From positions 1,073,501-1,137,500 of the forward strand of contig NZ_CP054475.1 in the NCBI RefSeq assembly GCF_025345565.1: a stretch of DNA of 64,000 nucleotides. The letters run 5' to 3'. Below the pieces are notes generated by a model, which worked only from the letters and a program-made list of their open reading frames with translations, had not been told where the DNA came from and searched no databases. Below, in pieces: positions 1 to 64,000 of this stretch. The DNA is from Thalassolituus hydrocarboniclasticus (lineage in GTDB: Bacteria; Pseudomonadota; Gammaproteobacteria; Pseudomonadales; Oceanobacteraceae). The translations under genes were made by a program, and so were the position numbers. The number at the start of each line of letters is the position of its first letter. The stretch's first letter is position 1.

Positions 1-956
1 GTGCAGGCGCGAATCCGGAAGTAGGCCGTCAGGCTGCTCTGGAGGATCGTGAACGTATCGCTGAAGCACTGAAAGGTGCCGATATGGTATTTATCACTGC
101 CGGTATGGGCGGTGGTACGGGTACCGGTGGTGCTCCGGTTGTTGCTGAGGTGGCGAAAGAATTAGGTATTCTCACTGTCGCAGTGGTTACCAAGCCATTC
201 CCGTTTGAAGGGAAGAAGCGCATGTTGATTGCTGACCAGGGGCTGAAGCAACTGGCTGAGCATGTGGACTCCCTGATTACCATTCCGAACGAAAAGTTAC
301 TTTCTGTTCTGGGAAAAAACACTTCTCTGCTTGATGCTTTTAAAGAAGCTAATAATGTATTGCAGGGAGCTGTTCAGGGGATCGCTGATCTGATTACCCG
401 TCCGGGTATGATCAACGTCGACTTTGCAGACGTCCGCACTGTGATGTCCGAAATGGGTCAGGCGATGATGGGAACGGGTGTTGCCAGTGGTGAAAACCGT
501 GCTCGTGAAGCAGCAGAACGCGCAATTGGCAGTCCGCTGCTGGAAGATGTCGATCTGCAGGGCGCGCGTGGCATTCTGGTTAATGTAACCGCTGGTTTTG
601 ATCTGTCTCTGGGTGAGTTCAGTGAAGTCGGCAGCGTAATCGAAGAGTTTGCCTCTGAGCATGCAACTGTTGTTGTTGGCACCGTGATCGATCCGGATCT
701 GTCGGATGAGCTGCGTGTTACAGTTGTTGCCACTGGTTTGGGTCGCCGCGATGCGGTTGAGGAACCAAAGCCAACTAAAGTGGTCGATAACACCGTCAAT
801 GCCCGTAAGGCTGATGGTACGACAGATTACAGCCAGCTGGATCAGCCAACCGTGAAGCGTCAGGCAGGTAACGCCGCTAAGCAGTTGGATGTCGCAGCCC
901 GTCCTGATATGGATTATCTCGACATTCCGGCGTTTTTGCGTCGTCAGGCTGATTAA
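1..956 (+). CDS. ftsZ: Cell division protein FtsZ (5' end outside window)
   Basis: Tubulin-like GTPase that polymerises into the cytoplasmic Z-ring. The window opens inside the gene: the frame is open from base 3 without a start, leaving about 317 C-terminal residues. The GTP-binding signature GGGTGTG lies at 108-128, and the catalytic T7-loop region [11 protein letters not shown] is near 411-444. After a polar variable linker the protein ends in [14 protein letters not shown], the conserved tail that binds FtsA and ZipA. lpxC follows, the same order as the end of the E. coli dcw cluster. The identification is certain; only the N-terminal part is missing. Confidence 0.98.
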
Positions 957-988
957 AGAATGCGCACTAGCGCATTCTTTATTTGTTG
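955..988 (+). terminator. Terminator after ftsZ
   Basis: An 11-bp perfect stem (AAAGAATGCGC / GCGCATTCTTT) with an ACTA loop begins on the ftsZ stop codon and runs into a T-rich tract. It should end most division-cluster transcripts, so lpxC probably also has its own promoter; a TATAAT is visible at 990-995 but has no good -35 partner. Confidence 0.8.
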
Positions 989-1048
989 TTATAATGCCGG
1001 GCTAGTCTTTTTGTATGAAATTTGCTCAGTAATGGCAGGATTGTTCAG

Positions 1049-1957
1049 ATGATTCCACAACGAACGTTAAAAAACGCTATCCGGGCGACTGGGGTTGGCC
1101 TTCATTCAGGTGAGAAGGTGTATCTCACGCTGAAACCGGCACCTGTTGATACCGGGATTGTGTTCCGACGTATCGATCTTGATCCGGTTGTGGATATCCC
1201 GGCACACGCCCTGAATGTTGGCGAAACTACGCTGTCCACCACGCTGGTTAAAGATCATGCCCGCGTTGATACGGTTGAACACCTGTTATCTGCGATGGCT
1301 GGCTTGGGTATCGACAATGCTATCGTCGAGCTCAGTGCTCAGGAAGTACCTATTATGGACGGCAGTTCAGGCCCGTTTGTATTTCTGGTGCAGTCCGCAG
1401 GTATTGCTGAGCAGAATGTTGCCAAGCGTTTTATCCGCATCAAACGTCGTGTTGAAGTGCGTGAAGGCGATAAAGTAGCTTCTTTTGTGCCTTACGATGG
1501 CTTTAAGGTCAGCTTTGAGATCGATTTCGATCATCCGGTGTTCAAGCAGAGTGTTCAGAAAGCAAGTCTGGACTTCTCTTCAACGTCTTATGTAAAAGAA
1601 GTCAGCCGTGCCCGAACCTTTGGTTTCACCAAAGATCTGGAATACATGCGTTCCAAAAATCTGGCGCTGGGCGGCAGTGTTAAAAACGCCATTGTCGTTG
1701 ATGAGTACCGTGTGCTGAATGAAGACGGACTGCGTTACGATGATGAGTTTGTGAAGCACAAAATACTGGATGCTGTAGGTGATCTGTACCTGCTCGGGCA
1801 CAGTCTGATTGGTGAGTTTATCGGCTATAAGTCAGGTCACGGCCTGAACAACAAGTTGCTGCGTGAGCTTCTGCTGCAGGAAGACGCGTGGGAGTTTGTC
1901 GAATTTGCTGAGGAAAGCTCGCCAATTTCTTACATGCGCCCGGCCGCTGCTGGTTAA
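1049..1957 (+). CDS. lpxC: UDP-3-O-acyl-N-acetylglucosamine deacetylase LpxC
   Basis: Zinc-dependent deacetylase that catalyses the committed step of lipid A synthesis in the cytoplasm. The ATG at 1049 gives 302 residues starting [20 protein letters not shown], matching the family start and length (about 305). The frame is also open from a TTG at 1022, but those extra residues are unlike the family. Zinc and catalytic residues are visible in TVEHLLSAM (His) and [16 protein letters not shown] (His, Asp). It lies between the ftsZ terminator and a second strong terminator, so it is probably a single-gene unit. Confidence 0.97.
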
Positions 1958-1993
1958 CTTATTGAAACAGTAATACGTTTGAGTATCCTCACA

Positions 1994-2027
1994 CAAAGGC
2001 CATAATTGATTTATGGCCTTTGTTTTG
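1994..2027 (+). terminator. Terminator after lpxC
   Basis: A 12-bp stem CAAAGGCCATAA / TTATGGCCTTTG with a four-base loop is followed by TTTTG. It lies 37 bases after the lpxC stop. Confidence 0.85.
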
Positions 2028-2119
2028 TGAGTGGCTGGTGATCCGTTAAGGCGGGTCAGGCAGGCAGGAAGTCAGTGCCAGAATCGTACACAGCCGATTA
2101 GGAAGTAAATAGCTTAACT

Positions 2120-3046
2120 ATGAATATCATTATTGTTGGTCGTCGCCATGGTGAATCAAGAACCTACACACTGAGTGCCTCTGCACGTACAGTGATGTTT
2201 GGCTTTCTGTTCGCACTGCCTTTTGCAATGGGCGTAGCTGGCTATTGGCTGGCAGAACGATTGGCTGACGAAGGTATTCTCGATCTTAACGCTGCCAAAG
2301 CCTGGGAGCGTGACCTCAATATGCAGCGTCAGGAGCTGCAGCAGATCCGCAAACAGACCGATCAGGAGCTTGAAGCACTGACTCTGCGTCTGGCCGAACT
2401 GCAGGCCAAGTTACTTCGTCTGGATGCTCTTGGTGAGCGTCTGGTGGATGTTTCCGATCTTAATTCCGAAGAATTCGATTTCAGTATGCAACCGGCCGTT
2501 GGTGGTCCGGGCACGCTTGGAGAAGCCTATCAGGTTCCTGAAATCAACGAAGTGCTGAATGAACTGGCTGAGCGTATCGACAGCCGTGAGCAGCAGCTCG
2601 AAGTGCTGGACGACCTTATGTCGGCCAACAAACTCAGTGCCGATACCTTTGTTGCCGGACGTCCGATTACCAGGGGGTGGATGTCATCCCGCTATGGTAA
2701 ACGTACCGATCCGTTCACCGGTCGTCTTGCCTGGCATGGCGGGGTCGATTTTGCCGGTAAAATGGGCGCTGACATCGTTGCCGTTGCCTCCGGCGTTGTG
2801 ACCTGGTCCGGCCCGCGTTATGGCTATGGTAACCTGATTGAGGTGAATCATGGCAACGGTTACAAAACCCGCTATGCACACTGTAAAGAGCTGAAAGTTG
2901 CTCTTGGCGATATCGTCCGCAAAGGTGATGTTGTTGCATTGATGGGAAGTACCGGTCGTTCTACTGGTCCCCACGTCCACTTCGAAGTGTATAAAAACGG
3001 TCGCACCGTCGACCCGGCGGCGTACATCCACCGCACTCCTCAGTAA
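2120..3046 (+). CDS. M23 family metallopeptidase, membrane-anchored
   Basis: Predicted periplasmic LytM-type peptidoglycan endopeptidase or LytM-domain regulator. The 308 residues comprise a short cytoplasmic start, one membrane segment at about residues 27-48 (VMFGFLFALPFAMGVAGYWL), a Gln/Leu/Glu-rich coiled coil (about 60-125), a linker, and a C-terminal M23 domain (about 190-300). The zinc/catalytic motifs are present: HGGVDFA and HVHFEVYKNG, plus RYAHC between them, so the domain looks enzymatically competent. It sits between lpxC and secA, a place where many Pseudomonas-like genomes carry such a gene. The substrate and division partner cannot be read from sequence. Confidence 0.88.
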   Translation: MNIIIVGRRHGESRTYTLSASARTVMFGFLFALPFAMGVAGYWLAERLADEGILDLNAAKAWERDLNMQRQELQQIRKQTDQELEALTLRLAELQAKLLRLDALGERLVDVSDLNSEEFDFSMQPAVGGPGTLGEAYQVPEINEVLNELAERIDSREQQLEVLDDLMSANKLSADTFVAGRPITRGWMSSRYGKRTDPFTGRLAWHGGVDFAGKMGADIVAVASGVVTWSGPRYGYGNLIEVNHGNGYKTRYAHCKELKVALGDIVRKGDVVALMGSTGRSTGPHVHFEVYKNGRTVDPAAYIHRTPQ

Positions 3047-3145
3047 TCTTTCTGTTTCAACACGCTTGTCATCATTCTGGGTTATAAGTAGCCTTTAGCA
3101 CTTTGGCCCAGCGCCTTATTTTGTTTCCCGGATAATGATAATTCC

Positions 3146-5881
<2,736 letters not shown>

Positions 5882-5909
5882 GCAAAAGTCGGAAGGCGTA
5901 AGCAAAAAA

Positions 5910-7127
5910 ATGGCAGTTAACTTCACAGTTTTTGAAGACTTTAAAGCGGTAGATGGTGTTCGTCTTGGTGTGGCTCAGGCGCATGTGCGCTATGCCAACC
6001 GTGACGACATGGTGGTCATTGAGCTGGCCGAGGGAACAACCGTTGCCGGCGTATTTACCACCAACGCATTCTGTGCGGCGCCGGTGCAGATCAGCAAAAC
6101 GCATCTGGCCGATACCGCTCCGCGTTACCTGTTGATCAATACCGGTAATGCCAACGCGGGTACGGGTCCACAGGGCTACGCCAATGCGGTCCGCAGTTGT
6201 GAAATGCTGGCAGCGGCCACCTCTGTTCAGCCTGCGCAGATTCTGCCGTTTTCGACTGGTGTGATTGGTGAGCCGCTGAACATGGCCGCATTTGAACGTG
6301 GTATTCCGGCGGCGCTGGACAATCTCAGTGCTGATAACTGGGCCCGTGCAGCCAAAGGCATCATGACCACTGACACCCTGCCAAAGGGCTACAGCACCCA
6401 GTTTGAGGTTAACGGTAAAACCGTCACCATCACCGGTATGTCGAAAGGTGCCGGTATGATCATGCCAAACATGGCCACCATGTTGGGTTATATCGCGACC
6501 GATGCCGGTATCTCCCAGGCGCTGTTGCAGTCCTGGTGTAAAGAGCTGGCTGATTGTTCGTTTAACCGCGTGACCATTGATGGTGATACCTCAACCAACG
6601 ATTCCTGCATGCTGATGGCAACCGGCCGTTCTGGTGTGCAGATCAATGATGTTGCCAGCCCGGAAGCACAACTGGTCTTTGCCAAGCTGAAAGAAGCCTT
6701 CCAGATTCTGGCTCAGGCTATTGTTCGTGACGGTGAAGGGGCCACCAAGTTTGTGACCATCGAAGTCGGTGGTGCCGCCAGCCAGAAAGAAGCGCTGGAC
6801 GTAGCTTATACCGTGGCGCACTCGCCGCTGGTTAAAACCGCGATGTTTGCATCCGATGCTAACTGGGGTCGTATTCTGGCTGCGGTCGGTCGTTCCGGTG
6901 TGCAGGATTTTGATCTGGAAAAAGTGCAGATCTTTATCGATGACGTGCAGATCGTCGAAAACGGTGGCCGCTGTGAGTCTTACACCGAAGAAGCCGGCGC
7001 TGCTGTTTTTGCCCTGACCGAGTTCCGTGTCCGTATTGAGCTTGCGCGCGGAGACTTCCGCGAAGAGCTGTGGACCTGTGACTTCTCGCACGAGTACGTA
7101 ACCATCAACGCCAACTACCGCTCCTGA
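5910..7127 (+). CDS. argJ: Bifunctional glutamate N-acetyltransferase / ornithine acetyltransferase ArgJ
   Basis: Arginine biosynthesis: transfers acetyl from N-acetylornithine to glutamate and, in the bifunctional form, also uses acetyl-CoA. The start chosen is the ATG at 5910 (MAVNFTVFEDFKAVDGVRLG), giving 405 residues; the frame is open further upstream into secA but that part is not ArgJ-like. The self-cleavage site that makes alpha and beta chains is the Ala-Thr bond in NMATMLGY, with nucleophile Thr190. KGIMTTDTLPKG and GDTSTNDS are other family motifs. The stop overlaps the mutT start by one base (ATGA), implying translational coupling. Mono- versus bifunctionality is not decidable here. 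Confidence 0.97.
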   Translation: MAVNFTVFEDFKAVDGVRLGVAQAHVRYANRDDMVVIELAEGTTVAGVFTTNAFCAAPVQISKTHLADTAPRYLLINTGNANAGTGPQGYANAVRSCEMLAAATSVQPAQILPFSTGVIGEPLNMAAFERGIPAALDNLSADNWARAAKGIMTTDTLPKGYSTQFEVNGKTVTITGMSKGAGMIMPNMATMLGYIATDAGISQALLQSWCKELADCSFNRVTIDGDTSTNDSCMLMATGRSGVQINDVASPEAQLVFAKLKEAFQILAQAIVRDGEGATKFVTIEVGGAASQKEALDVAYTVAHSPLVKTAMFASDANWGRILAAVGRSGVQDFDLEKVQIFIDDVQIVENGGRCESYTEEAGAAVFALTEFRVRIELARGDFREELWTCDFSHEYVTINANYRS

Positions 7128-7537
7128 TGAAGACGGTGCATGTAGCTGTAGCTGTCGTGGTCGTTAATGACCACGACATCCTGATTGCCCGTCGCCCGGA
7201 TGATAAACATCAGGGCGGGTTGTGGGAGTTTCCCGGCGGAAAAGTAGAAGCCGGTGAAAGTGTCACCGCGGCTCTGGTGCGCGAGCTGGATGAAGAAGTT
7301 GCACTGAGTGTGACTGAGCAATCTATGTCGCCGCTGCTGCAGATCCCTTTCGATTATCCGGATAAAAGCGTGCTGCTGGATGTGTACTGGGTTGAGGCGG
7401 ATATGAACTCCGCCTTGCTGGCTCACGGAGCAGAAGGTCAGGAAGTTCGCTGGCTGCCTTTTACCCGCCTGACAGAGTTTGAATTCCCCGCGGCTAACCA
7501 GCCAATTCTCGATGTTGTTTGCGCCCGTCTGGGCTGA
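7127..7537 (+). CDS. mutT: 8-oxo-dGTP diphosphatase MutT (Nudix)
   Basis: Nudix hydrolase that cleans 8-oxo-dGTP from the nucleotide pool. The 136 residues contain the complete Nudix box, with the glycine pair at 37-38, Glu43, and RELDEE at about 52-57. Length and the N-terminal sheet (VHVAVAVVVV) fit E. coli MutT (129). The start ATG shares one base with the argJ stop. The 3' end faces a DUF6164 gene with only 10 bases between them and no visible terminator. The gammaproteobacterial neighbourhood secA-mutT supports the specific assignment over a generic Nudix protein. Confidence 0.93.
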   Translation: MKTVHVAVAVVVVNDHDILIARRPDDKHQGGLWEFPGGKVEAGESVTAALVRELDEEVALSVTEQSMSPLLQIPFDYPDKSVLLDVYWVEADMNSALLAHGAEGQEVRWLPFTRLTEFEFPAANQPILDVVCARLG

Positions 7538-7547
7538 CAGGTTCTTA

Positions 7548-7913
7548 TCACTGACCCAGTGACAGAAACGGCCACAGGGTCAGGCCCAGAACCAGAAGTA
7601 CCGCAATCAGCGTCATGATCAGCTCAGCGGGTTGCTCCAGCCAGCGCTGCAGCATGCTCTGGGTATTTCCTTGCTGCTGTTGTTGCTCATATTCATCGCG
7701 GACGCGCTGCAGCCGTTCCTGCTGATACTGATCGAGTAAGCTGCGCGCCTGTTCGTAGTCTTCATTATGACGCAGCCAGATAGCGGCCACAGAAATACGC
7801 CAGCGGCCATCATCGGTTTCATAAAATTCTATGTCAGCATCCTGCAGCAGGGTGCGGACATCCTCGGCTTCATCTTCATTAACGCCATTGAGGCGGAACA
7901 GCAGCTTGGCCAT
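7548..7913 (-). CDS. DUF6164 family membrane protein
   Basis: Uncharacterised 121-residue protein. The N-terminal half (MAKLLFRLNGVNEDEAEDVR...) is a small alpha/beta domain containing IEFYETDDGRWRISVAAIWL, typical of DUF6164. The middle is Gln/Glu/Arg-rich and probably helical or coiled coil (about 50-85). The C-terminus carries one membrane segment (LIMTLIAVLLVLGLTLWPFL, about 98-117). Convergent with mutT. No function is known for the family and none is proposed. Confidence 0.82.
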   Translation of the reverse strand: MAKLLFRLNGVNEDEAEDVRTLLQDADIEFYETDDGRWRISVAAIWLRHNEDYEQARSLLDQYQQERLQRVRDEYEQQQQQGNTQSMLQRWLEQPAELIMTLIAVLLVLGLTLWPFLSLGQ

Positions 7914-8001
7914 AGTGATCTTCAGTTTTGAAATTTGTGCCTATTGTACCCAAAGTCACAGCATAACTTCCGGCTAAATCAGGCAGCGGAATGGCGGGCA
8001 T

Positions 8002-8031
8002 AAAAAAGCCGCCAGACCCGTAGGTGGCGGC
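8002..8031 (-). terminator. Orphan minus-strand terminator
   Basis: Read on the minus strand, a 7-bp GC-rich stem (GCCGCCA / TGGCGGC) is followed by six T. It lies upstream of the DUF6164 gene and downstream of no minus-strand gene; the nearest is lnt, 940 bases away across the convergent GntR gene. It may end antisense read-through from lnt, or a small RNA made from 8032-8228. Confidence 0.65.
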
Positions 8032-8059
8032 TGAAGCTCTGAGAGTGTGCAATTCTCAA

Positions 8060-8074
8060 ATTGGATAATCCAAT
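8060..8074. promoter_or_regulatory. 15-bp palindrome upstream of GntR gene
   Basis: ATTGGATAATCCAAT is a perfect palindrome around a central A, about 155 bases before the regulator start. It is a candidate operator or part of a small transcript; no binding protein can be named. Confidence 0.35.
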
Positions 8075-8173
8075 GCTAGTTCAGGATCTGCAGATGCGCA
8101 AGTAAAGATCTGGTCAGTTACTTGATGTGCTGGCTATTGCACCGCTGCCGGATTTTAGCCAGACTGAGCCGGT

Positions 8174-8189
8174 CAGCTCCGCGGAGCTG
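8174..8189. promoter_or_regulatory. 16-bp palindrome 40 bases before GntR start
   Basis: CAGCTCCGCGGAGCTG is a perfect dyad ending 39 bases before the regulator ATG. This is the expected position for an autoregulatory operator of a dimeric winged-helix repressor. Inference from symmetry and position only. Confidence 0.4.
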
Positions 8190-8228
8190 TGACAGACTCA
8201 CCAACCGATCAAAATAAGTATAAGAATA

Positions 8229-9032
8229 ATGAGCAAAACCCTACCGGATCAGATTGCTGATCTGCTGATCGCCCTTATTTTTACCGGCGATCTGCAGGCG
8301 GGCGAAAAGCTGCCGCCTGAACGCCAGCTGGCTGAATATCTCGACGTTGACCGTACATCTTTGCGCATGGCTTTGCGTACTTTGGGGCGTATGAATGCTG
8401 TGCGCAGCGTGCAGGGCTCAGGTATCCGCGTGGGTGATGTGCGCCGCGATATGGGGCTGGATTTTCTTGATAACCTGTACCGCATACCGGAGCTGGAGCT
8501 GGGCGGTGAACTGTTGCTGGCCGGTCTGGAATTATTTAACCGCGCGATTCCGACGGCTATTCGCCTGGCGCTGGAGAAACGTGAGCGCTCCGGAGGAAGC
8601 CCGGAGGATGCGGTTATTCCGCAGCTGGTACAGCGTATGTATCAGGGGCTGAACGAGGGAGTGCCGATGGGTGAACTGGCTGATCTGGAAGTGGAGATGA
8701 TCGACACTATTATGACAGCAACCGGCAATCTGGTACTGCAGGCCTCATCAACCAGCTCCCGCCGCATCCGCAGCTTGCTGACCCAGAAACTGTTTGAACA
8801 GATTGATGTGCGTGCTCATCTGGATCATCAGGTGCAGATGCTGATGCGCACCCAGCAGGGGGATTACCGGCTGGAAGAGATGATTCAGCAGTATCAACAG
8901 TACATCGATACCCTGACTAAACCGTTACGTGAGCACCTGAATAACATCCCGGAGCAGCCGAGATTATTGCGTTCACCGCTCCACAATGGGCGCAATATCA
9001 TCAGCCTGCGCCATCTCACGGGTTCTGCCTGA
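8229..9032 (+). CDS. GntR/FadR-type transcriptional regulator
   Basis: 267-residue DNA-binding regulator. The N-terminal winged helix-turn-helix of the GntR family is clear (residues about 5-70: AGEKLPPERQLAEYLDVDRT then MNAVRSVQGSGIRV). The remainder is all-helical and resembles FadR/FCD-type effector domains without a recognisable metal site, so the ligand is unknown. The last 60 bases overlap tail-to-tail with the end of lnt. Two perfect palindromes precede it and may be its operators. A fatty-acid role is possible but not shown. Confidence 0.85.
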   Translation: MSKTLPDQIADLLIALIFTGDLQAGEKLPPERQLAEYLDVDRTSLRMALRTLGRMNAVRSVQGSGIRVGDVRRDMGLDFLDNLYRIPELELGGELLLAGLELFNRAIPTAIRLALEKRERSGGSPEDAVIPQLVQRMYQGLNEGVPMGELADLEVEMIDTIMTATGNLVLQASSTSSRRIRSLLTQKLFEQIDVRAHLDHQVQMLMRTQQGDYRLEEMIQQYQQYIDTLTKPLREHLNNIPEQPRLLRSPLHNGRNIISLRHLTGSA

Positions 9033-10517
9033 ACGGCGCAGCCACAGGGCTGCGCTGATAATCAGCAGGCTCAGGATATACAGCGGCCACAACTCCCAGA
9101 TCATATAAGGCGTTTTGCCCTGACGCATTTCTGCGGTTCCGGTCAGGGTCGCCCTTTGTTCATAAGGCAAACGTGACATCATCCGGCCTTTGTTATCGAC
9201 CAGTGCGGTAATGCCGGTATTGGTCGAACGCAGCAGCCAGCGTCCGGTTTCCAGCGCGCGCATCTGCGCCAGCGCCATATGCTGTTTCGGCCCCAGAGAG
9301 TCGCCGAACCAGGCATCGTTGCTGACGGTAATCAGAAAATCGGCATCCTGTGCCATACGGCTGACCAGCTGTGGATAGGCAATTTCGTAGCAGATATAGG
9401 GGGCAATCAGATACAGCTCTTCTGTGCTTTCTGAATGCTTACCGACTTTCAGCAGGGGTTGATTGGCAGGCCCGTGCAGGAAGCTGGACATATCCAGATC
9501 AAAAAACGGAATCAGCCCGCGGATCAGCGCCTGTAAGGGCACATATTCTCCGAACGGCACCAGATTCTGTTTGTGATAGATGCCTTCGCCATTACCAAAG
9601 GCGATCACGCTGTTATGGAACTGTCCGGCCAGTTCGTGGCCGCGGGGATAGCGGTAGGGAATGCCGGTGATCACTGTAGTGCCGGTTTCCTGTGCTTCAA
9701 TCGCCATATCATCCATATAAGGCTGGAACTGATCGAGCAGCAGCGTCATCGCAGTTTCCGGCCATAAAACCAGATCGCTGTCCCAGTGTTCGCTGGTTTG
9801 CTGGAAGTAAGCGTTGATGGTCGGGCTGATGGACTCGCGCAGCCACTTCTGATCCTGCGGAATATTGCCCTGTACCGCGCTGACGGTCAGCTCACCGGTT
9901 TTATGGGTCCAGTCCTGTTGCTGTAACAACAGGCCGGCCGGCCATAGCAGCAGCACGGCGAGGAATGCCGGCTGACGTGTCTGCCAGAAGCGGTAGAGCG
10001 CGGTTACGGTCAGTACACAGATAAACGATAAACCATAGCTGCCGAATACCGGTGCCCAGCCGGACAGCCAGCTGCCGAGGTGGGCATCACCGGCAAACAG
10101 CCAAGGGAAGCCGGTCATAAACCAGCTGCGGAACCATTCGTGCAGAAACCAGAATACCGGAATCGTCAGCCAGGCCAGACTCTGGCCGAGAAAGCGCTGG
10201 CGCAGGGCAAACCAGAAACCGGGGAAGGTGGCGAGAAAGGCGGCAAACAGGCCGATCATCAGCACGGCGAGTACTGCAGGTGTTCCGCCGTGGTCATGCA
10301 TGCTGACGTAAATCCAGGAAATACCGACCGAGAATTTTCCCAGACTGAACCACCAGGCCGTGGCAAAGGCAGAACGAGCATTGTCTGTCTGCAACAGAAA
10401 ATGCACGAACACGGCAATGCTTAACAGGCCAAGCGGCCACCAGAAGAGAGGAGCCAGAGCGAGTGGAAACACTGCACCCGCCAACAATAACAACGCCCGC
10501 GCAGCCCAGCCTGCCAT
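8973..10517 (-). CDS. lnt: Apolipoprotein N-acyltransferase Lnt
   Basis: Inner-membrane enzyme that adds the third acyl chain to lipoproteins, needed for Lol sorting. The 514 residues have 6-7 N-terminal membrane segments, a periplasmic nitrilase-like domain, and a last membrane helix near the C-terminus (WPLYILSLLIISAALWL). The catalytic triad is visible: Glu at about 254 in LWPETAM, Lys at about 316 in HKQNLVPFGEY, and Cys at about 376 in PYICYEIAYP. It is the last gene of the miaB-ybeZ-ybeY-corC-lnt string. Its final 60 bases overlap the convergent GntR gene. Confidence 0.97.
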   Translation of the reverse strand: MAGWAARALLLLAGAVFPLALAPLFWWPLGLLSIAVFVHFLLQTDNARSAFATAWWFSLGKFSVGISWIYVSMHDHGGTPAVLAVLMIGLFAAFLATFPGFWFALRQRFLGQSLAWLTIPVFWFLHEWFRSWFMTGFPWLFAGDAHLGSWLSGWAPVFGSYGLSFICVLTVTALYRFWQTRQPAFLAVLLLWPAGLLLQQQDWTHKTGELTVSAVQGNIPQDQKWLRESISPTINAYFQQTSEHWDSDLVLWPETAMTLLLDQFQPYMDDMAIEAQETGTTVITGIPYRYPRGHELAGQFHNSVIAFGNGEGIYHKQNLVPFGEYVPLQALIRGLIPFFDLDMSSFLHGPANQPLLKVGKHSESTEELYLIAPYICYEIAYPQLVSRMAQDADFLITVSNDAWFGDSLGPKQHMALAQMRALETGRWLLRSTNTGITALVDNKGRMMSRLPYEQRATLTGTAEMRQGKTPYMIWELWPLYILSLLIISAALWLRRSGRTREMAQADDIAPIVER

Positions 10518-10560
10518 AGCTTTACCTGATTATGAGATGAGTGAGGGTTAATGCGCCGGC

Positions 10561-11403
10561 TCAGCCGGCGTCGATGGGCGTTACTTCCAGCAGGTTGATC
10601 TGTCGGCTGGTACCGTTAACCACTTTGAACTGCCACTGGTCGATACGGATGCTTTCATTGCATTCCGGTACCCGGCCAAAGTGATGGACCACAATACCGC
10701 CGATGGTATCGAATTCATCGTCCGGGAAGCGTGCGCTGAAGTGTTCGTTGAAGTCGTCCACCGGGGTCAGGGCTTTGACCATGGTGATGCCGTCTTCCAC
10801 TTCTTTGATCATGCTGTCTTCTTCATCGAAGTCGTGTTCGTCTTCGATGTCGCCGACAATCTGCTCAAGTACGTCTTCAATGGTGACCAGACCGGCAACG
10901 CCACCAAATTCATCGACCACAATGGCCATATGGTTGCGGGTTGCACGGAATTCACGCAGCAGCACGTTCAGGCGTTTGCTTTCCGGAACGAAGGTTGTTG
11001 GGCGTAACACCTCTTTCAGGCGGAATTCTTCACGATTTTCGTTAAGGATTAATGGCAGCAGGTCTTTGGCCAGCATAATGCCCAGCACTTCGTCCTGGCC
11101 TTCACCCATCACCGGGAAACGTGAATGCGCAGATTCGATGATCTGCGGCAGATAATCTTTGAGCGAATCGTTGACGTTGATGGAAGTCATCTGCGAGCGC
11201 GGAATCATAATGTCCCGCACCTGCATTTCAGATACCTGCAGAGCGCCTTCGAGAATATTGAGGGTTTCGTTATCGACAATGCTGCGCTCGGCAGCCTCGC
11301 GCACAATAACCTTGATGTCCTGACGGCTTTGCGGGTCGTCGGAGAATAAATCAGTCAGTCTTTCCAGCCAGCTACGATGCTGGCCCGATCGGTCTTCGCT
11401 CAT
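10561..11403 (-). CDS. corC: CorC/YbeX family CBS-domain protein
   Basis: 280-residue soluble CBS-domain protein linked to Mg/Co efflux and ribosome homeostasis. Two CBS motifs span about residues 65-190 ([12 protein letters not shown] ... [19 protein letters not shown]), followed by the CorC/HlyC C-terminal domain (about 205-275, ending [20 protein letters not shown]). There is no DUF21 membrane domain, so it is the short CorC type. The start overlaps the ybeY stop by four bases (ATGA-type) and lnt follows after 43 bases, consistent with one operon. Confidence 0.93.
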
Positions 11404-11879
11404 GGTGCCTCATCTGGATAAGGATCAGGGAATCCCAGTCCGGCCATAATCTGGCGTTCCAGGTCTTCCATAACTTCTGCTTCGTCGTCCTTTATATGGT
11501 CGTACCCCAGCAAATGCAAGCAGCCATGCACAACCATGTGGGCCCAGTGGGCTTCGGCGGCTTTACGCTGTTCTTCGCTTTCCTGCTGTACCACCTGAGC
11601 GCAGATGATCAGATCGCCCAACAGCTCGATCGGCACCTGCGGTGGCGCTTCAAAAGGGAAGGACAGCACATTGGTGGGTTTGTCTTTGCCACGGTACTCG
11701 TTGTTCAGTTCCTGGCTTTCTTCTTCTGCGACCAGACGAATCGTCAGTTCCGGCTCGGCGAAATCGGTGCGGCCGCTCAGCGCGGCGCTGGCCCAGAGTT
11801 GCAGCTGCTCTTCGCCGGGCAGCCAGGCCTGATAGCCTTCCAGTTCGTCGGCAAGCTGCACATCAAGCAACAGGTTCAT
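11400..11879 (-). CDS. ybeY: Endoribonuclease YbeY
   Basis: Zinc endoribonuclease for 16S rRNA 3' maturation and ribosome quality control. The 159 residues carry the complete zinc motif [11 protein letters not shown] followed by the acidic stretch [11 protein letters not shown]. The central [18 protein letters not shown] is a family hallmark. It overlaps ybeZ upstream by 4 bases and corC downstream by 4, so the three are translationally coupled. Confidence 0.97.
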
Positions 11880-12985
11880 ACCGCATCCTCGTCGTTCTGC
11901 TGTGCAGCCAGACGGGCGGCCTTACGTTCTTCGTCGGCCTGTTTTTCTTTTTCGTCGAAGCGGTCATAGGCATCGACGATGCGCTGTACCAGCGGATGGC
12001 GAACCACGTCGGCGTTGGTAAAGCGGGTAATGCCGATGCCGGGAACGCCATCGAGCACTTCCAGACCGTGTTTCAGGCCGGAGTAGACGCCACGTGGCAG
12101 GTCGACCTGAGTAACGTCACCGGTGATCACCGCTTTGGAACCAAAGCCAACACGGGTGAGGAACATCTTCATCTGTTCTTTGGTGGTGTTTTGCGATTCG
12201 TCGAGGATCACAAACGAGTGGCTGAGGGTACGGCCACGCATATAGGCCAGCGGTGCAATTTCAATCACATTGCGTTCAAGCAGGCGGGCAACCTGTTCAA
12301 AGCCCAGCATTTCGTAGAGTGCGTCGTACAGCGGGCGCAGATAAGGATCGATTTTCTGCGCCAGATCGCCGGGCAGGAAGCCGAGTTTTTCACCGGCTTC
12401 AACAGCCGGGCGCACCAGCAGGATGCGCTTCACTTCGTCACGCTGCAGCGCTTCGACGGCGGCGGCAACGGCGAGGAAGGTTTTACCGGTACCGGCCGGG
12501 CCCACGCCGAAGTTGATATCAAACTCACGCACGCGCTGCAGGTAATCGAGCTGGTGCGGACCGCGCGGCTTGATGATGGCCTGTGGCGTTTTAATGGTGC
12601 GGCTGTCGTAATCGGATTTGGCTTTGCGTCCGGCTGCCTGTTCGCTGCCGTCTTCCTGCAGCAGCAGATGGATCAGATCCGGTGTGATTGGCGTGCCATT
12701 GGCGGTTTCGCGGTACAGACGCTGAATCAGCAGGGCGGCGCGCTGTGCCAGTTTTACCTTGCCTTCGATGGTGAATTTATTACCGCGGTTGTAGATTTCC
12801 AGCTCGAAGTGGTCGGCAATCTGCTCGATATGGCTGTCAAAATGGCCGCACAGATTGGCCAGACGCTGTGCATCATCCGGTTCCAGTGCAAAGCTGGTGC
12901 TGTGGCGGTTTGGTGTGGCTGCTTCAGCCTCGGCAGACTGGACAGGTTCAATGGATTCTGGTTGCTCAGTATCTTTGCGGGTCAA
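11876..12985 (-). CDS. ybeZ: PhoH-like ATPase YbeZ
   Basis: P-loop ATPase of the PhoH family, partner of YbeY in rRNA processing. Walker A is [15 protein letters not shown] and Walker B-like is [12 protein letters not shown]. The frame is open to a GTG at 13048, but that start has no Shine-Dalgarno and its first codons lie in an 11-bp hairpin. A TTG at 12985 is preceded by AGAGAG at good spacing and gives 369 residues, closer to the family (about 335-360), so it is preferred. The N-terminal 35 residues are acidic and unconserved. Confidence 0.9.
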
Positions 12986-13010
12986 TGAGAACTCTCTCTG
13001 TGGGCTTTTG

Positions 13011-13044
13011 TTTATGTGGCCCGGCTCTGGCCTGGCCACATAAA
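13011..13044. repeat. Inverted repeat between miaB and ybeZ
   Basis: TTTATGTGGCC and GGCCACATAAA form an 11-bp perfect stem with a 12-base loop, 13 bases after the miaB stop. There is no T-run on either strand, so it looks like an operon-internal mRNA stabiliser or processing hairpin rather than a terminator. Confidence 0.6.
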
Positions 13045-13056
13045 TCACGAATGAGG

Positions 13057-14406
13057 TTAGTAGGCTAACTCTGGATTGAGCAGGATGCCACGCAAACTGT
13101 TCGGGTACGCATCTTCGATGCTGACTTTAACGAATTTGCCGATCAGGCTGTGATCGTCGGCCTTGAAGTTCACCACCCGGTTGTTTTCGGTACGGCCCTG
13201 TAATTCGCCCGGATCTTTACGTGATACGCCGGTAACCAGAATGGTTTCTTCACGGCCAACCATGCGGCGGCTGATCTGCTGCGCATGCTGCACGATACGG
13301 GCCTGCAGAATCTGCAGACGCTGTTTCTTCAGCTCTTCCGGGGTGTCATCTTCCAGATTGGCGGCCGGTGTTCCCGGACGCGCACTGTAAATGAAGCTGA
13401 AGGAGGTGTCGAAGCCGATACGGTTGATCAGGTTCATGGTGTCTTCGAAATCTTCGGCGGTTTCACCCGGGAAGCCGACGATAAAGTCTGAAGAAATCGA
13501 AATGTCCGGGCGCAGTGCTTTGATACGTTCGATTTTATCGATGTACATATCGATTTCATGGCCACGTTTCATGGCCGCCAGAATGCGGTTGGAGCCGCTC
13601 TGTACCGGCAGATGCAGGTGGCTGACCAGTTCCGGCACTTCGGCGTACACGTTGATCAGGCTGTCACTGAATTCCAGTGGGTGTGAGGTGGTGAAACGGA
13701 TACGGTCGATGCCGTCGATATCGGCCACCAGAGTAATCAGCTCCGCCAGATCGGCCACTTCGCCATCGCTGGTGTCACCGCGGTAAGCGTTAACGTTCTG
13801 ACCCAGCAGGTTAACTTCACGTACGCCCTGATCGGCCAGCGCCTGAACTTCTTTCAGTACATCGGCCAGCGGACGGCTGACTTCTTCGCCGCGGGTGTAT
13901 GGTACGACACAGAAAGTACAGTATTTGGAACAGCCTTCCATGATGGAGACAAAGGCAGAACAGCCTTCTACTTTCGGGGTCGGCAGATGATCGAATTTTT
14001 CGATTTCAGGGAAGGTAACGTCCACCACCTGAATGGCATTGCTGGCCTTGTTTACCATATCCGGCAGACGGTGCAGGGTCTGCGGACCGAACACCATATC
14101 CACGAACGGAGCACGCTTGATGATGGCATCGCCTTCCTGTGAGGCGACGCAACCGCCGACGCCGATTTTCAGATCCGGATTCTTGGTTTTCAGGCCTTTC
14201 CAGCGGCCCAGTTCATGGAATACTTTTTCCTGAGCTTTTTCACGGATCGAGCAGGTATTGAGCAGAATAACGTCCGCTTCTTCCGGGTTATCGGTCAGCT
14301 CCATCTTATGACTTTCGCCCAGCATGTCGGCCATGCGTGATGAATCGTACTCATTCATCTGGCAACCGTGGGTCTTGATGTACAGCTTTTTCACCTGGTC
14401 AGTCAT
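13057..14406 (-). CDS. miaB: tRNA-2-methylthio-N6-dimethylallyladenosine synthase MiaB
   Basis: Radical-SAM methylthiotransferase acting on A37 of tRNAs reading UNN codons. The 449 residues show an N-terminal MTTase domain with iron-sulfur cysteines ([25 protein letters not shown]), the radical SAM triad in [12 protein letters not shown], and a C-terminal TRAM domain ending about residue 440. Length matches the family (E. coli 474, Pseudomonas 446). It is first in the minus-strand operon, with a perfect TATAAT 45 bases upstream. Confidence 0.98.
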
Positions 14407-14451
14407 GAGGGAGTTTCCGGCCTCGTCAGCGGTTTATACAAAAGGGGCGAC

Positions 14452-14480
14452 ATTATACTGTCCCTGCTCAGTTAGTCACC
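14452..14480 (-). promoter_or_regulatory. Promoter of the miaB operon
   Basis: On the minus strand a perfect -10 TATAAT (14457-14452) sits about 45 bases before the miaB ATG. The -35 at 17-18 bases is weak (GGTGAC/TGGTGA). Confidence 0.5.
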
Positions 14481-14587
14481 AGTATCCGTCGGCTGTCTGC
14501 ATCCTGTCTTGCCCGCCCGTGTTACAATTGCTCTCTTTTTCTTTGTCCGGTGCTTTAACCGGCATTTAAGGTCGACAAGCAGGCACC

Positions 14588-14932
14588 ATGAGCAGTAAAG
14601 ACAAGCAGGAACCGACTTACCGTATTGTGTATCAGCAGCAGGGCGATGTGGTCGAAATTTACGCCCGCTACATCTATCAGAGCGATCTGCATGGTTTTAT
14701 TGAGGTGGAGCAGCTGCTCTTTGGTGAGCGTTCTTCTCTGGTGGTTGATCCGGATGCCGAGAAGCTGAAAGCCACCTTTGCCGATGTAAAACGCACCTTT
14801 ATCCCGATGCATACCATCGTGCGCATTGATGAGGTGGAAAAAGAAGGCAGCCCGAAAATCAGTAAGGGTGAAGGTTCGAATATTTCGCACTTTCCGACCC
14901 GTTTTCTGCCACCGCGTGACGAAGACGAGTAA
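14588..14932 (+). CDS. DUF1820 family protein
   Basis: 114-residue cytoplasmic protein of unknown function. The family core is clear: YRIVYQQQGDVVEIYARY, SDLHGFIEVEQLLFGERS, and IPMHTIVRIDEVEKEG. No membrane segment or signal peptide. It stands alone between the divergent miaB operon and a shared terminator. DUF1820 is widespread in Pseudomonas relatives, usually as a single gene; no function is proposed. Confidence 0.85.
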   Translation: MSSKDKQEPTYRIVYQQQGDVVEIYARYIYQSDLHGFIEVEQLLFGERSSLVVDPDAEKLKATFADVKRTFIPMHTIVRIDEVEKEGSPKISKGEGSNISHFPTRFLPPRDEDE

Positions 14933-14954
14933 AATCTGAGCGGCAATAGTGCAG

Positions 14955-14982
14955 AAAAAAGCCCGGGTTTCCGGGCTTTTTT
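14955..14982. terminator. Bidirectional terminator
   Basis: AAAAAAGCCCGG and CCGGGCTTTTTT flank a four-base loop, so both strands read a GC stem followed by six T. It serves the DUF1820 gene (+) and the lipoprotein gene (-). Confidence 0.9.
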
Positions 14983-15013
14983 GTGGCCAGTGGCCAGAGT
15001 TAATGCGGCCGGA

Positions 15014-15961
15014 TTAACGGTTACGCATCAGGGCTTCAATCGACGCCGCATATTCGCCGGCCTGTTGATCCAGCGGCAGGTGACGGATGTCTTCATGTTT
15101 GAGCGCGACGCTGATGCGGTACAGCCAGCGTTCCATGCGCAGGGCGATGGCTTCGGCGTCATCTTTGCTGGCATCCAGAATCTCGTTACTCAGATTGGTG
15201 ATCACCTCGGCATGCTGAGCTGCTTTAGTCGCAGCAACAGTCGCCTTGGCGATGGCACCCTTGGCACGCGGTGTCTTGCTGATTAAAGCCTGAGCCTGCA
15301 GCAGGGATTTCTGCGCGGTATCCCAGCTGATCGGGGCAACAGAAGCGCCACCTTTGTTTTTGATTCGCTCCAGATGGTCTTTTACCGGCTGCAGCTGAAT
15401 GTATTCAATCGTAGCCACCTCAACGCGGTGCATCTCGGCTAACAGCAGTTTCTGTCTGGCATCGGCTTTGATGGTCTGATGGTCTTCCATCAGGTCAATC
15501 AGTTTTACCAGCTCGTCTTCAATGGCCAGATAGTCGGCCGGGAAGTACTGATCGGCCTTGATGTCTTTCAGTACCTGACGGTGATCCAGGGTCGGCTTCA
15601 GCTGTTTAAGAATGTCTTTTTTAACATTCAGGCCGGCCTCGACGGTTTTCAATGAGGTCATGGCTACCGTCTTCACGACGCCGTCAGGCTCTCCACTGGT
15701 CAGCATTTCCTGAGCTTCCAGCAGTTGCTTCTGCGCCTGCTCAAGATGACGGGGGGCGTAAAAACGCAGGTTTTCGCTTTTACCCAGCTCAATTTTGGAT
15801 TGTGCGTGCTGAATGGTGCGTGATGCAGATTCGTCGGCCATGGCTGCGTCGCGCTTGGCATCGAGACTGATGGCATCAAAGTTAGCGATTGGCGTGGCGC
15901 AGCCGGACAGCAGTAACAAACCGCAGCCGGTGAGCAGGGTGCGGGTAAACAGTGGATACAT
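15014..15961 (-). CDS. Predicted helical lipoprotein
   Basis: 315-residue putative outer-membrane or periplasmic lipoprotein. The signal peptide is followed by lipobox LLSGC (Cys at about residue 21); the next residue is Ala, not the Asp inner-membrane retention signal. The mature part is almost entirely predicted helix, rich in Ala/Gln/Lys/Glu, with coiled-coil character and no Cys or catalytic motif. It loosely resembles DUF4398-type lipoproteins but is not firmly assignable. It is a single gene ending in a shared terminator. Confidence 0.75.
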   Translation of the reverse strand: MYPLFTRTLLTGCGLLLLSGCATPIANFDAISLDAKRDAAMADESASRTIQHAQSKIELGKSENLRFYAPRHLEQAQKQLLEAQEMLTSGEPDGVVKTVAMTSLKTVEAGLNVKKDILKQLKPTLDHRQVLKDIKADQYFPADYLAIEDELVKLIDLMEDHQTIKADARQKLLLAEMHRVEVATIEYIQLQPVKDHLERIKNKGGASVAPISWDTAQKSLLQAQALISKTPRAKGAIAKATVAATKAAQHAEVITNLSNEILDASKDDAEAIALRMERWLYRISVALKHEDIRHLPLDQQAGEYAASIEALMRNR

Positions 15962-16111
15962 GGTAATTCCCCGGGGTTCTGTCAGTGTTTGTTATTAGAT
16001 CCTGATGTTAACACCATTTTTCACGCTGACTGAACGTTTACGGCGTAATCGGTGCCAAAGGGTAAATACAGCATTTGTCATCACTGCCCGGCGTTATTGT
16101 ACGGCTGCGTC

Positions 16112-16140
16112 TTGTCACTATCATGCAGCCCTGCTATATA
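16112..16140 (+). promoter_or_regulatory. Sigma-70-type promoter
   Basis: TTGTCA (16112-16117), a 17-base spacer, and TATATA (16135-16140), 86 bases before the ATG at 16227. It is the best promoter match in this intergenic region. Confidence 0.5.
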
Positions 16141-16226
16141 ACGGATATAGCCAAGCATAAGGGAGGTCCGTCAGACTCATTGCCACGCAGGCTCCATTTA
16201 ATCATGGTGAATACGGAGTGATCCCT

Positions 16227-16823
16227 ATGAATGCAGAGATGCAACCCTTGTTTTGGCGTATCAGTGATCAGGACCAGAGCGGTTTCGAAGCCGTAAGCCT
16301 GTTAATGCCTGCCGGCACAGCCGGTGAAGATCCGGCAGAATTTCCCACCGAAGTCAGTTTCCGTTCCAATCGCAGCAGCCATCATCCTGTCGACCTTCGT
16401 TGGTCAGAAGAAGACTCCGATCTGTTTATGAGTCTGCTTGATCGCCTTATGGAACCGGAAGAAGAGGGGGACATTGAGGTAGATATCAGCGATGGAGTGA
16501 TTCAGGGGATCGTGCAGCTGGTTGCACTGGCACGTTTTAAAACGCCGTGGCCGACCGATGAGCTGGTAGGTGACGATATTATTACCGAGCGGGAAGAGCT
16601 GGAAGTTGGGGATCTGGTGGCGCTCAATACTAAATATGGCTTTGCCCTGGCGATTATCGTCGGACTGGATTCGATTGATGCAACCTGTGTGCTGCTGGAT
16701 GCGCTGATGGATAACGACCAGCTGCTGATTCCGGACCACAGTCTGCTGATGGTGAATCGTCTGTGTGTATTACCGGCGTCTTTTGCGGAGGCCGATCTGG
16801 GCGAAGATGCCATCATTCATTAA
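16227..16823 (+). CDS. Hypothetical acidic protein
   Basis: 198-residue protein of no recognised family. Start ATG 16227 is chosen because GGAG sits 8 bases upstream; the frame is also open from GTG 16218. The sequence is very acidic (EEEGDIEVDISDG), lacks a signal peptide or membrane helix, and includes a compact region at about 130-190 (LEVGDLVALNTKYGFALAII ... DHSLLMVNRLCVLPASF) suggesting a small beta-barrel fold. Convergent with a small minus-strand ORF that begins 27 bases after its stop. Confidence 0.7.
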   Translation: MNAEMQPLFWRISDQDQSGFEAVSLLMPAGTAGEDPAEFPTEVSFRSNRSSHHPVDLRWSEEDSDLFMSLLDRLMEPEEEGDIEVDISDGVIQGIVQLVALARFKTPWPTDELVGDDIITEREELEVGDLVALNTKYGFALAIIVGLDSIDATCVLLDALMDNDQLLIPDHSLLMVNRLCVLPASFAEADLGEDAIIH

Positions 16824-16849
16824 CTGATGGCTCGCCCGGATCGTGGTAC

Positions 16850-17014
16850 TCAGGCGCTCTGTCGTGCGGTGGCGCGGTTGCGCTTCTGGGTCAGAGTCAG
16901 CTGAGTCAGCATGGAATAAAAATCACTGCCGCTGTTACGTACTGCTGGTGTCATTGCGGCACTGGCTGGCATCGTGGTGGTTGATTCTGACGCCTGAGGT
17001 AAGCTGTTCGACAT
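16850..17014 (-). CDS. 54-residue small ORF downstream of TetR gene
   Basis: Small ORF starting MSNSLPQASESTTTMPAS and ending TLTQKRNRATARQSA, 54 residues. AAGGAG lies 7 bases before the ATG, an excellent ribosome binding site. A TGAACGTTCATTCAG motif, nearly identical to one at the TetR gene start, lies 37 bases upstream, so it is probably under the same repressor. Ser/Thr/Ala-rich N-terminus, basic C-terminus (QKRNRATAR), no signal peptide or membrane segment. No family recognised. Confidence 0.6.
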   Translation of the reverse strand: MSNSLPQASESTTTMPASAAMTPAVRNSGSDFYSMLTQLTLTQKRNRATARQSA

Positions 17015-17050
17015 GATATGTCTCCTTAGTTAGATTTGAATCAACGAGAG

Positions 17051-17065
17051 TGAACGTTCATTCAG
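17051..17065. promoter_or_regulatory. Putative TetR operator 1
   Basis: TGAACGTTCATTCAG contains the perfect 10-bp palindrome TGAACGTTCA and differs from the 17700-17714 site by only two bases. Position 37 bases upstream of the 54-residue ORF fits an operator in its promoter. Confidence 0.55.
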
Positions 17066-17076
17066 GGTCTGGCGTT

Positions 17077-17098
17077 TAAAAAAAGGCCTTGTGGGCCT
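17077..17098 (-). terminator. Terminator after TetR gene
   Basis: On the minus strand AGGCC-CACAA-GGCCT is followed by seven T, 19 bases after the TetR stop. The 54-residue ORF beyond it therefore needs its own promoter. Confidence 0.75.
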
Positions 17099-17116
17099 GT
17101 TTTGTTCATCCTGTGG

Positions 17117-17710
17117 TTACGCTTTGATGGCGTCCCAGCACAGATTCAGCAAATCTTCGGCTTTCACCGCCTGTGGAAACATCTGCGGTGACAGCTGTTG
17201 TTTCTTGGCCATCATGGTCAGACTACCGAACGTCATGGTAGTGATGATTTCATTCGGCAGATCTTTGATCAGCATCTGGCTTTTGCCTTCGGCCAACAGC
17301 CGGATCAGCGCTTTGTTCATCGGCTCCAGCGCTTTCTCCCGTTGCAGCTCACTGATGGCGGGCGAAGCTGACAGCTGTTCCATAAGAGCACGGTCTCTGG
17401 GATGCTCATGCATGTAGCGGTAAAAATTTCCCCAGAAGCTGTAAAATCTCTTCTTGATACAGGCACTTTCGTCATAGCCGGCCATACAGTGGCTCGCCAT
17501 CACTTCGGTCAGATGCAGAAATAACTGCTGCACTAATTCTTCTTTAGTCTCGAAATAACGGTAAATGGTACCAGCGCCGCAGCATGCATGCTTTGCGACC
17601 ATAGCCATAGGGCATGAATGCAAGCCCTGTTCTGCGATCAGATCAGCAGTGGCTTCCAGAATTTGCTGGCGTTTATCCATGTTCTTTCGTGTTTCGGACT
17701 GAATGTTCAT
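17117..17710 (-). CDS. TetR/AcrR family transcriptional repressor
   Basis: About 197-residue regulator with the N-terminal TetR helix-turn-helix (KRQQILEATADLIAEQGLHS ... GAGTIYRYFETKEELVQQLF). ATG 17710 has GAGG at good spacing and is preferred; an ATG at 17680 would give a more usual short N-terminus, and the frame is open to 17737. A Cys pair (HACCGAG) sits in the recognition region, a feature worth noting for redox or metal response. It lies downstream of a Bcr/CflA-type exporter on the same strand and probably represses itself and nearby genes. Confidence 0.88.
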   Translation of the reverse strand: MNIQSETRKNMDKRQQILEATADLIAEQGLHSCPMAMVAKHACCGAGTIYRYFETKEELVQQLFLHLTEVMASHCMAGYDESACIKKRFYSFWGNFYRYMHEHPRDRALMEQLSASPAISELQREKALEPMNKALIRLLAEGKSQMLIKDLPNEIITTMTFGSLTMMAKKQQLSPQMFPQAVKAEDLLNLCWDAIKA

Positions 17711-17714
17711 TCTG
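17700..17714. promoter_or_regulatory. Putative TetR operator 2, over the start codon
   Basis: TGAATGTTCATTCTG matches the site at 17051-17065 at 13 of 15 positions and overlaps the preferred TetR ATG at 17710. It is a candidate autoregulatory operator. Confidence 0.5.
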
Positions 17715-17730
17715 TTCCTCTTCCGGCGCG

Positions 17731-17765
17731 CAGACAAGTCAGATTTGTCTCACTGGTGCACCAGT
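17731..17765. promoter_or_regulatory. Two dyads between exporter and TetR gene
   Basis: AGACAA...TTGTCT (17731-17749) and the perfect 14-bp palindrome ACTGGTGCACCAGT (17752-17765) occupy the 70 bases between the two genes. They may be an operator or a weak intercistronic hairpin; neither has a T-run. Confidence 0.35.
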
Positions 17766-17780
17766 CTGTTGTTCTCATAA

Positions 17781-18977
17781 TCAGGATGTGCTGACCGCGT
17801 CATTCTGCTCTGCCGGAATACGGCACAGTGCCAGGTTGGCCAGCAGTGCCGTGCACAGCATGACCGCCATCATCGGCAGTGGTGTGCCGTTATGCAGGTG
17901 GCCCCAGATCAGGCCAAACAAAGCGCCACTGCAGAAAACACTGACGCCGGTCAGGGCCGTGGCTGTTGCACTGATATCGCGGAAATAATGCAGGATGGTT
18001 GCCGTGGCATTGGCTGAGATCAGGCCCAGAGAGCCAACAAACAGCATCATCAGCGGTAACACATAATGCAGCGTTGCCTGTTGTGGGGAAAAAGCGAATA
18101 ACAGCAGCAACAGCAGGGCGCTGCTGAGTTGCAGGCGGAGTCCTGTGTGCAGGATTACTTTGCTGTCAAAACGGCGCAGCAGCAGTATATTCAGGCGGTT
18201 CATTGCCATCATGGTTAACACGTTGGCGCCAAACAGCCAGGGAAAGTGCTCGGCATCCTGCTCAAAGTAATCCAGATACAGGTAAGGCGAGGCGGTAATA
18301 AAAACAAACATACCGGTGGATGCCAGTGCCTGAGCCAGAATAAAGCGGCGTGCGCGCGCGTGTCTGATGACCCGCAGGTAGTCACGCACCGGCAGACGTT
18401 GCTGACGTTTGTGTGGCGGGTGACTTTCTTCCAGCTGCCAGACGAGAATGATCAGCACCAGCACGGCGTAGATGGTCAGTGTCTGAAAAATGGTACGCCA
18501 GCCGGCAAAGGACAAGGTCAGGGCACCGAGCATCGGCGCAACCAATGGCGCCAGCATCATAATCATGGACACCAGTGATAAGGTTTTGGCGACATCGGCC
18601 CCCTGAAAACGGTCACGGACGATGGCGCTGGAATTAACCGTTGCCAGTCCACCGCCGATGGCTTGCAGGAAGCGCAGTGCAAGCAGTGCCTCAAGTGAAG
18701 TTGTCAGCATCAGCGCGGCGCTGCTGAGGGCAAAAATAATCAGGCCGGTAATGATCAGGGGACGGCGGCCGTAGCGGTCAGACAGAGGTCCGCCACCGAG
18801 CTGGCCAAGTGCAAAGCCCAGCAGGTAACTGCTGACGGATAACTCCACCAGGTGGATGCTGGTTTGCAGATCGCCGGCCATGGCTTCCATCGCCGGAAGA
18901 TACATATCAATGGCCAGTGGCGATAAGGCTGTCAGTAAAGCCAGCAGCAACGGCAGTGGCAGTGTTAATGCGGGCAT
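17781..18977 (-). CDS. Bcr/CflA-type MFS drug exporter
   Basis: 398-residue inner-membrane proton antiporter of the DHA1 group. Twelve membrane segments are apparent. The MFS signature GGGPLSDRYGRRPLIITG is in the loop between segments 2 and 3, and RFLQAIGGGLATVNSSAIVRD is the segment 4-5 motif typical of Bcr/CflA. It probably exports drugs or small metabolites; the substrate is unknown. The TetR gene 70 bases downstream on the same strand suggests induction by an exported compound. Confidence 0.88.
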   Translation of the reverse strand: MPALTLPLPLLLALLTALSPLAIDMYLPAMEAMAGDLQTSIHLVELSVSSYLLGFALGQLGGGPLSDRYGRRPLIITGLIIFALSSAALMLTTSLEALLALRFLQAIGGGLATVNSSAIVRDRFQGADVAKTLSLVSMIMMLAPLVAPMLGALTLSFAGWRTIFQTLTIYAVLVLIILVWQLEESHPPHKRQQRLPVRDYLRVIRHARARRFILAQALASTGMFVFITASPYLYLDYFEQDAEHFPWLFGANVLTMMAMNRLNILLLRRFDSKVILHTGLRLQLSSALLLLLLFAFSPQQATLHYVLPLMMLFVGSLGLISANATATILHYFRDISATATALTGVSVFCSGALFGLIWGHLHNGTPLPMMAVMLCTALLANLALCRIPAEQNDAVSTS

Positions 18978-19100
18978 AGTGTTACCGATGGGGTTGCCGG
19001 GCAGGCGCTCAGCGAAGAGGTAAATGCAGAAAATGCATTCTAGACCTAAAGTCCGTATGAAGTGAGAGGTATCTCTGGAACGGATTGTTCAGGTCAGCAG

Positions 19101-19140
19101 GAACAGAAAGCAACAGAGCCTTCCGCAGAAGGCTCTGTTG
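19101..19140 (-). terminator. Terminator after ychF
   Basis: A 13-bp stem CAACAGAGCCTTC / GAAGGCTCTGTTG with a short loop is followed on the minus strand by GCTTTCTGTT, 8 bases after the ychF stop. Confidence 0.75.
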
Positions 19141-19147
19141 TCAGACA

Positions 19148-20239
19148 TCAGACGTTAAAGCGGAAGTGCACTACATCGCCGTCTTTAACGATGTACTCTT
19201 TGCCTTCCAGGCGCCATTTACCGGCTTCTTTGGCACCGGCTTCGCCTTTGTACTGGATAAAGTCGTTATAACCAATCACTTCGGCACGGATAAAACCACG
19301 TTCAAAGTCGGTGTGAATTGCCGCAGCTGCGCGTGGTGCGGTATCACCGATTTTGATGGTCCAGGCGCGGACTTCTTTCACACCGGCGGTGAAGTAGGTC
19401 TGCAGGCCCAGCAACTCGTAACCGGAACGGATCACACGATCCAGACCCGGTTCTTCCATGCCCATTTCCTGCAGGAATTCGAGCTTATCTTCATCGTCCA
19501 GCTCGGAAATTTCGGCTTCGATCTTGTTACAGACCACAACAACAGAAGCGCCTTCTGACTCGGCAATACCACGCACCACATCGAGGTGAGGGTTATTTTC
19601 GAAGCCGTCTTCTGCCACGTTAGCGATGTACATGGTTGGCTTGATGGTCAGCAGGTGGAAGGTACGCGCCAGCTTGCGCTCGTCATCGTTCAGTTCCAGC
19701 ATACGGGCGGTTTTGCCCTGCTCGAAATGCGGGATCAGACGTTCCAGCAGTGCTTTCTGCGCAATGGCATCTTTATCGCCACCTTTGGCAACGCGGGTAA
19801 TGCGCTGCAGCTGCTTTTCACAGGATTCCAGATCAGCCAGTACCAGCTCGGTATTGATGATGTCGATATCGTCGGCCGGGCTGACGCGGTTGGCAACGTG
19901 GATCACGTTATCGTCTTCGAAGCAGCGCACAACGTGGGCGATGGCGTCGGTCTCACGGATATTGGCGAGGAACTGGTTGCCCAGACCTTCGCCTTTGGAG
20001 GCACCGGCAACCAGGCCGGCAATGTCCACAAACTCCATGGAGGTTGGCACAACACGCTCAGGCTTAACGATGGCTGCCAGTTCGTCCAGACGCTTGTCTG
20101 GCATGGCAACCACGCCGGAATTGGGTTCAATGGTACAGAACGGGAAGTTCTCGGCGGCAATACCCGATTTGGTCAGTGCATTGAACAGTGTGGATTTGCC
20201 GACGTTGGGTAAGCCAACGATACCGCATTTAAAGCCCAT
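19148..20239 (-). CDS. ychF: Redox-regulated ATPase YchF
   Basis: Obg-family P-loop protein that prefers ATP and associates with ribosomes; a universal regulator of stress and translation. The 363 residues match E. coli (363). G1 is [12 protein letters not shown] at residues 8-19, G3 is [14 protein letters not shown], and NKIE is the altered G4 that explains ATP preference. The C-terminal TGS domain ends [13 protein letters not shown]. pth lies 57 bases upstream in the same direction, the conserved order in gammaproteobacteria. Confidence 0.97.
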
Positions 20240-20296
20240 AAAAGTATCCTGTGATCCGTACTGCTGCCGTAACAGCGTTAAAATTTGGCGGGTATT

Positions 20297-20884
20297 TTAC
20301 CCTTTAAATGAATGAAGTCGATTCATGGCTTTGGCAAGGTCGCCGCCCAGTGCATCGGGCAGAACGCGTAAGGCTTCATCGATTACCGCATCAATGGCCT
20401 GTTGGTCGCTCTTGCTGGCGCGGCCCAGTACATGGCCGGTTACCTGAGATTTGTCACCGGGATGACCGATACCGATACGCAGGCGATGAAAATTCTGGTT
20501 GTTGCCAAGCTTGCTGATGATATCGCGCAGGCCATTCTGGCCACCGTGACCACCGCCAAACTTGAATTTGGCTGTGCCGGCAGGTAAGTCCAGCTCATCA
20601 TGAACCACCAGAATCTGTTCCGGTTTCAGCTTATAAAAGTTGGCCAGCGCCTGGACGGCCTGTCCGCTGAGGTTCATAAACGTAGTGGGAATCAGTAACC
20701 AGCAATCCTGCCCGCCGAGGCGGCCTTTGCCGGCACGACCGGAGAACTTTTTGTCCGGACTGAGGCTGATGCGTTCGTTCTGCGCCAGGCGTTCAACCAG
20801 CCAGGCGCCCGCATTGTGGCGGGTGTGCTCGTATTCGGCGCCGGGGTTGCCCAGGCCTACGATCAGTTGAATAGGGTCAGACAT
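20297..20884 (-). CDS. pth: Peptidyl-tRNA hydrolase
   Basis: Cytoplasmic esterase that frees tRNA from dropped-off peptidyl-tRNA. The 195 residues include [20 protein letters not shown] with the catalytic His, FMNLSGQAV, and the HDELDLPAG signature. Length equals the E. coli enzyme (194). It follows rplY with a symmetrical terminator between, so it may be partly separated transcriptionally from the ribosomal gene. Confidence 0.98.
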
Positions 20885-20917
20885 GATGTCGATATCCGAT
20901 GATAAAGAATCACCAAT

Positions 20918-20946
20918 AAAAAAGCGGGGACCAGCCCCGCTTTTTT
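20918..20946. terminator. Terminator between rplY and pth
   Basis: AAAAAAGCGGGG and CCCCGCTTTTTT with a five-base loop make a strong terminator on either strand; in context it ends rplY on the minus strand. Confidence 0.88.
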
Positions 20947-20962
20947 GCTACAGCAACCGGAA

Positions 20963-21589
20963 TTACTCGGCAGCTGCTTCTTCTTCGCTGTCGCCGCCTT
21001 TAGGAGCGATAACAGTAACAACAGAAGTGTCGTGCTCTGGGCCGTGAGACAGAGCCAGAGACTCAACGCCTTTTGGCAGTTTCAGATCGGACAGGTGGAT
21101 AACGGTGCCAGCTTCAGCGTTGGCCAGATCCACTTCGATGAACTCTGGCAGGTCGCCAGCGTTACAGATGATGTCCAGACTGGTCAGCTGGTGAGCAATT
21201 TTACCGCCACCGGTTTTCACGCCTACGCAGCTTTCTTCATTGATGAAGTGCAGAGGTACGTGAGCCTTGATCTTGGTGGACTTGCTTACGCGCAGGAAGT
21301 CAGCGTGCCAGATCAGGTTTTTGGATGGGTGACGCTGCAGATCTTTCAGAACAACCTGCTCGGCTTTTTCGCCGATAGTCAGGGTGATTACGCTGCTGTA
21401 GAACGCTTCGTTTTCCAGTACTTTGTTCAGCTCGTTAGCTTTCAGAACGATGGCTTGTGGCTTGCGATCGTTACCACCGGCTTTACCACCGTAAACGATG
21501 GCTGGTACGGCGTTTTCGCGACGCAGGCGGCGGCTCGCACCTTTCCCCGCATCTTCGCGAAGTTCAGCTGACAGATTAAATTCTGACAT
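20963..21589 (-). CDS. rplY: 50S ribosomal protein bL25 (CTC form)
   Basis: 5S rRNA-binding ribosomal protein of the long CTC type: 208 residues with an N-terminal L25 domain (about 1-95, starting MSEFNLSAELREDAGKGASR) and a C-terminal TL5/CTC beta domain, ending in an acidic Ala/Glu tail. E. coli has only the short 94-residue form; the long form is usual in Pseudomonas relatives. The gene order prs-rplY-pth-ychF is conserved. Confidence 0.96.
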   Translation of the reverse strand: MSEFNLSAELREDAGKGASRRLRRENAVPAIVYGGKAGGNDRKPQAIVLKANELNKVLENEAFYSSVITLTIGEKAEQVVLKDLQRHPSKNLIWHADFLRVSKSTKIKAHVPLHFINEESCVGVKTGGGKIAHQLTSLDIICNAGDLPEFIEVDLANAEAGTVIHLSDLKLPKGVESLALSHGPEHDTSVVTVIAPKGGDSEEEAAAE

Positions 21590-21613
21590 GGGTATTTCCT
21601 CATGGTTTTGACA

Positions 21614-21650
21614 TAAAAAGCCGTTTGAGCTTGCGACCAGCTCAAACGGC
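21614..21650 (-). terminator. Terminator after prs
   Basis: An 11-bp perfect stem (GCCGTTTGAGC / GCTCAAACGGC) with a 9-base loop is followed by TTTTT on the minus strand, about 30 bases after the prs stop and 25 before rplY. Confidence 0.85.
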
Positions 21651-21681
21651 CCGAAAAAATCGTTTAGTAAGCTGTTATGGC

Positions 21682-22623
21682 TTAACGAAACATCGCACTG
21701 ATGGATTCTTCGTTATTTACCCGGCGTACAGCTTCGGCCAGCAGACCAGCAATGGTCAGTTGGCGGATGCGGCCAATGGATTTAGCAGCTTCAGACAGCG
21801 GGATGGTATCGGTAACAACCAGCTCATCCAGCTCGGCACTGGCCAGACGCTCAACAGCGGGGCCGGATAGTACAGGATGTGTACAGTAGGCTACAACTTT
21901 TTTCGCACCGAACTCTTTCAGAGCTTTGGCTGCGTGGCACAGAGTGCCGGCGGTATCGACCATGTCGTCGACCAGCACACAGGTACGGCCGGAAACATCA
22001 CCGATAATATGCATCACTTCAGAAACGTTGGCTTTCGGACGACGTTTGTCGATGATCGCCAGATCAACGTTCAGCTGCTTGGCGATTGCGCGGGCACGAA
22101 CTACACCGCCGATGTCAGGAGATACAACGATCAGGTCTTCGTAAGCCTGGCGCTCAAGATCATCAATCAGTACCGGAGAGCCGTAGACGTTATCAACAGG
22201 AACATCGAAGAAGCCCTGGATCTGGTCAGCGTGCAGGTCAACGGTCAGAACGCGGTCGATGCCGGCAGTGGACATCATATCGGCCACAGCACGGGCACTG
22301 ATAGGTACACGGGCAGAACGCGGGCGACGATCCTGACGGGCATAACCGAAATAAGGAACAACCGCAGTGATACGGCTGGCTGATGCGCGGCGCAGGCCAT
22401 CGGCCATCAGCAGGATTTCCATCAGGTTATCATTGGTTGGTGCACAGGTAGGCTGGATGATGAATACATCCTTACCACGCACGTTTTCATTGATTTCGAT
22501 GGTAATTTCACCATCACTGAACTTGCCAACAGTGGCTTCGCCAAGGGGGATATCGAGACGCTCAACAACGAGCTTAGCCAGCTCCGGGTTAGCGTTACCG
22601 GTAAAAACCATCAACTTAGACAC
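21682..22623 (-). CDS. prs: Ribose-phosphate pyrophosphokinase
   Basis: Makes PRPP from ribose 5-phosphate and ATP for purine, pyrimidine, His, Trp and NAD synthesis. The 313 residues carry the Mg/ATP motif [17 protein letters not shown] and the PRPP-binding loop [17 protein letters not shown]. The start is GTG at 22623 with AGGGGAC just upstream, agreeing with the family N-terminus [16 protein letters not shown]. It follows tRNA-Gln by 47 bases in the same direction and may share its transcript. Confidence 0.98.
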
Positions 22624-22670
22624 AGTTGTCCCCTTTGATGTAATTGTTCAATGATGGAAGGAAAGAGAAT

Positions 22671-22745
22671 TGGCTGAGGTGGTAGGACTCGAACCTACGA
22701 ATGACGGGATCAAAACCCGTTGCCTTACCACTTGGCGACACCCCA
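22671..22745 (-). tRNA. tRNA-Gln (anticodon TTG)
   Basis: A 75-nt cloverleaf on the minus strand starting TGGGGTGTCGCCAAGTGG. The 7-bp acceptor stem TGGGGTG/CACCTCA has one G-T pair. The anticodon loop TTTTGAT reads TTG between ACGGG/CCCGT stems, and the T-arm contains GGTTCGAATCC. The discriminator G and CCA are encoded. It lies between ispE and prs, the same location as in Pseudomonas. Confidence 0.97.
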
Positions 22746-22751
22746 GCAACT

Positions 22752-23621
22752 TTAAGACGGTCCGAATAATACCTTATGTGCAGGTGATTGGTTAACACCC
22801 TTAGCCACAAAGACCTTATATTCGGCCGGTAACTGCGCAGAAACACTGATGGCTTCTGTTTCAGAGCCGAAGCTTGAGAATATACAAGCTCCAGTGCCCG
22901 TCATCTTAGCAAAGGAAAATTTATTTAGCAAATTCAATGTGTTACCAACTTCTGGATACAACATTGAGACTATTGCCTGGCAGTCATTTCTGCCCCCTTG
23001 CCTCAGCGCGGTGCGAATATTAATGGGGTCCGAATCGCGGGTCAACCCCTCATGTGAAAAAATTTTTCCTGTATTTACATGGACTTGCGGGCACACCACC
23101 AGATACCAGGGTTCAGCAAGCTCTGGCACGGGGGTCAGTATCTCACCCACACCTTCGGCAAAAGCGGCTTCACCCCGCACAAACACTGGGACGTCGGCTC
23201 CGAGGGAGAGTCCGATCGCTGCCAGTTCATCCAGAGAAAGCTGCAGATCCCATAATGTATTCAGCGCCAGAAGTGTGGTTGCCGCATCAGAACTTCCACC
23301 GCCAAGACCGCCCCCCATGGGCAGTTTTTTATCCAGCCGGATATCAGCACCCAATTTTTTTTCTGATTTTTTTTGCAACAGACGGGCGGCGCGGATGATG
23401 AGATTGTCTTCGAAGCTGACACCTTCAATGGCAGGAGTCAGTGTCAGTTCGCCATCGTTGCGTAATTTAAAGTGCAGCTCATCACCATAGTCAACGAACT
23501 GAAACAGGGTCTGCAGGTTATGGTAGCCGTCATCCCGGCGTCCGGTGATGTGCAGCATCAGATTCAGTTTGGCCGGGGCCGGTACGCTCAGCCAGCTGTT
23601 ATGTTCAGGCAGTTCAGCCAT
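22752..23621 (-). CDS. ispE: 4-diphosphocytidyl-2-C-methyl-D-erythritol kinase
   Basis: GHMP kinase of the MEP isoprenoid pathway. The ATP-binding motif [15 protein letters not shown] is complete and the N-terminus [20 protein letters not shown] is diagnostic. ATG 23621 gives 289 residues (E. coli 283); a longer open frame to 23651 would only run further into lolB. The start overlaps the lolB end by 8 bases (ATGGCTGA), so the two are translationally coupled. Confidence 0.97.
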
Positions 23622-24210
23622 TAACAGTCCACTCTTTAATCGAAAATACAAAACGGAAGTCGTGGCCGGATATTTTAATCAGGCCGGGCAGCCAGTAATC
23701 ACCGTGCTGCTGGTAGCGGGAGAAGCGGATATCCCAGCCATGCTGTTGCAGATGCGTAAGCAGGCCGTGTTCATCGTACTCGCTGCTTGCTTTGGCATTG
23801 GGGCTGGCCTGGCCTTTCACCCAATAGCGGATATCGGTGGCCGGGAAATTCCAGCCCATATGAGCCAGCATCAGTTGCTCGGGCGTGCGTGCCCGCTGTG
23901 GTTTGTCCCAGCCGGGCAGGGTCAGTTCGGCCTGGCGGGCGTTGCCTTGCAGGCGCGAGGAGCCGGAGCCGAAGGGGCCGGAAATAAACAGGTCATAGCT
24001 TTGTTTATCCTGTTCCCAGGTCAGGTAGCCGGTCACGCTGTCATCGGGTGAAGTCACCGATAATTTACCGCGCACCTGCCAGGTCTGCAGTTTATTAAGG
24101 CTGCTCTGCAGGCTTTGTTTGCCGCCATCAGGTTTGGGCAGCAGGCTGCTGCAGCCGCTGAGCAGTGTCAGCAGCAGCAGGGTGGTCAGCATTCTTGAAA
24201 TCGTCATCAC
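23614..24210 (-). CDS. lolB: Outer-membrane lipoprotein receptor LolB
   Basis: Accepts lipoproteins from LolA and inserts them in the outer membrane. 198 residues: signal peptide with lipobox LLSGC (Cys about residue 20), then [24 protein letters not shown] and the characteristic [27 protein letters not shown] region. The residue after Cys is Ser, consistent with outer-membrane sorting. It is placed between the TPR lipoprotein gene and ispE, as in Pseudomonas. Confidence 0.96.
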
Positions 24211-24215
24211 GGAGC

Positions 24216-26072
24216 TTATCGGTTCTGGTCGAGGGTTTCCGGATCAATGTCCAGGCGTTGCAGGGTGCGCAGAATAATCTCGCTGTCAGGGGTCTGTTCT
24301 AACCCCTGCTGCCATATGTCGCGCGCCTCGGTCTGATCACCACTGAGCCATAACAGTTCACCGTAATGGGCAGCGATTTCATGATCTTTCATCATGTCGA
24401 AGGCTTTTTTCAGCAGTGGCCGGGCGCGTTCGATATTGCCCATGCGGAAATAGATCCAGCCCAGGCTGTCGATAACTGCCGGATTTTCCGGTGTCAGTTC
24501 CAGTGCGCGCTCAATTAACGGCAAGGCTTCGGCCCAGCGGTCGGTACGGTCGGCGAGGGTGTAGCCCAGTGCATTCAGTGCCTCGGCATGGTCTGGTCTG
24601 AGACGGATAACCGTGCGCAGATCCTGCTCCAGACGGTTCAGGTCATCCAGGCGTTCCGCCAGCATCGCGCGGGTATAAAGCAGGTTGATGTCTTCCGGTG
24701 CAACGCTCAGGGCCTGGCTGATGAGCACCATGGCATCTTCCGGCTGACCGGCAGCAGACAGCAGGTCAACCTCGATGCGTACCAGCTCGCTCGAGTGTTG
24801 CGGAAAATCACCGCGCAGGTCATTCAGATAGTCACGGGCTGCATCGATGCCCTGGGTATCATTCAGCAGATAAGAGGCTTTCAGGTGAGCGGCGAGAAAC
24901 TCCCGGCCACTGCTGACCTGAGCGTATTGCTCTATGGCTGCATCATAATCTTCTTCTTCCTGGGCCATTTTGCCCAGATAAAAGTGGGCTTCGTCGGTGT
25001 GGGATTGTCTGGTCAGCAGCTGGTACAGATGTTCGCGGGCCTGTTCACGCTGGCCCAGTTCTTCTTCCAGCAGGGCAAGTGACAGCAGAATGGCAGCATC
25101 TTCGGGGAAGTTTTTGTGCAATTTAACAAAGGCGTCACGGGCGCTGTCCATGTTGCGTTGCTCGAGCAGGATGCGGGCATGCAGAACCTGAATGCCTTTA
25201 TGCTCAGGGTAGTCTTCGTGGATGTCTTCAAGCCAATCGATAGCATCGTCAGAACGCTGCAGTAACACCAGTATGCGTGCTTTCTGCAGGGCAGCACTTA
25301 AATAGGCCGGATTGCGTTTCAGTGCTTCTTCTGTATGTTGCAGGGCGGCGGGATAACGTTGCAGGTGCTGCTCCATAATGCCGCGAGCGTACCAGACGGA
25401 AGCATTTTCCGGGTATTTATTGGAGAGAAGCTGAAACTTCGCCAGCAGAGCCAGTTGCTGTTCCTCCGGTAGCTGTCCGGCATTGGCGGCCAGGTAGTCG
25501 AACTGACTGATGCCGGCCAGTTCCTGTAATTTTTCCAGATGCTCCAGTGCCAGACCAAACTGACCCTGTTCCATCAGTAATTGTGCAGCCGCCTGATGAG
25601 CGGCAGGGTTTTCGGGTTCTTCTTCCAGCCAGATAGCGACGGCTTCAATGGCGTGGGTGTCACTGCCAACGTATTGGGCGATACGGGCAGCACGCTCGGC
25701 AATGGCCGGATCGCGGGTGGTACGGGCCTGATCCATATAGTTGTAGAGCGAAATATCAAAGCGCTGGCGCTGGCCGGCCATCTCCGCAACCAGTAATGAA
25801 TAGAGCGTAGCTGCCGGAATCGGGCGGTAATGCGGCTCCGTTGGTTCGTCTGCCGCAGGGCTGTTTTTGTAGTGAATGCTTTGTGACGCTGCGTTATCGG
25901 CCGGAACGCTTTGTTGCTGATCTGCTGCCGGTGAGGTGCCGAAGCTGGCACAGCCGGGGAGAACAATCAGTGCGGAAAGCAATGGCGCCAGCCAACGACC
26001 TGAGCGTATGAAAACCGGCAGTGGTGGGCGGTCAGAAGAGGTATGGCGGGACTGACGGATATAAAAAAACAT
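24216..26072 (-). CDS. TPR-repeat lipoprotein
   Basis: 618-residue tetratricopeptide-repeat protein. A long N-region precedes a hydrophobic stretch and lipobox VLPGC (Cys about residue 41). The body is a solenoid of many TPR units (for example AVIDSLGWIYFRMGNIERAR and EALNALGYTLADRTDRWAEA). Equivalent genes next to lolB and hemA occur throughout Pseudomonas relatives; the role is unknown, probably envelope protein-protein scaffolding. The ribosome binding site of the first ATG is weak, and it is divergent from hemA. Confidence 0.88.
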   Translation of the reverse strand: MFFYIRQSRHTSSDRPPLPVFIRSGRWLAPLLSALIVLPGCASFGTSPAADQQQSVPADNAASQSIHYKNSPAADEPTEPHYRPIPAATLYSLLVAEMAGQRQRFDISLYNYMDQARTTRDPAIAERAARIAQYVGSDTHAIEAVAIWLEEEPENPAAHQAAAQLLMEQGQFGLALEHLEKLQELAGISQFDYLAANAGQLPEEQQLALLAKFQLLSNKYPENASVWYARGIMEQHLQRYPAALQHTEEALKRNPAYLSAALQKARILVLLQRSDDAIDWLEDIHEDYPEHKGIQVLHARILLEQRNMDSARDAFVKLHKNFPEDAAILLSLALLEEELGQREQAREHLYQLLTRQSHTDEAHFYLGKMAQEEEDYDAAIEQYAQVSSGREFLAAHLKASYLLNDTQGIDAARDYLNDLRGDFPQHSSELVRIEVDLLSAAGQPEDAMVLISQALSVAPEDINLLYTRAMLAERLDDLNRLEQDLRTVIRLRPDHAEALNALGYTLADRTDRWAEALPLIERALELTPENPAVIDSLGWIYFRMGNIERARPLLKKAFDMMKDHEIAAHYGELLWLSGDQTEARDIWQQGLEQTPDSEIILRTLQRLDIDPETLDQNR

Positions 26073-26183
26073 ATAAAGAGAAGACCTGATGATTCGGATG
26101 CCATTATGAGATAGCGCATGCTATTTAGGGTCAGATAGCGATTTAAGTCAAAGATTTCAGCGGCAAAGCCGCGGCCAGATGTT

Positions 26184-26189
26184 TATAAT
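26184..26189 (+). promoter_or_regulatory. Probable -10 element of hemA
   Basis: A perfect TATAAT with no good -35. Transcription from here would give a leader of about 140 bases containing the hairpin CCGCTGA...TCAGCGG at 26281-26300, shortly before the weak ribosome binding site of hemA. Confidence 0.35.
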
Positions 26190-26333
26190 CCCCGCTTTTG
26201 CACAGCCGCCACCTGTTGTGACGCACAAAGCGATTGCTTAGTTGCAGTACGCTCTGTGTTTTTGCAGGTCAGGCACTCCGCCGCTGATGATCGTCAGCGG
26301 AGCAGTTTGAAAGCGGGAGCAGCGTCAGTCGAC

Positions 26334-27620
26334 ATGGGTATTTGGGCACTGGGGATTAACCATAAAACAGCACCGGTTGCTGTGCGCGAGCGTGTTGCCT
26401 TCGATCCGGCGTCTATGCCGGCGGTATTGGGCGAAGTGCAGGCTCTGGACCCTGTGTCTGAAGTGGTGATCCTGTCGACCTGTAACCGTACCGAAATTTA
26501 CTGCTCGGCCGATGAATTGCGCGAAGAGGTGATCGTCGACTGGCTGGTCCGTCATCATCATATTGACCGCCGCGATCTCGATTCGGCCCTCTATTGCCTG
26601 ACCAGCGAGCAGGCGGTGCAGCACACTATGCGTGTTGCCAGCGGTCTGGATTCGCTGGTGCTGGGCGAGCCGCAGATTCTCGGCCAGATGAAATCGGCCT
26701 TTGCTGTGGCGCAGGAAGCCGGCACCGTCGGTTCTGAACTCGGTCGCCTGTTCCGCCAGACCTTTTCCATTGCCAAACGCGTACGTACCGATACCGCCAT
26801 CGGTGAAAACCCGGTGTCGGTCGCCTTTGCGGCGGTGCGTATGGCACAGCATATCTTTGCCGATATGGCCAACAGCCGCGCGCTGCTGATTGGTGCCGGC
26901 GAAACCATCGAACTGGTGGCCCGTCATCTGTATCAGGCCGGCGTGCGCGATATTATTGTTGCCAACCGCACTCTGGCGCGGGCGCAGAATCTGGCGCAGG
27001 AGTTTCATGCCGAAGCGGTGCTGCTGGAAGACATTCCCAATGTGCTGCCGCGTGCTGATATCGTGATTTCATCAACCGCCAGCCCGTTGCCGATTCTGGG
27101 TAAGGGCATGGTGGAGAAAGCGCTGAAAAAACGCCGCCATAAGCCGATGTTTATGGTCGATATCGCTGTACCGCGCGATATCGAAGAAGAAGTTGGTGAG
27201 CTGTCGGATGTCTATCTGTATTCGGTAGACGATCTGCGCAGCATCATCGAAGAAAACGTGCGCTCCCGTGAAGATGCCGCACGTCAGGCCGAAGAGCTGA
27301 TCCTCTCCGGCGTCGATCATTTTATGCGCGAGCTGAAAGCGCTGGATGCGGTGCAGACCCTGACCGATCTGCGCAGCAGTATTGATATGCTGCGCGAAGA
27401 ACAGCTCAGCAAAGCGCTGAAACAACTTGAAAACGGTGCCGACGCGGAAAAAGTGTTGCGCCAGTTTGCCCATACCTTCAGTAATAAGGTGCTGCATGCA
27501 CCGACCACTGCGCTGCGCAAAGCCGGTGCTGAAGGCCGTCTGGAAGTGCTCGACTGGACCCGCGAACTGTTCAGCCTGAACAGCCATGCGGCGCCATCCT
27601 CCTCTGCTGATACCGAATAA
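26334..27620 (+). CDS. hemA: Glutamyl-tRNA reductase
   Basis: First committed step of C5-pathway haem synthesis: reduces Glu-tRNA to glutamate-1-semialdehyde. The start ATG 26334 ([14 protein letters not shown]) matches the family; the frame is also open from a TTG at 26256. With this start the catalytic Cys falls at residue 50 ([10 protein letters not shown]), as in E. coli. 428 residues, with the NADPH domain motif [16 protein letters not shown]. prfA and prmC follow directly, as in E. coli. Confidence 0.97.
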
Positions 27621-27623
27621 ACC

Positions 27624-28709
27624 ATGAAAAGCTCGATTCTGAATAAACTCGAACACCTGCGTGACCGTTATGAAGAGGTCGGACACCTGCTGTCTGAGCC
27701 GGATGCGGCCAACGATCAGGATCGCTTCCGCAAGCTGTCGAAGGAATACGCTGATCTTGAAGTGATCGCCCAGACCTACAGCGATTATGAGCAGGCCGGC
27801 GCCGATCTGTCAGAGGCCAAAGCCCTGGCCGCCGATCCTGATCCGGATATGCGCGCCATGGGCGAGGAAGAAGAGCAGGCCGCCGGCGAGCGTCTGCAGC
27901 AGCTGGCCCATGAGCTGGAAATTCTGCTGCTGCCGAAAGATCCGGACGATGGCCGCAACGTGATTGTCGAAATCCGTGCCGGTACCGGCGGTGACGAAGC
28001 GGCGATCTTTGCCGGCGATCTGTACCGTATGTACACCCGTTATGCCGAAACCCGTGGCTGGCGTACCGAACTGATGAGTGCCAGCGAAGGTGAGCATGGT
28101 GGCTTTAAAGAGGTGATTACCCGCATCTCCGGCACCGATGTGTATTCACAGCTGAAGTTTGAATCCGGCGCGCACCGGGTGCAGCGGGTACCTGAGACCG
28201 AAAGTCAGGGCCGTATTCATACCTCGGCCTGTACCGTGGCGGTGATGCCGGAAGTGGAGAGTGAAGAAGAGATCGACATCAACAAGAACGATCTGCGCAT
28301 CGACACCTTCCGCGCCTCCGGTGCCGGTGGTCAGCACATTAACAAAACTGACTCAGCCATCCGCGTTACGCACCTGCCAACCGGGCTGGTAGTGGAATGT
28401 CAGGATGAGCGTTCGCAGCATAAAAACCGCGCCAAGGCGCTGGCGGTGCTGGCGACCCGGTTGCGCGACGCTCAGCGTCAGGCCGCTCAGGCTGAGCAGG
28501 CGGCGACGCGTAAAAGTCTGGTTGGTTCCGGCGACCGCTCAGAGCGTATCCGTACCTATAACTATCCGCAGGGCCGGGTTACCGATCATCGCATCAACCT
28601 GACGCTGTATAAGCTCGACGAAATTGTGCAGGGCGATCTGACGCCGGTGATTGAGCCGTTGATCCGCGAGCATCAGGCCAATCTGCTGGCTGAGATGGCA
28701 GGCGGCTGA
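27624..28709 (+). CDS. prfA: Peptide chain release factor 1
   Basis: Terminates translation at UAA and UAG. 361 residues; the GGQ catalytic motif is at 235-237 ([15 protein letters not shown]), and the stop-codon reading tripeptide is Pro-Glu-Thr in RVPETES (the usual P-x-T). It starts 3 bases after hemA and its stop shares a base with the prmC start. PrmC methylates the GGQ glutamine, so the coupling is functional. Confidence 0.99.
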
Positions 28710-29578
28710 TGAGCTCTGATCCGGCATCCGTGCAGAGCATTGAAGCCTGGTTAGCCGAGGCGCGGACGCAGCTGGAACAAGGCTCTGACAGCGCCCGGCT
28801 GGATGCCGAATTGCTGCTGGCCCATGTACTGCAGCAGAGCCGTACCTGGCTTTACACCTGGTCTGACCGGCCATTAAGCGCAGAACAGCAACAGGCGGCG
28901 AATGCTTTGCTGGCGCAGCGTCTGGCCGGAGAGCCGGTGGCCTATCTGCTGGGTGAGCGCGATTTCTGGTCGCTTAATCTGAATGTGAACCCTTCTACCT
29001 TAATTCCCCGTGCTGACACCGAAACCCTGGTGGAATGGGCGCTGGAACTCCCTTTGCCGGCCAACAGCCGGGTGCTCGATTTGGGTACAGGCACCGGCGC
29101 GATTGCTTTGGCACTGGCGTCGGAGCAGCCGTCCTGGCAGGTGTCCGGTGTTGATTTTAATGCCGATGCGGTGGCGCTGGCGCAGAGTAACGCCGTCCGC
29201 AATCAGCTTGCGCGCGTCAGTTTTATGCAGTCCGACTGGTACAGCGCCGTCAGTGGCGATTTCGATCTGATCGTCAGTAATCCTCCTTATATAGATGAAG
29301 ACGATGAGCATCTGGCGCAGGGCGATGTGCGCTTTGAACCACGCTCAGCACTGGTGGCTGATAACCATGGCCTGAGTGATCTGGCGCTGATTATTGACCG
29401 TGCGCCGGGCTTCTTGCGCGCCAATGGCTGGCTGTTGCTGGAGCATGGTTATCAGCAGGCGGATGCGGTGTGTGAGTTATTGCGCGCCCGTGGCTTCACT
29501 GAGGTGAGTAATCGTCGTGACCTTGCTGGCCAGCCGCGCATCAGTGGTGGCCGCTGGCCGCAGCAGGTGATGGGATAA
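28709..29578 (+). CDS. prmC: Release-factor glutamine methyltransferase
   Basis: SAM-dependent N5-glutamine methyltransferase for the GGQ motif of RF1/RF2. 289 residues: an N-terminal helical domain (about 1-85), then SAM motif VLDLGTGTGAIALALA and the substrate-Gln motif NPPY at 191-194. The ATG overlaps the prfA stop by one base, and moeB begins immediately after the stop. Confidence 0.98.
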   Translation: MSSDPASVQSIEAWLAEARTQLEQGSDSARLDAELLLAHVLQQSRTWLYTWSDRPLSAEQQQAANALLAQRLAGEPVAYLLGERDFWSLNLNVNPSTLIPRADTETLVEWALELPLPANSRVLDLGTGTGAIALALASEQPSWQVSGVDFNADAVALAQSNAVRNQLARVSFMQSDWYSAVSGDFDLIVSNPPYIDEDDEHLAQGDVRFEPRSALVADNHGLSDLALIIDRAPGFLRANGWLLLEHGYQQADAVCELLRARGFTEVSNRRDLAGQPRISGGRWPQQVMG

Positions 29579-30325
29579 ATGATGAACGATCAGCAATTAC
29601 TGCGTTACTCGCGCCATATTCTGTTACCGCAGCTGGATATTGACGGGCAGCAGGCGCTGCTCGACGCCCATGTGATGATTATCGGCCTCGGCGGTCTTGG
29701 CTGCCCGGTGCTGCAGTATCTGGCGGCCAGCGGCGTTGGCCGCCTCAGCCTGGTCGATGATGACCGTGTAGAACTGTCGAATCTGCAGCGCCAGACCGCC
29801 CACGGCAGTGCTGATATTGGCCTGCTGAAAGCAGAGTCCGCCGCCGCCGAAGTGCAGCGGTTAAACCCGGAAGTGCAGGTGATCACTCACGCAGTGCGTG
29901 CCGATGCTGACTGGCTTGCAATGCACCTGGCTGGAGTTGATCTGGTGGTGGACTGTACTGATAACAGCCGCGTGCGCTATGAACTCAATCGCGCCTGTAT
30001 CGCGCGCTCTGTACCCTGGGTTTCGGGTGCGGCGGTTGGGCTGAATGGTCAGATCACGCTGTTTGACCCGCGTCAGGCGGATGCCCCCTGTTACCGCTGT
30101 TTGTACCCCAGTCTGGATAATCAGCAGCTCAGCTGTGCCGAAAGCGGCGTGTTGTCACCGCTGGTCGGGATTATCGGTGCCATGCAGGCACTGGAAGCAC
30201 TGAAAGTGTTGGCGGGCATCGGCGAAAGCCTGAGTGGCCGTTTACTGACCTTCGATGCTTTACAGGGCGAGTGGCGGCGCTGGGGCATCAGCCGCAATCC
30301 TTCCTGCTCCGACTGTCAGAACTGA
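29579..30325 (+). CDS. moeB: MoeB/ThiF-type sulfur-carrier adenylyltransferase
   Basis: E1-like enzyme that adenylates the C-terminus of MoaD (molybdopterin) or ThiS (thiamine). 248 residues with ATP motif IIGLGGLGCPVLQYLA, RQTAHGSADIG, and two zinc CxxC pairs (CYRC and CSDC). The stand-alone length without rhodanese fits MoeB. It abuts prmC with no gap; the prmC-moeB order is common in Pseudomonas-like genomes. No other molybdopterin or thiamine gene is in this window, so MoaD versus ThiS cannot be decided. Confidence 0.88.
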   Translation: MMNDQQLLRYSRHILLPQLDIDGQQALLDAHVMIIGLGGLGCPVLQYLAASGVGRLSLVDDDRVELSNLQRQTAHGSADIGLLKAESAAAEVQRLNPEVQVITHAVRADADWLAMHLAGVDLVVDCTDNSRVRYELNRACIARSVPWVSGAAVGLNGQITLFDPRQADAPCYRCLYPSLDNQQLSCAESGVLSPLVGIIGAMQALEALKVLAGIGESLSGRLLTFDALQGEWRRWGISRNPSCSDCQN

Positions 30326-30524
30326 CGCTTCCTTCCGACAAATCTGTCATCCTGTGTTTGTTGCATCGCATTCTGCGTTGGTCGCTCCCTGCAGCGGCGG
30401 TTGAAATTCTCTGTGAATTCAATCGCTTTGCGCTATTAATTCTACTTTATGCTTATGTAGTAATATTTGGCCCCTGTTTTGCTCCTTATCTGTCACTTCG
30501 ACAATAACAAGCATGGGGCAGACT

Positions 30525-31808
30525 ATGGCCAGAGTTATCGTATTGGGCGCCGGTACCGGTGGTATGGCAGGCGCGTATGAAATCCGCGAAATCCTGAATA
30601 AAGAGCACCAGGTTACGGTTATCAACGAACGGGAAGACTTTCAGTTTGTTCCTTCGAACCCCTGGATTGCGGTTGGCTGGCGCGAACGGCCGGAAATCAG
30701 TTTTCCTATCCGCCCTCATCTGGAGAAAAAAGGCATTGAATTCATCGCTTCGGCGGTGGTTACCATCGATCCTGAAACCAACCAGCTGACGTTAGCCAAT
30801 GGTGATGTTGAAGCCTATGACTATCTGGTGATCTGCACTGGCCCGAAACTGAATTTTGCCGCGGTTGAGGGCGCTGGCCCACATGGCGGTTTTACCCAAT
30901 CGGTGTGTTCGCTGGATCATGCTGAAACCTGCTATGACAATGTTAAAGCCATGATTGCCGAACCGGGCCCGGCGATTGTCGGTGCTATGCCGGGCGCTTC
31001 CTGTTTTGGGCCGGCTTATGAGTACGCCTTTATTCTTGATAAAGAACTGCGCAACAAAAAAGTCCGTGACCGTATTCCTATGACCTATGTGACCAGTGAG
31101 CCTTATATTGGTCATCTGGGGCTGGGCGGCGTGGGGGATTCCAAATCGATGCTGGAAAGCGAGTTGCGTAACCGCCATATCAAATGGATTACCAACGCCA
31201 AAGTCACCCGCGTGGCCGACGGCATGATGTATGTCGATGAGATGAATGACGATGGTTCACTGAAAAAACAGCATGAGCTGCCGTTTAAGCACTCCATGAT
31301 GTTGCCGTCCTTTGCCGGGGTTGACCCGGTGGCTGCGGTGGAGGGTCTGGTGAATCCGAAGGGCTTTGTCATTATCGATGAGTTCCAGCGTAACCCGACC
31401 TTTAAAAATATTTTCTCGGCGGGTGTGTGTGTTGCCATTCCTCCTGTAGAGGAGACGCCGGTTCCGACTGGTACGCCGAAAACCGGCTATATGATCGAAT
31501 CCATGATGACTGCGATTGCGCATAATCTGGCGGCTGACCTGGATGGCAAAGGTGAAGCTAATGCCCGCGGGACCTGGAATGCAATCTGTCTGGCGGATAT
31601 GGGAGACACTGGCGCGGCCTTTGTCGCCATACCGCAGATTCCGCCACGTAACGTTACCTGGTTCAAAAAAGGTAAGTGGGTACACCTGGCAAAAATTGCT
31701 TTTGAAAAATACTTCATCCGCAAAATGAAAACCGGCTCCAGTGAACCGATTTATGAAAAATACACATTAAAAGCGTTAGGAATCAATCGGTTGAAAGATG
31801 AACCTTAA
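30525..31808 (+). CDS. Sulfide:quinone oxidoreductase family flavoprotein
   Basis: Membrane-associated FAD enzyme that oxidises sulfide and passes electrons to quinone. ATG 30525 is preferred because GGGG lies just before it; the frame also opens at 30513. Motifs: FAD-binding VLGAGTGGMAGAYEI, and the SQR cysteines in SVCSLDHAETC, GASCFGPAYEYAF and SAGVCVAIPP, so the redox disulfide relay looks intact. 427 residues, the usual size. The C-terminus has basic amphipathic helices (WFKKGKWVHLAKIAFEKYF) fitting membrane docking. A strong terminator follows. Confidence 0.88.
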   Translation: MARVIVLGAGTGGMAGAYEIREILNKEHQVTVINEREDFQFVPSNPWIAVGWRERPEISFPIRPHLEKKGIEFIASAVVTIDPETNQLTLANGDVEAYDYLVICTGPKLNFAAVEGAGPHGGFTQSVCSLDHAETCYDNVKAMIAEPGPAIVGAMPGASCFGPAYEYAFILDKELRNKKVRDRIPMTYVTSEPYIGHLGLGGVGDSKSMLESELRNRHIKWITNAKVTRVADGMMYVDEMNDDGSLKKQHELPFKHSMMLPSFAGVDPVAAVEGLVNPKGFVIIDEFQRNPTFKNIFSAGVCVAIPPVEETPVPTGTPKTGYMIESMMTAIAHNLAADLDGKGEANARGTWNAICLADMGDTGAAFVAIPQIPPRNVTWFKKGKWVHLAKIAFEKYFIRKMKTGSSEPIYEKYTLKALGINRLKDEP

Positions 31809-31819
31809 CGGAAATGATG

Positions 31820-31851
31820 ATGCCTGCATTCTAAATGCAGGCCATTTTTTG
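31820..31851 (+). terminator. Terminator after the SQR gene
   Basis: Stem GCCTGCAT / ATGCAGGC with a TCTA loop is followed by CATTTTTTG. A second imperfect hairpin (GCCCCGCAAT / ATTGTGGGGC) lies about 40 bases later without a T-run. From 31855 to about 32076 the DNA is strikingly AT-rich. Confidence 0.85.
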
Positions 31852-32076
31852 TAAATATTAATATATGTGTTAATTAATGGCCCCGCAATAAATTGTGGGG
31901 CTTAGCATAAATAAAAAAACGGGTGTATATCCAAAAGGATGATTTTTAATATGCTCGTCAGATCCGAGTAAATATTGTTTATATTAATATGCTCTTATGT
32001 TTCTGATGAAGTTGATTTTTATAAGTCCATAGATCATGCTGCGCGTTATATCAAGGATTTCGGGTGATGTTCAGCT

Positions 32077-33303
32077 ATGGATACGGCAGCTCTGCAACCA
32101 CATTTTCAGACTAATTCTCTGTCGGATGATTATGTATCTGAGCAACAGTATTCATATCATCCTTCGTTATTAGCCTCTCTTAATCAGAAATTACGAACCT
32201 CGTTGACGTCTGTCAGTAGCGAGTCGGAAAAAAACTGGCCTGATCGTATAAGTAATGTCTTATTAAATAGTGTTAGCCAGGTTGTCAGTAATTCTTCTGA
32301 CATTAATTTATTTCAGCAGTGTTTTCAGGAGCTTGCAGGATTTTATTGCTCTCTGAATATTCCTGCGCCGTTACGTCAGCGGCAATTTATTAATAAAAAT
32401 GGATTAGTCATGTCACCGGATTATGCGATCCGGACGGTGTTGGACAGTGTACGTGTCGGTAGTTTCTGGCAGGCGCTCAGTAATATTCTGCCTCAGTATG
32501 CGGAGCGTGAGTGTCATCTGGTATATCCGGCTTGTGGCCCCTTTGCACCACTTCTTCTGCCGGTACTGTATTTCCTGCGTGAACAACAACAGTTACCGGA
32601 GAAGCTGGAAGTTACCCTGATTGATATTCATCCGGCTGCTGCTCAGAGTTTGCAGGCTCTGGTGGAAGCCACTCAGCTTGATTCTGTTGTGCAGGTATTA
32701 TGTCAGGATGCCTGTGACTACCGCGCCGAACCTGGCAGTGTGGATATTTTGCTGGTGGAGGCCATGCAGCATGGTCTGAGCCGGGAAGGGCATCTGAATA
32801 TATGTCAGCATTTTGCCCCTCTGCTGGCCGAAGACGCACTGTTGTTACCGGAAAAAGTCAGTGTCCGTGCTGTTCTTACTCAGGCAGAAGATGAGTTTCC
32901 GGCAGAGCCAAGAGCGGAGGGCGAAAAAAATACACGCCGGATTGATATCGGTCCTGTGCTGGAGCTGAGTCGTGACACTCTGCGGCAGCTGGATCTGCTC
33001 CGCCTGGATGATGGCAGTGAGCTGATCCGCTGCCTTCAGGTTAAGATCCCTGAAGATCTGGATACCTCTGCTGAACATATTCTGTTGCTCACCACTGAAA
33101 TTCAGGTTTATCAGAATTTATCGTTAGCGGAGTACGCATCCGGTATCACTCACCCTCTGCCGGATCTGAGTGTCTGTATCGGTTTTGAACCGCGCAATCC
33201 ACAGCCCGGAGATTTATTGATAAAACCGGGTGACAGTATTCTTTTTTATTATCGTAAACAGGGACTTCCCGGTTTTCTGCCGGTGTATGTGGAGCCGGTA
33301 TGA
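32077..33303 (+). CDS. Atypical SAM-dependent methyltransferase-like protein
   Basis: 408-residue protein. An unconserved N-terminus (about 1-115) precedes a Rossmann-type core: motif I is the unusual LVYPACGPFAPLLLPVL in place of the glycine-rich loop, followed by an acidic beta-2 end VTLIDIHPAAA and a catalytic-region DILLVEAMQHGLSREGH that resembles protein arginine methyltransferases. The C-terminal third is beta-rich. The first 400 bases are AT-rich compared with the neighbours, suggesting acquisition. The next gene starts 4 bases before this stop (overlapping ATGA), so it is coupled with the formyltransferase. Substrate unknown. Confidence 0.7.
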   Translation: MDTAALQPHFQTNSLSDDYVSEQQYSYHPSLLASLNQKLRTSLTSVSSESEKNWPDRISNVLLNSVSQVVSNSSDINLFQQCFQELAGFYCSLNIPAPLRQRQFINKNGLVMSPDYAIRTVLDSVRVGSFWQALSNILPQYAERECHLVYPACGPFAPLLLPVLYFLREQQQLPEKLEVTLIDIHPAAAQSLQALVEATQLDSVVQVLCQDACDYRAEPGSVDILLVEAMQHGLSREGHLNICQHFAPLLAEDALLLPEKVSVRAVLTQAEDEFPAEPRAEGEKNTRRIDIGPVLELSRDTLRQLDLLRLDDGSELIRCLQVKIPEDLDTSAEHILLLTTEIQVYQNLSLAEYASGITHPLPDLSVCIGFEPRNPQPGDLLIKPGDSILFYYRKQGLPGFLPVYVEPV

Positions 33304-34289
33304 AGCTGATTATTGCTACTCAGACCAGTCTTGCCCTGCCATTAATTCAGGATCTTTATGCCCGCCAGCAGCTGGCGGCGGTATGGCTTTATGATGTTAC
33401 CGGAGAAGACAGCCGACAATTAGCGACTCAATGCTCAATGCTGGGAATTAATCTGCTGGTTATGGATCCGGAACGGCCTCAGGTTCTGATTGATCATCAG
33501 AAAACGCTGCAGGCTGATGCCATCGTTTCCTGCTATTTATCTTTCTTGTTTCCGGCCTCTATGGTGCAGGAACTTAAAGGGAAATTACTCAATATCCATG
33601 CCAGCAATTTACCAGAGTGGCGGGGTGCTGATCCTTTATTCTGGCAAATAGCTTCAGGCGCCGGAGAAACATTTCTTACATTGCATCAGATCGCCGCACA
33701 GGCTGATAGTGGCGATATTCTTTTTCAGCAGAAATTATCCATCCATCCCTACGATACTCATCAGGGAGTTAATCTTTACCTGTCGCAGAAAATGCCACTA
33801 TTCATTACACAATGGTTATCAGCAGGCGGTATGGATCTTAAAGCACAGCCGCAACGGGTTTTGCAGGATAAAGATAAGCCCGCTACGCGCCCTGATAGTA
33901 ATGCGGCAGGTATTAACTGGCAGCAGTCCGGGTGTCTGGATATTTTTAATCTCGCCCGTGCCTGTAATCCGCAACTGGGTGGCGCGGCTTTCAGCTTTAA
34001 TCAGGAGGTGCTGTACCTGCTGGAGGCAACTCCGGTAAACCACCCATCGTACGGATTAGAGGCAGGAACCATTGTGCATATCGGTGAGCCGGAAGGTTTA
34101 TTGGTTGCCTGTCACGATGGTGTGTTACGTCTTGATGTTATTTATTTGTCGGCAGGGATCTTCAGTGGACTGCGCTTTGCTGAGCGTTATCAACTTCAGG
34201 CCGGGCAACGCTTTGACAGTTATCCAATAACAAAACGGGAGAAGCAGGATGGAAGGAACAATAGCCAATATAACGAACTTTGCCGGTAA
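33300..34289 (+). CDS. Formyltransferase family protein
   Basis: 329-residue member of the Fmt/ArnA-type formyl-tetrahydrofolate-dependent transferase family. The catalytic Asn-His-Asp set is present: N98 and H100 in LNIHASNLPEWRGADPLFW, and D136 in QADSGDILF. A C-terminal domain similar to Fmt/ArnA (about 205-320) follows. It is not the housekeeping tRNA formyltransferase judging by context (no def or rsmB neighbour) and sequence drift. It probably formylates an amine on a sugar, peptide or protein. It overlaps the first collar gene by 41 bases. Confidence 0.78.
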   Translation: MKLIIATQTSLALPLIQDLYARQQLAAVWLYDVTGEDSRQLATQCSMLGINLLVMDPERPQVLIDHQKTLQADAIVSCYLSFLFPASMVQELKGKLLNIHASNLPEWRGADPLFWQIASGAGETFLTLHQIAAQADSGDILFQQKLSIHPYDTHQGVNLYLSQKMPLFITQWLSAGGMDLKAQPQRVLQDKDKPATRPDSNAAGINWQQSGCLDIFNLARACNPQLGGAAFSFNQEVLYLLEATPVNHPSYGLEAGTIVHIGEPEGLLVACHDGVLRLDVIYLSAGIFSGLRFAERYQLQAGQRFDSYPITKREKQDGRNNSQYNELCR

Positions 34290-34827
34290 TTTTGCCCCCA
34301 GAAACTGGGATTTCTGCCAGGGGCAATTACTGGCGATCAGTCAGTATGATGCTCTGTTTTCATTACTCGGTACGAATTTTGGTGGTGATGGACGCACAAG
34401 TTTTGCTTTGCCAAACCTGGCAGGTCGTACGTCCATGGGAACAGGCCATGGACCGGGTTTAAAAGATCGCAGAATCGGTGCGCAGACAGGTTCAGAAACA
34501 GTAGCCCTAACTCTTGCCAATATGCCATCACACAATCATCAGGTGCGGGTGGATCACGCCGGGCATATCGAAATTCCGGTTAACACAGCGGTAGGAGATG
34601 CAGATGAAGCCAGTCCTGGCAGCGGCGTTCTGGCAAACAGCGGTGGAGAAACTTATGCCAGTTCCGCAAGTATGAATGCTGTTTATTCCGGCAGTCCACT
34701 GGCGGTTAATGATCTTGAAGTCGTGGCGACCAATACCGGAGAAGGGAAGGAGTTCAATAATATGCAGCCTTCTCTGGCACTGCCCGCCATCATTTGTATG
34801 TTTGGTATTTATCCATCCAGAAGCTAA
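34249..34827 (+). CDS. Tail-collar domain protein (MdpB-like), copy 1
   Basis: 192-residue protein of the phage-tail-collar/microcystin-dependent protein family. Diagnostic stretches are NFAPRNWDFCQGQLLAISQ, LFSLLGTNFGGDGRTSFALP, MPSHNHQV and a C-terminal FNNMQPSLALPAIICMFGIY. No signal peptide. GGGAGAAGCAGG just before the ATG is a good ribosome binding site even though it lies inside the formyltransferase gene. No phage structural genes surround it. Homologues are thought to form trimeric tip or adhesin-like assemblies; the function in bacteria is unproven. Confidence 0.85.
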   Translation: MEGTIANITNFAGNFAPRNWDFCQGQLLAISQYDALFSLLGTNFGGDGRTSFALPNLAGRTSMGTGHGPGLKDRRIGAQTGSETVALTLANMPSHNHQVRVDHAGHIEIPVNTAVGDADEASPGSGVLANSGGETYASSASMNAVYSGSPLAVNDLEVVATNTGEGKEFNNMQPSLALPAIICMFGIYPSRS

Positions 34828-34842
34828 TTAAGGAGAATAAAA

Positions 34843-35421
34843 ATGGAAGGAACAATTGCAACCGTTACTCAATTTGGCGCTAATTGGGCACCACGTACCT
34901 GGTCGATTTGTGCGGGCCAGTTACTTGCTATTTCAAGTAATACTTCGTTGTTTTCTATTATCGGCACTATGTACGGTGGCGATGGCCGGACGACATTTGC
35001 TTTACCGGATCTGCGCGGTCGTTGTGCGTTGGGTACCGGTGCTGGTCCTGGTCTGACGCCGCGTGCAGCTGGGCAGCACTTTGGTACCGAAACGGTAACC
35101 CTTACCAGTCTTAACCTGCCTTCTCATAACCATACGGTGATTGTGCAAAGTGCCGGTCATGTTGCGGTGCCTGTTAATACTGAAACTGGTGAAGCCGATG
35201 AAGCCAGTCCGGGAGCTGGTGTTCTTACCAATAGTGGCGGTGATGCTTATGCCAGTGCACCGACAGCCAATGCCATGTACTCAGGTAGCCCGATACCTGT
35301 TGAAGGCCTGCAGGTGGAAACTGGTTTAATGGGTGGCAACCAGTCGTTCAATAATATGCAGCCATCGCTGGCAATCAGCTACATCATCTGCACACAAGGA
35401 ATATTTCCTTCGCGCAACTGA
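34843..35421 (+). CDS. Tail-collar domain protein (MdpB-like), copy 2
   Basis: 192-residue tandem paralogue of the preceding gene, 15 bases downstream with AAGGAG at the right distance. Same length and domain order: NWAPRTWSICAGQLLAISS, LFSIIGTMYGGDGRTTFALP, LPSHNHTV, FNNMQPSLAISYIICTQGIF. The two copies share both ends strongly and differ mainly in the middle (about 70-150), as expected if the ends make the trimer core and the middle an exposed surface. A strong terminator follows. Confidence 0.86.
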   Translation: MEGTIATVTQFGANWAPRTWSICAGQLLAISSNTSLFSIIGTMYGGDGRTTFALPDLRGRCALGTGAGPGLTPRAAGQHFGTETVTLTSLNLPSHNHTVIVQSAGHVAVPVNTETGEADEASPGAGVLTNSGGDAYASAPTANAMYSGSPIPVEGLQVETGLMGGNQSFNNMQPSLAISYIICTQGIFPSRN

Positions 35422-35426
35422 TGAAA

Positions 35427-35455
35427 AACCGGACCGGTTTACCGGTCCGGTTTTT
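35427..35455 (+). terminator. Terminator after collar genes
   Basis: ACCGGACCGG / CCGGTCCGGT with TTTA loop then five T, directly after the second collar stop. The surface protein gene beyond it probably has a separate or read-through transcript. Confidence 0.9.
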
Positions 35456-35494
35456 CTGCACTTAGGGAAATCTGAATAACGAATGGAGATTGGT

Positions 35495-38400
35495 ATGAAG
35501 CAATTTTTATTTTTACTGTTTTTTTTGCCGTTAGTTGCTTCAGCCGCAACCCAGAACAGCTCAATCGACTCTCCGGGCGATGTTGCAATTCTGGCATACA
35601 ACGGTTACGACGTCAGCCCTTCTGTCGTATACAACGACGGGTTGACCTTTTTATTGGTTGACGACTGCCCGAACGGAACAACTCTGACCATTACGGATGA
35701 AGAATGGGATGGTGCCGCCTTTTCAACGCCAACCGGCGAAGGCAATTTAACCTGGACAAATAATACCGGCAGTACGCTTGCCAGAGGGACGGTAATTAAA
35801 ATTACCAATGCCTCTGATGATCCGAGTACTTCTGGTATCGCAGTCAACACCGGTAGTGTTGCGGAAAGCGATACCGGTTTTAATATGATTGATGGTGATC
35901 AGCTTTATATCTATACCGGAACCCGGGCCGCACCAGGTGTTTTTCTGGCTTTTTATGGTGACGAAAGCACTCTTGGTAATGGAGATGCAGCAACTATTTT
36001 AGGTACTTCTCTTGTTAGCGGGCAAACTGCGCAGCTGAATATTTTACAAGGCTATTACACCGGTCCCGCATCTTGTAACTCAACACTGTCAGACTGTTTA
36101 TCCCAGATTTATAATACTTCGAACTGGTCATTTACCGATAACCCAAGCTACCCCAGCAATCTGCCGGATACATTTACCGGCTCGGTATTTGTTATCAATA
36201 ACGCTCCAACAGCAGCAGGCTTCACTGCGAGTCCGATTTATCAGGGAACATCTTATGCTTTTTCAACGGCGAATTTTTCCTACTCTGACACCGATGGTGA
36301 TCCTTTAGATCATGTTCGTATCGTCACGGTTCCCGTGCAGGGTAGTCTGTGGGTCGATAGCGATGGCAGCAACACAATCAACGGTGGCGAATCTGCACTG
36401 ACAAATGGATCGCAGGTCAGCAAAGCCAATCTTGATGCCGGTTACCTTAAATATCTGAACACAACAGGTTCATCCTCCAGTTTCACTTTTGATGTTAATG
36501 ATGGTACGGCCTACAGTGCGTCCGCTTATACCGCTACGCTGACAGTGACTGCCTATCCGACTATTACTCTGTCAGCCAGCAGCACAAGTCCGGCAGAATC
36601 GGTAGGGAGCGTTAACTTAACGGCGACGGCCAGCCATTCCTTTAACCAGAATATTACGGTTAACCTGAGCTACTCCGGAACAGCAACCAGTGGTGTTGAC
36701 TATAGCCAGATCAGCAGTCTTATTATTACCACGGGAAATACGACAAAAACGTCAGCGCTGAGCATCAGCGAAGATGCAATCGAAGAAGTTAACGAAACAA
36801 TTATTGTCGATATATCGACTGTCAGTAATGGCACTGAATCCGGTGTACAGCAGCGGACAATAACCATTGTTGATAATGACCAGACAATTCCTTCCGTTGC
36901 TATATCCGGTGCCAGTGGCACCATCAATGCGCCATTTACCGCGACTTTTACCTTCAGTGAACCCGTCACCGGTTTTAACCTTGGCGATATTGTTGCCGGT
37001 AATGCCTCAGTCAGTGTTTTCAGCGCGACCAGTGCCTCGGTTTATACCGCATTAATTACGCCAACAGCAGATGGTTCAGTAACGGTGGATGTTGCAGGAT
37101 CGGTTGCCCAGGATGGTGTTGGTAATAACAACACGGCAGCAACTCAGTTGGCGGTTACTTATGATGCGACGGCACCGACGGTAACTATCAGTGGTGCCAG
37201 TGGTACTATCAATGCCGCCTTTACCGCGACCTTCACCTTCAGTGAAAATGTTACCGGTTTTACCCTTGGCGATATTGTTGCCGGCAATGCTTCCGTCAGT
37301 GCCTTTAATGCAACCAGTGCTTCGGTCTATACCGCGTTAATTACACCAACGGCAAATGGTACGGTAACGCTGAATGTTGCTGGTGCAGTAGCTCAGGATG
37401 CTGCCGGAAATAACAACACCGCAGGCAGCCTGTCGGTAGATTATGAAAGTCTCAATACGGATGGTTCTGTGTCGGTTTCCGGGCTGGCGGTAGAAGGACA
37501 GATTCTGTCAGCGTTGCCGCAGGATGCCGATGGTGTAAATGCAGCAACATTGGTGTACCAGTGGCTGGCCGATGCTTCTCCGGTCGGAGGGAATTCTGCC
37601 TCCTATACCATTGCAGCCGCTGATGTTGGCCGTGTAATAACGGTGCAGGTCAGTTACACGGATAATCTGGGCCGTAACGAACAGCATACGTCTGCCGCAA
37701 CAGATACTGTGATCAGTCTGCAGCAGTATGCCCTGAATACCATTTCTTCAGCAGCCGGAAATCCTGTTAATGCCACCGGATTAACGCTTACTCAGTATCG
37801 CCAGGCTGGCCTGAGTTCACCGGGGGATGACGACTTCAACCGTATCCTGCTGATTCTGAACAGCGCAGTTGCCCGTTCTCAGTCTGATGATGTCAATGAA
37901 TTTTCAGAGCTGGAAGCACTGGTAGCCCTGATTATGGAAGCCCAGGACGATGACGGCGATGGTCTGCCGAACAGTCTTGAAGGCGATGTAACGACTGATC
38001 GTGATGGTGATGGCATTATCGACCGTGAAGATACCGACAGCGATCAGGACGGTCTGTCCGATCGGGTTGAGCTGGGTCTGGTGCTGACCGACACCGACGG
38101 CGACGGTATTGTCGATTTCTTTGATGCCGATGCCGATCAGGATGGCAATGTCGATGATGGCCGAACCGACGATAACCTCGACGGCGCGGAAGACAGTCTG
38201 ATGACTATTGCAGGTTATCGCGCGGCCAACGCCCTGGTCGATGCCGATAACGATGGCCGGCTGAACAGTCAGGATCTGGATTCCGATAACGATGGTATCG
38301 GTGATCTGATCGAAAACGGTTTGGCTGATGCCGATGGCAATCTGATGGTCGATGATGATCGCATTGAACTCGATGACAGTAGCGACCTGATCGACGATAA

Positions 38401-39532
38401 CAACGACGGCATCTTTAACTTCCTGCAGCTGAGCAGTGATGGTATTCAGACCGATTTCTCACTCAGTGGTCTGCCGCTGCTGCTGGACGTTGATAAAGAC
38501 GGCCGTATCGACAACACAGTCGATATGGATAGTGATGGCCTGATGGATATTATCGACAATGCGGTTGGTGCGTTTGGTTCTTTGCCGGATATTGATGGCG
38601 ATGGTATTCCGAATCATCTGGATGAAGATGATGACGGCGACGGCATTCCGGATGTGGTTGAAAATCCGCAAATGGGCTTCTTTACCGGTCTGGATGCCGA
38701 TGCCGACGGTATTGATGATGGCGTCGACTACGACGTAAATGGCGATACCTTCGGTACCGACAATAACGGTAATGGCGTACGTGATGACCGCGAGATGCCG
38801 GATTATGATAAGGACGGTATTGCCGATCATCTCGATCCGGACTCTGATAACGACAACGTTAATGATGGTGAAGACCCATCCATTAATACCGGTGATGACA
38901 TCACCACGGCTACCGGTGCATTCAGTCCGTTGATGCTGCTGATTGCTGCGGCACTGGCGGTGGCCGGACGAATGGCTGCACGGGTGTCTGTGCCGACATT
39001 GTTGCTGGCCTGCATGCTCTGGGCGCCGCTGTCACAGGCTGACAGTGCGCAACCTGCCAGCGGACCTGAGATGGATAATATGCACTGGTTACTGGCCTGG
39101 GGTGTAGGCCGAAGCTGGCTTAGTCCGGAGGTGCATGGCAACAATAAAGTCACCGACGACGGCGGGCTGGGCGGGCATTTTGCCGCCGGCCTGCAGCTGA
39201 ACGATGCCTGGCAGGTGCGTTATCAGTACGGTATTCCGGGCGCTGCTGAGGTGAACAGCGCCGCTATTGAATACACAACGCACAGTCTGCTGGCGCAGTA
39301 CAGTCAGCCATTACAGGGGCAGTGGCGCTGGATGCTGGGAGCAGGATTCTCGCAGATTGACGTTGATGTTGCGGCAGGCTTTAACGCGGATCTGGATAGT
39401 GAAATTCAGCTGAGCCTGCAGGCCGGGGCCAGTTATCCGTTGTCCAACAATACCCGCCTTACTGTTCAGGCGAGCCGGTATTCCGGTGATGTGCAGATGC
39501 TGATGCTGGATTTCAGCCATCTGATTCCCTGA
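35495..39532 (+). CDS. Large secreted surface protein with Calx-beta, Ig-like, TSP3 repeats and C-terminal barrel
   Basis: 1345 residues from ATG 35495 (GGAG 6 bases upstream; frame open from 35483). Signal peptide MKQFLFLLFFLPLVASAA. Then an N-terminal beta domain (about 20-230), a cadherin-like segment (about 235-350), Calx-beta (about 353-460), two near-identical Ig-like repeats (about 467-560 and 562-655), another Ig-like unit (about 657-745), and a long Asp-rich calcium-binding thrombospondin type 3 region (about 817-1128, e.g. DRDGDGIIDREDTDSDQDG). At 1141-1158 comes a hydrophobic sorting-like helix and an Arg, then in frame Met1160 with a second signal-peptide-like stretch (PTLLLACMLWAPLSQA) and a beta-strand-rich 150-residue end resembling an 8-strand outer-membrane barrel. 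Probably a cell-surface adhesin; the tail may be a fused separate gene. Confidence 0.8.
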   Translation: MKQFLFLLFFLPLVASAATQNSSIDSPGDVAILAYNGYDVSPSVVYNDGLTFLLVDDCPNGTTLTITDEEWDGAAFSTPTGEGNLTWTNNTGSTLARGTVIKITNASDDPSTSGIAVNTGSVAESDTGFNMIDGDQLYIYTGTRAAPGVFLAFYGDESTLGNGDAATILGTSLVSGQTAQLNILQGYYTGPASCNSTLSDCLSQIYNTSNWSFTDNPSYPSNLPDTFTGSVFVINNAPTAAGFTASPIYQGTSYAFSTANFSYSDTDGDPLDHVRIVTVPVQGSLWVDSDGSNTINGGESALTNGSQVSKANLDAGYLKYLNTTGSSSSFTFDVNDGTAYSASAYTATLTVTAYPTITLSASSTSPAESVGSVNLTATASHSFNQNITVNLSYSGTATSGVDYSQISSLIITTGNTTKTSALSISEDAIEEVNETIIVDISTVSNGTESGVQQRTITIVDNDQTIPSVAISGASGTINAPFTATFTFSEPVTGFNLGDIVAGNASVSVFSATSASVYTALITPTADGSVTVDVAGSVAQDGVGNNNTAATQLAVTYDATAPTVTISGASGTINAAFTATFTFSENVTGFTLGDIVAGNASVSAFNATSASVYTALITPTANGTVTLNVAGAVAQDAAGNNNTAGSLSVDYESLNTDGSVSVSGLAVEGQILSALPQDADGVNAATLVYQWLADASPVGGNSASYTIAAADVGRVITVQVSYTDNLGRNEQHTSAATDTVISLQQYALNTISSAAGNPVNATGLTLTQYRQAGLSSPGDDDFNRILLILNSAVARSQSDDVNEFSELEALVALIMEAQDDDGDGLPNSLEGDVTTDRDGDGIIDREDTDSDQDGLSDRVELGLVLTDTDGDGIVDFFDADADQDGNVDDGRTDDNLDGAEDSLMTIAGYRAANALVDADNDGRLNSQDLDSDNDGIGDLIENGLADADGNLMVDDDRIELDDSSDLIDDNNDGIFNFLQLSSDGIQTDFSLSGLPLLLDVDKDGRIDNTVDMDSDGLMDIIDNAVGAFGSLPDIDGDGIPNHLDEDDDGDGIPDVVENPQMGFFTGLDADADGIDDGVDYDVNGDTFGTDNNGNGVRDDREMPDYDKDGIADHLDPDSDNDNVNDGEDPSINTGDDITTATGAFSPLMLLIAAALAVAGRMAARVSVPTLLLACMLWAPLSQADSAQPASGPEMDNMHWLLAWGVGRSWLSPEVHGNNKVTDDGGLGGHFAAGLQLNDAWQVRYQYGIPGAAEVNSAAIEYTTHSLLAQYSQPLQGQWRWMLGAGFSQIDVDVAAGFNADLDSEIQLSLQAGASYPLSNNTRLTVQASRYSGDVQMLMLDFSHLIP

Positions 39533-39553
39533 TAGCGGCACAGGTGTAAGTAA

Positions 39554-39596
39554 TAAAAAAACGGCCCGGGCATGTGAATGTCCGGGCCGTTTTTTT
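39554..39596. terminator. Bidirectional terminator between surface protein and gmhA/diaA genes
   Basis: ACGGCCCGG / CCGGGCCGT stem with seven A before and seven T after; works on both strands for the converging genes. Confidence 0.9.
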
Positions 39597-39634
39597 ATGC
39601 GCCGCGTTTGTCGCGGCCAGAATGCTGTGTAGGG

Positions 39635-40249
<615 letters not shown>

Positions 40250-40290
40250 TCATAAATGAGCCATGAGACAAAACCAAATAACAGTGATTC

Positions 40291-41241
40291 TCAGAGAAAT
40301 AATGTATCCAGAAGCGGATGCAGCCAGTGGCTGAAAAGCGCCACCTGAGCGCAAAGCAGCAACACCAGCAGCAACCAGCCATCGGCACTGCTGAAGCCAT
40401 GCTTTGCAGGGGAGCGTGGGTCATATAACAGCGCCTGTATACGCTCGCCGCTGGCCTGAGCTGCCATATCGGTCTGTGGCTGCAGTTGCTGCAGCAGTGC
40501 GGCCAGCGCCTCAGGTGCATAACCCTGGCGGGTGACGTAGGCGTCGCACTGTAATTCACAGCTCAGCGCAAACTGTTCTTGCAGGGCTTTGCGTGGTTCT
40601 GGCAGCCACAGCAGGCTGGCCCACTGCAGCAGGAATTTGCGCAGGTTATCGCGGCGCAGAAGGTGGCAGTGCTCATGCAACAGCACCATGGCTGACTGTT
40701 GCGGACTCAGCTGCTGTTGCAGCGCGGTAGAGATATAGATTGCGGGGCGCCAGAGACCTGCACACCAGGCCAGTGGCAGATGCGAATCAATCAGGCGGAA
40801 GTCTGGTGCTGTGACGCCACTACCGGACGGGTTGCCGGCCGTGCTGAACAGGTCAACCGTTGCCAGACGCTGACGTCCACGCCGCAGCTGGTGGTTAAAC
40901 AGTAATAAAGCAACCAGCAGCAGAGCGCTGATAACACCTGCGAGTATGGCCCCCGTCAGGGACGATGAGCTGACATCCGGTACATGCGGACCACACAGTT
41001 CACCATGGCAGTGGGCGCTGTGCAGTACTCCTGCCAGCTCCGGATTCATCAGCAGCACCACCACCCAGAAGGTGACGGCCGGGGGCAACAGGGCATACAG
41101 CATCAGCAGGCGTGACTGCTGCAGCGGGCTGCTGTTGTGCTGTGTTTTCTGCAGCAGCGGAAACAGCAATGATGCCAGCAATGACGAAGTGCTGAAGCTC
41201 AGCGCACTGGCCAGCAGAATATCGGCCAGTTCAGGAATCAT
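40291..41241 (-). CDS. M56 family membrane metallopeptidase (BlaR1-like antirepressor)
   Basis: 316-residue membrane protein from ATG 41241, which overlaps the BlaI stop in the opposite-end arrangement ATGATTCCTGA, so the pair is translationally coupled. It has four hydrophobic segments, with the zinc motif HEHCH (HExxH) in MVLLHEHCHLLRRDN at about 190 and a later Cys/Asp region CELQCDAYVTRQGY that supplies the third ligand. There is no penicillin-binding sensor domain after the last membrane helix, unlike BlaR1/MecR1. Expected role: cleave or trigger cleavage of the partner repressor on an unknown signal. Confidence 0.85.
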   Translation of the reverse strand: MIPELADILLASALSFSTSSLLASLLFPLLQKTQHNSSPLQQSRLLMLYALLPPAVTFWVVVLLMNPELAGVLHSAHCHGELCGPHVPDVSSSSLTGAILAGVISALLLVALLLFNHQLRRGRQRLATVDLFSTAGNPSGSGVTAPDFRLIDSHLPLAWCAGLWRPAIYISTALQQQLSPQQSAMVLLHEHCHLLRRDNLRKFLLQWASLLWLPEPRKALQEQFALSCELQCDAYVTRQGYAPEALAALLQQLQPQTDMAAQASGERIQALLYDPRSPAKHGFSSADGWLLLVLLLCAQVALFSHWLHPLLDTLFL

Positions 41242-41674
41242 AGTCAGCGCCGTTGGCATCAGGCTCTGCGGCCAGTGCCTTGTTCAGGCGCTCACCCATG
41301 GCTGGGGCAACATCCGCTAAATAATCCATAAAGCCTGACACCATCGGCGCCATATCATCGGCACTGAGGTCGGCGGCAATATCATGCAGCAGGTTGCTGA
41401 TCAGGTCAGGTTTCTGCAGCACAGCGCTGTAAAAAAACGCCCGGCTTTCTTTGTGGCGTTGCAGCAAATCCTTGCGGTGCAAACGCTCCAGTGTGCTCTG
41501 CACGGTATTCAGCGAAATATCTTCCTGCAGGCTGGCGTGCACCTGCTGCACAGACTGCGCTCCCTGTTGCCAGAGCACTTCCAGAATGGCCAGCTCGCGC
41601 TTACCCAGAGTGGGGGTGCGTGAGCGGGCTGTGGGCAGTTTCAGCCAGCGGGTTAAATCGGTGCTGCGGTTCAT
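41231..41674 (-). CDS. BlaI/MecI/CopY family repressor
   Basis: 147-residue winged-helix repressor. LGKRELAILEVLWQQGAQSVQQVHASL and SLNTVQSTLERLHRKDLLQRHKESRAFFYSA are the family DNA-binding core; the C-terminal half is a helical dimerisation region with the site where M56 partners normally cut. It is first in a two-gene operon with the M56 gene and divergent from a TonB-dependent receptor. A TAACACC-GA-GGTGTTA dyad lies in the shared promoter region. Confidence 0.9.
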   Translation of the reverse strand: MNRSTDLTRWLKLPTARSRTPTLGKRELAILEVLWQQGAQSVQQVHASLQEDISLNTVQSTLERLHRKDLLQRHKESRAFFYSAVLQKPDLISNLLHDIAADLSADDMAPMVSGFMDYLADVAPAMGERLNKALAAEPDANGADYDS

Positions 41675-41767
41675 GAGTCGTTTGGCCGTTTCTTTCTTTT
41701 GGGGGCACAGGTTCCGGCGCGGCTTGTGCGCGTCCGTTATTTCCAGCCCTTACCTGCCGCAGATGGT

Positions 41768-41783
41768 TAACACCGAGGTGTTA
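41768..41783. promoter_or_regulatory. Candidate BlaI-type operator
   Basis: TAACACC-GA-GGTGTTA, a 7-bp dyad with a 2-base centre, between the divergent BlaI and TonB-receptor genes. It contains the ACA/TGT half-site spacing seen in BlaI/MecI operators. Position supports control of both directions; not proven. Confidence 0.5.
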
Positions 41784-41902
41784 TCGGTATTCGCTGCGGC
41801 TGATAAGTTCGTCAGCAGATGGTGATATTTTCGTTAACAGGACCGGTGGCGGCAATTGTTGAGAGCCGCCTTACGCCGCTTAAGTGGACAATGAGGATAA
41901 AG

Positions 41903-44026
41903 ATGAAATTTCAGCCCGCAGGTCTTTTGCTATTGGGGTTACCTGTGCTTGCACTGACACAGACAGTACAGGCGGCGGAAAACGACGGTACATTAAAAAG
42001 CGCTGCTGCAGCAGAAAATACAGCAGTAAATCAAAGGGCAGCCAAACTGGATAACCAGATCGTGACCGCCAGAGAAAAACTGCTGGGTGAGGCTATGTCG
42101 GCCTCGCAGGGCTATGTCAGTGGTGAAGAAATTAACAGCAGGCCGTTACTGCGCACCGGTGAAGTACTGGAGCTGGTGCCCGGCTTAGTCGTCACCCAGC
42201 ACAGCGGCAGCGGCAAAGCGAACCAGTATTTTCTGCGTGGCTTTAATCTCGATCACGGCACCGATTTCGCCACCTTTGTTGATGGTATGCCGGTCAATAT
42301 GCGCACCCACGGCCACGGTCAGGGTTATACCGATCTTAATTTTATTATTCCGGAAAGCATTGGCTCGCTGAGTTATCAGAAGGGCAGTTACTACGCCGAT
42401 GTCGGTGATTTCAGCGGTGCGGGCAGTGCCACCCTGCAGACCGCCGATACTTTTGCTCAGGGGCTGGCGCAGCTGAGTCTGGGCGAAGATCAGTATCGCC
42501 GGGCGCTGCTGCTCGACAGTCTGAGCAATGCTCAGGGCGACTGGTTGTATGCACTGGAACGCAATACCTACGATGGCCCCTGGAGCGATATCCGCGAAGA
42601 TCTGGATAAAAGCAGTGTGCTGCTCAAGCATCGCCGCGCACTGGCTGGTGGCAAGCTGAGTCTGTCCTTTATGGGCTATGACAACCAATGGAACAGCGCC
42701 GACCAGATTCCGCAGCGTGCGGTCGACAGCGGCCTGATCGACGAACTGGGTTCGCTGAACGACAGCGTGGGCGGTGAATCCAGCCGCTACAGCCTGAATG
42801 CCATCTGGCAACGCGACGGTATTCAGGCTTCGGCTTATGCCATCCGTTACGACATGAATCTGTGGTCGGACTTCACCTATTACCTCGACGATACCGTCAA
42901 TGGCGATCAGTTTGAGCAGGTCGATAAGCGCTGGATTTACGGTGGTCAGCTCAGTTACCTCTGGCACTCAGAGATAGCCGGTCTGGCGATGAGCAACCGT
43001 ATCGGCGCCGACCTGCGTTATGACGATATTGACGAAGTGGGTCTGTATCACAGTAAAGAACGTCAGCGTATCGGAACTGTCCGCAGTGACCGTGTAGGCG
43101 AACTCAGCACCGGCCTCTACGCCGAAAACACCCTGTACTGGAATGAGCGCGTGCGTACCGTGCTGGGTGTGCGCTACGACGACTACCGCTTTGATGTACA
43201 AAGCCGGGTTGGCAGCAACAAAAACGGCGTTGACCTGAGTGCCAATAGCGGCAAAGCCAGCGATAACAATATCGCCTTAAAAGGCAGCGTGATTGTGGCC
43301 CTGAACCGCGACTGGGAAAGCTATCTGGCGGCGGGGCAGGGACTGCATTCAAACGACGCCCGCGGCACCACCATTCAGGTTGATCCGGCCGATGGCAGTG
43401 CGGTGGAGGCGGTTGATCCGCTGGTGGATTCGCTGGGTTATGAGGTCGGTGTGCGCGGTGTTATGGCCGGGCGTCTGAGTACCTCGCTGGCGCTGTGGCA
43501 GCTGGATCTCGACAGCGAGCTGCTGTTTGTCGGCGATGCCGGTAATACCGAAGCCAGCCGTGCTTCACGGCGTAAAGGGCTGGAAATGACGCTCTATTAT
43601 CAGCTGAACGAGCGCTGGAATATGGATCTGGAATACGCCTGGACCAAAGCAGAATTACGCGGCAATGCAGCCGGGGGGAATGAGATTCCCGGTGCGGTGC
43701 GCAATGTGCTGCAGGCGGGTATCAGCAGCCAGCGCGGTGCGGGCTGGTTTGGCAGTCTGCGCCTGCGCTATTTTGGTGAGCGGCCGCTGGTGGAAGATGG
43801 CTCGGTGATGTCTGACCCGACCACGGTGGTGAATCTGCGCAGCGGCTACAGCCTGAACAGCTGGGTGTTCAGTGCCGATGTACTCAACCTGTTCGACAGC
43901 CGCGATCACGATATTGATTACTGGTACGCCTCTCGTCTGCCGGGTGAAAGCAGCGAGCAGGAGGATATTCATTACCATGTGATTGAACCGCGCACTGTGC
44001 GTCTGGCGGCGGCCTGGCAGTTCTGA
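41903..44026 (+). CDS. TonB-dependent outer-membrane receptor
   Basis: 707 residues from ATG 41903 (AGGA 5 bases upstream; frame open from 41819). Signal peptide MKFQPAGLLLLGLPVLALTQ...A. The plug domain has VSGEEINSRPLLRTGEVLEL, LVVTQHSGSGKANQYFLRGF and FVDGMPVN, then an unusual His-rich loop MRTHGHGQGYTD. The C-terminal barrel ends in AAAWQF with terminal Phe, the usual Bam signal. The ligand is unknown; the His-rich plug loop could suggest a metal complex, but this is speculation. Divergent from BlaI/M56, which probably control it. Confidence 0.88.
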   Translation: MKFQPAGLLLLGLPVLALTQTVQAAENDGTLKSAAAAENTAVNQRAAKLDNQIVTAREKLLGEAMSASQGYVSGEEINSRPLLRTGEVLELVPGLVVTQHSGSGKANQYFLRGFNLDHGTDFATFVDGMPVNMRTHGHGQGYTDLNFIIPESIGSLSYQKGSYYADVGDFSGAGSATLQTADTFAQGLAQLSLGEDQYRRALLLDSLSNAQGDWLYALERNTYDGPWSDIREDLDKSSVLLKHRRALAGGKLSLSFMGYDNQWNSADQIPQRAVDSGLIDELGSLNDSVGGESSRYSLNAIWQRDGIQASAYAIRYDMNLWSDFTYYLDDTVNGDQFEQVDKRWIYGGQLSYLWHSEIAGLAMSNRIGADLRYDDIDEVGLYHSKERQRIGTVRSDRVGELSTGLYAENTLYWNERVRTVLGVRYDDYRFDVQSRVGSNKNGVDLSANSGKASDNNIALKGSVIVALNRDWESYLAAGQGLHSNDARGTTIQVDPADGSAVEAVDPLVDSLGYEVGVRGVMAGRLSTSLALWQLDLDSELLFVGDAGNTEASRASRRKGLEMTLYYQLNERWNMDLEYAWTKAELRGNAAGGNEIPGAVRNVLQAGISSQRGAGWFGSLRLRYFGERPLVEDGSVMSDPTTVVNLRSGYSLNSWVFSADVLNLFDSRDHDIDYWYASRLPGESSEQEDIHYHVIEPRTVRLAAAWQF

Positions 44027-44053
44027 TACAGCGTTGTTTCTGCTAAGGAGCGG

Positions 44054-44509
44054 TTAGCCAAACACATTCTGCAGCCACTCAAACTGCACCGGCTGACCGC
44101 TGCCCGACATCACGTCAAAGCGGCAGTCCGGCAGGTTCGCGCCATAGTGTTGCTGCAGATAGTGCCGGGCGGTTTTGAGTAAGCGCTGTTGCTTGTGGTG
44201 GGTGATGCTTTCGGCGCCGCTGCCGTGGCTTTGGCTGGCGCGGTAACGCACCTCAACAAAGACCAGCACCTTGCCGTGACGCATAATCAGGTCGATTTCA
44301 CCGCCGCGGATGGTGTAATTGCGGGTAACGGCTTTCAGCCCCTGACGCTTAAGGAAGTGTTCGGCGGCCTGTTCAATCTCGGCGCCTTTTGTGCGTGTTG
44401 CAGGTTTACGGGTTGCAGGCTTTTCTGCAGCACGGGTTTCGGCGGCAGAGGAAGTCTCTGCCGTTTGTTCTGAATCCTGCAGTTTTTTGTCTTTGCGGGT
44501 AAACCACAT
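44054..44509 (-). CDS. yraN: YraN / UPF0102 family protein
   Basis: 151-residue member of the restriction-endonuclease-like fold. Core motif GGEIDLIMRHGKVLVFVEVRYR with the catalytic-type D and ExR positions. It carries a non-conserved N-terminal extension of about 40 residues (Glu/Thr/Ala/Lys-rich) before GAEIEQAAEHFLKRQG. Usual E. coli length is 131. It follows lpoA by 36 bases in the conserved lpoA-yraN order; the cellular function is not established. Confidence 0.92.
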   Translation of the reverse strand: MWFTRKDKKLQDSEQTAETSSAAETRAAEKPATRKPATRTKGAEIEQAAEHFLKRQGLKAVTRNYTIRGGEIDLIMRHGKVLVFVEVRYRASQSHGSGAESITHHKQQRLLKTARHYLQQHYGANLPDCRFDVMSGSGQPVQFEWLQNVFG

Positions 44510-44545
44510 GGCATCCTTGCCCCGTGAGTTATGCGGTGTGAGTAC

Positions 44546-46345
44546 TCAGCGTCTGGCTAAACGCTGCGGCCGGCCAGAGCGGAACTGGGTACATTCGGTA
44601 CGGCGGTGAATGCGGCGCTCGTGATCCAGCGCCAGTGCGCCGGTGCTGCCAAACATCTGGCTGTGCGGGAATACTTCCAGCTGTTTTAACCGTGGCAGCA
44701 GACGGAAGGCATCCACGCCCATGGCGTATAAGCGGGCATAGCCGCCCTGACCATTCGGCATCACTTTTTCTACGGTGCGGTACAGCTCACTGCTTTCCAG
44801 CAACCAGGGCACGTCGCAGAACTGCACGCCGTTCAGGTCGCGGTCTTTGGTTGGATTCGGTTCGCCGGAATACACATGCGAAGTGGCGTATACCGGCAGA
44901 TCACCGGCAAAGTTAAATGCCAGCGTTGGTTTGATCTGGCGGGCCTGCTGCGGCAGGGCGACCATAAACACCCAGTCGACATCCTGACGGCGGCGCGGCT
45001 CAAACTCGGTGCTCTGACGTAACAGACGGCGCATGGTCTGATAACGCTTCTGGCTGTCGTCGACGTTCAGCAGCGCTTTGATTTCCGGGTTGTAGTCCTG
45101 GCGGTTCGGATAAAAACGCTGTTCGCCGATTTCACCACCCAGCTCCAGCCAGCGCTGTTCAAAGGCGGCATAAATACGCTCGCCCCAGTTGCCCTGTGGT
45201 ACCAGTACCAGCGCGCGGCGCAGGCCATCGGTCCAGGCTTTTTCGGCAATCTGTACGGCTTCGTCTTCGGCGGCCAGGCCGAACTGATAGAGGTTGGCGG
45301 GCAGGGTTTCGGCTTCGCTGCGGTCACCATAGTTCAGGGCCAGGGTTGGCAGCGGCAGGGTTTCGCGCTGTTGCAGTGCCTGCACCTGCATTTTGTTGAT
45401 CGGCCCGATCACCCACTGCGCACCGTCGAGCTGCGCCTGAGCGTAGGCAATATCGATATCGCTGTATTTCTGGCTGTCGTACAGGTGCACCTGCGGAATG
45501 GCGTAGCCTTTATCCAGAGACTCGTAGTAAGCGGCCATAAAACCATCGCGGATGGCGCCACCGGTTTTCTCCAGCGGGCCGGATAACGGCAGCATCAGGG
45601 CGACGCTGTGCGGACGGTTAGCCGCCAGATCAGCCAGCAGTGCCAGACCGCCGGGTAATTGTATTGCTGCCGGGTGAGCCGGATTCTGTTCGCGCCACGT
45701 AGTAACCGCCGCCAGATGTTCGTCCAGTGTCAGGCGTGAGTTACGGGAAATCGCCGCCAGCCGCAGCCAGTCGCCAAACTGGGTAGCCGGGGTTTTTTCT
45801 GCCCATTCCAGCAGCTCGACTTCCGGCATGGCCATTAAATCCTGCCAGATTTGCTCATGATTCTGCTCGCGCTGCTCCGGATTTAATGCGCCGGATAAAA
45901 AATCACGCTCGCGCGCGGCGGCCAGATATTCGCCATTGCTTTCGTACCAGCGGGCTTTTAACAGGCTGGCGCGCAGTTCCTGCTCCGGCGTGGCGTAATT
46001 CATACGCTGGGTAAGCTGGTTGAGATATTCGCCGGCAATTTCCGGCTCGTTGCTGCCCAGATGCATCTGCGCCGACAGCAGCATAAATTCCACCTGCTCC
46101 TGTGGCGTGAGCACACGCTCGTGCAACAGTTGCAATTGCAGCGCAGCATTGCCAAACTCGCCGTCGTCGAGTTCGCCGCGAATCTGCTGCATTAATACTG
46201 AATTACTCTGACTACTGCTTTCGGTAAGGCTGTTGCCCAGCCCGGTTTGTCCCGGTGTGGTAGAACAACCGCTTAAACCCAGACCCGCGCTGACAACCAG
46301 CAGCGATAATCCGCGTAACCAACGATCAGGTAAGTTTCCCCGCAT
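44546..46345 (-). CDS. lpoA: Penicillin-binding protein activator LpoA
   Basis: Outer-membrane lipoprotein that activates PBP1A. 599 residues from ATG 46345; signal peptide with lipobox LGLSGC, then an N-terminal TPR-like helical domain (about 45-230) and a C-terminal periplasmic-binding-protein-like domain (about 250-590, starting SVALMLPLSGPLEKTGGAIR). The frame is open to 46375, but this start keeps a normal signal peptide and has GGGA upstream. Its start codon overlaps head-to-head with that of rsmI. Confidence 0.93.
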   Translation of the reverse strand: MRGNLPDRWLRGLSLLVVSAGLGLSGCSTTPGQTGLGNSLTESSSQSNSVLMQQIRGELDDGEFGNAALQLQLLHERVLTPQEQVEFMLLSAQMHLGSNEPEIAGEYLNQLTQRMNYATPEQELRASLLKARWYESNGEYLAAARERDFLSGALNPEQREQNHEQIWQDLMAMPEVELLEWAEKTPATQFGDWLRLAAISRNSRLTLDEHLAAVTTWREQNPAHPAAIQLPGGLALLADLAANRPHSVALMLPLSGPLEKTGGAIRDGFMAAYYESLDKGYAIPQVHLYDSQKYSDIDIAYAQAQLDGAQWVIGPINKMQVQALQQRETLPLPTLALNYGDRSEAETLPANLYQFGLAAEDEAVQIAEKAWTDGLRRALVLVPQGNWGERIYAAFEQRWLELGGEIGEQRFYPNRQDYNPEIKALLNVDDSQKRYQTMRRLLRQSTEFEPRRRQDVDWVFMVALPQQARQIKPTLAFNFAGDLPVYATSHVYSGEPNPTKDRDLNGVQFCDVPWLLESSELYRTVEKVMPNGQGGYARLYAMGVDAFRLLPRLKQLEVFPHSQMFGSTGALALDHERRIHRRTECTQFRSGRPQRLARR

Positions 46346-47204
46346 GACTTCAGATCCCAGAATGCAGGTCGGCACGTTTTACGTCGTGGCGACACCCATT
46401 GGTAATTTGGCTGACCTCACCGAGCGTGCAAAGCAGGTGCTGACCAGCGTTGATGTAATTGCCTGCGAGGATACCAGACATACCGCAAAATTACTCCAGC
46501 ACCTCGGCCTGCGAAAGCCGCTGTTATCGGTGCACGAACACAATGAACGTGAGCGCGTAGAACAGATTGCCCGCCATCTGGAACAGGGCCAGAGCATGGC
46601 GCTGGTATCCGATGCCGGCACCCCGTTAATTTCCGATCCGGGATATCCTTTGGTGCAGGCGCTGCGCGCGCGCGGCCTGCATGTCAGCCCGATTCCCGGT
46701 GTCAGTGCCATTATTACTGCCCTGAGCGCGGCAGGCCTGCCGACCGACCGTTTTACCTTTGAAGGCTTCCTGCCGCATAAAAGCGGTGCCAAACGCGAAA
46801 AATTACTGGCTCAGGAACAGGAAGCACGCACCCTGGTGTACTACGAATCCAAACACCGGATTCTCGATACGCTGGAAGTCATGGCTGAGGTTTTTGGCGC
46901 AGAACGTCAAGCCTGTGTTGCCCGCGAATTAACCAAAACCTTCGAGACTTTTTATCACGGCACACTGCCAGACATTCTCAGCCAGCTGCAGGCGGATGCC
47001 GACCAGCAGAAAGGTGAATTCGTGGTGATGATTGCCGGCAACCCCGATCCGGCCCCGGCCAGCGAAGTCGACAGCAACAAACTATTCCGCCTGCTGCTGG
47101 CCGAACTGCCACCGAAAAAAGCAGCGGCTATTATTGCCGACCTGACCGGCGAGAATAAAAAAGAGCTGTATCAGAAAGCGCTGGAGATGCAGGGGAAGGC
47201 TTAA
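46344..47204 (+). CDS. rsmI: 16S rRNA 2'-O-ribose C1402 methyltransferase RsmI
   Basis: Tetrapyrrole-methylase-fold SAM enzyme acting on C1402 in the ribosomal P site. ATG 46344 gives 286 residues, the E. coli length. VATPIGNLADLTERAKQVL, ACEDTRHTAKLL, ALVSDAGTPLISDPGYPLV and the C-terminal GENKKELYQKALEM are diagnostic. The frame stays open upstream to 46233, but that part is antisense to the lpoA signal peptide. Divergent from lpoA with shared bases in the two start codons; no Shine-Dalgarno is obvious. Confidence 0.97.
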   Translation: MTSDPRMQVGTFYVVATPIGNLADLTERAKQVLTSVDVIACEDTRHTAKLLQHLGLRKPLLSVHEHNERERVEQIARHLEQGQSMALVSDAGTPLISDPGYPLVQALRARGLHVSPIPGVSAIITALSAAGLPTDRFTFEGFLPHKSGAKREKLLAQEQEARTLVYYESKHRILDTLEVMAEVFGAERQACVARELTKTFETFYHGTLPDILSQLQADADQQKGEFVVMIAGNPDPAPASEVDSNKLFRLLLAELPPKKAAAIIADLTGENKKELYQKALEMQGKA

Positions 47205-47268
47205 ACACAGGCGCCTGCGGGTATTTCACAGCGCCGCAGATAATTGACTGAATGTGAGGGTTGATTCA

Positions 47269-47325
47269 GTGGGAGTGACTTTCAGTAGTGGGAGTGACTT
47301 TCAGTAGTGGGAGTGACTTTCAGTC
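47269..47325. repeat. Three tandem 19-bp repeats
   Basis: GTGGGAGTGACTTTCAGTA occurs three times head to tail, beginning at 47269, 47288 and 47307; the last copy ends in TC. An inverted match (CCGCTCCCAC) lies at 47350-47359. The GTGGGAG/CTCCCAC pair is the signature end of REP-like elements common in Pseudomonas relatives. Confidence 0.85.
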
Positions 47326-47377
47326 ACGATTAAGAGCGCGGCAGAAATGCCGCTCCCACAGGTTTGGTTATTTCCTT

Positions 47378-47731
47378 TTCCTGCAGAACCGGCGCCCGAA
47401 TACCGGTCTAGAGCCGGACGGTCTGGCTATTACTGCTCGTTCCTGTGGAACCTGCGCCCGAATACCGGTCTAGCGCCAGACAGTCTGGCTATTGTTTTCC
47501 TTTCCTGTAGATTCCGCGCCCGAATACCGGCTTAGCGCCAGACAGTCTGGTTATTTACTTCTCGTTCCTGTGGAACCCGCGCCCGAATACTGGTTTAGCG
47601 CCAGACAGTCTGGCCGGTGGGTTCGGTTTTTATAGCACTTACCTGTATTCCTGTAGAACTGCCGTCCGAATTTTGGTTTATCGCCAGACAGTCTGGCCGG
47701 CGGGTTCAGTTTTTATAGCACTTACTCTGTA
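47378..47731 (+). repeat. Five decayed tandem copies of the rnpB promoter and 5' end
   Basis: Units start at TTCCTG at 47378, 47440, 47502, 47565 and 47648 (periods 62, 62, 63, 83), and the real rnpB promoter repeats the same phase at 47732. Each unit holds TTCCTGTRGAAYCCGCGCCCG, like the rnpB -10 TAGAAT and start region, and then CCAGACAGTC as in the 5' end of the RNA. Copies 2, 4 and 5 carry the exact palindrome GCCAGACAGTCTGGC (47475, 47600, 47683) and copy 3 all but its last base. The last two units also share GGGTTCRGTTTTTATAGCAC with the rnpB promoter. Confidence 0.88.
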
Positions 47732-47737
47732 TTCCTG

Positions 47738-47743
47738 TAGAAT
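47738..47743 (+). promoter_or_regulatory. -10 element of rnpB
   Basis: TAGAAT lies 9 bases before the inferred 5' end of RNase P RNA at 47752. The -35 region is not consensus; the preceding TTTTTATAGCACTTACTCTG is duplicated in the two units upstream. Confidence 0.55.
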
Positions 47744-47751
47744 CCGCGCCC

Positions 47752-48113
<362 letters not shown>

Positions 48114-48123
48114 TTTATTATGA

Positions 48124-48158
48124 AAACCCCGCTCAGGAAACTGAGCGGGGTTTTTCTT
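48124..48158 (+). terminator. Terminator of rnpB
   Basis: AAAACCCCGCTCAG / CTGAGCGGGGTTTTT with a short loop, 11 bases after the RNA 3' end. Confidence 0.92.
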
Positions 48159-48170
48159 TACCAGCGTTTC

Positions 48171-48535
48171 GCCGGCTTCTGCCGGGACAGTGACTGCCCA
48201 CGACGACGATTCAGAAACTCAGGGCTTATCGGCTGACTCCTTCTATTTAAAAGCCCCGGAAAGAAATTTTCGGGGCTTTTTCTTTGGTCCTAAGCCGGTT
48301 CTGCCGGGACAGTGACTGCCCACGACGACGATTCAGAAGCTCAGGGCTTATCGGCTGACTCCACTTATTTAAAAGCCCCTGCAGGCTAACGTTTGCAGGG
48401 GCTTTTTCTTTGGTCCTAAGCCGGTTCTGCCGGGACAGTGACTGCCCACGACGACGATTCAGAAACTCAGGGCTTATCAGCTGGCTCCTTTTATTTTAAA
48501 GCCCATACAAATGCGAGTTTGTATGGGCTTTTCTT
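48171..48535 (+). repeat. Three tandem copies of the rnpB 3' end, each with its own terminator
   Basis: Units begin at 48171, 48294 and 48420 (periods 123 and 126). Each reads CTGCCGGGACAGTGACTGCC, then CACGACGACGATTCAG, then the rnpB 3' end GGGCTTATCGGCTGACTCC, then a GC-rich hairpin with T-run. The rnpB-derived part is almost identical between units, whereas the terminator stems differ completely (GCCCCGGAAAG, GCCCCTGCAGG and GCCCATACAAA) yet each remains fully paired. Confidence 0.93.
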
Positions 48536-48559
48536 TTTGTGGCAAGCCGGACCCTGTCG

Positions 48560-48588
48560 GTGTGGGAGCGGATGTTATCCGCGATCGA
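48560..48588. repeat. REP-like element
   Basis: GTGTGGGAGCGGATGTTATCC followed by GCGATCG: the GTGGGAGCGG-loop-CCGCGAT form typical of REP sequences in Pseudomonas relatives. Single copy at this spot. Confidence 0.5.
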
Positions 48589-48634
48589 AGTAGAATAGGC
48601 AGCTGGTTAACATCATCCGTTCACCCCGAACAAC

Positions 48635-48766
48635 GAGGAACGCGAAATTTTCAATGTCGATAGTAAAAAGTATATAAATATCACCTGTAAAAACGGTAAG
48701 TTTGTTGAAATGTATAAAGGCTCTGTTGGCGAGTTCTCAAATATTATAGATTTACTTGTTAATTAG
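48635..48766 (+). pseudogene. 3' fragment of an unknown gene
   Basis: In frame from 48635 the DNA reads EEREIFNVDSKKYINITCKN then GKFVEMYKGSVGEFSNIIDLLVN and stops at TAG 48764. An upstream TAA closes the frame at 48608-48610 with no plausible start between. Codon choice is AT-rich, unlike neighbours. It looks like the C-terminal remnant of a gene truncated when the adjoining REP/rnpB repeats were joined. No family recognised. Confidence 0.4.
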
Positions 48767-48841
48767 CATAGAAATTCTCATAAACCTATAGGCACACTAA
48801 CTGAGCCGCTTAGCTTGTCGCGGCATGGTGAAACCAGCATT

Positions 48842-49306
48842 ATGATTCCGGTAAAACTAAGAGATCTTCAACGTCAGGATAAAACAGCGGTTATGGCCAT
48901 GCTTCAGGATTCCCGGGTTATGAGGTTTCTTGGGCCCCGCCGGGCTTTAACAGAAGATGAGGCGGATTCGTGGTTTGAGAATGCGCTTGATAACCCGTCA
49001 CGTTTTGCTATTGCCCAATCTGATACTGATGAGTTCATCGGATTCTGCGGTATTAAAGAGATCGAAGGTGTTTTGGACTTCGGCTATTTCATCAGATCGG
49101 AGTTCTGGGGTAATGGCATAGTGGTAAGGGCCTCCAGACTGGCGCTTGAAAGGTTGTCGGCTGAGATCGACACAGAGTCCGTTCAGGTTTTTATTGCTGA
49201 CGATAATGTGGCAAGCAAGAGAGTGGCCCAGAAATTGGGCTGGCAGGTCACACACAATGGGACTAAGGATGGGGAGTATGGTGGATATTACCGGATCGTC
49301 CTGTAA
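48842..49306 (+). CDS. GNAT family N-acetyltransferase
   Basis: 154 residues from ATG 48842 (frame open from a TTG at 48815). RimJ/RimL-like fold: FIGFCGIKEIEGVLDFGYFI then FWGNGIVVRASRLALERL and IADDNVASKRVAQKLGW, the last being the acetyl-CoA-fold C-terminal motif. The usual Q/RxxGxG/A loop is altered to FWGNGIV. Substrate unknown. First of four small unrelated genes lying between two copies of the same rnpB-array terminator. Confidence 0.82.
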   Translation: MIPVKLRDLQRQDKTAVMAMLQDSRVMRFLGPRRALTEDEADSWFENALDNPSRFAIAQSDTDEFIGFCGIKEIEGVLDFGYFIRSEFWGNGIVVRASRLALERLSAEIDTESVQVFIADDNVASKRVAQKLGWQVTHNGTKDGEYGGYYRIVL

Positions 49307-49491
49307 TGCATGAAAATGACCTGTGACTTTTCTCCGCTTTAACGCACCCCAAAGTAAAACCGACAGGCACTGAATGCCTGAGTATCAGAATGATCACCAG
49401 AAATAAGATTTAACTTTAATTAGTGTTAACAAGTCCTAAACATGCATCATAAAAGCTATCCAGATAGCATTTTTCAGTAACGAGTAAAAAT

Positions 49492-50076
49492 ATGCACAAA
49501 ATTCAGTGTCAATGCGGGGCTCTTAGTGGTCATGTTCGGGGAGCCGGAACCTGTAGTCGGGTGGTATGTTACTGTGCCGACTGTCAGGCTTTTGCGAAAT
49601 TTTTAGGCCGGGCAGGTGATGTTCTGGATGCACAGGGAGGGACTGAAATTGTGCAGTTGGCACAGCCCCGTGTGGTTTTTTCACAAGGTAAGGAGCATCT
49701 CGCGGCTGTGCGGCTTAGCGATCAGGGGATGATCCGCTGGTATGCCGCCTGCTGTAACACTCCCCTTGGTAATACGCTGCCTGATCCTAAGGTTTCATTT
49801 ATCGGCCTTATTCATTCGGTGCTGAATCGTGCAAAAATGGCCGAAGATTTTGGCAAGAATATCGCAATAGTCAATGTGGATTCTGCTATAGGAGAACCGA
49901 AGCCGAAGCAAAAAGGACTCCCCGGTATGATTGTAAGATTTTTGTGGATTATTTTATCCATGCGTATCGGTGGTAAGTATCGTAATTCTCCGCTTTTTAC
50001 TGAGTCTGGTGAACCTGTTGTGTCACCCGTTATACTCAGTGGCGAAGAGTTAAATAATTTAAAAAATACCCTGTGA
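49492..50076 (+). CDS. GFA/CENP-V-like zinc protein (DUF6151)
   Basis: 194 residues with a Cys-rich metal-binding core: IQCQCGALSG, VVCYCADCQAFAKF, and YAACCNTPLGN, the arrangement of glutathione-dependent formaldehyde-activating (GFA) fold proteins. The C-terminal half has one hydrophobic stretch (MIVRFLWIILSMRIGG) unlike canonical GFA enzymes, fitting the DUF6151 group. No function is known. It stands alone with a 185-base AT-rich spacer before it containing a small AGGCA/TGCCT hairpin and nothing else clear. Confidence 0.72.
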   Translation: MHKIQCQCGALSGHVRGAGTCSRVVCYCADCQAFAKFLGRAGDVLDAQGGTEIVQLAQPRVVFSQGKEHLAAVRLSDQGMIRWYAACCNTPLGNTLPDPKVSFIGLIHSVLNRAKMAEDFGKNIAIVNVDSAIGEPKPKQKGLPGMIVRFLWIILSMRIGGKYRNSPLFTESGEPVVSPVILSGEELNNLKNTL

Positions 50077-50154
50077 TAAGGTGTTATGTATTAACAGCGT
50101 CATGGGCTATAAACCCTGTAGTGACGGTGATTACCCGGTTAACCAGACATCGCT

Positions 50155-50934
50155 ATGATTAAACCCGCTGTTAAAAAAGAGATCCTTGCCCGCATTGAAA
50201 ACGCCGAGAAAGAGCATGGCGTCCGCGTTCTTTACGCGGTTGAATCGGGTAGCCGTGCCTGGGGATTCGAGTCACCGAACAGTGATTACGATGTGCGTTT
50301 TATCTATGCGCATCCTAAAGACTGGTATGTGGCGGTGGACCTGGAAGATAAGCGTGATGTTATCGAGTATCCGATTGTCGATGAGATCGACATCAACGGC
50401 TGGGATATCCGCAAAGCCTTAAAGCTGTTTTCACGCTCGAATCCGGCCTTTGTCGAGTGGCTGCAGTCGCCCATTGTTTACCTTGATCGCGGTGATTTTG
50501 CGCGCAGGTCGCGTGAGCTGTTGAGTACGGTCTACTGCGTTGAAAAAGGGATTTACCACTACCGCAGCATGGCGAAAACGAACTACCGGGGTTATCTGCG
50601 TGATGATCTGGTGCCGATTAAAAAATACTTTTATGTATTGCGTCCGTTGCTGTCCATTATGTGGCTGGAGAAATATCGCAAGCCTGCCCCCATTGAATTT
50701 GAGACTCTGCGCCAGATGATTGCCGGCGACAGAAAACTGAATGAGCAGATTTCTGCACTGCTGGTGCGCAAGAAGATCAGTCTGGAAAAGGAGCTTGCTC
50801 CGCCTATTCCTGAGCTGAATCAGTTTATCGAATCTGAATTAGAACGTCTGGAATCCTTTGCTGACAGTACAAGGAAAGAGCAGTCGGTAATGGATGAGCT
50901 GAATGCTTTATTTCACGCGAGTCTGGTTTTATAA
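50155..50934 (+). CDS. Nucleotidyltransferase-superfamily protein (RlaP/PF10127 type)
   Basis: 259 residues. The nucleotidyltransferase motif GSRAWGFESPNSDYDVRFIY at about 31-50 has the GS and paired Asp (DxD) metal ligands; KYFYVLRPLLSIMWLEKY is the characteristic helical C-terminal part. Such proteins occur as stand-alone enzymes or in toxin/phage-defence contexts; the related phage T4 RNA-ligase-associated family gives the name. Target unknown; no antitoxin-like partner lies next to it. Confidence 0.8.
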   Translation: MIKPAVKKEILARIENAEKEHGVRVLYAVESGSRAWGFESPNSDYDVRFIYAHPKDWYVAVDLEDKRDVIEYPIVDEIDINGWDIRKALKLFSRSNPAFVEWLQSPIVYLDRGDFARRSRELLSTVYCVEKGIYHYRSMAKTNYRGYLRDDLVPIKKYFYVLRPLLSIMWLEKYRKPAPIEFETLRQMIAGDRKLNEQISALLVRKKISLEKELAPPIPELNQFIESELERLESFADSTRKEQSVMDELNALFHASLVL

Positions 50935-50978
50935 AGCATCCGGAATGGCCCCTTATTTTTCTGAAACCGGAATTTTGA

Positions 50979-51383
50979 ATGGATAAGAACGTAAAAACCC
51001 GTTTCGACCAGTACCCGGACTCTGCCCGTCATCAGCTTTCCTCGTTGCGGAGCCTGATTTTTCAGACCGCTGAACATCTGCAGTCAGGTGCTGTTGAAGA
51101 ATCTCTGAAATGGGGTGAGCCCAGCTACAGTGTTAAAAGCGGCAGTCCGATCCGGATCGACTGGAAGCCTGATACTCCGCATAACTGCTATGTGTTTTTT
51201 AACTGCAACACCAAACTGGTTGATACCTTCCGGGTTCTGTATGGCGATGTACTGGCGTTTCAGGGCAACAGGGCCATTGTATTAGACCTTTCCGCAGCGC
51301 TGCCTGAGTCTGCGCTGCGCCATTGTATTGAACTTACGCTGACTTATAAAAAGCGCAGGCATTTGCCATTGCTGGGAGCCTGA
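50979..51383 (+). CDS. DUF1801 domain protein
   Basis: 134-residue small alpha/beta protein: HQLSSLRSLIFQTAEHL, ESLKWGEPSYSVKSGSPIRI and a C-terminal basic helix ending YKKRRHLPLLGA. It is the YdhG-like/DUF1801 fold; function not established. It starts 44 bases after the nucleotidyltransferase gene and ends 35 bases before the duplicated terminator. Confidence 0.82.
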   Translation: MDKNVKTRFDQYPDSARHQLSSLRSLIFQTAEHLQSGAVEESLKWGEPSYSVKSGSPIRIDWKPDTPHNCYVFFNCNTKLVDTFRVLYGDVLAFQGNRAIVLDLSAALPESALRHCIELTLTYKKRRHLPLLGA

Positions 51384-51417
51384 CAGACTCAGTTCCGTTG
51401 CGCTTTCAAAAAATCAG

Positions 51418-51456
51418 AAAGCCCATACAAATGTCAGTTTGTATGGGCTTTTTCTT
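51418..51456 (+). terminator. Terminator duplicated from the rnpB array
   Basis: AAAGCCCATACAAA / TTTGTATGGGCTTT with six-base loop then TTCTTT. The 14-bp arms are identical to those of the last rnpB-array terminator at 48498-48531; only the loop differs (TGTCAG versus TGCGAG). The following TGAGCCGGGGCTGG also resembles the TAAGCCGGTTCTG that begins array units. Confidence 0.9.
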
Positions 51457-51637
51457 TGCCCTGAGCCGGGGCTGGCTGCGCCCGGATAGCAGGCCTCGGC
51501 CCCAGATTTCATGTTTACCTGAGATGCTTATATGAATTGGCACGATAGGACCATTTTTACTGAGGCCGTTGCTCTCTAGAATGGCCGTCCGGGGAAAGGA
51601 ATCTCAATCTGATAAACATAATAAAGCTGAGATCAAT

Positions 51638-53218
51638 ATGACTCTGAAAAATGCTGCATTCAAACCACTGCTGGCCGCTTCTTTACTGATAGCCGCTATG
51701 AGCGGTCAGGCCATGTCTGATACGCCAACCGCTACTCAGGAAGCTACGGCGCCCATTCCTGCACCCGAAACCTCTGTCAGCAACCTGGCGTATGCGGATG
51801 ATTTAAAGCTGCTGGCCTACAACGTGTATATGTTGACCGGTGCTATTTCCGACTGGTCGCAACAAACCCGTGCGGAACTGATTCTGCAATCGGACGTTAT
51901 TCATGGACACGACGCCATTATTCTTAATGAAATTTTTGATAATGGGCCGGCGCAAACCCTGCTGGACGGCCTGAAAAGTCAGTATCCGCATCAGACTCCG
52001 GTACTGGGCCGCACCAAGAGCGGCTGGAATCAGACGCTGGGGGCATACAGTAATACCGCTCCGGAAGATGGTGGTGTGGCCATTGTCAGCCGCTGGCCGA
52101 TTGAGGAACAAATTCAGTACGTCTACAAAGAGGGTTGCGGAGCGGACTGGCTGGCTAATAAAGGCTTTGTGTATATCCGTCTGGATAAAAACGGCCATGA
52201 CTATCATGTGATTGGCACCCATGCTCAGGCTGAAGACGGCGCCTGTTCCGATCCGGCTGCCGTGCGCAAAAGTCAGTTCACCGAAATGCAGCAGTTTATT
52301 GCCAGCAAAAATATCCCGGCCGATCAGGTACTGTTTATCGGTGGCGATTTTAACGTAATTAAAAACAGCGCCGAATACCCGGATATGCTGGAAACCCTGC
52401 ATGTGAATGCACCGGATGCCTATGCCGGATTTGATACCTCCTGGGACCCGGAATCCAACGGTATTGCCGCCTATAACTATCCGGACCTGCCCAGCGAATA
52501 CCTCGATTATATTTTTGTTTCCCGTGATCATGCGCAGCCAACCTACTGGCATAACCAGTCGCTGGACGTGACCTCGCCACGCTGGGAAAACAAAAATTAT
52601 CAGTATCAGGAGCTGTCCGATCATTATCCGATTGCCGGTTTCTCCTATGCCGATGACAACACCCGCACCGAAAGCTACCGCTTTGTGAATCAGCCTTATT
52701 CCGCCGTGAAGTTCCGTAATCAGGCCAATGGCGCTTATATCAAAATTAACGCCAGCGATAACGACGGCTGGATTAAGGTGAATGGCAGTGCCAGCGATGC
52801 GGCAGCCAGCTTTAATCTGGATAACTGGTATCCGAAAAACCGTGCTTTCTGTATCCGCAGCAACGACTTTGTGCAGGTACAGGGTAATTTGCGTGTCGGT
52901 TCTTACTGGAACTGGTGGCTTGGCGGTGGTGGCGGTAATTATGCCTACTTTACCAAACAGGATAATGCCTCCAATAAATTACGTATCCGTATTCTGAATG
53001 ACGATGGCGACTGTCTGAAAAACGGCGATCAGGTGGTCTTTGTTGATCGTGATACGGTGAGCGGCAAAGATTATTATCTGCAGCGCTGGCCGTCAGGTTC
53101 CTGGACCGATCATCTGTATATGTGGTCAGGTTCGGTGGGCGCTAACGAAACCTTCACCGTCGAGATGGGTGTGGGTCAGAAGCAGGACTGGACGTCAAAA
53201 CTGCGCTACGTGCAGTAA
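51638..53218 (+). CDS. Secreted sphingomyelin phosphodiesterase (SMase C-like)
   Basis: 526 residues from ATG 51638 (frame open from 51569). Signal peptide MTLKNAAFKPLLAASLLIAA..A. The exonuclease-endonuclease-phosphatase fold has all metal/catalytic motifs: LAYNVYML, ILNEIFDN, FIGGDFNVIK, YLDYIFVS and SDHYPIAGF, giving the Mg-dependent Glu, Asp/Asn and His of neutral sphingomyelinases. The C-terminal ~160 residues form a separate beta-rich domain with aromatic clusters (YWNWWLGGGGGNYAYF), perhaps for membrane or lipid binding. Secreted or periplasmic. A strong terminator follows. Confidence 0.86.
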   Translation: MTLKNAAFKPLLAASLLIAAMSGQAMSDTPTATQEATAPIPAPETSVSNLAYADDLKLLAYNVYMLTGAISDWSQQTRAELILQSDVIHGHDAIILNEIFDNGPAQTLLDGLKSQYPHQTPVLGRTKSGWNQTLGAYSNTAPEDGGVAIVSRWPIEEQIQYVYKEGCGADWLANKGFVYIRLDKNGHDYHVIGTHAQAEDGACSDPAAVRKSQFTEMQQFIASKNIPADQVLFIGGDFNVIKNSAEYPDMLETLHVNAPDAYAGFDTSWDPESNGIAAYNYPDLPSEYLDYIFVSRDHAQPTYWHNQSLDVTSPRWENKNYQYQELSDHYPIAGFSYADDNTRTESYRFVNQPYSAVKFRNQANGAYIKINASDNDGWIKVNGSASDAAASFNLDNWYPKNRAFCIRSNDFVQVQGNLRVGSYWNWWLGGGGGNYAYFTKQDNASNKLRIRILNDDGDCLKNGDQVVFVDRDTVSGKDYYLQRWPSGSWTDHLYMWSGSVGANETFTVEMGVGQKQDWTSKLRYVQ

Positions 53219-53241
53219 TTATCAGGCTTCGGTCTGATGGG

Positions 53242-53275
53242 AAATGGCGTGCTTCGGCACGCCATTTTTTTATTT
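53242..53275 (+). terminator. Terminator after the SMase gene
   Basis: AAATGGCGTGC-TTCG-GCACGCCATTT followed by TTTTTATTT; a UUCG tetraloop on an 11-bp stem. Confidence 0.93.
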
Positions 53276-53420
53276 GTGCCATTGACTGAAAACTCAATGA
53301 CATTCAGTCTGGCCTGTAGAGCAAAGGAGTGGCTTTACTGATTGATGGCTGGGAGAGATCGTACTCTTCTGGCCTGACAGGGAGGTTTTTTGATAAAAAA
53401 TACTAAAACGGAATCTCATC

Positions 53421-53555
53421 ATGAAAAAAATAATATTGGCATTGTCACTTGTGATTTTTACATCAGCCGCTTTCGCTCACAGCGGCGGTTGCCGGAAAGA
53501 CAGTCCGGCAGGGCAGTGCTGCCATGCCGGGTCACAGCCTTATCACTGTCATTAA
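53421..53555 (+). CDS. Small exported Cys/His-rich peptide
   Basis: 44-residue ORF. Signal peptide MKKIILALSLVIFTSAAFA, then a mature peptide of about 25 residues: HSGGCRKDSPAGQCCH and AGSQPYHCH. The H-S-G-G-C ... Y-H-C-H pattern is that of short YHYH/excalibur-like metal-binding segments found at the ends of secreted nucleases and as stand-alone peptides. GGA lies 8-9 bases before the ATG. Probably a periplasmic metal-binding peptide; function unknown. Confidence 0.7.
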   Translation: MKKIILALSLVIFTSAAFAHSGGCRKDSPAGQCCHAGSQPYHCH

Positions 53556-53642
53556 TTCGGTCTTAATAAACAGGGCCACTTTCTTGGAATGACCCGTTGA
53601 GCCGGCGGTGCTGAAATGCTGCCCGCCGGTTAAACAGCGCTA

Positions 53643-54557
53643 TTAATTCCCTTCCGTCAGCATCTCCGCCAACAAATCAAATACCCGCTTAACTCGCGGA
53701 TTGGTGCGCAATTCCCGGTGGCAGACCAGCCATAACGGTACGGTTACCGGTGCGCCGCGTTCGCTGAAGGCGCGGCGGAATGTGGGTTCGGCATCGCCAA
53801 TCTGTTGCGGAAAAAAGCCAAGGCCATTGCCTTGTTTGACCAGTTGCCATTGCAGCATCTGAAAGGTGGTGACGATGGGAAAATTCTTCTGGCTCAGCTG
53901 CCAGCCATGCTGGTTAAGAATATTCATCAGTCTGTCGTTGCGTTCAAAACCGATAATCTGAATATGTGGGTCAATGCTTGTTTTGCTCTTGCCGGCAGCC
54001 TTGTTAACCGCATCCAGATTGTTAAGGTACTCGTGGCTGCCGTACAGCCAGATAGGTTCGTCGGCGAGTTTCCTGACGATTAAATCGGGCTGTTCGGGGC
54101 GGAAGCTGCGGATGGCAATATCGGCTTCACGCCGCTGTAAATCGCTGATGTTGTTGGAGACCACAATTTCCAGCTGGATGCCGGGTTCGCGCTGGCGGAT
54201 AGCGTCGATTACGGCGGGCAGGCGGAATATGGCGTCAATTTCGCTGGCGGCAATACAGACCGGGCCTTCGGTCAGTTGTGACTGCCCGGCGGCCGTTAAA
54301 GCAAAGCGGTTGGCGGCTTCAGCCATGGGGCGCAGGTGCTCAAGCAGGGCAGCGCCGCTGTCGGTCAGCTGCAGTCCTTTACCGACCCGCTCAAACAGGG
54401 TGATGCCGAGTTCCTGTTCCAGTGCCGCGACTTGACGGCTGAGGGTGGGCTGGCTGGTATTGAGCAGACGTGCCGCGGCCGACAGCGAGCCTTGCTCGGC
54501 GCTGATTAAAAACGCGCGGGCGTGGTTCCAGTCGAAGTTTACCGAGCCCCAGTCCAT
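53643..54557 (-). CDS. LysR family transcriptional regulator
   Basis: 304 residues. The N-terminal winged helix (FDWNHARAFLISAEQGSLSA then SQPTLSRQVAALEQELG) and a periplasmic-binding-like effector domain are complete. Divergent from a NAD(P)-binding protein gene with a TATGCA-GATG-TGCATA box between, so it probably regulates that gene and itself. Effector unknown. Confidence 0.92.
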   Translation of the reverse strand: MDWGSVNFDWNHARAFLISAEQGSLSAAARLLNTSQPTLSRQVAALEQELGITLFERVGKGLQLTDSGAALLEHLRPMAEAANRFALTAAGQSQLTEGPVCIAASEIDAIFRLPAVIDAIRQREPGIQLEIVVSNNISDLQRREADIAIRSFRPEQPDLIVRKLADEPIWLYGSHEYLNNLDAVNKAAGKSKTSIDPHIQIIGFERNDRLMNILNQHGWQLSQKNFPIVTTFQMLQWQLVKQGNGLGFFPQQIGDAEPTFRRAFSERGAPVTVPLWLVCHRELRTNPRVKRVFDLLAEMLTEGN

Positions 54558-54585
54558 ATCCTTTCCTCCTTAAATTCATTGTACC

Positions 54586-54601
54586 TATGCAGATGTGCAT
54601 A
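54586..54601. promoter_or_regulatory. Candidate LysR box
   Basis: TATGCA-GATG-TGCATA, a 6-bp dyad with T-N11-A spacing, between the divergent LysR and NAD(P)-binding genes. Confidence 0.5.
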
Positions 54602-54679
54602 TTAACGATGCAACTTTAGCGGATTTCTATGCGTTTTGTGTATGGATAAGCTGGGCAGACTGAAATGAGGGCTCAGGCT

Positions 54680-55363
54680 ATGAAGAAAATCTGCATCGTT
54701 GGTATCTCGGGCAAACTTGGCCAGTATATGACCGAACACGCGCTGGCACGGGGTTATGAAGTGGTGGGCGTTTGCCGCCCGCAAAGTGTCGCTAAGCTCA
54801 GCCGTTTTGCCGGACAGATCCGTATTTTTCCCGGGCGTACGGATGAGCGCGAGGTTATCCGTGCGGCGGTCGCCGATTGTGATGCAGTGCTGACGGTGCT
54901 GGCGCCCTGGGGCGTGCAGGGCTATGCCACCAACACGGCGCAGGCGGTGCTGGATTTTGCCCCGGCGGAGGCACGCCTGGTGTTTTCCTGCGGCTGGCAT
55001 ATTTCGCGCGACGGTAAAGACCGTTATTCCTGGCAGCTGCGTTTATTCGTCGCACTGTTCGGGCGGCTGGCACGCTGGTTATGGCTGGCGGATCTGAGTG
55101 ACCAGGAAGAGGCCTGCCGCCGGGTGTTTAACAGTAAAAAACGCTGGACAGTGGTGCGTGGCAGCGATCTGGAAGAGGGCGAGCCGGAGGGGTTACCGCG
55201 CTGGAGCGAACATGTGGGCGATGCCGTACTGGCCAGTAATCTGACCCGGCGTACCGACTTTGCGCTGTTTATGGTGGCCGCAATCAGCAACGATGAGCTT
55301 ATACATAAAGCACCGGCCATTGTTGGTTGCCGTAGCGTGTCAGCGTTGGCAGCCGGTGCCTGA
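54680..55363 (+). CDS. NAD(P)-binding Rossmann-fold (NmrA/SDR-atypical) protein
   Basis: 227 residues from ATG 54680 (GAGG upstream; frame open from 54665). The N-terminal dinucleotide motif is CIVGISGKLGQYMTEHALARG, then VVGVCRP and an atypical-SDR body with GWHISRDGKDRYSW and WTVVRGSDLEEG. The classical YxxxK pair is not clear, so it may be a sensor or isomerase rather than a dehydrogenase. Target of the divergent LysR regulator by context. Confidence 0.78.
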   Translation: MKKICIVGISGKLGQYMTEHALARGYEVVGVCRPQSVAKLSRFAGQIRIFPGRTDEREVIRAAVADCDAVLTVLAPWGVQGYATNTAQAVLDFAPAEARLVFSCGWHISRDGKDRYSWQLRLFVALFGRLARWLWLADLSDQEEACRRVFNSKKRWTVVRGSDLEEGEPEGLPRWSEHVGDAVLASNLTRRTDFALFMVAAISNDELIHKAPAIVGCRSVSALAAGA

Positions 55364-55408
55364 GCAGTTCTGTTATTAACAGGTCTTGTATTAACAGGCC
55401 TGGCTGAA

Positions 55409-55882
55409 TCAAAGCCAGCGCCTTACCCGCTGACAGTAAGCGCGGTATTCGTCGCCGAATAATTCGCTCAGGGCTTTTTCTTCGGCCTCAATCTGAAAGT
55501 GATTCATATAAGAGATAAACAGCGGAATGCACAGTGCGCTCAGGTAATTACCCAGCACCATCGCCAACGCGCCAAGCAGCAGTACGAAGCCTGTATACAT
55601 GGGGTTACGGCTCAGGCGATAAACGCCGGTCTGCACCAGTGTGCTGGCCTGTTGCGGGCGCATCGGATTCACGGTGGTGCGGGCGCGGCGGAAGCTGGCA
55701 ACTCCGGCCAGGCAGAAGACGGCGCCGGCGAAAAACAGGGCCAGCGTTATAACCAATAGCGGAGAGCGCAGGCCATGCCAGCCACTGATATGGCCGGTAC
55801 GCAACATCACTGGCAATAACATCAGCAAGGCGGTCAGGCCAGTCAGCAGCAGTGGCGGTATTTTTAACTGCAGAAATTTCAT
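55409..55882 (-). CDS. Isoprenylcysteine carboxyl methyltransferase-family membrane protein
   Basis: 157-residue membrane protein with four hydrophobic segments. The ICMT/PEMT C-terminal signature is intact: TGVYRLSRNPMYTGFVLLL, and EAEEKALSELFGDEYRAYCQRVRRWL. Bacterial members methylate small lipids or unknown substrates; many are annotated only by this motif. Single gene convergent with the NAD(P)-binding protein gene. Confidence 0.88.
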   Translation of the reverse strand: MKFLQLKIPPLLLTGLTALLMLLPVMLRTGHISGWHGLRSPLLVITLALFFAGAVFCLAGVASFRRARTTVNPMRPQQASTLVQTGVYRLSRNPMYTGFVLLLGALAMVLGNYLSALCIPLFISYMNHFQIEAEEKALSELFGDEYRAYCQRVRRWL

Positions 55883-56077
55883 CGCTGTACTCCATCATGA
55901 GGTTGCTGCGCGCAATCGGCAGGCCCTGGCATCATGACAGAGTTATTTCCCCTGTATACAGATCTGAATTTCATCCAGCACCGGCTTTCATTACCCCGAT
56001 CAGATAATCACGGATGACCCTCTGCCACGGTTCCGATAAACTTAGGCAAAACTTATACAAGGCAGGAGATAGTGTCC

Positions 56078-57073
56078 GTGAATTCGCCTCAACGCCCGCC
56101 CTTTGGCGTGCTGCTCGCCAATCTTGGTACTCCCGAAGCGCCGACACCCAAAGCGGTGCGTGAATATCTGGCTGAGTTTCTCTGGGATAAGCGCGTGGTC
56201 GATGTGCCGCGGCCGCTGTGGTGGCTGATTCTGCATGGTGTGATTCTGCGTATCCGTCCGGGCCGGGTAGCCAAGGCCTATGCCTCGGTCTGGGGCGAGC
56301 ATGGTTCACCGCTGATGACCATTTCCCGTGCCCAGCAGCAGGCTCTTAAAGAGGCCTTAAAGGCACAGTATGGTTGCGATATTCCGGTGGTACTGGCGAT
56401 GACCTACGGTCAGCCGTCGATGGAGCAGGCCGGGCGTGAACTGCGCGCCGCCGGCGTCGATAAAATGCTGGTGTTGCCGCTGTACCCGCAGTTTTCTTCC
56501 AGCACCACGGCGGCGGTGTTTGATCGTCTGGCTAAGGCGCTGAAGCCTTGTCCGCATCTGCCGGAAACCCGCTGGGTCAACGAATACCATCAGCACCCGG
56601 CGTACATCAAAGCGTTGGCTGATTCGGTGCGCGAATACTGGGCTGAGCACGGTCAGGGCGACCGTTTACTGATGTCGTTTCACGGTATTCCGCAGCGTTA
56701 TGAAGACCGTGGTGATCCGTATCCGTCACAGTGTCGGGCAACTGCACTGGCGCTGGCTGCCGAGCTTGGATTAAACGAAGAACAGTGGCTGTGCTCGTTT
56801 CAGTCGCGTTTTGGCCGGGAAGAGTGGGTGAAGCCTTATACCGATTTTACCCTCACCGACTGGGGTAAAGCCGGTGTTGGCCGGGTGGATGTGATCAGCC
56901 CGGCTTTTGCTGCCGACTGTCTGGAAACCCTGGAAGAGCTGGATGTGGAAAACCGCGAAACCTTCCTGCATAACGGCGGCCGCGAGTATCACTATATTCC
57001 CTGTCTGAATGACCGTGCCGATCATATCGGTATGATGGCGCAGCTGGTGAAGGACAATACTCAGGGCTGGTAA
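56078..57073 (+). CDS. hemH: Ferrochelatase
   Basis: Inserts Fe2+ into protoporphyrin IX, the last step of haem synthesis, at the inner face of the membrane. 331 residues; PPFGVLLANLGTPEAPTPKAV at the start, LLMSFHGIPQRYEDRGDPY with the catalytic His, and the proximal Glu in CLETLEELDVENRETF. Two in-frame GTG codons (56072 and 56078) are possible; AGGAG is 9 bases before the second and only 3 before the first, so the second is preferred. Confidence 0.96.
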   Translation: MNSPQRPPFGVLLANLGTPEAPTPKAVREYLAEFLWDKRVVDVPRPLWWLILHGVILRIRPGRVAKAYASVWGEHGSPLMTISRAQQQALKEALKAQYGCDIPVVLAMTYGQPSMEQAGRELRAAGVDKMLVLPLYPQFSSSTTAAVFDRLAKALKPCPHLPETRWVNEYHQHPAYIKALADSVREYWAEHGQGDRLLMSFHGIPQRYEDRGDPYPSQCRATALALAAELGLNEEQWLCSFQSRFGREEWVKPYTDFTLTDWGKAGVGRVDVISPAFAADCLETLEELDVENRETFLHNGGREYHYIPCLNDRADHIGMMAQLVKDNTQGW

Positions 57074-57109
57074 TTCAGCGTGCGCCTCCCCGCGCTTCTC
57101 GGCTCTTGC

Positions 57110-57143
57110 AGCGGCCTGATTTACTGGGCCGCTTTTTCTTTTT
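57110..57143 (+). terminator. Terminator after hemH
   Basis: AGCGGCC / GGCCGCT with a 10-base loop then TTTTCTTTTT. The NYN gene 29 bases later must start its own transcript or rely on read-through. Confidence 0.82.
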
Positions 57144-57171
57144 ATCGGTGCTTATCTCCTGTGGTGAATTT

Positions 57172-57651
57172 ATGAAAGAACGCATTGCCCTGTTTGTCGA
57201 TGTGCAGAATATTTATTACACCACGCGCCAGACCTTCGGCTGCCATTTTAATTATCAGGCCTTCTGGGATCAGCTGACCGGTGGGCGCGAAGTAGTGCGC
57301 GCGGTGGCCTATGCCATCGACCGTGGTGATGCGGCGCAGATGAATTTTCAGCGTATTCTGCACAATATCGGTTTTGAGGTACGGCTTAAGCCTTTTATTC
57401 AGCGCCGCGATGGCTCGGCCAAAGGCGATTGGGATGTGGGCATCACCATTGATTTACTGGATGCCGCGCCTGAAGCCGATATCGTGGTGCTGGCCTCCGG
57501 TGATGGCGACTTTGATCTGGCACTGGAGCGGGTTAAACGCAGCGGTGCCCAGGCCTGGGCTTTTGGTGTTGAGGCGTTAACCGCCCAGGCGCTGATTAAA
57601 GCCGCCGACCGCTTTATTGCTATTGATGAGTCGCTGCTGCTGCGACGCTGA
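57172..57651 (+). CDS. NYN-domain (LabA/DUF88) putative nuclease
   Basis: 159 residues from ATG 57172 (an open frame reaches 57106 but includes the terminator). PIN-like NYN fold: RIALFVDVQNIYYTTRQTF with the first acidic pair, KGDWDVGITIDLL, and VVLASGDGDFDLALERVKRSG with the conserved GDGDF acidic motif, then AFGVEALTAQALIKAADRF. All four acidic ligands for metal-dependent RNase activity appear present. Cellular role unknown. Confidence 0.9.
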   Translation: MKERIALFVDVQNIYYTTRQTFGCHFNYQAFWDQLTGGREVVRAVAYAIDRGDAAQMNFQRILHNIGFEVRLKPFIQRRDGSAKGDWDVGITIDLLDAAPEADIVVLASGDGDFDLALERVKRSGAQAWAFGVEALTAQALIKAADRFIAIDESLLLRR

Positions 57652-57876
57652 GTTTTATTTTCCGATGTGGGGCTGCCTTATTCCGGCATTTGGCTGCCTG
57701 TCGCGCCTTATTTGCTGAGCGCTGCGCTTTTGGGTTTCTGATCTGTTCAGATTGATCATGGCTGGTCGTCATTATCTGTGAAATCATCACCACACTTTTT
57801 GATGCTTTGCCGTTAACCGGGCTGTAACAACAGCGGCCGGAGACGGCCTCAACCGTATAAACCATCTGGAAACCTT

Positions 57877-58695
57877 ATGAGCAGCACCGACCGTATTCTC
57901 TGCGAAATCAAAGATCATATTGCTTACGTGTATATGAACCGCCCGGAAAAACTCAACGGGCTGGATATGCCGATGTTTAAAGAGATGATCGCCTGCGCGA
58001 AAAAACTGCGTAAAAACCGCAGCGTGCGCGCCGTTATTCTGGCCGCCAAAGGTGACTCTTTCTGTGCCGGTCTGGATTTTAAAGCGCTGAGCAAAGATCC
58101 GATGATGGTGCCTAAAGTCTTTTTAAAATGGCCCTGGACCAAACAGAATATCGCCCAGCAGATTGCCCATTGCTGGCGTGACCTGCCGGTGCCGGTGATC
58201 TGTGCCATTCACGGTAACTGCTTCGGCGGCGGTATGCAGATTGCGCTGGCCTGCGATTACCGTATCGCTACACCGGATGCCAATTTATCCATTATGGAAA
58301 TGAAGTGGGGCCTGATTCCTGATATGAGCGGTATGGTGACGCTGTCACGTTTAACCCGCGTGGATATCGCCCAGGAACTGACCATGACCGGCCGTCAGTT
58401 CAGCGCGCAGGAAGGCTATGAATATGGTCTGCTCAGCAAGCTGTCGGCCGATCCGCTGGCTGATGCTCAGGCACTGGCAGAAGTGATTGCCAGCAAATCG
58501 CCGGATGCCATTGCCGCCACCAAATATTTATTCAAAAAATCCTGGAAAGCCGATACCTGGAAAGCACTGCGCTGGGAGCGTTGGGTGCAGGCACGTTTAC
58601 TGGGACGTAAAAATCAGCGTATTGCCATGGCCAATGGTCTGGCCGGTAAAGATAAAGAGCCAAAACCTTTTAAAGACCGTACGTCTTTCCTTTGA
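57877..58695 (+). CDS. Enoyl-CoA hydratase/isomerase (crotonase) family protein
   Basis: 272 residues. The crotonase fold is clear: oxyanion-hole regions VILAAKGDSFCAGLDFKAL and AIHGNCFGGGMQIALACDYR. The position of the hydratase glutamate is occupied within MEMKWGLIPDMSG, where an Asp follows PD, more like isomerase/dehalogenase-type members than classic hydratase. An acyl-CoA substrate is assumed; no fatty-acid genes are nearby. A 225-base spacer before it holds no clear signal. Confidence 0.85.
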   Translation: MSSTDRILCEIKDHIAYVYMNRPEKLNGLDMPMFKEMIACAKKLRKNRSVRAVILAAKGDSFCAGLDFKALSKDPMMVPKVFLKWPWTKQNIAQQIAHCWRDLPVPVICAIHGNCFGGGMQIALACDYRIATPDANLSIMEMKWGLIPDMSGMVTLSRLTRVDIAQELTMTGRQFSAQEGYEYGLLSKLSADPLADAQALAEVIASKSPDAIAATKYLFKKSWKADTWKALRWERWVQARLLGRKNQRIAMANGLAGKDKEPKPFKDRTSFL

Positions 58696-58744
58696 CTTAT
58701 GACCGTGACAAATAAGTCATTAACTTGACTTACTGCGTCCGTTT

Positions 58745-58773
58745 CAGGCACGGTGTGTGAGATGCCGTGCCTG
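58745..58773 (+). terminator. Hairpin after the crotonase gene
   Basis: CAGGCACGG / CCGTGCCTG, 9-bp perfect stem with an 11-base loop, but no T-run. It may be a weak terminator or an mRNA 3' protection stem. Confidence 0.5.
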
Positions 58774-58790
58774 AGCCTTATATCTCTGGC

Positions 58791-58805
58791 ATTGCCTTAG
58801 GCAAT
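58791..58805. promoter_or_regulatory. Palindrome upstream of response regulator
   Basis: ATTGCC-TTA-GGCAAT, a perfect 6-bp dyad with a 3-base centre, about 85 bases before the regulator start. Candidate operator for autoregulation. Confidence 0.4.
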
Positions 58806-58879
58806 ATACCGGCAGTAGAACCAACAGGATGAACTATTCGCTGCCTGTACGCTTCATTATGCACAGTAGGGAATGAGCT

Positions 58880-58933
58880 ATGGCAATGATGCATGAAAAT
58901 ATTAATTGTCGACGACCATCAGTTATTTATTGA
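58880..58933 (+). CDS. Overlapping upstream ORF (17 residues)
   Basis: AGGGA at 58868-58872 is ideally spaced (7 bases) for ATG 58880, which opens a 17-codon ORF (MAMMHENINCRRPSVIY) ending at TGA 58931-58933. It overlaps, in another frame, the first 14 codons of the response regulator, whose own ATG 58893 has no separate Shine-Dalgarno. It may act by translational coupling or competition. Confidence 0.4.
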   Translation: MAMMHENINCRRPSVIY

Positions 58934-59513
58934 TGGAATACGACATGTTCTGGAAAAAATAACTGAAAATACCGATATAAGTGCGGCTAACAGCGCTGAA
59001 GATGCGATTGCCCTATTGGAGGCCGACTCGTCTTATGAGTTGATTCTGGTCGATCTGGTTATGCCGGGAATGAACGGTATTTCAATTATCCAACGGATGC
59101 GTGAGCAGGGAATATGGACTCCTCTGGTTATTATGTCCGGAGAGGAAAACCCAAGAGCTATTAAAGCTGCACTGGAAGCCGGAGCTCTTGGATTTATTCC
59201 AAAAAGCGCTGGCAGTGCGGATATGCTGGCCGGTTTGCAGCAGGTTCTCAAGGGCGGTTTTTTTGTTCCGGACAGTATTCTAAGCCGTATAGAGGCCATT
59301 CCACCACGTCGTCAGACCAGCAGTCAGCTGACCAAACGCCAGCTGCAGGTGCTGAAATTCCTTGCTTTGGGTTATTCAAACCGGCAGATAGCGCAGACTC
59401 TGTTTCTCACCGAACACACCATTAAAGCCCATGTCAGTTCCTTATTTATTGAACTGAATGCGGCTAACCGCACAGATTGCGTTCATATCGCGCAGCAGGA
59501 AGGCCTGATCTGA
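58893..59513 (+). CDS. NarL/LuxR-type response regulator
   Basis: 206 residues: receiver domain (about 1-120) with phosphoacceptor Asp54 in LILVDLVMPGM and Lys in FIPKSAGS, then a LuxR helix-turn-helix (about 140-200): LTKRQLQVLKFLALGYSNRQ and HTIKAHVSSLFIELNA. The hybrid kinase gene follows after 46 bases on the same strand and is the natural partner. Start at ATG 58893 is fixed by the receiver start MKILIVDDHQ. Confidence 0.93.
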   Translation: MKILIVDDHQLFIDGIRHVLEKITENTDISAANSAEDAIALLEADSSYELILVDLVMPGMNGISIIQRMREQGIWTPLVIMSGEENPRAIKAALEAGALGFIPKSAGSADMLAGLQQVLKGGFFVPDSILSRIEAIPPRRQTSSQLTKRQLQVLKFLALGYSNRQIAQTLFLTEHTIKAHVSSLFIELNAANRTDCVHIAQQEGLI

Positions 59514-59559
59514 CAGATCTTTCTGCAGATATAATTCGCCGCTAATCAGGAATAATAAT

Positions 59560-61308
59560 GTGAATGTCACTGATATAGAGCAGCGAATTACCTTCGCTGC
59601 GGTAGAGCCTTACTTTACTAAAATGCGTGAGTGGGCATTAATGACAACGGTTGTTCCTCTCGCGGTTGTGGTTGTTATGTGGCAGCAGACCGATATCATT
59701 CTGTTGTCAGGATGGTTCTTGCTGATCATTCTGGGAATTTTCAGCCGCCTGGCTGTTATTCATGCCTATCGAAAGCGAAACGTTGAGTATAAATATGCAG
59801 AAACATGGCGAAATCGTCTGTTGCTACTCTCAGCATATCTGGGGTTGCTGTGGGCATTTGCTATATTCACTTTTTTTCCGGAAAGCGATAACCCTCATCA
59901 GATTTTTCTGATTACCCTGGCAGTAACACTCAGCGTGGGTTCAATTTCAGCAGGCACCCACTGGTTACCATTTTATTATTTTTACGGAGTACCCATCATG
60001 GCGGCGTTAATCTTACGCCTGCTGCTGGTAGGGTCGTTGCCGTATATCGTCCTGGCTGCGATGATGCTGTTTACTTTATTGGCATCTTATAATTTTGCCA
60101 GAAGCCTGAATGCGATTGTGCGTTCGGAAATGCGGCTGCATTACGAAAGCGAAGCGCTGGCGCGGGAGCTGCAACTAAAAAATGCAGAAGCTCAGGAGGC
60201 GGTTTACGCCAAGTCACGTATTCTGGCAACTGCAAGCCATGATCTGCGCCAGCCGCTGCATGCGCTGTTTCTGCTGATTGATGCTCTGAAGGACGAGACC
60301 GGAGAAAAACGGCGGCAAATATTTGAGCGTATTGATTTATCACTGCACACATTACGAAAAATGTTTGATGCTTTGTTTGATATGTCGCGTCTGGATGCCA
60401 ATGTGATACAGCCAGAACCGGTTCATTTTAATATTGGCCGGTTTCTGCAGAACCTGTATGACGAATATAAAGGAAATGCTGGCGAAAAAGGCCTGCAATT
60501 ACGCTTTCACAGTGGCGAATACACGGTGTATTCAGACCGGATTCTGCTTGAGCGGATTATGCGTAATTTAATCAGTAATGCACTGCGCTATACCTATAGC
60601 GGAGGGGTTCTGATTGCTGCCCGTAAGCGCGGAGAGCACATTTTGCTTCAGGTCTGGGATACTGGTTCGGGTATTCCGAGGGAAAGCCAGGACAGAGCGT
60701 TTGTCGAATTCCAGCAGTTGCAGAATGCCCGTCAGGGAGAAGAGAAGGGGCTGGGCTTTGGTCTGGCCATTGTACGTCGTTTGTGCGAATTACAGGATTA
60801 TCCTCTTACCCTGAGTTCTGTCGTCGGCAAAGGCAGTGTTTTCAGTCTGACAGTTCCCTGCGGAGATCCGCATAAAATTGTTAATCCTGCGGCCGAAAAA
60901 CAACTGATCTGGCAACAGGGAGGACAGAAAATACTGGTGATTGATGATGATCTGCAGATACGCAGTGCAATGGCTGTGCTGTTACGCCAGTGGAACTTCG
61001 GGGTGGACATTGCCGGTTCAGCAGCAGAAGCGATCGCTGAAATTAAGCGGGCGGATTGTCTGCCCAATCTGATTCTTGCCGACTTCAGCCTGCAGGATGA
61101 ATGTGATGGCGTTGATGCTGTTATGGTGCTGAGGCGGCATTTCAGGGTGGAGTTTCCGGCCATTATCATCACCGGATCAACGGCGCCTGAAGCACTGCAG
61201 CGTATTGAAAGTCATGGCCTGGCATTGCTGCAAAAACCGATTCAGCCTGCACATTTACGCAGTGCGATTCAGCATCATCTGTATTCCGGCGTGAGCCATA
61301 ATAATTAA
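59560..61308 (+). CDS. Hybrid sensor histidine kinase / response regulator
   Basis: 582 residues from GTG 59560 (AGGA 8 bases before). N-terminal sensor with 6 membrane segments (about 28-185) and little periplasmic sequence; HisKA with phosphorylated His227 in ATASHDLRQPLHAL; HATPase with DTGSGIPRE and GLGFGLAIVRRL; C-terminal receiver with Asp508 in LILADFSLQ. Domain order fits a hybrid kinase of the FixL-like or RpfC/VieS-like type that senses a membrane or intracellular cue. Probable partner of the preceding regulator. Confidence 0.92.
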   Translation: MNVTDIEQRITFAAVEPYFTKMREWALMTTVVPLAVVVVMWQQTDIILLSGWFLLIILGIFSRLAVIHAYRKRNVEYKYAETWRNRLLLLSAYLGLLWAFAIFTFFPESDNPHQIFLITLAVTLSVGSISAGTHWLPFYYFYGVPIMAALILRLLLVGSLPYIVLAAMMLFTLLASYNFARSLNAIVRSEMRLHYESEALARELQLKNAEAQEAVYAKSRILATASHDLRQPLHALFLLIDALKDETGEKRRQIFERIDLSLHTLRKMFDALFDMSRLDANVIQPEPVHFNIGRFLQNLYDEYKGNAGEKGLQLRFHSGEYTVYSDRILLERIMRNLISNALRYTYSGGVLIAARKRGEHILLQVWDTGSGIPRESQDRAFVEFQQLQNARQGEEKGLGFGLAIVRRLCELQDYPLTLSSVVGKGSVFSLTVPCGDPHKIVNPAAEKQLIWQQGGQKILVIDDDLQIRSAMAVLLRQWNFGVDIAGSAAEAIAEIKRADCLPNLILADFSLQDECDGVDAVMVLRRHFRVEFPAIIITGSTAPEALQRIESHGLALLQKPIQPAHLRSAIQHHLYSGVSHNN

Positions 61309-61324
61309 TTCGGAAGTATGTAAT

Positions 61325-61345
61325 AAGCGGGTCAGTGACCCGCTT
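61325..61345. terminator. Hairpin between converging kinase and rhomboid genes
   Basis: AAGCGGGTCA-G-TGACCCGCTT, a 10-bp dyad with a one-base centre. T-runs are weak on both sides, so it may be an imperfect bidirectional terminator. Confidence 0.5.
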
Positions 61346-61353
61346 AAAAGGTA

Positions 61354-62439
61354 TCAGCGCAGTAGCTGAGCGTGTGGTTTCGCCAGCATAGCAATCACCG
61401 GATTACGGTTCATCACGTAATTTTTCAGTATCAGTGCAATAACAACACCGATAATAAAACCACCGACGTGTGCCCAGTAATCGATACCACCGCCACCAAC
61501 GGCCATACCAAACAGGTTAATGCCTAACCAGATCAGGAAGTACCATGCTGCGGACAGCTTTTTCTGCCAGACCAGAATCATAAAGGTCAGGCTGGCATGG
61601 CGGAACCAGATCATATACATACCAAACAGACCGGCAATTGCACCGCTGGCGCCGACACTTGGAATGGTGCTGTTCCAGTTCATGCCGATACTGAAGGCAC
61701 TGGCCCCCAGACCACAGATCAGATACAAGCCAAGGAAGCGCCAGCGACCAAGCGCATCCTCGAGGTTGTCACCGGTCAGCCAGAGGAAGTACATATTGCC
61801 AAGCAGGTGCATCAGGCTGCCGTGCAGAAAGGTTGCTGTTAATGGTGTCCACAGATGTTCGCCGTGGGCAAAACCCGATGGCGTGCTGGCAAACAGCTCA
61901 AACACCTGCATGGTCATTTCTTCGTCGAAGGCGTAAGAGAAGTAGATCAGGCAGTTAATAATAATCAGTGCCCAGGTCACCACCGGGGTACGATGCGGTT
62001 TAACGTTATATTCCACCGGCATTTGTGACAAAAACTGGAACAACCAGGTTTTCCAGCTGGTTTTCTGGTTGATATTGTTTAATACATCACGCAGGCGTGG
62101 TGAGTGCTTAACTTCTTCCAGTTCGTCGTGGTCAATCCAGGTGCCATCACACTTATGACAGATATCGACCTCCACCTGAAAAGATTCAAGCAGATGGTAG
62201 TTGTACAGCTTGGCATTACATTGTGGGCAGTCGGCGTCGGTTTGTCCCAGACGCTTGCCCAGCTGTTCTTCAAACTGGACGGCATCGTCACCATTATCAA
62301 AGGCCGATAACAGAGAATTCAGCTCGTTTTTTTCAAACCACATACCGCCGCATTTACGGCAGACATCCAGCTCTTCACCTTCATAGGCCATTGGCGTCAG
62401 CAGAGAATTGCTGCAACGCGGGCAATATTTATTACTCAC
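61354..62439 (-). CDS. Zinc-ribbon rhomboid intramembrane protease
   Basis: 361 residues from GTG 62439 (AAGGA 8 bases upstream; frame open to 62469). Two TFIIB-type zinc ribbons come first: YCPRCSNSLLTP with LDVCRKCGGMW, and CPQCNAKL with ICHKCDGTWID (residues about 4-40 and 70-110). A C-terminal rhomboid follows: six segments, WTPLTATFLHGSLMHLLGNM, catalytic Ser in VGASGAIAGLFGMY, catalytic His in YWAHVGGFIIG. An uncommon domain combination. The upstream membrane-protein gene overlaps it by 8 bases (GTGAGTAA). Confidence 0.9.
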   Translation of the reverse strand: MSNKYCPRCSNSLLTPMAYEGEELDVCRKCGGMWFEKNELNSLLSAFDNGDDAVQFEEQLGKRLGQTDADCPQCNAKLYNYHLLESFQVEVDICHKCDGTWIDHDELEEVKHSPRLRDVLNNINQKTSWKTWLFQFLSQMPVEYNVKPHRTPVVTWALIIINCLIYFSYAFDEEMTMQVFELFASTPSGFAHGEHLWTPLTATFLHGSLMHLLGNMYFLWLTGDNLEDALGRWRFLGLYLICGLGASAFSIGMNWNSTIPSVGASGAIAGLFGMYMIWFRHASLTFMILVWQKKLSAAWYFLIWLGINLFGMAVGGGGIDYWAHVGGFIIGVVIALILKNYVMNRNPVIAMLAKPHAQLLR

Positions 62440-63043
62440 TGGCAATATCCTTCTCTTCGCGGACGTCAACGTTATAGACCATCAGTTCGTCTGCCAGTTT
62501 ATTGCTGTTTGCTGCTAACTTAGGCAAGACGTTTTTTTCCATGTTATCGAGCTGTTCAACCAGCAGCTTGGTCGCGTAGGTTGGCCCATAGGTGAACTTT
62601 TCGCGCTTCTCAATCAGATCATCCACATTACGGTAGAAGTTCTGAATCTCGCTGAGGAAATAGCTCGGGGTTTCCAGTGTGTTGGGCGAGTATTTCATCG
62701 TCTCCCACACATAACGGCTGATTTTCGGGTTGTTCTGCTTCAGTTCCTGCACAGAAATTCCGCGGGAAAAATACTCTTCATTGTATTTGCGCAGAATTTC
62801 GACATTGGTGTTGACTTCGTCGTATAAGGACTGACGCAGATAGTAGTTGGTTTCTTTGCTGGTGATATCATCAAACAGGATGGCTTGCTGCAAACCGGCC
62901 TGAGCGGCCAGATAGACACCGGCAATAGTGGCCGCAATCATTAATAAATGACCGATCCAGAAGCCGGAGCTGGTAAGATCCCTGTGGTCCGCATGTGCCA
63001 GTTTTTCTTTCACCGGCCGACTGAGTACGGATAAAACTTTCAT
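62432..63043 (-). CDS. Single-pass membrane protein of unknown function
   Basis: 203 residues from ATG 63043 (GGAGG 9 bases upstream; another ATG at 63049 has poor spacing). One membrane helix at about 32-52 (FWIGHLLMIAATIAGVYLAA) and a 140-residue C-terminal helical periplasmic or cytoplasmic domain with charged amphipathic repeats (YDEVNTNVEILRKYNEEYFS). No family recognised. It is first in a two-gene operon with the zinc-ribbon rhomboid, and could be its substrate or partner. Confidence 0.72.
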   Translation of the reverse strand: MKVLSVLSRPVKEKLAHADHRDLTSSGFWIGHLLMIAATIAGVYLAAQAGLQQAILFDDITSKETNYYLRQSLYDEVNTNVEILRKYNEEYFSRGISVQELKQNNPKISRYVWETMKYSPNTLETPSYFLSEIQNFYRNVDDLIEKREKFTYGPTYATKLLVEQLDNMEKNVLPKLAANSNKLADELMVYNVDVREEKDIASE

Positions 63044-63254
63044 TGGCATGCGCCTCCCTGTATGAATTCAGAGCGGCATTATAACGACAGAATGGCGCTT
63101 GCCATACTGCACTTCTGTGAAAATAATAAAGATATTAACGAAGCCGGGTCAGGAAGGCGCGACACGGGCAGATTCTTATAGCAGAAGGCGCATTTTATCT
63201 GCGCCATCTATATGAAGAATAAACGCCGGATAGCACGCTATCCGGCAGGCGGAA

Positions 63255-63668
63255 TCAACGGTGGAATTCCCCGGAACTTTCCGGCTGGTACAGAATTTCT
63301 TCGATACGTACCTGCATTGGCTTGCCGTTAGGGCTGGGCCATTCGATTTCATCGCCAACCGACAGGCCGAGCAGGGCGCTGCCGACTGGTGCAAGAATAG
63401 AGATGGTACCGCCGGTAGTATCCATATCTTTTGGGTACACCAGTGTCAGGCAGAACTCTTCCTGAGTGTTTTTCACCTGAAAACGCACGGTGGAATTCAT
63501 GGTAACCACCGTTGCCGGAACGTCACGCGGCGCCACAATCTGCGCCCGCTCCAGTTCGGCTTCCAGTTCATCCATCCCCGGAAACGCTTTGCCTGGCAGA
63601 GAATCCAATAAACGTTCCAGGCGCTCCAGATCAAGGCTGGAGATAATAATGTTCGGTTTGCTGCTCAT
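63255..63668 (-). CDS. rnk: Nucleoside diphosphate kinase regulator Rnk
   Basis: GreA/GreB-related RNA-polymerase-binding protein. ATG 63668 gives 137 residues (E. coli Rnk 136). N-terminal short helical hairpin (IIISSLDLERLERLLDSLPG) and C-terminal GreA-like FKBP-fold domain (VRFQVKNTQEEFCLTLVYP to the end, including PVGSALLGLSVGDEIEWPSP). In Rnk the coiled coil lacks the catalytic acidic tip of GreB, so it competes rather than cleaves. Single gene. Confidence 0.93.
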   Translation of the reverse strand: MSSKPNIIISSLDLERLERLLDSLPGKAFPGMDELEAELERAQIVAPRDVPATVVTMNSTVRFQVKNTQEEFCLTLVYPKDMDTTGGTISILAPVGSALLGLSVGDEIEWPSPNGKPMQVRIEEILYQPESSGEFHR

Positions 63669-63683
63669 AAAACTGACCTGCAT

Positions 63684-64000
63684 GTAAGTAAAGCCCGCAT
63701 GAAAAAAACGCCCCTAAGCAAAGCTTAGGAGCGAATTATGAATAACGGGAATAAAGTTGAAGTTACAATTCTGTTAGTAATAAAGCAAGGGGTCATAAAC
63801 GGCCACCGTATAAATACAGCGGTTCTTATGTTTTGTCTTACTTTCTGTCAGTGAAACAACTGGTCCGGTTTGTCTGAAATGGGCCCAGAGTTGGCGCAAA
63901 GACCGGCTTAATAAGCACTACTGTCCCGCAGTTTGGAGTGTCACTACGTCACTCCAAACTGTGGCATTAATCGATTACAGTGTTTCAACCTGAAACGCTT
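63684..64000. other. 317-base intergenic end region with hairpins and a small ORF
   Basis: It contains a minus-strand terminator at 63702-63733 (CGCCCCTAAGC / GCTTAGGAGCG stem then TTTTTTT on the minus strand) with no minus-strand gene visible upstream in the window. A 12-bp perfect inverted repeat CAGTTTGGAGTG / CACTCCAAACTG with a 9-base loop is at 63929-63961, and GTTTCA-ACC-TGAAAC lies near the end. A 38-residue plus-strand ORF (63738-63854) follows an AGGAG. No protein-coding gene can be supported. Confidence 0.5.
63702..63733 (-). terminator. Orphan minus-strand terminator near right edge
   Basis: An 11-position stem with one mismatch and a AAA/TTT loop, then seven T on the minus strand. 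The transcript it ends must come from 63734 or beyond the window. Confidence 0.7.

Follow-up and report, generated by a model that had tools for sequence, protein, structure and literature searches.

Tandem copies of the rnpB promoter and 5' end upstream of rnpB in Thalassolituus hydrocarboniclasticus, most likely a recombination and replication scar

Introduction

The closest known system to the locus described here is the 113-nt repeats downstream of rnpB in Escherichia coli. Tandem repeats at that site are known from the older literature, and in our own scan of the E. coli K-12 control a 113-nt repeat came out in 3.5 copies, all downstream of rnpB, with nothing upstream. Two other arrangements bear comparison. 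The 178-bp repeats at tyrT of E. coli are in tandem, too, and derive from one end of a stable RNA gene that is highly transcribed, and the rRNA operons have tandem promoters, with several -10 and discriminator sequences in series. rnpB itself is in general highly transcribed.

Here we describe repeats on both sides of rnpB in Thalassolituus hydrocarboniclasticus, based on a window of 64,000 nucleotides (NZ_CP054475.1, positions 1,073,501 to 1,137,500; coordinates below count from its first letter). Like the E. coli repeats, the array upstream of the gene (the 5' array) consists of head-to-tail copies of one gene end beside an intact rnpB. The direct counterpart of the E. coli repeats, however, is the array downstream of the gene (the 3' array), which is made of the 3' end and terminator; the 5' units match positions -20 to +18 instead. 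The window thus has a second array, from the opposite, promoter-bearing end, which is without counterpart in E. coli K-12, and blastn of the 5' array against E. coli genomes gave no match. The tyrT repeats derive from the 3' end of a tRNA gene, whereas the source here is a promoter and 5' end. The likeness to the rRNA operons lies in serial -10 and discriminator sequences before a stable RNA, but the upstream -10 sequences are decayed here. Among the matches listed in a search of titles and abstract openings, which covered few subscription papers, none described repeats upstream of rnpB; this is weak evidence that the 5' array is new.

Results

Five units upstream of rnpB carry its promoter and 5' end

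The 5' array occupies 47378-47731 as five direct units that start at 47378, 47440, 47502, 47565 and 47648. The features of the locus are as follows.

47338-47359, - strand: REP-like hairpin GTGGGAGCGGCATTTCTGCCGC, shortly before the 5' array; one of three exact pattern matches in the genome
47378-47439, + strand: 5' unit 1, 62 nt; -10-like CAGAAC, discriminator-like GGCGCCCG, hairpin GCCGGACGGTCTGGC
47440-47501, + strand: 5' unit 2, 62 nt; -10-like TGGAAC, palindrome GCCAGACAGTCTGGC at 47475-47489 and then TATTGTTTTC; terminator-like
47502-47564, + strand: 5' unit 3, 63 nt; -10-like TAGATT, palindrome GCCAGACAGTCTGGT at 47537-47551; terminator-like
47565-47647, + strand: 5' unit 4, 83 nt; -10-like TGGAAC, palindrome, long spacer
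47648-47731, + strand: 5' unit 5, 84 nt; -10-like TAGAAC, palindrome, long spacer
47732-47751, + strand: real rnpB promoter core TTCCTGTAGAATCCGCGCCC; -10 TAGAAT, G+C-rich discriminator
47752-48116, + strand: rnpB, RNase P RNA class A (RF00010, 331.5 bits), with the P1/P2 5' strand GGAGTCGGCCAGACAGTC at its start
48123-48154, + strand: terminator-like hairpin of rnpB
48150-48531, + strand: 3' array; the rnpB 3' end in three copies spaced by 122-128 nt, with a terminator-like hairpin in every copy
48185-48199, 48307-48321 and 48433-48447, + strand: P2 3' strand in the near-hairpin GGACAGTGACTGCCC, 5 of 6 pairs

Each 5' unit begins with a copy of the 20 nt immediately preceding rnpB, the start of which is placed by the Rfam model, and a sixth copy of the 21-nt unit head (47732-47752) is the real rnpB promoter. 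A consensus head built from 12 full-length units of three species aligned with rnpB from -20 to +18 at a score of 49, against a shuffle maximum of 32.5 (n = 2000). The initial annotation had given the units as 62-84 bases long and had derived them, in decayed form, from the promoter and 5' end of rnpB, and on both counts it was right. Three motifs that it placed in every unit fared unevenly: TGTAGAAT occurs only in the real gene, copies 1-5 reading TGCAGAAC, TGTGGAAC, TGTAGATT, TGTGGAAC and TGTAGAAC; CGCGCCCG is exact in copies 3 and 4 and in none of the others; and CCAGACAGTC is exact in copies 2-5 but not in copy 1. The RNA 5' stretch GCCAGACAGTC is likewise exact in four of the five units and altered in unit 1. 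The interval from discriminator to GCCAGAC is 13-15 nt in the units vs 7 in rnpB, and the long spacer of unit 5 now occupies the -35 region of rnpB. The idea that the spacers are remnants of the rnpB 3' end, which would make the units internally deleted mini-genes, was rejected, the similarity not rising above shuffles.

The gene rsmI lies upstream of rnpB on the same strand and ends at 47204. Three perfect copies of the 19-mer AGTGGGAGTGACTTTCAGT at 47268-47324 adjoin the REP-like hairpin, and the number of these copies is different in the related genomes G002 and G008. REP-like GTGGGAGCGG hairpins bracket the rnpB repeat region in opposite orientations, at 47338-47359 and at about 48562-48587; in G002, one is also found within the 5' array, close to its upstream edge. 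Directly after the 3' array, at 48815-51383, are small + strand genes that by eye resemble cassette or island cargo (acetyltransferase-like and others). Within the family, the distance from rsmI to rnpB is below 100 bases in G018, 5-6 kb in G006 and G009 and about 14 kb in G012, and the two genes are on different contigs in G001. Since this spacing varies across the family, the neighbourhood of rnpB seems to be often rearranged.

The -10 hexamer of the gene is kept in no unit

We compared 16 units from three species (G000, the genome of the window, G002 and G008); this set leaves out the units of G003 and G006 as well as one further decayed G002 unit upstream of a REP-like hairpin. The -10 of rnpB reads TAGAAT, TAAAAT and TAGAAT in the three species. 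In the fixed register, the units read TAGAAC (five), TAGATT (four), TGGAAC (three), CAGAAC (two) and TAAATC (two), so that the hexamer of the gene is intact in 0 of 16 and its last T is lost in 12. Judged by these sequences, the 5' copies look dead as promoters; the TAGATT units could have weak promoter activity. A sigma-70 pattern scan of 47200-48600 found no promoter and, since it overlooked the real one of rnpB too, gives no evidence either way.

RNA pairing is retained where DNA symmetry is broken

Copies 2, 4 and 5 carry the palindrome GCCAGACAGTCTGGC unchanged, copy 3 departs from it at the last base alone, and rnpB itself has no palindrome, all as initially described; at this position, the gene reads GCCAGACAGTCGTCG and copy 1 reads GCCGGACGGTCTGGC. 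The sequence had been called a perfect palindrome, and it is present as given, but it has 15 bases and so the centre base is without a partner. The convergence of the copies on it, which had also been proposed, is not needed as an explanation, because the palindrome belongs to a unit family that the source genome has in common with two sister species.

As RNA, the element is a hairpin of 6 bp with a 3-nt loop. Pairing is 6 of 6 in all 12 full-length units of the three species (the other 4 of the 16 are short and without the hairpin), and copies within one genome are related, so these counts are not independent. DNA symmetry, in contrast, is broken in 6 of the 12, with three or five mismatches to the unit's own reverse complement, centre base included. 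Four distinct stem changes (positions 3, 4, 11 and 15) each turned a standard pair into G-U; by our own arithmetic, the chance of four such pair-preserving changes is about 0.06 if transitions only are considered. This pattern hints at selection at the RNA level. The four units without the hairpin include the gene-proximal unit of G002 and of G008, which means that the unit adjoining rnpB has no palindrome in two of three species. A looser form of the palindrome was found in 3 of 9 genus genomes. The RNAs of the five units of the window are at best slightly better folded than shuffles (z -0.1 to -1.4), and two of the five pass a terminator pattern scan. The loss of symmetry and the missing hairpin beside the gene make an operator less likely, and the retained pairing gives slight support to a feature that acts as RNA.

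The 3' array shows a parallel in the P2 strand

Repeats lie on either side of rnpB, the two sets drawn from opposite gene ends, in agreement with the initial description. Of the 14 3' copies in the genus, 13 form the hairpin GGACAGTGACTGTCC or one similar to it with 5 or more of its 6 pairs (five of them with all 6); random 15-mers reach 5 pairs in 3%, and here too copies within a genome are not independent. The corresponding stretch of the nine rnpB genes shown has 2 of 6 pairs each. None of the seven 3' copies outside the genus reaches 5 pairs in that register (maximum 3), and G032, from another genus, has by eye a palindrome in a different register, ACAGTTAACTGT. From these comparisons, the stray P2 strand (the 5' strand upstream, the 3' strand downstream) appears to have gained its own complement on both sides of rnpB.

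The 3' copies of E. coli resemble those of the family in that the 7 nt AGAACCC/AAAACCC of the gene is replaced by 17-19 nt. This was so in all 21 copies caught (11 of 121 records, E. coli included) by a pattern that allowed 5-32 nt and required CACGAC and GGCTTA, more decayed copies (e.g., that of G163) not being counted. The architecture common to E. coli K-12 and the family is the P2 3' strand with CACGAC, then 17-19 nt, then GGCTTA; it is found in G000, G002-G005, G007, G008, G014, G031, G032 and E. coli K-12, and the P1 3' strand is present by eye in all such copies except the last one of G004. An exact 3'-copy pattern gave 0 matches in 370 genomes of the class, but this pattern is also without a match in the source genome and hence uninformative.

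Copies close upstream of rnpB were found in a single genus

In the source genome of 4.07 Mb, the 62-nt composite unit has five matches, all inside the array, and the exact palindrome has three sites, all in the array as well. A search of the genome for the palindrome had been put forward as a test, and it revealed no exact site away from the rnpB array; sites with one mismatch are unit 3 and position 1986819, in an open frame that by eye is a sigma-factor-like gene. A dispersed repeat of the REP or MITE type was rejected as an explanation, the 62-nt unit being restricted to the rnpB array in the source genome. Scanning one genome per species for the unit pattern, in a collection of 84,980 species that may leave out the source genome, returned two contigs, from Thalassobium sp. 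NORP79 and Thalassolituus alkanivorans TMPB967.

For sampling relatives, rnpB was matched in 131 of 140 genomes of the class, of which 80 loci were used (including G053), and 40 of 55 relatives' loci were used. The flanks of rnpB were scanned up to 600 nt (5') or 700 nt (3') at threshold 30, with a reversed control, in the 117 of 120 gammaproteobacterial genomes that had enough flank. This gave 5' matches in 5 genomes and 3' matches in 11, against 0 and 0 in the reversed controls. The 5' copies are in five of nine genus genomes (G000, G002, G003, G006 and G008) and in none of 108 others. A wider scan over 2 kb at threshold 38, which overlooked the short 5' units of the source genome itself, gave 5' copies in 3 of 118 genomes (G003, G008 and G139) and 3' copies in 12 of 119. 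The copy in G139 is a single 5' rnpB fragment about 1.6 kb upstream, with no array; it is followed by a frame resembling, by eye, a REP-associated transposase. Decayed partial rnpB copies also lie about 1 kb upstream in G001 and about 55 nt downstream in G163. Thirteen further loci at the level of the order, G040 and G042 among them not turned to the gene strand, had 0 matches at threshold 34; G044 was left out of the scan.

G003 has its own unit of 51 nt, in 3.8 copies that end at rnpB. This unit aligned with the promoter and 5' end of the G003 gene at a score of 44 (shuffle maximum 28), and units and gene both carry an extra A (GCCAAGACA). G006 has two promoter-like copies. Because G003 is unplaced in the rsmI and rnpB tree, one origin and two origins of the 5' arrays are not distinguished. 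Both ends of ssrA, 6S and ffs in the source genome were also scanned, the 6S locus on the opposite strand and its ends therefore swapped, and no end copies were found; one 6S flank has a weak tandem of two 24-nt copies that does not match the end of the 6S gene. With none at these three loci, the idea that stable RNA genes in general acquire end copies was rejected, and high transcription alone would be insufficient to produce them.

Unit types, spacers and terminators are reshuffled between close relatives

RsmI of G002 and of G008 is 99% and 100% identical to that of the source genome, and their rnpB genes have 2-4 differences from that of G000 over 365 positions. Unit types and spacers stand in a different order in the three genomes. 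Each species has a cassette of its own as the spacer that abuts the functional promoter core, namely the 34-nt long spacer, TATTACTGCTCG or TATTGTTTTCCT. At the other end, the rnpB terminator hairpin of G002 equals the hairpin of the third 3' copy of G000 except for one loop base, and the rnpB terminator hairpin of G000 is found in a 3' copy of G002. We infer from these patterns that unequal crossover or gene conversion has reshuffled array and gene. In their behaviour, the repeats are a recombining minisatellite that extends into rnpB.

Discussion

Based on our findings, the 5' array is a real, lineage-specific repeat and most likely a recombination and replication scar that is still turning over, possibly with a weak insulating effect. 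As to its origin, we consider it probable that tandem duplication and template-switch correction of palindromes took place at a gene under high transcription, and that any function at present is weak or absent. The 374-bp minisatellite would have arisen when the promoter and 5' end of rnpB, from -20 to about +18, were duplicated in tandem. Replication slippage or template switching at both ends of a very highly transcribed unit may have generated the duplications, and unequal crossover or gene conversion may then have spread and reshuffled them. Template switching would also have made the palindromes, through quasi-palindrome correction: the P2 strands GACAGTC/GACTGTC are intrinsically palindromic and would have seeded it after the copies had escaped the constraint of the ribozyme. 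Such correction is established in E. coli (PMC7202029), and in yeast without RNase H2 it was seen only under high transcription (PMC3820800). In both papers, imperfect inverted repeats become more perfect, as they appear to have done in the units; the change in the units, however, is deduced from comparison, fixed and spread through the array, and is not one observed as mutation events. Promoter-dead copies would be tolerated because an active copy would yield a 5'-extended RNase P RNA. The interval of 13-15 nt in place of 7 speaks against simple duplication, which does not explain it.

Transcription insulation is the main rival to the scar, and we regard it as possible though unlikely: the small hairpin and U-rich stretch of each unit would stop or pause polymerase that comes from rsmI or has started at a leaky promoter of a copy, and RNase P RNA would thereby always begin at its own +1. 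The pairing kept in 12 of 12 full-length units, with four G-U-preserving changes and the DNA symmetry lost in half of them, fits this reading, as does the terminator-like character of two of five units, but the remaining three do not pass the pattern, the unit RNAs are at best slightly better folded than shuffles, and the hairpin is missing from 4 of 16 units, including the gene-proximal ones of G002 and G008. In its favour, P1/P2 pairing is predicted to fall from 1.00/0.88 to 0.10/0.09 when the native 104-nt extension (the last unit and promoter) is added; shuffled extensions, however, also disturb P1, the value exceeding 0.5 in 11 of 24 at 104 nt and in 2 of 12 at 374 nt. If the copies were instead active promoters in tandem that boost rnpB transcription, as initially suggested, the retained TG before the -10 region, the mostly retained G+C-rich discriminator and the key A and last T preserved in the four TAGATT units would be accounted for. 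The suggestion did not hold up, since the hexamer of the gene survives in no unit and 12 of 16 have lost the last T, and upstream starts would give a 5'-extended RNA; we think it quite improbable. Decoy transcripts, which had likewise been suggested, are possible. A protein that binds GCCAGACAGTCTGGC and activates or represses rnpB is highly improbable. By our own arithmetic, the palindrome centre precedes the following start analogue by about 40 nt where the unit is short and by 61-62 nt where it is long, about two helical turns apart, and these distances are close to classical activator positions. Against such an operator, which had also been proposed at first, we found no regulon and no other exact site in the source genome, asymmetric changes in 6 of 12 units, no palindrome beside the gene in two of three species, and even the looser form in just 3 of 9 genus genomes.

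Another possibility, which we judge very improbable, is that copies were kept only if their P2 strands were locked in hairpins, so that read-through RNA would not mispair with P2 of the ribozyme. It would agree with the hairpins formed on opposite P2 strands in the 5' and 3' copies of one genus, and with the predicted capture of the P2 3' strand of the gene by a 104-nt extension, 0.90 for a gene-like copy vs 0.00 for the native one. Yet the native palindrome fails to restore correct P1/P2 pairing (P2 0.09 vs 0.02, and 0.00 in both cases with five units), the P2 5' strand of the gene is captured more by native copies (0.21 vs 0.00; 0.16 vs 0.00 with five units), capture of its P2 3' strand reaches 0.85 with the native 3' array, and the 3' copies of E. 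coli lack such hairpins. The folding predictions are thus mixed and on balance point against self-neutralisation. A related scheme, in which two libraries of gene ends swap cassettes with rnpB and retune its start region and terminator on the time scale of species, the stray P2 strands being harmless because self-folded, seems improbable to us. Finally, mobile elements seem to use rnpB as an integration site in the family: in G021 and G028, a fragment of its 3' part (89 or 161 nt, 99-100% identical) lies about 4.4 or 9.2 kb downstream, with a frame of 538/539 aa, integrase-like by eye, between the gene and the fragment. That the 5' units are scars of site-specific integration has next to no likelihood in our view, as it is the 3' part that those elements involve, the spacing of the 5' units is regular, and by eye no frame of 44000-52000 is integrase-like.

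At this locus, the upstream end of an essential ribozyme gene has been amplified and reshuffled, as the downstream end is in E. coli. The -35 region and terminator of rnpB can vary as cassettes among closely related species. The 17-19 nt replacement common to the 3' copies of E. coli and of the family raises the question of why the repeats persist, whether by ancient inheritance or by constraint. With this locus, nature offers a test case for the ways in which the ends of highly expressed RNA genes are shaped by transcription, replication slippage and template switching.
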